A stretch of 37,702 nt of DNA. It comes from Candidatus Brevefilum sp. (lineage in GTDB: Bacteria; Chloroflexota; Anaerolineae; Anaerolineales; Anaerolineaceae). The notes beneath the pieces are model-generated. The model was given only the letters and a program-made list of their open reading frames with translations. It was not told the DNA's origin and did not search any database. The DNA lies in the NCBI GenBank assembly GCA_029210815.1, contig JARGGB010000027.1, forward strand, positions 1-37,702, read 5' to 3'. The translations under genes and the position numbers were made by a program. Positions 1 through 37,702 of the stretch are shown here, in pieces (the first letter of the stretch is position 1; the number at the start of each line of letters is the position of its first letter).

Positions 1-1
1 T

Positions 2-679
2 GTTGTTGGCGTGATAAGGCTCAAGGATAAATCCGCGATTTTATTATTGTATGGCTTTACCTATTGGGTCATCATGAGCAAGCTTGGTTTGCATTGGGTC
101 AGATGGGCATTACCCATGTACACAGCCCCATTACTCCTCGCAGGGGCAGGGATGGCATTCCTCTGGCACAGATTTAAAAATAAAAAGATCATCAACCTTC
201 TGCTGATCGTATTATTTTTAGGAGCGATTTCTCAACAAATGATCACCAGCCTTGCAAATTCAGCAAGATTGGGATTCACAGATACAAGGCTTATTGCGCT
301 TGAATACTGTAATCAAAATGGGATTACCACGGAAAATGCCATATATGAAGGCTACACACCACTTTTTCCGCAATTTTATAAAACCATCTTCAATGAAGAC
401 CCTGATAGCCAGGATGAAACGATAAAATATGTCGTATTGTCATCCAATATGTATGGCAGATACTTCTACGAAGCCGATCGATATGTAGACCAAGTAAATT
501 ACTACCAGGCTATTGAACAAAACCATAAGCTCATAAAAGAATTTGAACCCACACCAAATCCCACTGATCTTCAAGGTAAAATTGAAGACATCATCTATTA
601 TTTTTTACGTTACTTCAATAAAAACCAAGATGCGCGATATACCGGTCCAACCATCAGGATTTTCAAAATCATTAAATAA
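2..679 (+). CDS. GT-C-like membrane glycosyltransferase, C-terminal part
   Basis: The frame is open to the left edge, so this is the 3' part of a gene that starts outside the window; a GTG at 11 is in frame but nothing supports it as a start. About 225 residues remain. Three hydrophobic stretches are visible in the first 80 residues, with the motif LHWVRWALPMY between the first two, followed by a polar C-terminal half that probably lies outside the membrane. An aromatic-Arg-x-x-Leu-Pro-x-Tyr pattern just before a helix is common in family 39 (ArnT/PMT-like) transferases that use polyprenyl-phosphate sugars. It is followed 35 bases later by another large membrane protein on the same strand, which fits a surface glycan operon. 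The family assignment is tentative because the catalytic N-terminal part is missing. Confidence 0.6.
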   Translation, partial: VVGVIRLKDKSAILLLYGFTYWVIMSKLGLHWVRWALPMYTAPLLLAGAGMAFLWHRFKNKKIINLLLIVLFLGAISQQMITSLANSARLGFTDTRLIALEYCNQNGITTENAIYEGYTPLFPQFYKTIFNEDPDSQDETIKYVVLSSNMYGRYFYEADRYVDQVNYYQAIEQNHKLIKEFEPTPNPTDLQGKIEDIIYYFLRYFNKNQDARYTGPTIRIFKIIK

Positions 680-714
680 GAGAAACAAAGAATCCTGCAG
701 TAGAGATAATAAAT

Positions 715-2622
715 ATGCTGATTTGGCCTGAAATTAAAATCATCCTGATAATCGCAATCATGCTATTGATCCCTGGCTGGGCATTTTTGGCTGTCAGCGG
801 ATTGTGGCAGCGTTATAAGGGCTTGCAGAGCTGGTTTCTTGCAATTGGGATCAGCATCGCCTTTTATCCACTCCTTTTTTACAGCGCACGCACAATACTG
901 CCAAACCTGAGGATTGGTGAAACGAAATTGACAGTTTTGCTGATTTTGATGTTGGGATTAATTGCCTGGTTTATGCGAAAATCCTGGCGTGAGCCTTTCA
1001 AAATCGGGAAGTGGGGTGGACTGTTATTGGCGATCCTGGGAGCAACACTGTTCACACGTTTCATTCTCGCGCATCAATATCCCTACCCGGCGTGGACAGA
1101 TTCACTGCATCATACATTGATCACAGACCTGGTTTATAAAACAGGGCAGCTCCCATACGACCTGCAGCCCTATGCACCAACGTCTTTAGATCAATACCAC
1201 CTGGGGCTTTATTCCCTTACCGGATCATTACAATTATTGGCAAATATCCCGGCGCATACAGCGCTATTATGGATGTCCCAGGCGCTGAACGGCCTGTGCG
1301 TTATTGGTTTATTTTTATTTCTGGATAGAAAAGTATCCAGGCTTGCCGCTTTGGTGGGCATGGTGGCTGTGGGTCTGTTCAATTTCCAGCCTGCGTGGTA
1401 CTTCAATTGGGGGCGGTTTACACAGGTCGCTTCACAATCCATTCTGTTGATTGCAGGGGTGATCACATGGGATGCAGTTGTAAGCTGGTCGAAGGATTGG
1501 CCAAACAAGAAAAAAGATGTGCTGCTGCTCAGCCTGGCTTCAAGCATCTTAATTGCAGGGGTGTTCTTGCTTCACTTCAAAGTTGCCGGCTATGCATTAC
1601 CCTTGCTCGCCATGATCTGTTTGTATGAACTGGTAAGGAATATAAAAAACAAAAGGAAAGCAAGACAAAGGCTGCTTGGTATAAGCGCCATCGTTCTTGT
1701 CAGCATCCTGTTAATCCTGCCGATCCTGATCCCCGCCGCCAATGTCTATATTCAACAGCGGACCACCCCACCGGTTATACAAGAAAATCTTGAAAACACA
1801 ATCCAAAATTCCAATCCCTATTACACCACCTATAACTTCACCTCACTCTGGCACCTTGCCCTTGAAAAGTGGCTGGCAGTGCTTGCAGTAGGAGGTGTCC
1901 TTATTGGTGTTTATCATAAAAAAACACGGCCAGTCACGATATTGATCCTTACCTGGATCACTTTCCTCTTTCTTGAAGGTTTCGCCTACTTATTAGACAT
2001 TCCTTTGCTCGCCTTTACCAACATGACGGGCATGATGATCATGCTTTATCTGCCAATGGGTATTTTGATAGGGATACTGGTAAATGGAATTATGACCTTT
2101 CTTAAACCCTACACGAAGGTAAAAATTCAGCCAATACTGATTTGGGTTTTGCTATTTTCTGGCTTCATAGCATCATTTGATCGTGTTAATGGCGTTGAGG
2201 ATTACCGCCAGTTTATGACGGATGCAGACCGAAACGCGATGGCATGGATCAAGGAAAGTACTCCCGGGGATGCCGTCTTCGCAATAAACACGCATTTCTG
2301 GCTGCCAAACGCAGCACATGGATCGGATGGCGGTTATTGGATCCCTTATTTCACCGACAGGGAAACCACAGCCAATATGATGATCGCGAACCTTGGGCCT
2401 GGATATGATGTGGTTATGGAACAATCCAATGCTGTCCTCGCTCTTTATGAAGGTGAGCCATCTCTCGGTAACCTGTGTGCGATGGGCGTGGATTACATTT
2501 ACGATGGTGCTAAAACTCCCTTCGATGGACAAAGCTTTGATATCGAACAAATAAAAAATCAACCTGGAGTAAACCTGATGTACAACACCAATGGGGTCAC
2601 AATTTTAAAGATTTGTGATTAA
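715..2622 (+). CDS. Polytopic membrane protein, probable GT-C-fold glycosyltransferase
   Basis: A 635-residue protein with about eleven to twelve hydrophobic segments in the first 490 residues and a soluble C-terminal domain of about 150 residues (VEDYRQFMTDADRNAMAWIK onward). An extracytoplasmic loop after an early helix carries YPYPAWTDSLHHTLI, with Asp and His residues placed where GT-C enzymes have catalytic or metal-binding groups. Membrane segments followed by a soluble tail are typical of lipid-phosphosugar-dependent transferases. The start at 715 has only a weak AGAGATAA ribosome binding site. It sits between another membrane transferase and two family 4 glycosyltransferases, so a role in building or transferring a surface polysaccharide is likely. 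I do not recognise a named gene; an uncharacterised integral membrane family is the alternative. Confidence 0.7.
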   Translation: MLIWPEIKIILIIAIMLLIPGWAFLAVSGLWQRYKGLQSWFLAIGISIAFYPLLFYSARTILPNLRIGETKLTVLLILMLGLIAWFMRKSWREPFKIGKWGGLLLAILGATLFTRFILAHQYPYPAWTDSLHHTLITDLVYKTGQLPYDLQPYAPTSLDQYHLGLYSLTGSLQLLANIPAHTALLWMSQALNGLCVIGLFLFLDRKVSRLAALVGMVAVGLFNFQPAWYFNWGRFTQVASQSILLIAGVITWDAVVSWSKDWPNKKKDVLLLSLASSILIAGVFLLHFKVAGYALPLLAMICLYELVRNIKNKRKARQRLLGISAIVLVSILLILPILIPAANVYIQQRTTPPVIQENLENTIQNSNPYYTTYNFTSLWHLALEKWLAVLAVGGVLIGVYHKKTRPVTILILTWITFLFLEGFAYLLDIPLLAFTNMTGMMIMLYLPMGILIGILVNGIMTFLKPYTKVKIQPILIWVLLFSGFIASFDRVNGVEDYRQFMTDADRNAMAWIKESTPGDAVFAINTHFWLPNAAHGSDGGYWIPYFTDRETTANMMIANLGPGYDVVMEQSNAVLALYEGEPSLGNLCAMGVDYIYDGAKTPFDGQSFDIEQIKNQPGVNLMYNTNGVTILKICD

Positions 2623-2643
2623 TATGAACCTGCCAGGAGAAAT

Positions 2644-3768
2644 TTGAAAATAACGCTCATCGGCCCTGTTTACCCTTATCGCGGCGGCATCGCCCATTTC
2701 ACAAGCATGCTGGCGCGCAAGCTCATCGAAGCAGGTCACGACGTGCAAATGATCTCCTTTAAAAAACAATACCCGCTGTGGCTCTACCCCGGGAAAAGTG
2801 ATAAGGACTACAGTGAAGGCCGTGAGACAATTGATGCTAATTATTTACTGACACCTTTCGACCCCATATCCTGGAAAAAGATGGTTAATGAAATCCGCAA
2901 TTTTAAGCCGCAAAAAGTGATCATCCCCTGGTGGGTGACCTTTTGGGGCCCAGCTTTTCACCACATCATTTCCTGCTTAAAGAAATATGGTATCCCATCA
3001 ACCATCTTGATACACAACACCCTGCCGCATGAAGCAAAAGTCTATGACCGGTTCCTGGCACGTTGGACTTTGCAGGAAGCTGAAAACTTCATTGTCATGA
3101 CGCAAAAAGAAAAGTTGCGCTTGACAGGATTATTACCTCACATCGAATATGCAGGCAACAAATTAGAAGTTGTCTCCCATCCAATTTACCGTGTTTTTAA
3201 ACCCTCCGGAATAGAAAAGGGTAAATTAAGATCAAAATTTGGCTTACCAGCAGAACAACCCGTGATGCTTTTTTTTGGTTTTGTCAGACTGTATAAAGGT
3301 TTGGACGATCTTCTGGAGGCACATAAGATTCTATTAGCAAGGGGATTACAAATCAGGCTGATTATTGCTGGTGAATTCTGGGAAGACATAGAAAAATATA
3401 AGCAAAAAATTGATACTTTGGAATTGTCCAATTTTGTAATGATTTTCAATAAATATATCCCGGACGATGAGGCAGCCCAATACTTTGAAATGTCAGACAT
3501 TTTTGTTGCCCCCTACAGAGGCGGAACACAATCCGGTGTTCTCAAGGCAGCCTTGGGTTTTGGCTTACCTGTTGTTTTAACAGATGTTATTATTGATGAA
3601 GTAACCGACCATTTTCCAGGATTATGTAAGATTGTTCCGCCACAGAGCCCTATGATGCTGGCAAATGGGATTGAAGAACAATTAAATACACCCCTTCTCA
3701 GCAATGCGGAAATTGATGCTGTTTTCAGTCAGACATGGGAGAAGATGGTAAAAGCGATCAGCCATTAA
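2644..3768 (+). CDS. Family 4 glycosyltransferase
   Basis: A 374-residue cytoplasmic GT-B enzyme that should transfer a sugar from a nucleotide-sugar donor to a lipid-linked or glycan acceptor. The N-terminal Rossmann half opens with IGPVYPYRGGIAHFTSML, a typical family 4 acceptor-side glycine loop. The C-terminal half starts near residue 200 (VMLFFGFVRLYKGLDDLLEA) and reaches the donor site at PYRGGTQSGVLKAALGFGLP. The Glu pair of the usual EX7E motif is not present there; the Gly-Thr-Gln-Ser-Gly form is seen in a subset of family 4 enzymes. I chose the TTG start at 2644 because AGGAGA lies at 2635-2640 just before it. It is 21 bases behind the membrane protein and directly ahead of a second family 4 enzyme, so all are probably cotranscribed. 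Donor and acceptor cannot be read from sequence. Confidence 0.88.
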   Translation: MKITLIGPVYPYRGGIAHFTSMLARKLIEAGHDVQMISFKKQYPLWLYPGKSDKDYSEGRETIDANYLLTPFDPISWKKMVNEIRNFKPQKVIIPWWVTFWGPAFHHIISCLKKYGIPSTILIHNTLPHEAKVYDRFLARWTLQEAENFIVMTQKEKLRLTGLLPHIEYAGNKLEVVSHPIYRVFKPSGIEKGKLRSKFGLPAEQPVMLFFGFVRLYKGLDDLLEAHKILLARGLQIRLIIAGEFWEDIEKYKQKIDTLELSNFVMIFNKYIPDDEAAQYFEMSDIFVAPYRGGTQSGVLKAALGFGLPVVLTDVIIDEVTDHFPGLCKIVPPQSPMMLANGIEEQLNTPLLSNAEIDAVFSQTWEKMVKAISH

Positions 3769-3770
3769 AA

Positions 3771-5003
3771 ATGAAAAACTCACAAACGACAAGCAAAAAC
3801 AAATCGGTTTTATTCTTATTAACCCAGGATCTTGAAAGCCCCTCCGGTTTGGGAAGGTATTTTCCGATAAGTAAATATTTGGCAAAGCAAGGGTTCTCCG
3901 TCAATATCGCTGCGTTACATTCCAATTATGCTTCTCTCAACACCCGGACCATGGTAAAAGAAGGTGTAAAGGTGCATTATGTGGCGCAAATGCACATTAA
4001 AAAGGAAAACAATCGGACGACATATTTTAATCCGCTTCAATTATTCTGGCATGTGATAAAAGCAACCTGGCGTTTATTCTTATTTGTTCTAAAAAATCCA
4101 GCTGACACTATTGTTATTGGTAAACCGCATCCGATGAACAGCATTGCGGGCATTCTGGGCGGCTATCTTAAGAATTCAAAGATCGTATTGGATTGTGATG
4201 ATTACGAAGCGGCTTCAAATTACTTCTCGTCAAAGTGGCAGCAAAGGATCGTCAGATTTTTTGAAGACAAAACGCCGAGGTTTGTCCACAAGATAACGAC
4301 AAACACTTTCTTTAACAAAGAAAGAATGATTGCATTAGGAGTCCCTCCTGAGAAAATTCATTACTTACCTAACGGTGTGGACCCTGATAGATTCAAGAAT
4401 ATTGATAAAAACAAAGTTGATGAGATAGTCGACAGGTTAAACCTTTCAGGCAAACAAATCATTGCCTATATTGGAAGTTTAAATCTTTCAAATCATCCTG
4501 TTGATCTTCTAATAGATGCCTTCAAACTTGTTTCAGAAGCAAATGAAAATGCAGCTTTAATAATTGTTGGTGCCGGGAAAGATTTAGAAAAGCTAAAAGA
4601 CCTGTCAATCGATCTTGGTATCAAAGATAAAGTATTTTTTGAAGGACGTGTTGACCCTGAAATGGTCGCTAATTATTATGAACTTGCTGATGTTACAGTT
4701 GACCCGGTTTATGATACTGACAGCGCAAAGGGCCGCTGCCCATTAAAGATGTTCGAGAGCTGGTTGACTGGAACACCTTTTGTGACGTCAAACGTTGGGG
4801 ATCGGAAACTATTGTCAGGAGATCTGCCGACTGCAATGTTAACGCTGCCCGGCGATGCAAGCGACCTGGCAATTAAAATAAGAAATATTATCGATAATCA
4901 AAATCTCACTTTAGAATTACGCCAAAATAGCTTGAAAACAGTCGGGCAATTTTATTGGAAAAGTCTGGTCAAAGAAAAATTCATCCCGTTAATATCAAAT
5001 TGA
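3771..5003 (+). CDS. Family 4 glycosyltransferase
   Basis: About 410 residues with a GT-B layout: N-terminal half with SGLGRYFPISKYLAKQGFSV, a middle linker EKIHYLPNGVDPDRF that is the classic family 4 hinge, and a donor half with IIAYIGSLNLSNHPVDLLID and CPLKMFESWLTGTPFVTSN, where the Glu of the donor-binding motif is kept. I place the start at the ATG 3771, two bases after the upstream stop codon; an in-frame ATG at 3735 would add twelve residues overlapping the previous gene and neither has a good ribosome binding site. Tight coupling to the preceding transferase suggests they add successive sugars to the same glycan. Only 38% or so identity-level families could be guessed by eye, so the sugar is unknown. 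Confidence 0.86.
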   Translation: MKNSQTTSKNKSVLFLLTQDLESPSGLGRYFPISKYLAKQGFSVNIAALHSNYASLNTRTMVKEGVKVHYVAQMHIKKENNRTTYFNPLQLFWHVIKATWRLFLFVLKNPADTIVIGKPHPMNSIAGILGGYLKNSKIVLDCDDYEAASNYFSSKWQQRIVRFFEDKTPRFVHKITTNTFFNKERMIALGVPPEKIHYLPNGVDPDRFKNIDKNKVDEIVDRLNLSGKQIIAYIGSLNLSNHPVDLLIDAFKLVSEANENAALIIVGAGKDLEKLKDLSIDLGIKDKVFFEGRVDPEMVANYYELADVTVDPVYDTDSAKGRCPLKMFESWLTGTPFVTSNVGDRKLLSGDLPTAMLTLPGDASDLAIKIRNIIDNQNLTLELRQNSLKTVGQFYWKSLVKEKFIPLISN

Positions 5004-5170
5004 AGCAGTTATAAGCAAAAATGTTTCTATGTGCATGCTCTTAACATTCTCCACTGAAATTCCGAAGCACCAGGACCCAATTACCAAAGTTGAATTCAAT
5101 AACTCCGTTGAAATTAGCCTCCGAATGATAGAATCATTCCTTATTTCATATTATTACCCCTAAAGTATTA

Positions 5171-5198
5171 TTGTAATAAAGGTCATTTCCTGTAAAAT
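5171..5198 (+). promoter_or_regulatory. Candidate sigma-70-type promoter of the secreted repeat protein
   Basis: TTGTAA at 5171-5176 and TAAAAT at 5193-5198 are separated by 16 bases and lie about 36 bases ahead of the start codon at 5235. The gene itself has a strong AAGGAGA site at 5223-5229. The rest of the 231-base gap is A+T rich with nothing else recognisable. The elements are imperfect, so this is a prediction from pattern only. Confidence 0.4.
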
Positions 5199-5234
5199 TA
5201 CAATTGAATTCGATTATTTGATAAGGAGATAAGT

Positions 5235-6554
5235 ATGAAAAAAGCATTTTTACTCTTCATGGTTTTATGCGCAAGCTTAGCATCCGTTGGCTCAGTTAGC
5301 GCAGCAACAACTGTCCCCGGCGGTCCATTCAGCAGTTCATTCAATATTCAAAACATTGGAACAGCATCTGCCGCTGTAATGGTGGAATATTATGACGCAG
5401 CTGGGACAATGGTATTCACATCAAATCATACCATTGAGGTGGATGACGTCCTCTCAGTTTATGTGCCCGCAGTTGTTGGTTTGGTTTCGGGTGAGTACTC
5501 AATTGTAATATCATCCGACCAACCCGTCGCAGCCACATCAAACTTCAGCGACGTTGACAGCGGCGCCAGCTATTCTGGTTTTGGAGAAGGCGCGACTGCC
5601 TGGTTTATCCCTGCTGTTTATGACAATTACTATGCATATTTCTCTGAAGTATATGCACAAAATGTGTCAGATGCAGCGGCTGATATTACCTTAAGCATTT
5701 ACGCTCCCGGCAATTCGACACCTGTTTATACAAACACAAAAACAGCTGTCCCAGCCAAAACCAGTGTGAACTGGTCCCAAAAAGACCTCACCGAACTATC
5801 AACAAATGTTTCCTATTCGGCTAAAGTCACTGCCACAGGCAATGTTGTAAGCATGGCAAACATTTATGGTTCAGGCTCAGTTGCACAGCAGTTATATTCC
5901 TATAATGCCTTCCCAGCTGGTGCCACCACATTCTATGTGCCAGCATTGTATAAAGCCTATTATGGCTGGAATGCGTCCCTGACTGTTCAGAATGTCAGCA
6001 CAGCCGCTGCAAATGTCACAGTCACATTCAGCAACGGAACAGCAAAGCCCTATACAATCCCATCTAACTCATCTGTCGCAATTTATGTTCCTGCTTTGAC
6101 AGAACTCCCCAATGGGCTCTTAAGTGCCACCGTTACATCTGACAACGATGTCGCTGTCACGGTCAATATATCAAATCCTTATAACCGAGCAGCAACTTAT
6201 AATGGAGTTGCTGAAGCAACCACAACAGTGAATGCACCCAATGTAATGAAGAATTACTATAATTACAGCTCAAGCATGACCTGTCAGAACCTAGGTACGG
6301 CTGCAACAACGATGACCGTTACTTATGCAGGTTCAGCTGCTACTGAGACATCCCCATCAATTGATCCGGGTAAGAGTTGGGAAATTTACATGCCAGCCAA
6401 GGCTGACATTCCTAACGGCTACAATGGAAGCGCTGTTGTTGTATCTAATACCGCTGAACCCATTGCATGTATTATCAATAGCAATATGGAAGCTGTACCA
6501 TACAACACACAGGTTATGGACCAATTATTCTCATACAACGGTGTGAACAAGTAA
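5235..6554 (+). CDS. Secreted protein with four tandem beta-sandwich-like repeats
   Basis: A 439-residue exported protein with a clear signal peptide (Lys-Lys at 2-3, hydrophobic core 4-18, likely cleavage after Ala23 in SVSA). The mature part is four repeats of roughly 100 residues starting near residues 27, 121, 231 and 329. Units 2 to 4 open with a Pro-x-x-Tyr/Met-x-x-Tyr-Tyr segment, and all units contain Gln-Asn-(Val/Ile/Leu)-(Ser/Gly) followed by an Ala-rich stretch and alternating beta-like residues (for example SLTVQNVSTAAANVTVTF). The protein has no cell-wall anchor or C-terminal helix. By eye it contains 14 N-x-S/T sequons and is rich in Ser, Thr, Ala and Tyr. It follows two glycosyltransferases but has its own promoter-like site and terminator, so it is probably expressed alone, perhaps strongly. 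A surface layer, sheath or adhesin role is an inference; I do not recognise a named family. Confidence 0.85.
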   Translation: MKKAFLLFMVLCASLASVGSVSAATTVPGGPFSSSFNIQNIGTASAAVMVEYYDAAGTMVFTSNHTIEVDDVLSVYVPAVVGLVSGEYSIVISSDQPVAATSNFSDVDSGASYSGFGEGATAWFIPAVYDNYYAYFSEVYAQNVSDAAADITLSIYAPGNSTPVYTNTKTAVPAKTSVNWSQKDLTELSTNVSYSAKVTATGNVVSMANIYGSGSVAQQLYSYNAFPAGATTFYVPALYKAYYGWNASLTVQNVSTAAANVTVTFSNGTAKPYTIPSNSSVAIYVPALTELPNGLLSATVTSDNDVAVTVNISNPYNRAATYNGVAEATTTVNAPNVMKNYYNYSSSMTCQNLGTAATTMTVTYAGSAATETSPSIDPGKSWEIYMPAKADIPNGYNGSAVVVSNTAEPIACIINSNMEAVPYNTQVMDQLFSYNGVNK

Positions 6555-6578
6555 AATATCAATAGCTTTTAGACTTGA

Positions 6579-6609
6579 GGGGCTAACTGAGATCAGTTAG
6601 CCCCTTTTT
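6579..6609 (+). terminator. Strong intrinsic terminator
   Basis: GGGGCTAACTGA at 6579-6590 pairs perfectly with TCAGTTAGCCCC at 6593-6604 and is followed by five T residues. It lies 25 bases after the stop codon of the secreted repeat protein and should end that transcript. Confidence 0.9.
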
Positions 6610-6676
6610 ATTATGATGTGGGATAATGATAAAATAATCTTGATAAATTAATGATTAAGGAACCTGGTTTTCGCAT

Positions 6677-7276
6677 ATGAAAAAAATTTTACATCTCGTT
6701 GCAATAGTTCTGTTTTTGCTATTATCGATTTCAGCTTGCAGTTCTTCAAATAAGACATTTACTCAATCACCGCCAAATGAGGAAATCACCCAAATAATTC
6801 CCGGGGAATCCGAGTCTTATCCTGTTTCAACTGCTGTTCGTGATGGCCAAAGCACGTCGTATCCTGCTACAGGAGATGACACTTCAGATGATAATGGGGA
6901 GTCCACACAGGCGACCTCTGAACCCTTGGTTATTCCCGATGCCAACCCTGATTCTGCAGTTGTTCACGGCCAAATATATTCATATACAACAAATGAAGTC
7001 CTTCCCAACGTAATGGTTTATCTCGCAGAGAAGGTACTGCTCGAACCTGGACCAAATTACACAATTTCTTTTCAAGAAAAATCCTCACCACACGCCCAGA
7101 CAAATGAAAGAGGTGAGTTCTTAATTGTAGATGTTGCTCCGGATGAATACATCCCGATTATGGTAACTCCATTCGGCATCTTCCCCCTTGCTAATGAAGA
7201 AACCGACGAAATAGAATTGGTTGTGGAAACCAATCAAACATATGATCTGGATACAACATTTGTGAATTGGCCTTAA
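6677..7276 (+). CDS. Lipoprotein with carboxypeptidase-regulatory-like beta domain
   Basis: A 199-residue lipoprotein: Lys-Lys, a hydrophobic core and the lipobox ISAC with the lipidated Cys at residue 21. Residues 22-90 are a polar, Ser/Thr/Pro/Glu-rich linker containing ESYPVSTAV and TSYPATGD. The C-terminal domain (about 95-199, SAVVHGQIYSYTTNEVLPNV to the end) matches the pattern of carboxypeptidase-regulatory/transthyretin-like domains: a Gly-x-Val strand, a proline-rich turn, then TNERGEFLIVDVAPDEY, where Asn/Asp-Gly-Glu-Phe marks the family. It should sit on the outer face of the membrane and bind or scaffold something; no enzyme residues are seen. AAGGA at 6656 is rather far from the start. 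It follows the terminator of the repeat protein and converges on the minus-strand operon. Confidence 0.8.
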   Translation: MKKILHLVAIVLFLLLSISACSSSNKTFTQSPPNEEITQIIPGESESYPVSTAVRDGQSTSYPATGDDTSDDNGESTQATSEPLVIPDANPDSAVVHGQIYSYTTNEVLPNVMVYLAEKVLLEPGPNYTISFQEKSSPHAQTNERGEFLIVDVAPDEYIPIMVTPFGIFPLANEETDEIELVVETNQTYDLDTTFVNWP

Positions 7277-7307
7277 AAAATATTTTTCTCTTGAAATTAT
7301 TAAGAGG

Positions 7308-8219
7308 TCACCCGGTTCTTGAGGATCTCTTGTTATTTACTGCAATTATTCCCAGCCCAATTAAAGAAACACTGACATCACCCAAATAAAGGATTACCCT
7401 GATAAGAAGGGATAAGAGGATAATTTTGGAGAAATCTAAATAGGGGGATAGCAAGGCGGTCAAGGTCAATTCGCGGAAAATCCCTGTGACCGGCATAAAG
7501 AAAAAGACTGTTCCAACAGTGCCGGTGATCACCCAAAATGATATTGATTTGAGCAAAGTGATGCTAATAGTGGGGGAAATATATGTTAAAAGCGTGTCTA
7601 AAATAAGTCCTCCCATAAACCAGCAGATCATGTAAGAAAAAAGAAGAATTAAGGGAACAAGATATTTTGACACATCGTTAGAGAATTTTTCACGCTCTAA
7701 ATGGAACATTACAAGATATGAGAAAATAAAAAGCACCCAGCCCCAGTAAAAATGTTCCACTAATAAAAAAGTTGTCGCCCCCGACAATACGAGTCCCAAG
7801 AATTCAATTGTATTTGCTTTCCCAATTTTATTTGATTTTTGTTCAATTGCGTTATTGTACAAGCTCACTCTACCATGCCAGTGCCAAAACCCACCCGGCA
7901 GTCTGCGCATCAATAATGTTTTGAAATAAATCTCAATATTATTTGTTAAGTTGGAGTATTTATTACCTACGATAATATCCCAATTCATCGCTTGCAAAAT
8001 CAATGACACAAAACCGAATAACATCGAGAGGAGAAAAGGTTTTGCAAAATTATTAATATCCAGATCCCCAATGTCTTTCCAACTAATCGCAATTAATATG
8101 ATTGGGTAAAGATAAGAAAAGGCGATTAAGAACGCGTTGATTTTCTCATTTAGCTGTAAAGCAGTAATGATCTTAGAAATTCTTTGAACTAAGGCACGGA
8201 CCGAATCTGACAATTTCAT
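7308..8219 (-). CDS. Flippase-like integral membrane protein (LPG synthase TM / UPF0104 type)
   Basis: A 303-residue protein with about eight hydrophobic segments. Between segments it carries LMRRLPGGFWHWHGRVSLY (near residues 102-120), which resembles the Pro-Gly-x-x-Trp...Gly-Arg signature of the lysylphosphatidylglycerol synthase TM / UPF0104 family, and later MPVTGIFRELTLTALLS, which resembles the family's PGGxGxRE motif. Members of that family are found with glycan and lipid synthesis genes and are thought to move or modify lipids in the membrane. The start ATG at 8219 overlaps the stop of the methyltransferase upstream (ATGA), showing translational coupling. It is the last gene of the minus-strand glycan operon. 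The family call is moderate because the motifs are degenerate. Confidence 0.62.
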   Translation of the reverse strand: MKLSDSVRALVQRISKIITALQLNEKINAFLIAFSYLYPIILIAISWKDIGDLDINNFAKPFLLSMLFGFVSLILQAMNWDIIVGNKYSNLTNNIEIYFKTLLMRRLPGGFWHWHGRVSLYNNAIEQKSNKIGKANTIEFLGLVLSGATTFLLVEHFYWGWVLFIFSYLVMFHLEREKFSNDVSKYLVPLILLFSYMICWFMGGLILDTLLTYISPTISITLLKSISFWVITGTVGTVFFFMPVTGIFRELTLTALLSPYLDFSKIILLSLLIRVILYLGDVSVSLIGLGIIAVNNKRSSRTG

Positions 8220-9145
8220 ATTTTTTTAGCCACATATGTAATATTTGTCCCCAATTTTAATTTATCGATGATCCACAGTGGCATTAATGTGATCAATCTA
8301 AGCGGCAGAAAATCCTCACCTTTATCTAAAAGTTTCGACAGAAATCTTGATTTTATATCCTTATTCCAGCGCGCTAAATCCAACATCAAAGCGCCGTGAC
8401 TTCCTGCAATACATTTCTTTGTGATAATTTTAAAACCTGATTCCTCAAGCATCTGTTTTAGCATCCCTGGAGGATATAAGTATAAATGTCTTGGCAATTC
8501 ATAGCCAATCCAGGATTGCTTAAAAATTTTTTGCCATATGCTGGTCAGGTTTGGGATTGTAAAAATGAAATAACCATCCTGGTTTAAAAGGCGAGCTACT
8601 TTTCGTATACCTGAGGCTGGTGAGGGTAAATGCTCCAGAACATCCCACATCGTGATGATGTCAAAACGGGTGCCATCGTCTTGAAAATCTTCAAATGATA
8701 AGGGATAGGTGGGAATATTCAATTTTGTTTTTGTATATTCAGCAATATTAGGAATAGGTTCTAATCCAAACAATTTCCATTGATCCCACAATTGAGCCTC
8801 TTGTAACAATCTGCCGGTGCCACAGCCGACATCGAGCCAATTGCCAAAAGATTTGTACTTATTAATAAACCTGACCCTTTTCCATAAACCATACCGCTTA
8901 TTAAGCCTTTTAAGTTTTGAAGGGATCTCTGAAACCTGCTGCCTGTGCGAAGGGAAATCATCCGGATAATATGTTAATAGGTCAAGCCAATCAAGACGAG
9001 GGTTTTGCCTTAACAAACCGCATTGAGCACATTTTACAAACTGGAAATTACCAGGCTTATCGGTAAGATAATCTCTGCTTTGCATAACAACATTATATTG
9101 ATTCGAGCCGCACCAATCACAAGGATGCTCTTTGAGTTCCATCAT
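8216..9145 (-). CDS. SAM-dependent methyltransferase with N-terminal zinc-binding motif
   Basis: A 309-residue protein. Residues 9-42 hold two CxxC pairs (C9, C12, C39, C42) that should bind one zinc ion. The class I methyltransferase core follows: motif I WLDVGCGTGRLL near residue 104, then DIITMWDVLEHLPSPASGI and a strand ending in DGYFIFTIPN. Enzymes with this arrangement usually methylate sugars or nucleotide-sugars in polysaccharide pathways, which fits its place between an oxidoreductase-glycosyltransferase fusion (one base upstream) and a flippase-like protein (overlapping). The start is one of two adjacent ATG codons at 9145 and 9142. The substrate is unknown. Confidence 0.85.
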   Translation of the reverse strand: MMELKEHPCDWCGSNQYNVVMQSRDYLTDKPGNFQFVKCAQCGLLRQNPRLDWLDLLTYYPDDFPSHRQQVSEIPSKLKRLNKRYGLWKRVRFINKYKSFGNWLDVGCGTGRLLQEAQLWDQWKLFGLEPIPNIAEYTKTKLNIPTYPLSFEDFQDDGTRFDIITMWDVLEHLPSPASGIRKVARLLNQDGYFIFTIPNLTSIWQKIFKQSWIGYELPRHLYLYPPGMLKQMLEESGFKIITKKCIAGSHGALMLDLARWNKDIKSRFLSKLLDKGEDFLPLRLITLMPLWIIDKLKLGTNITYVAKKI

Positions 9146-9146
9146 T

Positions 9147-11372
9147 TTATTTTGAGAAATCCTCGTAATTCTTCGAAATCATTAGATTCGATATATCAGG
9201 AAAATCGCCAAGGTTCTGTGAATAGCCATCACGTAAACCACGAAGGTAATGCTTAAGATACTTAAAATTATTATATTTGAATATAAAATCACGAAGAATG
9301 AAGTATGCAATTTGAATTGAATATGAAACAAAACCTGTATGGCGTCTAAAGAAACGCATACCGCTTTCGCCCATCATATGCCAGTAGACTGACATATCCT
9401 TCTTTGTCGAGGACGAAACTTTATGCCATAATTTTGCATCCGGTGCGCACCAGATGTTCAAACCGGCATTTCTAACCCTTTCAGAAAAATCCCAATCTTC
9501 AAAAAAGAAGAAGTATCCGGGGTCAAAAAGCCCAACAGATTCAAAAGCTCTTCTGTGAATAAGCAATGCACATGTCGGTGCATATTCAATTTTCCTGACC
9601 TCATCAAAATTGATATCTTTGCGATTATCTTTCAGCTTGATTGAAGGAGGAAAATTTCGGAAATAGCCACCGTCAGACCACACTTTGTCCCGCGTCGCAG
9701 CACCTTCATGAGGAGGATAGTAAAAAATCTTTGGCATGATAATGCCGCAATCATGGTCCCCATCAGACACTTCTAATAACCGAATCATCATATCCGGGTC
9801 TACAACAGTATCATTGTTCACCATAAAAATATGTTCATAATTCTCAGACAGAGCATGGTAGATACCATGATTAAAACCAGACGGCACACCAAGGTTCTTC
9901 TTCAAACTCAGTACCTCAATTTCAGGATACATTTCTCCGATGGTACCAGGCGTTCCATCAGAAGAACCGTTGTCGACTAAGAAAATCTTATAAGGTCCTC
10001 CATTGAGCTTCAACAAGCTGTTGATACATTCAATTGTGTCTCCAACATTGTTATATGTCAGAATAACGATACAGGATTTTTTCATGCGTTCCCTCTGAAC
10101 GGGTATGACATCGGCTTTAATATCCCATTTAGCTAGTACTTTTTCCGAAAGTAGTTTGGAGGATGCAATTATATCATCTACTTCGCGATGAATAAATTCC
10201 GCTGATCTGCCAAGGATATAAAAATTCCCTTCTTGATCGATGCTTTCCATAACACTGGATAATTCATTCTCGTAACCCACATGATAAACAGGATAACCAT
10301 GTTCTTTTCTGATGACTTTCGTATCCAAAATTTCTTCCCGAGTTATCATCCCAACCTTAAGTAGATCCACAATCACCTTTTCAGCGGGGTTATCCACATC
10401 CTTCGTCACTTCGGCGCATAGAACCGACGTTTCATCAGGTCGATTAATAGGACTGAGGTTCTTAAACTCCACCAAACGATTGATGGCAATTGCATCATCA
10501 ATAAAATAAACCCAGTGGTTTTCAGATACTTTTGGTTTGTTAATTAATAAATAAACCGCCTCCACTTTTCGAAAACTTTGGTTAAATTCCATATTTAACA
10601 ATCTGGCAGTTAAGGTGAGCGGTAATGTCGAAATAACTGCATCGCAAAAATATTGTTTACGATCACCATTTTCTTCGTATTGGACGCCAATAATTTTCCC
10701 GTTTTCTCTCAGCAGTGAGTGAACCGAAGAATTTAAAAGAACATTCTCTGAAATTTTGTCAAAGAGCGTATCCGCAATTAATCCATAACCCTTATCAATG
10801 GGATAATAAAAATAGGAAAAATATTTCTTAGAGCGCTTATTAATATTCTTGAACGGATTGATAAGCCGAACCTTATTTTTTGCCCATAGTACAGATATTT
10901 TCTCTGATTTAATGCCAAATAATTTTTCTGTATAAGGCTTGAAAAAGGCATGAAACATGTATTCACCATGCTTATTAATGACAAAATCACGAAAATTATC
11001 CGTTTCAACCGGTTTTTCTTTAATCAACAAATCATAAATGAGTTGAATTTTTTCCTTGAAAGGAATGAATTGGAGGAGTTCAATCGGATTAATCGGGTCA
11101 TTAACCCAGTTTCCTTTAATGTACAGGTGGCTTTTCCTGGTATGGTGAACCATTGGGACCAGATCAAGCAAAATTGACTCGACCTCATTACTGGTTGTAA
11201 AAAACCGATGTGCTGCAAAATCACAATAATGGCCATGCCAAACAAAACTCCTTGCCAGGCCGCCATAGGTGTCTTGTTTTTCGAAAATTTTAAACTCAAT
11301 TCCGGCATTATTTAAGAAATATCCTGCACTCAATCCTGATATGCCGGCGCCCAAGATGGCTACTTTTTTCAC
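9147..11372 (-). CDS. FAD-dependent oxidoreductase fused to family 2 glycosyltransferase
   Basis: A 741-residue two-part protein. Residues 1-425 are an FAD enzyme of the amine oxidase / protoporphyrinogen oxidase-like / UDP-galactopyranose mutase-like group: dinucleotide loop GAGISG at 8-13, the FEKQDTYGGLARSF segment, and DFAAHRFFTTSNEV, a signature of the type found in polysaccharide clusters. Residues 432-741 are a family 2 glycosyltransferase: CIVILTYNN, FLVDNGSSDGT and the metal-binding region MVNNDTVVDPDM, ending with a FFFFEDWDFSERVR acceptor-side segment like rhamnosyltransferases. The GTG start at 11372 has GTGAGG just upstream. At the junction, Met430 (ATG at 10083-10085) is preceded by AGAGGG and five bases, an internal ribosome binding site, so a separate transferase might also be made. 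The reaction of the FAD half is unknown. Confidence 0.85.
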   Translation of the reverse strand: MKKVAILGAGISGLSAGYFLNNAGIEFKIFEKQDTYGGLARSFVWHGHYCDFAAHRFFTTSNEVESILLDLVPMVHHTRKSHLYIKGNWVNDPINPIELLQFIPFKEKIQLIYDLLIKEKPVETDNFRDFVINKHGEYMFHAFFKPYTEKLFGIKSEKISVLWAKNKVRLINPFKNINKRSKKYFSYFYYPIDKGYGLIADTLFDKISENVLLNSSVHSLLRENGKIIGVQYEENGDRKQYFCDAVISTLPLTLTARLLNMEFNQSFRKVEAVYLLINKPKVSENHWVYFIDDAIAINRLVEFKNLSPINRPDETSVLCAEVTKDVDNPAEKVIVDLLKVGMITREEILDTKVIRKEHGYPVYHVGYENELSSVMESIDQEGNFYILGRSAEFIHREVDDIIASSKLLSEKVLAKWDIKADVIPVQRERMKKSCIVILTYNNVGDTIECINSLLKLNGGPYKIFLVDNGSSDGTPGTIGEMYPEIEVLSLKKNLGVPSGFNHGIYHALSENYEHIFMVNNDTVVDPDMMIRLLEVSDGDHDCGIIMPKIFYYPPHEGAATRDKVWSDGGYFRNFPPSIKLKDNRKDINFDEVRKIEYAPTCALLIHRRAFESVGLFDPGYFFFFEDWDFSERVRNAGLNIWCAPDAKLWHKVSSSTKKDMSVYWHMMGESGMRFFRRHTGFVSYSIQIAYFILRDFIFKYNNFKYLKHYLRGLRDGYSQNLGDFPDISNLMISKNYEDFSK

Positions 11373-11424
11373 ATAACCTCACAAGAATTATTAAAAATGT
11401 ATTCTCAAAATAGTACGCTTCAGC

Positions 11425-12684
11425 TCAATTGATGATCTGTGGTATAGCAATTGTGTAGATTGCTTGATACTTGATATTATTACTGTAATACGCTCCGTCT
11501 TCATCTCTTCCCCCAAAAATATAGAAGTGCCCTTCTAAAGAAGAGATGGCATTGTTCTGATAGATGGTGAAATCTGGGTCAACAACAAATAAATTCCAAA
11601 CATCATTCTGGTTTGAATAATTAAGAATTCCTTCCTCACCTATTACATAAATCAATTCAGATAAAGCAGACACATTGTAAGCATTGAAATCATCCCGAAT
11701 AGGGTTTTCAACTTCCCAGGCGGTTTCACCTGTTGTGTCCCTCGCAGGCAAATAACTCTCATTCACATCCAGTGCCTTTTCCCCATCCCATCCGCCAATC
11801 ACATAAATCTTTCCGCCGGCTTCAGCCGCCCCGGCAAATGCTCTTGCAGTTGGCATCGGTGTTACCTCATCCCATTGATCATCCTGTGGGTCGTAACGCA
11901 GCGCAGTATCCAGTACTTTCTCCCCATCCCAGCCGCCAAAGAGATAAACTTGCCCTTCAAAATCAGCCAGGGCATAACCGCTCACCTTTATCGGCAGCGA
12001 CGCTTTCTGTTCCCAGGTGTCTCGGCGCGGGTCATACACTTCCAAAATGTCTGTCGGTTGATCATCAGCCAATCGTCCCCCCGGTACATAAATCTTCTCA
12101 CCTACCAAAACCCCTTTGACATCCGCTACCGGTGTCGGCTTGTCGCTGAGCACTTCCCAGCGATCATCATCAGTAACATATCGGAAAACACCGCCGCTGA
12201 CGCCCTCCGGCCCCTCCCCGGCAATGGCGTAGATATCCCCATCATAAGCTGCCGCTGCCATGCTGGATCGCGGCTCTGGCAGCGGTGCCAGTTCTTGCCA
12301 ACGTTCAGGCACTTCGGTAACAAGCCCGGCATTGGATATTCGTTGTGGGAACAAAAGATCCCACCCAAAAGCGATTATAATCAGTAAGACCAATCCAATA
12401 ATGCTAACAAATGTCCAGGGGATTTTCTGAACCACCGTCACGGTTTGAACTTGTGCTGCATCCCCGTTGGCTCCCGGTACATCAACAATGCCGTGTTCAA
12501 TACCGTACAGCGTAGCTTCTGTCCGGGATGCTACACCAATTTTCTCAAAGATATTTCTCAAATGAACTTTAACTGTGTTTGGACTGATCGTCAGTGATTG
12601 CGCAATCTCGCGATTGGTTAAACCCGTCGCAACAAGCTGCAGGATTTCTATTTCGCGGTCACTGAGTGCGTTTGTTTTAGACAT
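11425..12684 (-). CDS. Membrane-anchored LuxR-type regulator with Kelch propeller
   Basis: A 419-residue protein of three parts. Residues 5-65 are a LuxR/GerE helix-turn-helix (LSDREIEILQLVATGLTNRE, then SPNTVKVHLRNIFEKIGV). A single transmembrane segment follows at about 86-108 (WTFVSIIGLVLLIIIAFGWDL). Residues 125-410 contain about five to six Kelch repeats with Gly-Gly followed by spaced Tyr and Trp (QVYLFGGWDG, KIYVIGGWDG, HFYIFGGRDEDG), which should form a beta-propeller outside the cell. The layout is like ToxR/CadC one-component regulators: DNA binding inside, sensing outside, no kinase or receiver domain. A promoter-like site lies just upstream. The ligand and targets are unknown; the nearby M23-like gene and glycan operon are candidates. 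It lies 52 bases ahead of the fusion gene and could be cotranscribed with it. Confidence 0.85.
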   Translation of the reverse strand: MSKTNALSDREIEILQLVATGLTNREIAQSLTISPNTVKVHLRNIFEKIGVASRTEATLYGIEHGIVDVPGANGDAAQVQTVTVVQKIPWTFVSIIGLVLLIIIAFGWDLLFPQRISNAGLVTEVPERWQELAPLPEPRSSMAAAAYDGDIYAIAGEGPEGVSGGVFRYVTDDDRWEVLSDKPTPVADVKGVLVGEKIYVPGGRLADDQPTDILEVYDPRRDTWEQKASLPIKVSGYALADFEGQVYLFGGWDGEKVLDTALRYDPQDDQWDEVTPMPTARAFAGAAEAGGKIYVIGGWDGEKALDVNESYLPARDTTGETAWEVENPIRDDFNAYNVSALSELIYVIGEEGILNYSNQNDVWNLFVVDPDFTIYQNNAISSLEGHFYIFGGRDEDGAYYSNNIKYQAIYTIAIPQIIN

Positions 12685-12716
12685 AAATTTCCCAATATTT
12701 TTTCATGATCGAATGA

Positions 12717-12746
12717 ATTATACTGGCATCCCTGCTATTCTGGAAA
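12717..12746 (-). promoter_or_regulatory. Candidate promoter of the LuxR-Kelch gene
   Basis: Read on the minus strand, TTTCCA (12746-12741) and a perfect TATAAT (12722-12717) are 18 bases apart, about 33 bases ahead of the start codon at 12684. The -10 element is perfect and the -35 element matches four of six positions. Confidence 0.45.
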
Positions 12747-12868
12747 TTAGCATCTTTGAGGAACAAACTCCGGGTAAATATTCACAAACAGTCATCAGCA
12801 CATTTGCAAATTTTTCTGATCATTTTAAGCACCTGGTTTCCAGATAGGATAGACTTTATTAGAAACTT

Positions 12869-12906
12869 AAAAAGGAAAGTCACGCAGAATGGTCATGCGT
12901 GACTTT
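12869..12906 (-). terminator. Intrinsic terminator behind the M23-like gene
   Basis: TGCGTGACTTT (12896-12906) and AAAGTCACGCA (12876-12886) form an 11-bp stem with a nine-base loop. On the minus strand the stem is followed by CC and five T residues. It lies about 45 bases past the stop codon at 12950 and should end that transcript. On the plus strand it is also followed by T residues, but no plus-strand gene reads into it. Confidence 0.78.
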
Positions 12907-12949
12907 TTATCCTTATTGAACGCAATAACGCTTTCTTCCTGATACCTGA

Positions 12950-14983
12950 TTAATACCCATTATAAACCGGGAACAGAATATATTGATAAGGCCACTCAAA
13001 ACCATTGGTGTACATGAGGTGCTCCTGGGTGGTTTGATGCCCCGACTTATCATAAGCGGTTATCGATACCACAATTAGTTGATTGGGAAGCACATTTAAT
13101 CTATACGATGTCGTCGATGCAGGCAAATTATCAGCCAGCACCTGGTAATCACCATCATTTACTTTTACAGATAAGGCGTAATGATCAATGCCAGACATAT
13201 TATCCCCGCCCGACCAGGTAATATTGACCGCGTCTGTCATGATCGGCGAAGTCACCGGGTTAATCTTCAGCCAGGGGGGCGTTCGATCAACAACCCCGAT
13301 AAATATTATGCCCCCACCCTTGTTCCCGGAAGAATCCGTTGCCAATGCAAATATGATGTAATTGTTGGCTTCAGCCCAATTAGTGGTTGAAATCGGCACT
13401 CGCCAGAAATCTTGAGTATAGGTATCCTTGCCCAAGTAAACACGATCATCAGCGAATAAATTCTGGCCTAAGAACCAGAATTCAACAGAAGAAATTGGGC
13501 TATCGCTGCTGCCTGGTGTCGCACTGACGCTAACCGTTCCCTCTTCAGGCAAATACCGGCTCGTAAATGTAATATCCGGATTTTTACTGCAATTTACATT
13601 CTTAAACACCTCACGCCTTCCCAAAATAGATGAGGGATTGCCTTCGTAATCCCAAAGGCGAATGGCAATGTCAAAATAACCATCAGGAACATTTGTATTG
13701 CAAAAATCAACGTTTGTTGTAAAGCTTGTCCCGCCAGGTCCTTCGCCGATCGTAACCCAGCTGCCATTATAGTCAGCCAGCACCTCTACTTTGGTGACTG
13801 CCACATCATCCCTGCCCCAACCTGTCACCGTCAAGGTTTGGTTTGTAAGATATGTATTTGCCGCCGGCGTGGTCAAACCGCCAGTCGGTGGGTTGGCAGG
13901 CGCATTTCCTGAAACATAATAAGTCCTTCCTACTCCACCATAGGTTGCTGCCTCATATGCCAATCGCGGGCGTCCACCCCGCGTAACCGGGTCCCAATTA
14001 ATATCCACATCTCTAAAGGTGATATCCTCTGCAACACCCCAATAGGATTGCATGCTGTAAGAAAAATAACGCGTGTCTTCAGTCACCACCATAAAGTGAA
14101 CATGGTGCCCCGAGCTGTAGCCTGTATCGTCAACGTTGGCGATATATTGCCCCTGGGTGACGGGTGTACCTACTTTTTTGAGCCCGGTTGGCACGCTGCC
14201 CTGGGCAATATGCAGGTAGATTTGGTAGGTCCAGGGTGTTGTGGATTTATCCTGGATGGTGATGCTGTTCGTACAGGTTGAATCTCCATTTGCGCAGGTA
14301 TCCCGCCAGTGGAACACAGAACCGCCTTTTGCCGCAACCAGCGGGAACATTGTGCCATCCGCAAAATCAAATGCATGGGTGCAGTAATAAATGGGATAGC
14401 AAGAGCTGTGACCCACTGACCAGGTTAGCCGCTTTTCTAAACTCTTTGCCCAGGGCAAATAATAGCCGCCGTAAACGGTGCCTGATTTTGGCAAAGCTTC
14501 TTGTTCGCCTGACAGGATATCACCATTTAAAAGGCTTTTTTCTGCATATTGAAACGTCTTAAAAGCTGCTTCAAAACTGGGCTCATCTTCTAAGAAAATC
14601 CGCCATTCACCCAGCTCATTCTGTTCAGCCACAGCCAGTTCCGGTTCTCTGCCTAAAAATTCTCCAGTTTCCGGGTCTATAGGTGCCAGCCAAACAATCG
14701 CCATCTTTCCATCATCCTGAAGTTGGATGTGGTCAATCTTATAGGTTGACTCCTTCCATCGCCCGGTGCTGTTGGCTAAAGCCAATTCAATTGCTGCTTC
14801 CAGGTCTTTTCCGACCTCAAGATCAGGCGGGGGTGCTTCTTGATCACCGGATGGCGGGGTTTCTGTGTTTATCGCCTGGCTCAATGCAGGATCGTTTTTT
14901 GGAATATCAATTAATAAAACAGCGCCCAAAACAACACAAAGGATAACCAGCAGGACAATACCAAATTTTAGTGTTTTACTCAT
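12950..14983 (-). CDS. Exported M23-type (LytM-like) endopeptidase-like protein with Ig-like domains
   Basis: About 677 residues with an N-terminal membrane anchor or signal segment, an acidic N-terminal domain, an M23-like domain near residues 195-310, and two or three C-terminal Ig-like beta domains (TGGLTTPAANTYLTNQTLTV; VDRTPPWLKINPVTSPIMTD onward). The peptidase-like domain has CTHAFDFADG, with His and Asp as possible zinc ligands but spaced HxxD instead of the usual HxxxD, and TGYSSGHHVHFMV, which keeps the HxH motif. It may cut peptidoglycan peptides or be a non-standard or inactive relative. I place the start at ATG 14983 because GGAGAA (14996-14991) lies seven bases ahead; an in-frame ATG at 14998 would put that site inside the gene. 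It is transcribed alone, with its own terminator. Confidence 0.8.
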   Translation of the reverse strand: MSKTLKFGIVLLVILCVVLGAVLLIDIPKNDPALSQAINTETPPSGDQEAPPPDLEVGKDLEAAIELALANSTGRWKESTYKIDHIQLQDDGKMAIVWLAPIDPETGEFLGREPELAVAEQNELGEWRIFLEDEPSFEAAFKTFQYAEKSLLNGDILSGEQEALPKSGTVYGGYYLPWAKSLEKRLTWSVGHSSCYPIYYCTHAFDFADGTMFPLVAAKGGSVFHWRDTCANGDSTCTNSITIQDKSTTPWTYQIYLHIAQGSVPTGLKKVGTPVTQGQYIANVDDTGYSSGHHVHFMVVTEDTRYFSYSMQSYWGVAEDITFRDVDINWDPVTRGGRPRLAYEAATYGGVGRTYYVSGNAPANPPTGGLTTPAANTYLTNQTLTVTGWGRDDVAVTKVEVLADYNGSWVTIGEGPGGTSFTTNVDFCNTNVPDGYFDIAIRLWDYEGNPSSILGRREVFKNVNCSKNPDITFTSRYLPEEGTVSVSATPGSSDSPISSVEFWFLGQNLFADDRVYLGKDTYTQDFWRVPISTTNWAEANNYIIFALATDSSGNKGGGIIFIGVVDRTPPWLKINPVTSPIMTDAVNITWSGGDNMSGIDHYALSVKVNDGDYQVLADNLPASTTSYRLNVLPNQLIVVSITAYDKSGHQTTQEHLMYTNGFEWPYQYILFPVYNGY

Positions 14984-15437
14984 AAAAAGTTTCTCCATAG
15001 CTATCGCGGTCTCAAAACATAATCGTTTTGGTCTCGCGCGTTTGCTTTTTTGTCTGTTCTATGACTTGCAAGGTTTGTGCCAATAACATGAAAACGGATT
15101 AAAAATCCTTCTCGGAACACAAATCTCCAAACCAAAAGGGAGCCATTCTTCAAATGTTAAACTTTCATAATAAAGGTAATTAATTAGAGATACATAGGCG
15201 CTATAGCCCGGGTAAATATGAGGGTGTTGAAAATTGCAATTAATAATGCCCAATTTCCCCGTAGGGGCAACCCTCTGTGGTTGCCCAGCCCGAAGGGTGC
15301 ACGCGAGGCAGACACGGAGGTCTGCCCCTACATATTGTCCAAATTTTGTTATAAATATTATTATTTTGAAATCAGGTTAAATTTCACACAAGCTTTTTTG
15401 ACCATCTTTTGTTTTTCAACACTCTCAAATATAGCAC
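14984..15437. other. Intergenic region between divergent genes
   Basis: This is the left part of a roughly 600-base gap between the M23-like gene (leftward) and greA (rightward). I see no credible coding frame in it. It contains the ribosome binding site of the M23-like gene at 14991-14996 and a compound palindromic repeat at 15261-15331, listed separately. No convincing promoter for the leftward gene could be picked out by eye. Confidence 0.5.
15261..15331. repeat. Compound palindromic repeat (nested hairpins)
   Basis: The outer arms GTAGGGGCA (15261-15269) and TGCCCCTAC (15323-15331) are exact inverted repeats. Inside them sit two more perfect hairpins: GGGCAACC/GGTTGCCC at 15265-15286 with a six-base loop, and GGCAGAC/GTCTGCC at 15307-15326 with a six-base loop. 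The element is G+C rich in an A+T-rich gap and has no coding frame of note. Similar GTAGGGGC-bounded elements are, to my recollection, dispersed in many copies in other bacterial genomes, so this is probably a miniature non-coding repeat. Confidence 0.75.
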
Positions 15438-15466
15438 TTGCACACCGCCTGAAAATGTGATAAGAT
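15438..15466 (+). promoter_or_regulatory. Promoter of greA with extended -10
   Basis: TTGCAC (15438-15443), a 17-base spacer and TAAGAT (15461-15466), with TG at 15458-15459 giving an extended -10 (TGaTAAGAT). It would start transcription near 15473, giving greA a leader of about 120 bases. Confidence 0.65.
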
Positions 15467-15570
15467 ATCTGCCTACAAGAGACAATCACTATTTTCAGGA
15501 AAGCACCTTTTCTCGAAGATAGCGAGTTTTTTATTTTACAAAGGGGAAGAAATTTAGCCCCAAGGACCAC

Positions 15571-15591
15571 AGACTTACTGGAAGGAAGTCT
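15571..15591 (+). promoter_or_regulatory. Small hairpin holding the greA ribosome binding site in its loop
   Basis: AGACTT (15571-15576) can pair with AAGTCT (15586-15591), leaving a nine-base loop that contains GGAAGG (15580-15585), the likely ribosome binding site of the ATG at 15593. The stem is only six base pairs, so any effect on translation would be slight or depend on conditions. Confidence 0.3.
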
Positions 15592-15592
15592 T

Positions 15593-16054
15593 ATGCCCAG
15601 TTCATACTTAACACGCGAGGGTTTTGAAAGGCTACAAAAAGAGCTTGATTACCTCAGAACCGAAAAACGCATAGAAGTCGCAGAGCGTCTGCGCGAAGCC
15701 TTAGAAGATGGCGAACTTATTGAAAACGCTGAATTAGAAGCAGCCAAAAATGAACAATCCTTTGTTGAAGGACGCATTAAGGAACTTGAAATCCTGCTCT
15801 CCAATGCACACCTGATTGAAGAGACCAACCATACCGATTCAATCCAGGTTGGCTCCAAGGTCAAGGTGCATGAAGAAGGGTATGACCCAGAGGAATATGT
15901 GATCGTAGGCGCCGCCGAAGCAGACCCGCGCCTTGGTCGTATTTCAAACGAGTCCCCTTTGGGTAAAGCGTTGCTTAATAAAAAAGCTGGTGATAAAGTT
16001 AAGGTCGAAGCGCCGGGCGGAGAGTTTGAGATAGAAATTCTCTCAATTGGTTGA
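15593..16054 (+). CDS. greA: Transcription elongation factor GreA
   Basis: A 153-residue protein, close to the usual 158. GreA enters the secondary channel of RNA polymerase and triggers cleavage of backtracked RNA. The N-terminal coiled coil covers residues 1-75, with the tip EDGELIENAELEAAK, and the C-terminal FKBP-like domain covers 80-153 (IQVGSKVKVHEE; ISNESPLGKALLNKKAGDKV). The tip has Glu41 and Glu44; the Escherichia coli factor has Asp41 and Glu44, so one of the two metal-holding acids is replaced by a longer acid. It has its own promoter and is followed by a terminator and lysS, a pairing seen in many bacteria. Identification is secure. Confidence 0.96.
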   Translation: MPSSYLTREGFERLQKELDYLRTEKRIEVAERLREALEDGELIENAELEAAKNEQSFVEGRIKELEILLSNAHLIEETNHTDSIQVGSKVKVHEEGYDPEEYVIVGAAEADPRLGRISNESPLGKALLNKKAGDKVKVEAPGGEFEIEILSIG

Positions 16055-16074
16055 CCTGACACCCCGTCAATTCT

Positions 16075-16108
16075 GCCCCGCCCGTCTTGAATGGTCGGGG
16101 CTTTTATT
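16075..16108 (+). terminator. Intrinsic terminator between greA and lysS
   Basis: GCCCCG (16075-16080) pairs with CGGGGC (16096-16101), with further weak pairing inside the loop, followed by TTTTATTTT. It begins 20 bases past the greA stop and ends 25 bases before the lysS start, so it may attenuate, not abolish, readthrough into lysS. Confidence 0.7.
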
Positions 16109-16132
16109 TTAAATTTCATTGAGGAAGGTATC

Positions 16133-17662
16133 ATGCTTGAAGAATCATTTTCAGAACTCGAATTAACCCGTCTTGAAAAACTACGCGCCATGGAAGAAAA
16201 AGGGATGGATCCCTTTCCCATCCGCGCTGAGCAAACCCACACCAGCAAAGAAGCTATCGAATCTTTTTCTAATGCTGAAGCTGAAGGGGATGACACCCCC
16301 ATTAAGGTGACATTGGCAGGCCGCATCCGAGCCCTGCGTCCCATGGGAAAAATTGCTTTTGCACACATCGACGATCGTGATGGCCGGGTTCAGCTATTTT
16401 TCCGTATCAATGATTTGGGTGAAGAAAAAATGGAAATGCTGAGTGATTACTTCGATCTTGGCGATTTCATTCAAGCCAGCGGTTATATGTTCCGCACACG
16501 TCGGGGAGAGGTTTCACTATATGTGGAAGACTTTAAGATGCTTGCCAAAGCTTTACGCCCTTTGCCAGCCGCAAAAGACGAGATCGTTGACGGTGAGGTC
16601 CTGCGGCATGCCAAACTCAGTGATCCCGAAACGCGTTATCGCCAGCGTTATGTTGACCTTGCTGTCAACCCGGATGTCCAGGAAATATTCAAAATACGTG
16701 CAGCGACCCTGCGATCTTTACGCGATTACCTCGACAACCACGATTTTATCGAGGTAGAAACACCCATTCTCCAGCCAATTTACGGCGGTGCAGCAGCCCA
16801 ACCCTTTACCACCCATCATAACCAGCTCCACCAGGACCTGTACTTGCGCATTTCCTTTGAGCTTTACCTGAAGCGGCTCCTTGTTGGCGGCTTGGAACGT
16901 GTTTATGAAATTGGCCGTGATTTTAGAAACGAAGGTGTTTCTTACAAGCATAATCCCGAATTCACACAGCTTGAGTTTTACTGGGCTTATTCAGATTACC
17001 AGGAAGTCATGCAGTTCACCGAAGAGATGATCGGCTTTGCCGCCAAACAGGTGCTTGGGAGCACAAAAATCACTTTTGACAACCAGGAAATTGACCTTTC
17101 TCCACCCTGGCGGCGGGTTGAACTCCGGCAGGGCATCCTGGATGCAACCGGAATCGATATCGATGAGCATCCCGATTCACAGTCCCTGGAAGCCGCAATG
17201 AAAGCAAAAAATCTCAATCCTAAACCCGGGTCAACGCGTGGGAAATTGATCGACAGCATCATCGGAGACTTCCTTGAACCAAACGCCATCCAGCCAACCT
17301 TCATCTATAATTACCCGAGGGATATTTCCCCGCTGGCGAAGAGTAAGCCTGGAGACCCGGGCACCGTCGAGCGTTTTGAAGGCTTTGTAGGCGGTATGGA
17401 GTTGTGTAACGCCTTCTCAGAGCTAAATGACCCACTCGACCAGGAGCAGCGCTTTTTAGAGATGGGTCGTGCTTATGCAGATGATGATGAAGAACAACAT
17501 CCAATGGATGATGATTATTTAAATGCCCTCAGCTACGGGATGCCCCCAGCAGGAGGATTTGGCATTGGCGTTGACCGCCTGGTGATGCTTTTCAGCGGGC
17601 GCAGGAGCATTCGAGAAGTCATTTTGTTCCCCCACCTTCGCAGCCTTTCACAGGATGAATAA
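16133..17662 (+). CDS. lysS: Lysyl-tRNA synthetase, class II
   Basis: A 509-residue enzyme that attaches lysine to tRNA-Lys using ATP. The N-terminal OB-fold anticodon-binding domain spans about 55-165 (VTLAGRIRALRPMGKIAFAH, with DDRDGRVQLFF). The catalytic core has motif 2 in YEIGRDFRNEGVSYKHNPEF, the lysine-site segment GGMELCNAFSELNDPLDQEQ and motif 3 in GGFGIGVDRLVMLFSG. I place the start at ATG 16133, which has GAGGAAGG at 16121-16128; a longer in-frame reading from 16091 would begin inside the terminator hairpin. Length and motif order are normal for bacterial LysS. Confidence 0.96.
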   Translation: MLEESFSELELTRLEKLRAMEEKGMDPFPIRAEQTHTSKEAIESFSNAEAEGDDTPIKVTLAGRIRALRPMGKIAFAHIDDRDGRVQLFFRINDLGEEKMEMLSDYFDLGDFIQASGYMFRTRRGEVSLYVEDFKMLAKALRPLPAAKDEIVDGEVLRHAKLSDPETRYRQRYVDLAVNPDVQEIFKIRAATLRSLRDYLDNHDFIEVETPILQPIYGGAAAQPFTTHHNQLHQDLYLRISFELYLKRLLVGGLERVYEIGRDFRNEGVSYKHNPEFTQLEFYWAYSDYQEVMQFTEEMIGFAAKQVLGSTKITFDNQEIDLSPPWRRVELRQGILDATGIDIDEHPDSQSLEAAMKAKNLNPKPGSTRGKLIDSIIGDFLEPNAIQPTFIYNYPRDISPLAKSKPGDPGTVERFEGFVGGMELCNAFSELNDPLDQEQRFLEMGRAYADDDEEQHPMDDDYLNALSYGMPPAGGFGIGVDRLVMLFSGRRSIREVILFPHLRSLSQDE

Positions 17663-17675
17663 ATCCTGATAAAAT
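17647..17675 (+). promoter_or_regulatory. Candidate promoter of the ECF sigma / anti-sigma pair
   Basis: TTCACA (17647-17652) and TAAAAT (17670-17675) are 17 bases apart, and TG at 17667-17668 makes an extended -10. Both hexamers match consensus at five of six positions. The -35 element lies inside the last codons of lysS. No second, ECF-type promoter was recognised. Confidence 0.55.
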
Positions 17676-17726
17676 AGAAATGCTGCAGCAATATCATTCA
17701 TCGTAAATGGATCGAGACGGGCTTAA

Positions 17727-18335
17727 ATGGACGAACAGGCACTTATCCAGGACGCGCTTGAAGGTAAGCTGAATGCCTTCAACAGCCTTGTATTACATTA
17801 CCAGGATATGGCCTATAACGTTGCTTATCGCATCATGGGCGAACACAGTGCTGCTGATGATGCCGCCCAGGAAGCCTTTATCTCCGCCTATCAGAAAATC
17901 GACCAATACCGCGGCGGGTCTTTCAAAGCCTGGTTGCTGCGGATTGTCACCAATGCCTGTTATGACGAGCTTCGCCGCAGGCAGCGACAGCCTGTGACCC
18001 CCCTCAAACCCGAATTAGATGATGGCGAAACCCTTGAAAATCCCTATTGGATTGAAGATGATTCGCCATCTCCTGAAGAGGAATTTGAGGAATCAGAATT
18101 ACAAGAGGCAATCCAGCACTGCATCAACAACCTTGATAAAAAATTCAAAACCATCCTTGTTTTGGTGGATGTTGAAGGTTTGGATTATGACACAGCATCC
18201 GAAATTATCGGCAGGCCTTTAGGTACGGTAAAAAGCCGTCTGGCACGTGCGCGCGAGCGGGTGCAGGATTGTTTGCAGGGATTTCGGGAACTTTTACCCG
18301 ATCTCTTTCGTCTAAGTAGTGAGGAAAAAAGATGA
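17727..18335 (+). CDS. ECF-type RNA polymerase sigma factor
   Basis: A 202-residue sigma-70 family factor of the extracytoplasmic-function type. Region 2 covers about residues 20-92 (VLHYQDMAYNVAYRIMGEHS, then DDAAQEAFISAYQKIDQYRG and AWLLRIVTNACYDELRRRQR). An acidic linker follows (DDGETLENPYWIEDDSPSPE), then region 4 at about 125-190 (LVLVDVEGLDYDTASEIIGR and LGTVKSRLARARERVQ). It is followed by a membrane anti-sigma factor whose start overlaps its stop (ATGA), so the two are made in a fixed ratio and the sigma factor is likely held at the membrane until a signal arrives. The regulon cannot be read from here. Confidence 0.93.
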   Translation: MDEQALIQDALEGKLNAFNSLVLHYQDMAYNVAYRIMGEHSAADDAAQEAFISAYQKIDQYRGGSFKAWLLRIVTNACYDELRRRQRQPVTPLKPELDDGETLENPYWIEDDSPSPEEEFEESELQEAIQHCINNLDKKFKTILVLVDVEGLDYDTASEIIGRPLGTVKSRLARARERVQDCLQGFRELLPDLFRLSSEEKR

Positions 18336-19162
18336 AAAAAGAGAGAGATCGGATTGAAGAATTAAATATGCTTTCAGCATATCTGGACAATGCTTTGGAA
18401 GCAGAAGAACTTGAAAAGCTTAAGTCGCGCCTGGAACAAGACCCGGACTTACGCCAGAAACTTGAAAATCTTCGCCAGACCAAGGTGTTAATCAGCCGCC
18501 TTGATCGGTTAAGCGCGCCCCGTAATTACACACTCACACCGGACATGGTCAAGGTTAGCAGGCGCAAAACGAAACCTTTATTTTCGACATTAAAATTAGC
18601 CTCCTCATTTGCAGCCATTTTATTAGTAGCCCTATTTGGTGTACAGGCATTGCTTGGAGGTGGGTTCCTCGCATCAATGACAGCTCAAGCACCAATGATG
18701 GAGGCTGCCCGGGTGGAAGATGAAAGCACTCCCGAACCGCTGATCCTTTGGGCACAACCGGGCGTTGGCGGTGCGGTCCCTGATGGTTATGGCGGCGGCA
18801 GTGCAGAAAGTTTTCCTGAAGAAAGCTTCATCCTTGAACAGCCTTCGGAAGAGGAAGAGATTGCACCTAAAGATCAACCCGTAGAGCAGCCTGAAGTCCC
18901 TCCAGATATGCAGCAAGCTCCGCAAGAATCTCTTGAGTTGGAAAGCCTACCGACAGAAAAAGACCTTGATGGAGCATCCCCAATATTAGGAATCAACACT
19001 GAACAGGGCGGCGAGGTGCTGGACCGCAGTGAACCTTCTTCTGCTGATCAGAAAGCTGCCACGGATTGGACAAAAATGATCCGGTGGGCACAGGTTGGGT
19101 TGGCGGTGATTGCCGTGGGCGGCGGCGTGACTTTGTGGATTTTACGGAAGAAAATCAGTTAA
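18332..19162 (+). CDS. Membrane anti-sigma factor of the ECF pair
   Basis: A 276-residue protein. Residues 1-70 form a helical anti-sigma-like domain (LNMLSAYLDNALEAEELEKL and DPDLRQKLENLRQTKVLISR) that lacks the His-x3-Cys-x2-Cys zinc motif of the best-known class. A first hydrophobic segment lies at about 86-110 (LKLASSFAAILLVALFGVQA), then a long Glu/Pro/Gln-rich stretch (about 120-240), and a second helix near the C-terminus (WAQVGLAVIAVGGGVTLWIL) followed by Arg-Lys-Lys. With two membrane segments the acidic, proline-rich stretch would lie outside the cell and both ends inside. The start overlaps the stop of the sigma gene. The role is inferred from position and the N-terminal pattern. 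Confidence 0.78.
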   Translation: MKKERDRIEELNMLSAYLDNALEAEELEKLKSRLEQDPDLRQKLENLRQTKVLISRLDRLSAPRNYTLTPDMVKVSRRKTKPLFSTLKLASSFAAILLVALFGVQALLGGGFLASMTAQAPMMEAARVEDESTPEPLILWAQPGVGGAVPDGYGGGSAESFPEESFILEQPSEEEEIAPKDQPVEQPEVPPDMQQAPQESLELESLPTEKDLDGASPILGINTEQGGEVLDRSEPSSADQKAATDWTKMIRWAQVGLAVIAVGGGVTLWILRKKIS

Positions 19163-19194
19163 TTCTCAGAGAAATTTACAGACTAATCAGGACC

Positions 19195-19226
19195 TACCCC
19201 CTGCCCCCTCCCTGAAGAGAAGGGGG
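19195..19226. repeat. C-rich/G-rich inverted repeat behind the anti-sigma gene
   Basis: A pyrimidine-rich run with CCCCCT (19204-19209) is followed after 11 bases by AGGGGG (19221-19226), giving a six-base-pair hairpin. There is no T run straight after it, so it is a poor terminator. CCCCTGCCCCCTCCC...GAGAAGGGGG-like elements are, from memory, a common dispersed intergenic repeat in bacteria. The rest of the 19163-19335 gap shows nothing I recognise. Confidence 0.4.
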
Positions 19227-19335
19227 AAAGCGTTGCGGTTTTTAATTTAATTAGCAAACATTCAGGTACTGGAAGCTGTCTTTTCGCCTGGCTGTTTCTG
19301 AACATCAAGACTCCCCTTCCCGGCGTTCCCTTTGT

Positions 19336-19364
19336 TTGACATTACCCCACCCTCGCAGTATAAT
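19336..19364 (+). promoter_or_regulatory. Perfect consensus sigma-70 promoter
   Basis: TTGACA (19336-19341), exactly 17 bases, then TATAAT (19359-19364). Both hexamers match the housekeeping consensus fully. Transcription would start near 19371, about 35 bases before the S1-domain gene, which has GGGAG at 19392-19396. Confidence 0.88.
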
Positions 19365-19405
19365 CACACTTCGTGAAATTTGTAATTTAATGGGAGAAGA
19401 GCGCT

Positions 19406-20149
19406 ATGGAACAAGAAAAAGAATTTAAAGCAAAGGAGCGCTATACGGGGACGGTGCTTAAAACGACTTTGCAGGGAGCTTTAGTTGATATTGGTAGTCA
19501 AAAACCTGCATTTATCCACATTTCGCAAGCTGTAAAAAATGATGATCCAAAGAAACAAATCAACAGCATTAATGAGGTTTTAGAGGTTGGTCAGAAATTG
19601 GATTTTTGGGTCAAACGAGTCCGCAAGGATCGTATTGAATTAACCATGAAAGAGCCGCTTGCCCTTGAATGGCGAGAGATTAAACCAGACATGACCGTCA
19701 AAGGTAAAGTTGTCCGATTAGAGACATTCGGTGCCTTTGTTGAGATTGGTGCAGAACGACCTGGCCTGATCCACATCAGCGAGCTGGCACACAGTTATGT
19801 GCGCACCCCCGGTGAAGTAGTCCGTGAAGGCGACGAAGTGGAAGCAAAAGTTCTTGAGGTCAACCGACGCAAGAAACAAATCAAGTTGAGCATCAAAGCA
19901 CTCCAGGTATTGCCTGAGAATCTTCAAATGCCAGAACCCCCGGCAAGTAAAAAACAACAAGAGGAAGAAGAGCCAAAAGAGCCTGATTTGACAGCTATGG
20001 AAATCGCCCTGCGATCTGCAATGGAAAAATCTGAAGGCAGTCAGAAGGAAGCTGCAGCGAAAAAATCGCGAAAGAAACAAGGTTCAACTTCTGAGCAGGA
20101 TGAAATACTCTCCCGTACACTGGAGAATAAAGTTGGTGAAGAATCCTGA
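19406..20149 (+). CDS. Two-domain S1 RNA-binding protein (RpsA-like)
   Basis: A 247-residue protein with two S1 (OB-fold) domains: residues 10-78 (RYTGTVLKTTLQGALVDIGS, ending RKDRIELTMKE) and 90-165 (DMTVKGKVVRLETFGAFVEI, GLIHISELAHSYV, ending RRKKQIKLSIKAL). The second matches the S1 consensus better. The last 75 residues are very rich in Lys, Glu and Gln and are probably unstructured. It is much shorter than the six-domain ribosomal protein S1 of proteobacteria, resembling the short S1 proteins of other phyla. It may help mRNA binding to the ribosome or RNA turnover. A perfect promoter upstream suggests steady, strong expression. Confidence 0.88.
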   Translation: MEQEKEFKAKERYTGTVLKTTLQGALVDIGSQKPAFIHISQAVKNDDPKKQINSINEVLEVGQKLDFWVKRVRKDRIELTMKEPLALEWREIKPDMTVKGKVVRLETFGAFVEIGAERPGLIHISELAHSYVRTPGEVVREGDEVEAKVLEVNRRKKQIKLSIKALQVLPENLQMPEPPASKKQQEEEEPKEPDLTAMEIALRSAMEKSEGSQKEAAAKKSRKKQGSTSEQDEILSRTLENKVGEES

Positions 20150-20204
20150 TAATTCAAGTTCATCCAATATGATGAACGCAAAAATAGGACGAAAATGAAC
20201 AACC

Positions 20205-20242
20205 GGGGAGGTGCCGAACCATCGGCCCTCCCTTTATCTTTT
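20205..20242 (+). terminator. Probable intrinsic terminator before pyrG
   Basis: GGGAGG (20206-20211) pairs with CCTCCC (20227-20232), with an inner CCG/CGG pair separated by a two-base bulge. TTTATCTTTT follows. The T tract is broken, so termination may be partial. Confidence 0.6.
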
Positions 20243-20314
20243 AATTCAATGGTATCCTAAAGAGAAAACTAAAATGGGACGATCAGGGGTTTCACCCAGC
20301 GCGTTGGAGGGCTG

Positions 20315-21943
20315 ATGAATACAAAATACATTTTTATCACAGGCGGCGTCCTCAGTTCTGTTGGCAAAGGCGTCACAGCTGCTGCAACAGGACGACTCTT
20401 AAAAGCGCGCGGCTTTAATGTTGCAGTTCAAAAATTGGACCCCTATATCAATGTTGATCCTGGAACAATGAGCCCTTATCAACACGGTGAGGTCTTTGTC
20501 CTTGATGACGGCGCCGAAACGGACCTTGATCTTGGACATTACGAACGTTTCATCGATATCCGCCTCAATAAAGTATGCAATGTCACTACCGGGCAGGTTT
20601 ATGCAGAAGTGATCAGCCGTGAGCGGCGTGGGGATTATTTAGGCGGCACGATCCAGGTTATCCCCCATATCACTAACGAGATCAAGCGCAGGGTGCGTAT
20701 GGTCAGCAAAGCGACCGGTGCTGAAATAGTGCTGGTTGAAGTAGGGGGAACTGTCGGTGATATCGAAAGCCAGCCTTTTCTTGAAGCCATCCGTCAAATG
20801 CGATTGGATATCGGAAGGCAGAATACGGCTTATATTCATCTGACCTGGCTGCCGCATATCGGTGCCACTGGTGAACTGAAAACCAAACCGACGCAGCACT
20901 CCGTCCGAGAATTACGCTCAACGGGCATCATTCCAGATATCATCGTTACACGTTCTGATTACCCCATAACAGAAGGATTGCAAGAAAAAATCGCGTTGTT
21001 TTGTGATGTTGAAGAAAAAGCTGTCATCCCAATGGTGACCACACCCATTCTCTATGAGATTCCTTTACTGCTGGAAGAAACACCCATCGCAGAATTGATC
21101 CTGAAGAGTCTGAATTTAGAAGCCAGGGAAACACCCGATTGGGATGAGTGGCGCTCCCTCGTGGCAGAAGTTCGGCGTCCAAAACCAGAGATCAAAGTTG
21201 CCATCGTTGGCAAATATGTTGAACTTCACGATGCCTACATGAGCGTCAGGGAAGCTCTGAAACACGCCGCCCTTGCAAATGGTGTGGAAATCGATATCTC
21301 CTGGATCCACTCTACAGATCTCGAAAAAGACCAGGGGTGGGAAATCCTGAAGGAAGCGGACGGGGTTGTCGTTCCAGGCGGATTTGGCAGCCGCGGCATC
21401 GAAGGAAAAATAAAAGCAGCCAAATACGCCCGTGAAAACAAGATCCCTTATTTGGGCTTATGCCTGGGTATGCAGGTGATGGTCATCGAGTTTGCCAGGA
21501 ATGTCCTGAAAAAGGGCTCGGCAAATTCATCTGAATTTGACCGGTCCACACCGGATGCCTTTATCGACCTGATGCCTGAACAAAATGATGTCACAGAAAA
21601 AGGCGGCACCATGCGGCTTGGTTTGTATCCTTGCAAGCTGATTCCGGGGACGAAAGCCAGTAATGCCTATCAAACCGACCTGGTAGAAGAGCGGCATCGC
21701 CATCGGTTTGAGCTGAACAACGACTTTCGACCTGATCTTGAAGCCGCCGGGATGATTTGCTCTGGCGTCTCCCCAGATAATCACCTGGTGGAAATCACGG
21801 AAATCCAGGACCATCCCTTTATGTTGGGAACACAATTTCATCCCGAATTTCTATCACGCCCAAATCGTGCCCACCCAATATTTTCTGCATTTATCAAATC
21901 TATCTGCAATAAGTTGAATATCCATCAAAATCACCCAAATTAA
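20315..21943 (+). CDS. pyrG: CTP synthase
   Basis: A 542-residue enzyme that converts UTP to CTP with ATP and glutamine. The N-terminal synthetase domain (1-270) opens with [16 protein letters not shown], the ATP-binding loop, and has [20 protein letters not shown] and [20 protein letters not shown]. The C-terminal class I glutaminase domain has [11 protein letters not shown] with the nucleophile Cys383 and GTQFHPEF with His509 and Glu511, so the full triad is present. GGAGGG at 20306-20311 supports the ATG at 20315. Normal length. It may be cotranscribed with the lipoprotein gene 27 bases downstream. Confidence 0.97.
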
Positions 21944-21970
21944 ATAGTGTAAAATGAACGAGGATAAATC

Positions 21971-22507
21971 ATGAAAAAGCAAACACGACTTTGGATCACT
22001 CTAATATTATTCATTCTCGTATTGACGGCTTGCCAATCCAAAGAGGAACAACCAGCAGGTGAGACCATCTACCTGCCGCAGTCTTCATCAGGAGATATCA
22101 CCGAATCCGAACAAAGCGGAGCGATAGACCAGGAAGATGATGCCTACCCGATCCAAACTGAAGTGGTTTCCGAATATGAGGTCGCTTACCCTGTTTCACC
22201 AGAAGACCTCAAATTATTGGATAGAAGCTGGTATCTCTATGCCTACCGGGAAGATGGTGCGGATATGGAACCCGCAAACAAATCATTAACCTTCTCCGGC
22301 AATCGGTATGCGCTGACCACCGATGAAGGCACAATTACGGGTTCATGGACTGCTCGCATCGAATCGCCAGATCCGATCCTCGTCCTTGATTCTGGAAACT
22401 CGGGAACCTTGTTCTATGAAATCATCCTGTTGGATGAAACCACCCTCAATATACGAACCGTTCAGGATCAAATCCAAATCGAAGAAGACTACATGCCCGT
22501 GGATTAA
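21971..22507 (+). CDS. Small lipoprotein of unknown function
   Basis: A 178-residue lipoprotein: MKKQTR, a hydrophobic core and lipobox LTAC with the lipidated Cys at residue 21. A polar linker (22-78) contains DAYPIQTEV and VAYPVSPED, a motif also seen in the lipoprotein gene at 6677. The C-terminal domain (about 79-178) begins LLDRSWYLYAY and alternates beta-like strands, ending DETTLNIRTVQDQIQIEEDY. Its shape (Trp-x-Leu, a Gly-Ser-Trp turn, a paired strand) is like small lipocalin-like or META-like lipoprotein domains, but I cannot name the family. GAGGATAA precedes the start. It lies between pyrG and eno with small gaps; a functional link is not evident. Confidence 0.75.
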   Translation: MKKQTRLWITLILFILVLTACQSKEEQPAGETIYLPQSSSGDITESEQSGAIDQEDDAYPIQTEVVSEYEVAYPVSPEDLKLLDRSWYLYAYREDGADMEPANKSLTFSGNRYALTTDEGTITGSWTARIESPDPILVLDSGNSGTLFYEIILLDETTLNIRTVQDQIQIEEDYMPVD

Positions 22508-22513
22508 CAATAA

Positions 22514-23848
<1,335 letters not shown>

Positions 23849-23878
23849 ATGATCTTTATATACAATCAATAGAAAATT

Positions 23879-23912
23879 ATTGGGACGTTGTTTCTTCAAC
23901 GTCCCAATTTCT
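23879..23912 (+). terminator. Strong intrinsic terminator behind eno
   Basis: ATTGGGACGTTG (23879-23890) pairs perfectly over 12 bases with CAACGTCCCAAT (23897-23908), leaving a six-base loop; TTCTT follows. It starts 31 bases past the eno stop. Confidence 0.85.
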
Positions 23913-23945
23913 TAAACAATATCTTTTTTTCGTTAGAATTATTTC

Positions 23946-24629
23946 ATGACAGAATCTTTCAAAACCCACAATAACAAACTGATCACCTGTCGTAAATGCC
24001 CTCGCATGGTCGCCTGGCGTGAAGAAGTTGCCCGGACCAAACGCAAAGCATACCAGGACCAGGTCTACTGGGGGAAACCCGTGCCCGGTTTTGGCGACAC
24101 TGACGCAAAAATCATGATCGTCGGACTGGCACCCGGCGCGCACGGGTCCAACCGTACCGGACGCATGTTCACAGGTGATGCCAGCGGGGATTTTCTCTAT
24201 CCTGCATTGTACCGGGCTGGATTTGCCAACCAGGCTGCTGCTGATCATATCGGGGATGAGCTAAAACTTAAGGATGTGTTTATCACCGCCATCTGCCGAT
24301 GTGTGCCCCCCAATAACCGACCTTATGTTGCTGAAATAAAAAATTGCCTGCCCTGGATGGAAAAAGAGGTTGACTTACTGCCAAATTTACAGGGCTTTGT
24401 CGCCCTGGGAAAAATCGCTTTCGACGGCATACTCAGGATGTACAAAATGCAAAACATTGAACTTCCAAAACTGGAGTTCGGGCATAACGAGTTTTACGAA
24501 TTGGGTCAGGGACTGCCCTGGCTGCTATCTTCCTATCACCCCAGCCAGCAAAACACCCTCACAGGACGGCTAACCGAGGATATGTTTGACGAGATCTGGG
24601 TAAAGGCGAAGGAGGAGATTAGTTATTAG
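23946..24629 (+). CDS. Uracil-DNA glycosylase, family 5 (UDGb)
   Basis: A 227-residue repair enzyme that removes uracil and other deaminated bases from DNA. Motif 1 is GLAPGAHGSNRTGRMFTGD, which has no acidic or Asn catalytic residue after Pro, the mark of family 5 as opposed to family 4. Motif 2 is SYHPSQQNTLTGRLT. Cys15, Cys18, Cys117 (or 119) and Cys134 fit the Fe-S cluster ligands of families 4 and 5. The stop codon TAG at 24627 lies inside a TTAGG-type repeat, so the last residues may have been set by repeat growth. The start is only 37 bases after the eno terminator; a TAGAAT element at 23934-23939 is very close to it. Confidence 0.93.
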   Translation: MTESFKTHNNKLITCRKCPRMVAWREEVARTKRKAYQDQVYWGKPVPGFGDTDAKIMIVGLAPGAHGSNRTGRMFTGDASGDFLYPALYRAGFANQAAADHIGDELKLKDVFITAICRCVPPNNRPYVAEIKNCLPWMEKEVDLLPNLQGFVALGKIAFDGILRMYKMQNIELPKLEFGHNEFYELGQGLPWLLSSYHPSQQNTLTGRLTEDMFDEIWVKAKEEISY

Positions 24630-24652
24630 GAAATCAGGTATTAGGAAATTTG
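24621..24652 (+). repeat. Degenerate heptamer repeat A
   Basis: TATTAGG, AATCAGG and TATTAGG follow one another with spacings of seven to eight bases. The array overlaps the stop codon of the uracil-DNA glycosylase gene. It has the G-rich strand on plus, opposite to repeat B about 65 bases further on. Confidence 0.6.
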
Positions 24653-24663
24653 CATAATGTAAA

Positions 24664-25416
24664 ATGGCTCTGAATAGTATATATACGACACAGGTACAGA
24701 TGAATGGATATTCAACACCTAATAACCAGTACCTAATACCCAATACCCAGTACCTGATACCTATCCACTACGCCAATGATAAACGGCTTGCACAATTAAT
24801 TGATCAACAGTCTCAGGCTCTTGAGACATACAACCTGTTAGGTGGACCTGGATTGGATGGCAGGATCAGGACTCTAATGACTTCAATCGGTTTCCAACCA
24901 CATGAGACAAATTTACCAGTAGGTAATCTGAGTGGTGGGCAGAAGAAACTGGTGGGGTTAGCACGCATCATTATCAGTCGACCGGATGTTCTCTTATTGG
25001 ATGAACCGGATAATCACCTGGATCTGGATAGCAAGTCTTTACTGCACAAGTTAATTGAAGATTTTCCGGGCAGTGTGCTGATCGTCTCTCATGATCGTTA
25101 CTTTTTAGATATGGTAGTGGATGAAATTGTTGAAGTGGAGAATTGGCGGATTACACAATTTAAGGGATCATATTCAGAGTATATGTTCGAAAAAAAGCTC
25201 CGGCTGGAAAAACAAGCGCAGAACTTCCAGGCTCAGCAAATGGAGATCACCCGCCTGGAACAGGCAGCTAAACGTTTATTGATGTGGGGTAAGGTTTATG
25301 ACAATGCCAAGTTTTACAAGCGGGGGAAGAATATTCTGAATCGCATTGAACGAATGGATAAAATTGACAGACCCGAATTGGAAAAGGACAGGATAGAAAT
25401 CCAATTAGGTGGATAG
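24664..25416 (+). pseudogene. ABC-F ATPase, first half, N-terminally truncated and ended by an in-frame TAG
   Basis: The 250 residues keep the second part of the first ABC domain of an ABC-F protein: signature NLSGGQKKLVGLARIII, Walker B VLLLDEPDNHLDLDS, the H-loop SHDRYF and the interdomain linker rich in Lys and Glu (residues 170-245). The Walker A segment that should lie about 100 residues before the signature is missing. In its place the first 35 residues are read from heptamer repeat B (QYLIPNT then QYLIPIH), so the true N-terminus was lost. The frame ends in TAG at 25414-25416, yet continues without shift into the second half (RGSQKVLEISS after the stop). ABC-F proteins act on ribosomes or in antibiotic protection; this copy is probably inactive. 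Confidence 0.85.
24718..24766 (-). repeat. Heptamer repeat B, seven units
   Basis: Seven consecutive heptamers: CCTAATA, ACCAGTA, CCTAATA, CCCAATA, CCCAGTA, CCTGATA and CCTATCC. The G-rich strand is minus. It is inverted relative to repeat A and lies exactly where the ABC-F gene lost its N-terminal coding part. Confidence 0.85.
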
Positions 25417-25434
25417 CGCGGAAGTCAAAAAGTA

Positions 25435-26082
25435 TTGGAAATCAGCAGCCTTGAAAAAAGTTTTTTAGATAATCAAGAGATTCATCATGTATTGAGAAAT
25501 ATTAATTTACTGCTGCGTTATGGTGACAGAATTGGCATGATTGGGCCAAATGGTGTGGGTAAATCCTTACTGATCCGGTTGATTTTAGGCGAGATTAAGG
25601 CAGACAACGGTACGATTTATATCGGTCCAAGTGTAAAAACTGGTTATTACGCCCAGGAATTTGAGACCCTGGATCCAAAATTGAGCTTGTTAGAGACAAT
25701 CTGCAAAGCAGGTAATTTTTCTGAAAACAGAGGGGTTGCGTTTTTAAAGAAATTTCTTTTCACATATGAGCAACGCGATTTGAATGTGGGTGATCTCTCA
25801 GGTGGTGAACGTGCCAGGCTGCAAATAGCAATAATCACCCTTTCTGGCGCAAATTTCCTTCTGCTGGACGAACCCACCAATCACCTGGACATTCCCTCAT
25901 GTGAAGTTCTGGAAGACGCTTTATTAGATTTTGATGGTACGATTTTGACAGTATCCCATGATCGCTATTTCTTAGATAGAATTGCAAACCGGATCGTTGA
26001 ACTTCATGACAACGGCACGCAAGACTATTCAGGAAATTATTCAGATTATGAACAACAAAAGAGAAACTCTGAAAAAAGATAA
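25435..26082 (+). pseudogene. ABC-F ATPase, second half
   Basis: These 215 residues are a complete second ABC domain: Walker A GPNGVGKSLLI near residue 38, Q-loop region TGYYAQEFE, signature DLSGGERARLQIA, Walker B FLLLDEPTNHLDIPS and H-loop SHDRYFLD. The frame is the same as that of the first half and is open from 25417, just past the TAG; a TTG at 25435 is the first possible start but has no clear ribosome binding site. It ends GNYSDYEQQKRNSEKR, typical of the end of an ABC-F second domain. A lone half could only work as a partner of another protein, so I treat it as part of one broken gene. Confidence 0.82.
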
Positions 26083-26147
26083 TACATGAACCACAAAGTT
26101 CAAGCTGAGATAAATTATTTTCAATTTCGAGCTCAATAAATCTCGAT

Positions 26148-26216
26148 GCTAATTCCCGACTCCCCAATTCCTAATTCCTAATACCCAATATCCATTCACG
26201 ATCCCCCATTCACCAC
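26148..26216 (-). repeat. Degenerate heptamer repeat C
   Basis: Clear heptamers run from 26164: CCAATTC, CTAATTC, CTAATAC, CCAATAT, CCATTCA, then weaker copies. The G-rich strand is minus, as in repeat B. It starts about 65 bases behind the ABC-F remnant, so repeats of the same orientation stand on both sides of that broken gene. Confidence 0.65.
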
Positions 26217-26227
26217 TATTAAATGTT

Positions 26228-26256
26228 GAGCGCCAGGGACGCCGACCCTGGCGCTC
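26228..26256. terminator. Hairpin between convergent genes, possible terminator
   Basis: GAGCGCCAGGG (26228-26238) pairs with CCCTGGCGCTC (26246-26256), an 11-bp G+C-rich stem with a seven-base loop. Neither side has a T run, so it is not a standard intrinsic terminator; it could stop or protect the leftward exporter transcript, or be a dispersed repeat. Confidence 0.4.
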
Positions 26257-26322
26257 ATCAGAAGGAGAAGAAAAGTGTCTTAGCTGACTATATTCTATCA
26301 AATCACTACTGAGATAACTTGA

Positions 26323-26353
26323 CGATTACCCTACGATAACCCTACGCCAACCC
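26323..26353. promoter_or_regulatory. Three direct repeats of an 11-base unit, possible operator
   Basis: CGATTACCCTA, CGATAACCCTA and CGCCAACCC stand in direct order with an 11-base period, one helical turn. Such spacing is typical of sites for dimeric response regulators of the OmpR type. AT-rich -10-like sequence (TATTAT, 26381-26386) and AAGGAG (26413-26418) follow, but no gene reads rightward from here. Confidence 0.35.
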
Positions 26354-26431
26354 ATTAATATGACATTTTTCGCGTAGCACTATTATTAAAATCACCTGAG
26401 ATCAATCTCTCAAGGAGAATCAAATTGCCCT

Positions 26432-27664
26432 TTACTCATAACGCAAGGCTTCAACAGGCGCTAGTGAGGCTGCCCTATTCGCCGGATAGTAGCCAAAGAA
26501 GATTCCCACGGCTGCAGAAAACAAGGTCGCCAGCAACACAGAATTCGCAGTGACAGTGATCTCTAACGGCGTGCCGGACCGGGTGGCGATCTGGCTGACC
26601 ACCAATGCGATAGCCCACCCAAGCGCAATACCAAGCAAACCGCCGATCATGCTCAACAAAACCGATTCGGTCAAAAATTGCAATAGAATGTCCTTTTTCC
26701 TCGCCCCCAGGGCTTTTCGCAAACCAATCTCACGGGTGCGTTCTGTTACAGACACCAGCATAATATTCATGATGCCAATGCCGCCCACAAGCAAGGATAT
26801 TGCGCCAATACCCCCCAGGAAAATGGTTAAAACATTGGTGATGGAAGCGGCGACAGCAAGAAAATCCTGCTGATTGAGAATTGAAAAATCATTGGGGCTG
26901 CGCGGGGGTATGCGGTGCGTTGAACGCAAAACATCAGTGATTTGTTGAATTGCCTGGTCTGCATCTTCAGCCTGGGCAACCGATACAAGGATAAATTGAA
27001 CGGCATTGGGTGAATCACCATGAGGTAGACGAGTCTGGGCTGTGGATATGGGAATAAACACATTGTTATCCGGGTTGTTGAATGCACTGCCGCCCTTGGC
27101 TTCTGTTACGCCAATCACTCTGAATGGATACCCGCCAATCCTGACAGCACTGCCTATGATTCCCGAACTTCTTCCAAGCAAATTTTGTGCAATTTCAGGC
27201 CCCAACACAACCACAGCACTTCGCCCTTCAACCTGGGCTTCGGAGATGAAATCGCCTTCAGCCATAGTGATGTTTTGGACAAATTGATAATCGGGGGTGA
27301 CTCCCGAAATCGAGGTTTCTCGGCCCTCTGCACCATACGAAATTTCACTGCCGCCGCTGATAACGGGTGCCACATAAGCAACTTCTGGCGCTCGGCGGGA
27401 GTTCGCCAGGGCTTCTGCATCCTGCAATGTCAGGTCTTTAGGGTTGGTGACATCATCCGAATCATTGCCGCTCAAAATATAAATGACATTCGTGCCAATG
27501 CTCTCAATCTCCCCGGTGATCGAATCACCTGCACTTTCACCAATTGAAAGCAGCGCAATCACGGAAGCCACGCCGATCACGATACCCAAAATTGTCAACA
27601 GTGAGCGTAATTTATTCGCATTTAAGCTCTGCAATGCCTCTTTGAGATTCAAAAGGATATTCAC
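26432..27664 (-). CDS. MacB-like ABC transporter permease
   Basis: A 410-residue FtsX/MacB-type permease. It has an N-terminal helix ([20 protein letters not shown]), a large outer domain (about 45-265: [14 protein letters not shown], then [14 protein letters not shown]) and three C-terminal helices ([59 protein letters not shown]). The [20 protein letters not shown] segment after helix 2 is the family signature that contacts the ATPase. Such permeases do not move substrate through the membrane but use ATP to drive outer-side movements that expel peptides, lipids or drugs. The start overlaps the stop of the ATPase gene (ATGA). The substrate is unknown. Confidence 0.93.
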
Positions 27665-28356
27665 GAACGTACCTCCTGACCCTCAATTGAGCCATCACGT
27701 AGGTGGATAATTCGTTCTGCGACTGCAGCAACCTCCGGATCATGCGTCACGATTAACAATGTCGTTCCCTGTGTTTTATTCAAGTCCAGTAACAACTTCA
27801 TAATCTCTTCCCCGGATTTCGAATCAAGGTTGCCAGTTGGCTCATCTGCAAGGATGATGGCTGGCTCATTGACCAGCGCTCGGGCAATGGCGACGCGCTG
27901 CTGCTGACCGCCCGAAAGTTCGTTCGGTTGGTGATAGATCCGATCACCAAGACCTACTGACTCAAGGGCTTTCTGAGCTCGGGCTTTTCGGTCGCCATTA
28001 ATACCGGCATATCGCAGCGGCAATTCCACATTGGCAAGGGCTGTTGCACGTGCCAGCAGGTTAAATTTTTGAAATACAAAGCCAATTTTCCTGTTGCGAA
28101 CCAATGCCAACTGATCATCATTTAAAGAGGATACCAGCTCACCCTCAAGGAAATAATCGCCTGAAGAAGGGATATCCAAACAGCCGATCATATTCATCAA
28201 GGTGGATTTTCCTGAACCAGAAGGGCCCATGATCGCCAGAACTTCACCGCGATCCACCGAAAAGCTAACACCTCTCAAAGCATGAACCTGGATCTCCCCC
28301 ATTTGATAAACCTTGGCAAGGTTTTCTATTCGTATGACATTTTCTTTCTCAGCCAT
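27661..28356 (-). CDS. MacB/LolD-type ABC transporter ATPase
   Basis: About 231 residues with a full ATPase set: Walker [12 protein letters not shown]-loop [20 protein letters not shown], signature [17 protein letters not shown], Walker [18 protein letters not shown] and H-loop VTHDPEVA. This is the LolD/MacB type that works with FtsX-like permeases. I prefer the ATG at 28356 (MAEKENVIR) because AAGG lies six bases ahead of it; an ATG at 28362 has that site touching it. It is separated by eight bases from the adaptor gene upstream and overlaps the permease gene. In Escherichia coli the ATPase and permease are one protein; here they are two. Confidence 0.95.
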
Positions 28357-28364
28357 GGTCATCC

Positions 28365-29762
28365 TTAATTCCCGAAACCACCAAATCCGCCTTGCGGAGG
28401 CCCGCCAAATGGCATTTCTCCTGTAATCTCTACGGGGGGATTCAAAACGATCAACTCACCTTCTTCAATGTCTGCTTCAATAACTTCGCTGTAAAAATCT
28501 GAATAACTGCCTAAGGAAACCCTTACAGCCTCATAAGACCCATTACGGCGCACATACACATGTTCCTGCCCATCAATGCTCACAATCGCATCGTTTGGTA
28601 CAACAAAAACATCCTCTTTCTCATCAACAACAATATTTACCGCAGCGGTCATGCCAGGCTTAATGCGACCATCAGCATCCAGCATTTCTATCCTGACATC
28701 ATACTCAACCACACCCTGCACAGCATTACCCACAGGAGAAATCTCAACCACTTTCCCTTCAAAGGACTCATCAAAATACGCATCAAAGACTAACTGAGAA
28801 AGCTGACCAAGCTGTACAAAGGGAATATCTACTTCAGAAATCTGGACGACGATAAATAATTGTGAAAGGTTATCAATTTGAACCGCTTGCATCCCGGGTT
28901 GGACAACATCACCGTGTTTGGCATTGAGAACCGTCACAATGCCGTCAAAGGGTGCTTCAATCAGGGGGCTGTCCAAACGAGACTGCGCCATGGACAGCTG
29001 CGTTTCCAATATCGTTACCTGGTCAGGATCGGGTCCATTCTCAAGCAAATCAACGCGCTCCTGAACTTTAGCAACGCGTGCTTCAGCCAGCTCGACTTCT
29101 AATTCTGCCTCAGCGATCTCTCGTTCGGTAAAATCTGCTAAACAATAATCCAGGTTAGCCTGGGCAGTGTTGACGGCGCGTAAGGTGTCTGAGTTTTGCC
29201 TGAATTTGTAAATCTGTTCCGCATCATCCAGTTCATCCTCTAATTCCTCAATGCGTTCATCTGTACAACGCTGGTAATTCATGATCTTTCGTTCACTTTC
29301 CAGGTCTTCGTAGGCTTCCTGCGCATTTGACAAATCCAATCGCGTCTGTGCAAGGTCAGACTGCCAATTGTCATAAAGGTCATCCAGGGCATTCTGGGTA
29401 TTGATCAAATCAATTTCAGCCTGCAAGATATCCACAGATAAAGAATCTGGTGAAAGAGACATCAGCAGTTGATCTTCACTGACCTCATCACCGACTGAGA
29501 CCAAAACGTCCCCCACAATGCCGCTTGCAGACCAGGTCAGTACTGCCGTTTGAACCGGCTCTACTGTGCCTGTCCCATAAATATTGGCATTCAATGTCTG
29601 CCGCTGATAGGGCTCGGTTTCAACGTTTGCCAAAACCTGGCTCACATTTTGTCGATTTTGCCAAACACGCCATCCGATAAATGCGCCTGCAATCAATAAA
29701 ATGGCAATGATGACCCACCATACTTTAAAATTCTTTTTCTTTTTATTTTGTGTTTCTGCCAC
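28365..29762 (-). CDS. MacA/HlyD-type membrane fusion (adaptor) protein
   Basis: A 465-residue adaptor with an N-terminal membrane anchor ([20 protein letters not shown]), a biotinyl-lipoyl-like half ([20 protein letters not shown]), a long alpha-helical hairpin (about 105-245, coiled coil, with Cys-containing turns), the returning lipoyl half ([20 protein letters not shown]) and beta-barrel and membrane-proximal domains ([36 protein letters not shown]). The C-terminus is Gly/Pro/Phe rich ([14 protein letters not shown]). The GTG start has GGAGGAAA (29773-29766) just ahead. As first gene of the three-gene operon it should link the ATPase-permease complex to the cell exterior. Adaptors of this kind also occur in cells without an outer membrane. 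Confidence 0.93.
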
Positions 29763-30165
29763 GTGTTTCCTCCACGTATTTAACGATAATATAAATTGAT
29801 CTTATCACTTAGAAATGGCTTTTACTATCCTTTGTGCAAGGTATGAACCCCTTGTTTCCATTTTTAGGCTAAATCAATTAATCAACAAAGAAAGCATCGA
29901 AGTCGATTTTAAAAGACAATCAAGCGTTAATATAACCAGATAATTATACTGAGCGGGTGTTAGATTTGTAATAACAAAATTAATTTACAAGCTCAAATTT
30001 CAGCCGTGATTAATCATATTTTTTTGGGAATATAAACCGATAAAATGTAGAATTTATGAATTGATGAACAGAACCTGTACAATATGGACAAATTTGGTAG
30101 ATTTTTTACAGAACTTTATTTATAATAGATAAAATAACCCTTTCTAAATTTTCATCGGAGGAAGT
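29763..30165. other. Divergent intergenic region, A+T rich
   Basis: This 403-base gap separates the leftward exporter operon from the rightward zinc-ribbon gene, so it should hold promoters for both. I found no gene. On the plus side TTTACA (30105-30110) and TAAAAT (30130-30135) are 19 bases apart, a weak match. GGAGGAA just before 30166 is a good ribosome binding site. For the exporter no clear promoter was found. Confidence 0.45.
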
Positions 30166-31191
30166 ATGGCTCGTAAAACGCTTGGCTACGTACCACTAAT
30201 TTGGGAATGCGCCTACTGCCAGACGCAGAATCCCGGCCCCATCAAAACATGCACAAGGTGCGGCGCGCCCCAGCCTGATGATGTTGCCTTTTTACAGGTG
30301 GATGAAGAAAAATTTAACTTTATCAAAGATGAAGCGCTGATCAGGATGGCTCAAGCAGGGCCGGATATTCACTGCCCCTACTGCGGCACACGAAACCCGG
30401 CAGGTGCGGAAGTTTGCAGCAACTGCGGTGGAGAAATTAACATCCCGGGTAAAGTTGTTCGTGAAACCGGCAAAGAGGTCAGAACGGTTGCAGAACACAA
30501 GGAAGAACTTCAATCTGCCCCCGTACCAGAGCCTGCAGTGCCACCAGTAAGGACCAGGAAGAAACCAAGCCGGTTAACTGCTATCCTTTTAGCCCTGGGT
30601 GGGCTGGCAATCATCGCGGGATGCATCATATTTTTATTTATGCTGCTCAAAACCGATTCAATCGAAGCATCTGTCACAGATGTTCGCTGGGAGCGCAGCA
30701 TTGCTATTGAAGCTTTTACGGAAGTATCCCGAAGCGATTGGTGGGATCAGATTCCGGATATTGCTGAGATCCAATCCTGCAGTCAGAGATACCGTTATAC
30801 ATCGGAAATTCCCGAAGCCAACGCTACCGAAGTATGCAGCGAAGCCGTTGTCGAAGACACAGGCACCGGTATCGGGGAGGTTGTCCAGGAATGCGTCTAT
30901 GAAGTGTATGATGATTATTGTGACTACACGGTCATGGACTGGGTTGTTTTAACCACGGTTGTTGAGACAGGTGAAAACTTAACCCCGGTCTGGCCTGAGC
31001 CCAATTTGAGTGCAGACCAGCAGTTGGGCGCTGCGACAGAGACATACACCATCATCTTCTCTGGTGACGGGGAGCGATATACCTATACCACCACCAATGT
31101 TGACACTTTCTTGATGGCTCGCCCTGGCAGTGAATGGGCGCTGACCGTCAATCAACTGGGTGCAGTACAGTCGATTGAACCATCCAATTAA
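30166..31191 (+). CDS. Double zinc-ribbon membrane protein of unknown function
   Basis: A 341-residue protein. Residues 13-33 form a first zinc finger with C15, C18, C29 and C32 and the Trp-x-Cys...Asn pattern of RanBP2-type fingers. Residues 70-89 form a second ribbon with C70, C73, C84 and C87. A basic, proline-rich linker leads to one membrane segment at about 137-161 (ILLALGGLAIIAGCIIFLFM). The outer domain (162-341) is beta rich, with Trp-rich VRWERSIAIEAFTEVSRSDW and four or more Cys residues, and ends near GDGERYTYTTTNVDTF. The fingers should be inside the cell and the C-terminal domain outside. The function is unknown; it could sense or hold a partner. It is followed by the peroxiredoxin gene after 65 bases. 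Confidence 0.8.
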   Translation: MARKTLGYVPLIWECAYCQTQNPGPIKTCTRCGAPQPDDVAFLQVDEEKFNFIKDEALIRMAQAGPDIHCPYCGTRNPAGAEVCSNCGGEINIPGKVVRETGKEVRTVAEHKEELQSAPVPEPAVPPVRTRKKPSRLTAILLALGGLAIIAGCIIFLFMLLKTDSIEASVTDVRWERSIAIEAFTEVSRSDWWDQIPDIAEIQSCSQRYRYTSEIPEANATEVCSEAVVEDTGTGIGEVVQECVYEVYDDYCDYTVMDWVVLTTVVETGENLTPVWPEPNLSADQQLGAATETYTIIFSGDGERYTYTTTNVDTFLMARPGSEWALTVNQLGAVQSIEPSN

Positions 31192-31256
31192 CATCCGATA
31201 CAAGAATAAGTCAATTATGATAAAAGCAGAAGAATCAAATAAAATCGGAGGGATTT

Positions 31257-31805
31257 ATGGAATTGTTTGAATACGCAAAGGTCGGGGAACCCGCACCTTA
31301 TTTTGAAATGTTGAGCACTAAAAATTTAGAAACCCTGGAAGAAACCATTTCCCTTGAGGACTACCGGGGTCAGTGGCTGGTGCTTTTCTTCTATCCCAAT
31401 GATTTCAGCATCGTCTGTCCCACAGAAATACTGGCACTCTCTGATCACTATGAAGAATTCAAAGCAGTCAATGCGGAAATAATCGGTGTTTCAACGGACT
31501 CCGTTTATTCACATCGAGTCTGGCTGCAAACCCCACAAGAGGAAAATGGCATTCAGGGCACAAAATACATCCTGGCGTCTGACAGGACTCACGAGGTCTC
31601 AGAATCCTATGGGGTGCTGGTGGAAGAAGAAGGTATTGCCTTGCGAGGATTGTTCATCATCGATCCCGAAGGGGTTTTGCAATACGCCGTGGTACACAAT
31701 ATGGACATTGGCCGCAGTGTCGACGAAACCCTGCGCGTTTTAGAAGCTTTACAGGCTGGTGGATTATGCGGCGCGAATTGGGAGCCTGGCGAGGATTTGC
31801 TTTAG
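31257..31805 (+). CDS. 2-Cys peroxiredoxin (AhpC/TSA family)
   Basis: A 182-residue enzyme that reduces hydrogen peroxide and organic peroxides. The peroxidatic Cys54 lies in FYPNDFSIVCPTEIL, which keeps the Pro-x3-Thr/Ser-x2-Cys active site. The resolving Cys171 lies in GGLCGANWEPGEDLL, where the usual Val-Cys-Pro is Leu-Cys-Gly. This marks a typical 2-Cys enzyme of the AhpC/Prx1 branch. GGAGGG precedes the start. A thioredoxin-fold gene begins 13 bases downstream and probably supplies electrons. Confidence 0.94.
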   Translation: MELFEYAKVGEPAPYFEMLSTKNLETLEETISLEDYRGQWLVLFFYPNDFSIVCPTEILALSDHYEEFKAVNAEIIGVSTDSVYSHRVWLQTPQEENGIQGTKYILASDRTHEVSESYGVLVEEEGIALRGLFIIDPEGVLQYAVVHNMDIGRSVDETLRVLEALQAGGLCGANWEPGEDLL

Positions 31806-31818
31806 ATAGGAGCATGCC

Positions 31819-32262
31819 ATGTCCTTACACCTGAACGCACCTATACCCTCCCTGGAAGGTGCTACGCAGTGGATCAATGCTGAACCTGACCTTGAGGCGA
31901 TCATTGGTAAGCCTGTGTTGATCTATTTTTGGGCAGTAAGCTGCCAGGTATGCCATGCAAATATGTCCAAACTGCAGTCCTGGCGGGAGGAATTCGTCCC
32001 AAACGGTTTAAAAATGATCTCGATCCACTGCCCAAGGATGAAAACCGACACCGATATCGAAAAAGTAAAAGCAGCGGTTGAGAAATTCTGGATTGTTGAG
32101 CCCTGTGCAGTTGATAATATGCACAAAATCAAGAAAGCTTTTGAAAATGAGATCTGGCCGGCATATTTTCTTTTTGATAAAGATGGCAAACTGAAACGCC
32201 GGACAGCGGGTAACAACGGCATTGCCATGCTTGTGCCGCTTCTGAAGGATATATTTGATTAG
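31819..32262 (+). CDS. Thioredoxin-like (TlpA/ResA-type) protein
   Basis: A 147-residue thioredoxin-fold protein with redox motif FWAVSCQVCHANM (Cys42 and Cys45) and a cis-Pro region IWPAYFLFDKDGKLKRRTAG. It belongs to the TlpA/ResA side of the family but has no signal peptide or membrane segment, so it should act in the cytoplasm. Placed 13 bases behind the peroxiredoxin gene, it is likely the reductant of that enzyme or is used alongside it. Extra cysteines occur at HCPRM and EPCAVD. It is followed at 12 bases by a heptamer repeat. Confidence 0.88.
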   Translation: MSLHLNAPIPSLEGATQWINAEPDLEAIIGKPVLIYFWAVSCQVCHANMSKLQSWREEFVPNGLKMISIHCPRMKTDTDIEKVKAAVEKFWIVEPCAVDNMHKIKKAFENEIWPAYFLFDKDGKLKRRTAGNNGIAMLVPLLKDIFD

Positions 32263-32274
32263 GGAGGAATGTGT

Positions 32275-32331
32275 TTGGTACCAGGTATTTGGTACTGGGT
32301 ATTTGGTACTGGGTATTTGGTACTAGGTATT
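32275..32331 (+). repeat. Heptamer repeat D, 14-base higher-order unit
   Basis: GGTATTTGGTACTG occurs at 32284-32297 and 32298-32311, then with one change at 32312-32325, followed by GGTATT. Each unit is two heptamers (GGTATTT, GGTACTG). The copies are nearly identical, so the array is young. It begins 12 bases after the thioredoxin-like gene. The rest of the gap up to 32409 shows no promoter I trust. Confidence 0.88.
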
Positions 32332-32409
32332 GATGACCCGTCATTGTAGATTTGTCAGGGGCGGATTTCCGTGACTGACCTAAAAAATCTTCTCTGGTAA
32401 AATCATGCA

Positions 32410-33927
32410 ATGAATAAAAACCCCGAAATGCGGATGGAATCTAAACTTTTAAGGTGGGTGATTGGCGGATTGGGGCTGCTCTTTTTGCTTGCCAGCCTGA
32501 TCATCACCTTCATTGAATACCGGCGATTTCAATCACAGGACAGCTCCTTTCCACAAGGCAGCCAGATTGCTGGTGTACCTGTCGGGGGCTTGAATTCGCA
32601 AACTGCTGCTTCCCGTCTCGAGAATTATTACAGCTTACCCCTTGTCCTACAGGTTCAGGGCGGGACGGTTCATGTTAAACCTGAGGAACTTGGCTTCAGC
32701 ATGGACGCTGCCAGCCTGGTTGAGGAAGCTTTGCAGGAAGTTCAGGGAAATCGTTTTTGGGCGCACCTCTGGAATCGCTCAGCCGCCATGCCAGTGGACC
32801 TGCCCCTAGCCGCGTCAGTGGACGATACTCAGATCGCGACTTACCTCAATCGGCAAATCCTCCCCCGATACATCCAGAACGGCAAGCCTGTCACTCCTAT
32901 CCCCGGGACAACGAATTTTGAGCCAGGCCAACCGGGGCAAGCACTGGATACCCAAAAGGCACTTGAGGACATTCGCCAGGCATTATCCACACCTGACAGC
33001 CACCAGGTCACTTTAGAAATTTCCGAAGATGTGCTCCCATCTCCCTCTGACGGCATGCTGGAAGCTTTTTTGAAACACAACATCAATTGGATCGGTTTCG
33101 ATGCCCTATCAGAAGTTTACCTGGCGTCGATGGGCTCAAACCTGGAAACCCATTTTGCTGTGCAGGGTGGTGCTGACATCCAACCCGATGTTGCATTTAC
33201 CGCTGCCAGCACCATCAAAATCCCGATCATGATCTCGGTACTGCGCCGAACGCCAGACCCGACACCAGAGGGCGTGACGGATTTGCTGGAGCGAATGATC
33301 GTTTACTCTGAAAACCCACCAGCAGATACCCTCATGTCGACCTATATCGACGCGGTGCGGGGGCCTTTGATGGTCAGCGAGGACATGTCTGCATTAGGCC
33401 TGGAAAATACCTTCCTGGCAGGCTACTTCTACCTTGGTGCCCCCCTGCTGGATCGTTTTGAGACCCCGGCAAACACGCGCACGGATGTTTACCTCGACCC
33501 GGATATTTACAGCCAAACGGTTGCATCAGAGATTGGTCAGCTTTTAAAAGGGGTGTACGATTGTGCCCAGGATGGGGATGGGTTATTGGTTGAAACCTTC
33601 CCGGGGGAAATCACCCAGGGTGAATGTCAATTGATGATCGATATTCTTTCAGGTAATCGGATTGGTTTGTTGATCGAAGCAGGCCTACCGCCTGATGCAA
33701 TCGCGGCACATAAACATGGATGGGCACAGGAGCTGGACGGTTTGCTGCACTCAATGAGCGATGCCGCCATCATATACTCACCGGGTGAGGATGTGGTATT
33801 GAACGTCTTCATTTACGACCCGGATCGGCTTGACTTTGACCAGGGCAATCGATTGATCGCCCGTCTCTCACAAACGGTTTATAATTTCTTTAACCTTGAA
33901 AACCAGGCATATTGGTGGTTTGATTAG
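32410..33927 (+). CDS. Wall-associated serine hydrolase (YoaR-like domains plus class A beta-lactamase fold)
   Basis: A 505-residue protein with a membrane anchor (about 14-36), two YoaR-like/putative peptidoglycan-binding regions (about 50-125, SQIAGVPVGGLNSQTAASRL; and 135-212, QIATYLNRQILPRYIQNGKP) and a penicillin-interacting domain (about 225-495). The three active-site elements of that fold are present: SxxK as Ser267-Thr-Ile-Lys270, SxN as Ser300-Glu-Asn302, and KTG as Lys435-His-Gly437. The Glu of the class A omega loop was not found, so it is more likely a DD-peptidase or related hydrolase than a true beta-lactamase. It should act outside the membrane on the cell wall. The start ATG at 32410 has no strong ribosome binding site. 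It ends three bases before the next gene. Confidence 0.85.
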   Translation: MNKNPEMRMESKLLRWVIGGLGLLFLLASLIITFIEYRRFQSQDSSFPQGSQIAGVPVGGLNSQTAASRLENYYSLPLVLQVQGGTVHVKPEELGFSMDAASLVEEALQEVQGNRFWAHLWNRSAAMPVDLPLAASVDDTQIATYLNRQILPRYIQNGKPVTPIPGTTNFEPGQPGQALDTQKALEDIRQALSTPDSHQVTLEISEDVLPSPSDGMLEAFLKHNINWIGFDALSEVYLASMGSNLETHFAVQGGADIQPDVAFTAASTIKIPIMISVLRRTPDPTPEGVTDLLERMIVYSENPPADTLMSTYIDAVRGPLMVSEDMSALGLENTFLAGYFYLGAPLLDRFETPANTRTDVYLDPDIYSQTVASEIGQLLKGVYDCAQDGDGLLVETFPGEITQGECQLMIDILSGNRIGLLIEAGLPPDAIAAHKHGWAQELDGLLHSMSDAAIIYSPGEDVVLNVFIYDPDRLDFDQGNRLIARLSQTVYNFFNLENQAYWWFD

Positions 33928-33930
33928 ATC

Positions 33931-36588
33931 ATGAAAGTCATACTGACTCACGAACAAGCGGATATGGATGCCCTGGCGTCACAATTAGGCGCCTGGCTGC
34001 TCTGGCCGGATGCAGTACCGCTGCTGCCCCATAATATCAACCGTAACGGAAAGCGCTTTGTCAAAACATTTTCGTATGACCTGCCTTATGTCGATTTCAA
34101 AAACCTGCCGCGTGAGCCGGTAGATACCATCATCCTGGTAGACACCCAATCCATGATCACCCTCAAAGGGATGAGCAAGGATACAAAGGTGCTTGTTTAT
34201 GACCACCATCCCAGGCGTGAGGACCTTGACCCGGATTGGGAAACCCATTTCACCAACGCTGGGTCAAACACAAGCCAGATGGTAGCGATGATCAGGGAAA
34301 AAGAGGTTGCCTTAACCCCCATCCAGGCGACCACCCTGGCATTGGGCTTGTATGAGGACACCGGTTCATTCACCTACGATTCCACAACAGCAAACGACCT
34401 GGAAGCAGCGGGGTACTGCATTCGCCACGGGGCAGATTTGGACATCGTCAGCGAATTTCTTTATCCGCCGCTGTCAGCAGATCAGCGCCGTCTGTATGAA
34501 CGTCTTTTAAAAAATATCAACACCTATCAAATAGAGGATCAAACCATCCTGGCAGTTAAAGCGGATGCGATGGATGTACAGGATGAGATCTCGAGCGTGG
34601 CACATAAAATGCGCGATGTGCTCAACCCGGATGCCCTCTTGCTGCTTGTATCCACTACCCAGGGAATCCGCTTGGTGGCACGCTCGACCAGCGACCAGGT
34701 GGACGTTTCTGCTATTGCCGAAGCGATGGGCGGCGGCGGGCATAAACGCGCTGCCTCAGCTTTGATCCGCCCCGATTCGCACCTGGAGGGTGAAGCTCTG
34801 CAGCATTTTTTGGAGCTTCAATACCAGGTGATGATTGACAGGCTCAAAGACCACGTCAAACCGGCTGTTGCAGTCAGGGGCTTGATGTCCAAAGACCCAC
34901 TGCTCCTGGCGCCAGATACGCCCGTTCGCGAAGCGCTCCGGTTGATGCAGCGCTACGGTTACGAGGGGTATCCCGTTGTCTCAGATGGTCAGGTGGTGGG
35001 CTTGCTCAACCGACGCGAAGTTGATCGTGCCATCAGTCACGGCTTGGATATGACGGTCGACAGCCTGATGACCGCCGGGGACGTCACCATCAGCACCGAT
35101 GCATCCTTGGAGGAATTGCAGGCGTTGATGGGCATTAGCGGCTGGGGACAAATCCCGGTCACCTCACCACAGACCGATGAGATTGTTGGCATTGTGACCC
35201 GCACCGACCTTTTGAAAACACTGTCACCCAAACATGAACGTCCCTCGCAAGAAGACGTGGCTGAAATGCTGGCAAAAGCCGTTCCGATGGCGCGTTTGGC
35301 GCTTCTGCACGCGCTTGCAAATGAGGCTGACAAGGTCAACCTGCCTATCTTTGTGGTGGGCGGCTTTGTGCGCGATCTCCTGCTGGGGCGTCCCAGTTTG
35401 GATTTTGACATTGTCGTTGAAGGGGATGCCATTTTCTTCGCAAACCGCCTGGCGGAGCGTTACGGGGGGCGCGTGATCACCCATCAGCGATTTGGAACAG
35501 CAAAATGGACCATTGACAGCGTCAATCAGAAGATCGTTGACCGTTTGGAGCTAACCGGTGAAGTGGACCCCGAAAATCTTCCCGATTCCCTGGATTTGAT
35601 CACAGCCAGGACTGAATTTTATGAACAGCCGGCAGCCCTGCCAACAGTGGAGAGCAGCAGCATTAAAATGGACCTGCACCGCAGGGATTTCACCATCAAC
35701 ACACTGGCATTGCGGCTCGACGGGGAACATTTCGGCAAAATCCATGATTATTGGGGTGGGTTGGATGATTTGCGCAAGGGACACATCCGCGTGCTGCATG
35801 CCCTGTCCTTTGTGGATGATGCCACACGTCTTCTGCGAGCGGTGCGTTTTGAGCAGCGGTTTGATTTTCAAATCGAGCCGCGCACCCTGGCATTAATGGA
35901 AGAAAGCCTGCCCTTATTGAATAAGCTGACCGGTGCACGAATCCGACACGAGATCAACCTGATCCTGGCAGAACCAAGAGCGCCGCAAATGCTTTCGCGC
36001 TTGAATGACCTGGGCATCCTGCATGCCATTCACCCTGCTTTGCCATGGGACCGATCCCTTAAAGAAAATTTACAGCACCTGGATACGGAAAATATTGACC
36101 CTGTTTGGGCGCTGCCTGAACATTCGGATCATCTCGACATTCGCCAAACCTTAAGCTATTTAATATGGCTGGGGCACCTGCCTCAGATGACATTGCGCTC
36201 AATCACTTCACGCCTGCGCTTTAAGAGTGACCTGAAGAATTTATTGATCGCAACCAGCAAGCTGATCAGGACGCTGCCCAACTTAAAGAATGCTTCTCCA
36301 AGCGCTGCGGTTCACGAGCTTGAGGGCGCACCCCGTTTGGCGATCTATGCGGTTTACCTGATCAATGCTGATCCGGAATTGCGATCGCTTCTGCATATGT
36401 ATATCACAAAATGGATCGACATTGAACCAGTTACCACGGGAAATGTCCTGCGAGAGATGGGTTTAAAACCTTCACCGGCTTACGGTCAAATTCTGACTGC
36501 TTTGCGGGATGCCTGGCTGGATGGCGAAATTGACTCTGCAGCGCAAGAAAAAGAGCTGCTCAAAGAATTACTTGCCGAGATTGATTAA
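33931..36588 (+). CDS. DHH phosphoesterase - CBS pair - tRNA nucleotidyltransferase/poly(A) polymerase fusion
   Basis: An 885-residue multidomain protein. DHH domain (1-170): His7-x3-Asp11-x-Asp13, LVDTQS, Asp91-His92-His93 and YEDTGSFTYDST; DHHA1 domain (about 200-300) with GGGGHKRAAS. Two CBS domains (about 315-370 and 378-432) follow. The class II nucleotidyltransferase head begins at about 470 with FVVGGFVRDLLLGRPSLDFD, holding the metal-binding Asp491 and Asp493, then RRDFTINTLALRLDG and DDATRLLRAVRFEQRF, with the RNA-binding body to 885. Known fusions of this layout occur in several phyla and are usually annotated as CCA- or A-adding enzymes. It may add A or CCA to tRNA ends while the DHH part degrades short RNA or a phosphodiester, with CBS domains sensing adenine nucleotides. 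It is coupled to the gene before it by a three-base gap. Confidence 0.92.
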   Translation: MKVILTHEQADMDALASQLGAWLLWPDAVPLLPHNINRNGKRFVKTFSYDLPYVDFKNLPREPVDTIILVDTQSMITLKGMSKDTKVLVYDHHPRREDLDPDWETHFTNAGSNTSQMVAMIREKEVALTPIQATTLALGLYEDTGSFTYDSTTANDLEAAGYCIRHGADLDIVSEFLYPPLSADQRRLYERLLKNINTYQIEDQTILAVKADAMDVQDEISSVAHKMRDVLNPDALLLLVSTTQGIRLVARSTSDQVDVSAIAEAMGGGGHKRAASALIRPDSHLEGEALQHFLELQYQVMIDRLKDHVKPAVAVRGLMSKDPLLLAPDTPVREALRLMQRYGYEGYPVVSDGQVVGLLNRREVDRAISHGLDMTVDSLMTAGDVTISTDASLEELQALMGISGWGQIPVTSPQTDEIVGIVTRTDLLKTLSPKHERPSQEDVAEMLAKAVPMARLALLHALANEADKVNLPIFVVGGFVRDLLLGRPSLDFDIVVEGDAIFFANRLAERYGGRVITHQRFGTAKWTIDSVNQKIVDRLELTGEVDPENLPDSLDLITARTEFYEQPAALPTVESSSIKMDLHRRDFTINTLALRLDGEHFGKIHDYWGGLDDLRKGHIRVLHALSFVDDATRLLRAVRFEQRFDFQIEPRTLALMEESLPLLNKLTGARIRHEINLILAEPRAPQMLSRLNDLGILHAIHPALPWDRSLKENLQHLDTENIDPVWALPEHSDHLDIRQTLSYLIWLGHLPQMTLRSITSRLRFKSDLKNLLIATSKLIRTLPNLKNASPSAAVHELEGAPRLAIYAVYLINADPELRSLLHMYITKWIDIEPVTTGNVLREMGLKPSPAYGQILTALRDAWLDGEIDSAAQEKELLKELLAEID

Positions 36589-36611
36589 AGCCCTGCCTAC
36601 CTGTTAAAAAC

Positions 36612-37151
36612 ATGATGGTTGATGCATCGCATTTGAAAAATGATATTAATTTGGGGAATTTGATAATTCGCCAGGTCGTGAAAAATGACTTGCCAGCCTT
36701 GGAATGGGATGGGGAATATACACAATTCCGGCGCATGTATGCCAGCCTGTACCGTGATACCCAAACTAGTCGGGCATTGATGTGGATGATCGAAACAGAA
36801 AATGGGGACATGGTCGGTCAGGCTTTTGTGATACTGCGAAGCGGCGAACTTTCAGCGGCAGATGGCGAAAGGCGCGCTTACATTTTCTCATTCCGTGTAA
36901 AACCTGCTTATCGCAACCAGGGTGTGGGGACCTTTTTGCTGGAATTTATCCATGAGGATTTACACCGGCGGGGATTTATATTTGTGACCCTCAACGTCGC
37001 CAAGGATAACCCCGATGCCATCCGTCTATACCGGCGCCTGGGCTATAAAGTGATTAGCTCACATGCGGGCAAGTGGTCCTACACAGATCATGAAGGCATC
37101 ACCCACCACGTGGATGAGCCCGCCTGGCGCATGATGAAACGGATTGGGTGA
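36612..37151 (+). CDS. GNAT-family N-acetyltransferase
   Basis: A 179-residue GNAT enzyme that should move an acetyl group from acetyl-CoA to an amine or protein N-terminus. The CoA-binding motif A is FRVKPAYRNQGVGTFLLEFI (Arg/Gln-x-x-Gly-x-Gly), followed by VTLNVAKDNPDAIRLYRRLG, the typical motif B. Two ATG codons in a row (36612 and 36615) can serve as start. It is 23 bases behind the fusion gene and likely in the same transcript. The acceptor is unknown. Its stop is directly followed by a repeat array. Confidence 0.9.
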   Translation: MMVDASHLKNDINLGNLIIRQVVKNDLPALEWDGEYTQFRRMYASLYRDTQTSRALMWMIETENGDMVGQAFVILRSGELSAADGERRAYIFSFRVKPAYRNQGVGTFLLEFIHEDLHRRGFIFVTLNVAKDNPDAIRLYRRLGYKVISSHAGKWSYTDHEGITHHVDEPAWRMMKRIG

Positions 37152-37222
37152 GCAGGGATTAGGCGATTAGGTATCAGGCAATTAGGTATCAGGCATTTAG
37201 GAATCAGGCGATTAGTTAGCAG
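37152..37222 (+). repeat. Repeat E, four 15-base units of the heptamer family
   Basis: GCGATTAGGTATCAG and three variants run head to tail from 37163 to 37222, after a partial unit that begins on the base after the stop codon of the acetyltransferase gene. Each unit joins a 7-mer and an 8-mer of the TTAGG/TCAGG type. Copies differ at one to four positions. The strand with more G is plus, as in repeats A and D. Confidence 0.88.
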
Positions 37223-37387
37223 GTGATAAAGTTTTCATCATTTGGGCAATTCGGATTTTTCAAAGCTAATGTGAAATTTTAAGTTTATAAATCCTAACCT
37301 GGACAAGCCAGAACCAAAAAGGTAAAAGCCCGTCGAACAATATGATGTAAAATTTCTCCAAGCAACGAGAAGCTTGAGGAGAAAACA

Positions 37388-37702
37388 ATGGGTACAAGAC
37401 TGTTGACCGAAAAGTATCAATCCGAGATACAAGGCACGCTGCATTGCTATGATCGTGTTGTTATCAGCGGCAATCTGCAACCATTGTGCTATGCCAAAGG
37501 CATGACCAAATACTTGTACGAGCAGGGGATCCGGATTTTCGATTACTCAAAGCAGTTTGCAGAACCATTACGCAACTTGATACGCGAAAATGCGGAGAAG
37601 ATCGCTGCTGAGAATGGTCTCGAAATCGAGTTCATCACCAAGAAAGACGCCTTTCGCAAGGAAGAACGGATTAAGAAAATCATTGCTACCCGCGGAGACC
37701 AC
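37388..37702 (+). CDS. Conserved protein of unknown function, N-terminal part, cut by the right edge
   Basis: The frame opens at ATG 37388, with GAGGAG at 37375-37380 seven bases ahead, and stays open for 105 codons to the end of the window without a stop. The visible part begins MGTRLLTEKYQSEIQGTLHC and includes YDRVVISGNLQPLCYAKGMT, then IRIFDYSKQFAEPLRNLI, EFITKKDAFRKEERIKKI and RGDH. From memory it belongs to a long uncharacterised protein family found in several copies in some environmental bacteria, sharing the Cys-Tyr-Asp-Arg, Cys-Tyr-Ala-x-Gly-Met-Thr and Phe-Arg-Lys-Glu motifs; some members may be linked to mobile DNA. I cannot name a function. Roughly 165 bases after repeat E precede the start and show no clear promoter. 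Confidence 0.7.
   Translation, partial: MGTRLLTEKYQSEIQGTLHCYDRVVISGNLQPLCYAKGMTKYLYEQGIRIFDYSKQFAEPLRNLIRENAEKIAAENGLEIEFITKKDAFRKEERIKKIIATRGDH

Follow-up and report, generated by a model that had tools for sequence, protein, structure and literature searches.

Is the polypeptide read from the reverse strand at positions 9147–11372 of the window (the whole stretch of 37,702 nucleotides from Candidatus Brevefilum sp. analysed here) a genuine fusion of a flavoprotein with a family 2 glycosyltransferase (GT2), is its transferase half also made on its own, and what would a flavin domain do on the same chain as a glycosyltransferase? An earlier note on this DNA had described FAD and GT2 halves in one protein at these positions, correctly in all respects. 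The region is a single open frame of 741 codons that starts with GTG at 11372, ends with TAA at 9149–9147 and encodes one protein of 741 aa. A Pfam scan of this protein identified Amino_oxidase (residues 11–272), NAD_binding_8 (residues 6–67), and Glycos_transf_2 (residues 434–612); the GAGISG FAD loop occupies residues 8–13, and the Glycos_transf_2 match (66.8 bits against a cut-off of 23.3), together with a DXD-type motif, assigns the second half to GT2. A single-sequence structure model (pLDDT 34) was not usable. The gene is divided as follows:

9147..11372, (-): fused CDS, UGM-like FAD domain plus GT2 domain, 741 aa (full-length homologues in 10 other genomes)
10128..11372, (-): FAD domain, residues 1–415 (Pfam; profile match to UGM 4dsg)
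10077..10127, (-): variable linker, residues ~416–432 (length and sequence differ among 11 fused proteins)
9147..10076, (-): GT2 domain, residues 433–741 plus stop (Pfam Glycos_transf_2; alignment to stand-alone orthologue)

The fusion in relatives and its history

Full-length homologues with the same fusion, whose search the earlier note had proposed as a check, are encoded by 10 other genomes (G119, G163, G214, G532, G687, G763, G727, G744, G865, and G795) from five families and two classes of the window's phylum; these proteins show 41–51% identity to the window protein, and each of the 10 genes is one frame of full length without internal stops. Fused homologues were found by searching the FAD half or the whole protein against sampled genomes (1,406 genome searches, overlaps included); because only the best five, four, and two candidates per genome were scored in the three sampled searches, under strict E limits, the 11 fused genomes represent a lower bound (at least 11). 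Outside both the fused and the GT-only counts are G1050, whose FAD half is cut by a contig end so that the C-terminus is missing, and G003, a member of the same genus with a GT fragment at a contig end. In other phyla, the fusion was sought in plasmids, viral contigs, and one scan of genome contigs; none of 240 matching plasmid records covered ≥80% of the query, the viral contigs contained distant or partial relatives only, and the scan of genome contigs yielded one weak locus. An artefact, by which a frameshift or a lost stop codon in this assembly would join two separate genes, has a negligible probability, as nothing in its favour was found and the homologues refute it; a sequencing or assembly error at the seam was likewise rejected, given the same single frame without internal stops in 11 assemblies. 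The earlier note had also considered that the genes fused recently by loss of a stop codon, an idea that is contradicted because 11 genomes across families and classes share the fusion and, most simply read, the tree has the FAD half being lost afterwards. This is a genuine fusion of long standing.

Trees were built for the GT half (45 rows) and for the FAD half (34 rows). In the GT-half tree, a clade of 14 (97/93) contains all 11 fused proteins and three GT-only proteins (G004, G700, and G1001); G004, which belongs to the window's own genus, is sister to G000+G763 (100/100), G700+G1001 group with the fused G532+G687 (100/99), and the fused set as a single clade was rejected (p-AU 1.4e-7). This tree requires three changes, in the simplest case a single gain of the FAD half followed by two losses, with gain and loss indistinguishable from the change count in this tree by itself. 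In the FAD-half tree, the fused proteins form one group (100/100) with the stand-alone G839 protein (460 aa) and the contig-end-cut G1050, and the 21 remaining stand-alone relatives in the tree fall outside it; the basal placement of G839 within this group is poorly supported, with long branches meeting at that split (program warning). Three pairings agree between both half-trees (G000+G763, G163+G214, and G532+G687). The two trees fit one old fusion followed by at least two putative losses of the FAD half, one of them in the window's own genus.

The stand-alone FAD-clade gene of G839 (L163 1432–2814; 460 aa) is located on a 3.1-kb contig, upstream of a gene that by eye resembles a metallo-beta-lactamase fold.

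The seam and a possible internal start

The earlier note had pointed to a ribosome binding site at the seam, and its positions for this site were exact: AGAGGG (10096–10091) is followed by five bases (AACGC) and by the ATG at 10085–10083, which encodes Met430 and leaves a remainder of 312 aa. The start-related sites are:

10091..10096, (-): AGAGGG, Shine-Dalgarno-like (SD-like) hexamer at the seam (from sequence; unconserved)
10083..10085, (-): in-frame ATG, Met430 (from sequence; no same-offset ATG in the 10 other fused genes)
11377..11380, (-): GAGG ahead of the GTG start, probable ribosome binding site of the whole gene (pairing energy -6.5)

Such a site could give rise to two products, the full-length protein and a separately started 312-aa GT2 from Met430, which would fit any reading of the flavin domain. 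The pairing energy of the seam site with the anti-Shine-Dalgarno sequence (-6.9) is as good as that of the gene's own start (-6.5). However, in a control set of 233 long ORFs from the window and 20 stretches of the same genome, 128 of 1,884 internal ATGs (~7%), as compared to 28% of first ATGs, paired at -6.9 or lower, and 108 of the 1,884 had GAGG, AGGA, or GGAG upstream at the same spacing. An ATG at Met430's offset from the GT core is absent from all 10 other fused genes, the nearest relative, G763, included; G119 alone of the 10 has an ATG within six codons of this offset (one codon away, with AAGGA upstream). The linkers of the 11 fused proteins vary in length and sequence, and conservation of AGAGGG across fused homologues, which the earlier note had named as a test of its proposal, is absent, with no SD–ATG combination at one shared place.

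In a wider test, which accepted ATG, GTG, or TTG anywhere in the 26-codon linker stretch at an energy of -6.9 or better, 4 of 11 fused genes presented a site, as compared to 171 of 1,850 stretches taken at random from these genes (2 of 11 and 79 of 1,850, respectively, for ATG alone); the independent count, with the window site that had suggested the test left out, is 3 of 10 linkers (1 of 10 for ATG alone). Start-like sites are thus slightly commoner in the linkers than expected by chance, a weak excess that comes partly through the window site. Each of the four sites lies at a different codon (the window ATG, an ATG in G763 nine codons earlier than the window's, a TTG in G744, and a GTG in G795), and these differing places argue against dual products.

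In the linker of G744 (L167), GGAGG forms a strong SD-like site (energy -12.8) upstream of an in-frame TTG, which precedes the GT core by five codons. Within the family, this is the most promising candidate for a genuine internal start.

Among relatives, G004, from the same genus, encodes exactly the GT half alone (312 aa), with a start within two residues of Met430; this gene shows that the GT half can stand alone, and is not proof of separate synthesis in the window organism. The weak linker excess, the strong G744 site, and the G004 gene speak for the separate synthesis that the earlier note had envisaged, and the unconserved, ordinary quality of the window's SD–ATG speaks against it. The balance leans against, so that two products from the window gene appear quite unlikely; the main product is probably one chain, and a separate GT half is unproven.

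Relationships of the two domains

The nearest NCBIfam models to the FAD half are those of the PRK07208 group, which carry the name "hypothetical protein" and for which no mention was found in the papers searched; the best of these, NF005548, matched residues 2–414 (E 4.8e-55) at 187 bits, under its equivalog cut-off of 389. The UGM model TIGR00031 scored 44.3 bits, far under its curated cut-off of 303.75, and Pfam GLF scored 25.6 bits for the window protein, slightly below the cut-off of 26.3; at E 0.001 or better, GLF was matched by 10 of the 13 proteins searched (the FAD half is present in 12 of these 13). When a FAD family profile (seven rows, 411 positions) was run against PDB sequences, the 14 best sequences were all UGMs, with 4dsg at the top (E 4.1e-29, positions 3–389 of 411); among the best 60 of 138 PDB matches, the non-UGM ones mostly cover the N-terminal nucleotide-binding part alone. 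The extents of the 4dsg and NF005548 matches show homology over the whole domain to the UGM-like/PRK07208 flavoprotein superfamily. The best solved relatives across the domain, 4dsg and 3ute, are the eukaryotic UGMs TcUGM and AfUGM. Residues mapped from AfUGM are:

11208..11210, (-): His55, equivalent of AfUGM His63 (residue mapping)
10872..10874, (-): Lys167, at the position of AfUGM Arg182 (Lys in 13/13 clade members)
10476..10478, (-): Arg299, equivalent of AfUGM Arg327 (Arg in 12/12 clade members reaching this far)

Equivalents of His63, Tyr317 (presumably with a functional role), and Arg327 are kept as in the eukaryotic UGMs, with His55 present in all 13 clade members, Arg299 in all 12 that reach it, and Tyr289 also kept in the FAD clade. 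By contrast, the second active-site Arg (R182) is replaced by Lys167 in 13 of 13 members, the UGM flavin-loop GGH is changed to AAH, ASH, APH, or GAH, and a C-terminal stretch that in stand-alone relatives is mostly R/K-Y-N-N-x-D-H reads H-x-E-V-D-D or close variants in the FAD clade; the window's FAD domain also differs from UGM in being fused to GT2. For AfUGM, H63, R182, and R327 mutants are reported to be impaired in activity (PMC3893270), with R182K retaining 0.10 of activity in Table 2 of that paper, and the UGM His loop is described as shifting with flavin redox state (PMC3624792). The PRK07208-type oxidoreductases (NF005548 and its sisters), while being the nearest curated models, differ in that the sampled stand-alone relatives lie on a separate side of the tree (100/100) and are without the GT2 fusion. 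Judged by these comparisons, the FAD half forms its own branch within the UGM-like superfamily and does not qualify as a UGM by the curated test.

The GT2 half contains near-invariant residues (Asn519–Asp521, Asp626, Asp628, and His650), of which two sites are placed as follows:

9810..9818, (-): Asn519-Asn520-Asp521, DXD-type donor/metal motif of the GT2 domain (near-invariant)
9423..9425, (-): His650 of the GT2 domain (near-invariant)

This half scores with rhamnosyl- and galactofuranosyltransferase-type GT2s (TIGR01556, GlfT1, and GlfT2), but under their cut-offs (24.8 bits for the GlfT1 model, cut-off 330). A profile of the GT half (nine rows) matched the galactofuranosyltransferases 9dtp and 4fix among PDB sequences, whereas a control profile of eight unfused GT2s matched them with better E-values; no GlfT1/GlfT2-specific similarity beyond general GT2 was therefore seen, and the donor is unreadable from the resemblance to GlfT2. 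A Galf-transferase identity drawn from the PDB matches was dropped for the same reason. Of the 59 GT columns without variation among the fused proteins, 2–12 are changed in GT-only proteins (4–6 in the three nested ones), and fused members left out singly differ at 0–5 of 59–64 invariant columns; no donor-switch signature was seen in these comparisons of fused and GT-only proteins, which speaks against a simple furanose model. A match above the UGM cut-off was present in only one of 23 genomes, G700 (GT-only); none was found in the 11 fused genomes or in the eight other GT-only genomes, some of whose assemblies are incomplete, and the absence from G004 is weak evidence because this assembly is 69% complete.

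These observations bear on what the flavin domain does. UGMs rearrange the sugar ring using reduced flavin, with no net redox change. The earlier note had called the FAD half a redox sugar modifier; that it is a flavin enzyme agrees with our results, and the redox part sits poorly with UGMs as its nearest solved relatives. The FAD domain could nevertheless carry out genuine redox chemistry as an oxidase, dehydrogenase, or desaturase, its substrate being a nucleotide sugar, the lipid carrier, or the glycan once transferred; the fusion would then tether it to the assembly complex and not supply a donor. The uncharacterised names of its nearest curated models, the partial replacement of UGM signature residues, and the near likeness of the GT half in fused and never-fused proteins, which may mean that the donor is independent of the FAD half, are consistent with this; however, UGMs are far ahead among solved structures, with matches extending along the domain, and the Arg327 equivalent is retained in every clade member that reaches it, so we consider a redox enzyme rather unlikely.

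The glycan locus and a proposed role of the flavin domain

The fused gene is part of a conserved glycan locus (window 715–14998), parts of which reappear in distant relatives, in combinations, orders, and orientations that vary. Its genes encode a membrane protein, two GT4s, a secreted-looking 440-aa protein, a lipoprotein-like protein, a second membrane protein, a methyltransferase, the fused protein, a LuxR-Kelch protein, and an M23 peptidase, and include:

8216..9145, (-): methyltransferase (Methyltransf_23), next downstream of the fused gene (homologue adjoins 9/10 other fused genes)
7308..8219, (-): membrane-protein-like gene, no Pfam family, hydrophobic by eye (homologue in 9/10 other fused loci)
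6677..7276, (+): lipoprotein-like protein of the locus (locus comparison)
5235..6554, (+): secreted-looking protein, no Pfam family (homologue in 9/10 other fused loci)
3735..5003, (+): GT4 glycosyltransferase (in G163, G214, and G865, a homologue immediately precedes the fused gene)
2644..3768, (+): second GT4 glycosyltransferase of the locus (Pfam; locus comparison)

Homologues of the genes at 8216, 7308, and 5235 occur in the same nine loci, the exception being G119, with a contig of 5.3 kb; homologues of the GT4s, the LuxR-Kelch protein, and the M23 peptidase are present in some of the loci. In seven of nine GT-only genomes (G004, G934, G1002, G904, G843, G1001, and G897), a GT2 without the FAD half lies beside the methyltransferase homologue in the same locus; in G1068 and G700, no methyltransferase homologue was seen beside the GT2. 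The FAD half behaves as an optional module within a single glycan locus. That it was lost at least twice while the GT half stayed, as the tree is most simply read, might suggest a domain that has given up catalysis and acts in the GT2 enzyme as a structural part or a redox-sensing regulator, which we regard as very unlikely given that GxGxxG, His55, Arg299, and many other columns are conserved at 41–51% overall identity.

Proximity of the two enzyme types extends to distant stand-alone FAD homologues, as a GT2-like ORF was found within ~1.5 kb in 8 of 54 loci (some of them the same gene twice), as compared to 5 of 300 random 4.3-kb control windows, all from the window's genome. On Gloeothece and Methylomagnum plasmids, a stand-alone FAD gene directly follows a GT2/GTA gene, with an overlap of four bases between the two genes in Methylomagnum.

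Several other features of these loci were recorded. The protein encoded at window 11425–12684 (419 aa) combines a LuxR-type HTH domain with a Kelch propeller, with a hydrophobic stretch between them by eye, and its homologues lie near the locus in several relatives. The protein encoded at 5235–6554 contains 13 N-x-S/T sequons, as compared to 7.3 in shuffles; it was rejected as a candidate glycan acceptor, as a sequon excess (observed count reached in a fraction of shuffles below 0.05) was found in only 5 of 18 orthologues. In G004, a TylF-type methyltransferase gene (L123 10514–11353; Pfam E 1.7e-99) is located upstream of the FAD-less GT2 gene.

The best single reading, tentative and far from shown, is that a UGM-like mutase domain feeds its own attached transferase. 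By analogy with AfUGM, the flavin domain would bind a nucleotide sugar, with His55 beside the reduced flavin and Arg299 and Lys167 on the diphosphate, and would rearrange it, most simply from pyranose to furanose via a flavin-N5 adduct; the attached GT2 domain would then move the rare sugar form onto a lipid- or protein-linked glycan, which the adjacent GT4s, methyltransferase, and membrane proteins may help to build. The UGM equilibrium lies strongly towards the pyranose, and tying the user to the maker would therefore raise the local supply of donor. The proposal of the earlier note that a transferase is tied to the maker of its donor accordingly describes a plausible pair whose function is inferred. 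Possible, though to be held with some reserve, is the more specific reading of a self-supplying furanosyltransferase, in which a new UGM-like subfamily would hand a scarce nucleotide-furanose or other rearranged sugar to the GT2 on the same chain, as a plug-in module gained once and lost repeatedly.

In galactan loci such as that of Kingella, a UGM gene (pamB) is described beside Galf transferase genes (pamA/pamC) (PMC12269835). Maker and user of UDP-Galf are likewise side by side there, but as separate proteins, whereas one polypeptide is encoded in the window. Among the literature matches listed, titles and the openings of abstracts contained no description of a UGM–glycosyltransferase fusion, and no work on galactofuranose in Chloroflexi was found by title or abstract opening. 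Should the flavin domain prove to be a nucleotide-sugar mutase, the protein would be a natural maker–user fusion for an activated sugar with an unfavourable equilibrium and would offer a ready system for testing channelling; it would also open a way into the function of the PRK07208-like flavoproteins, which are uncharacterised, and of the surface glycans in this phylum.
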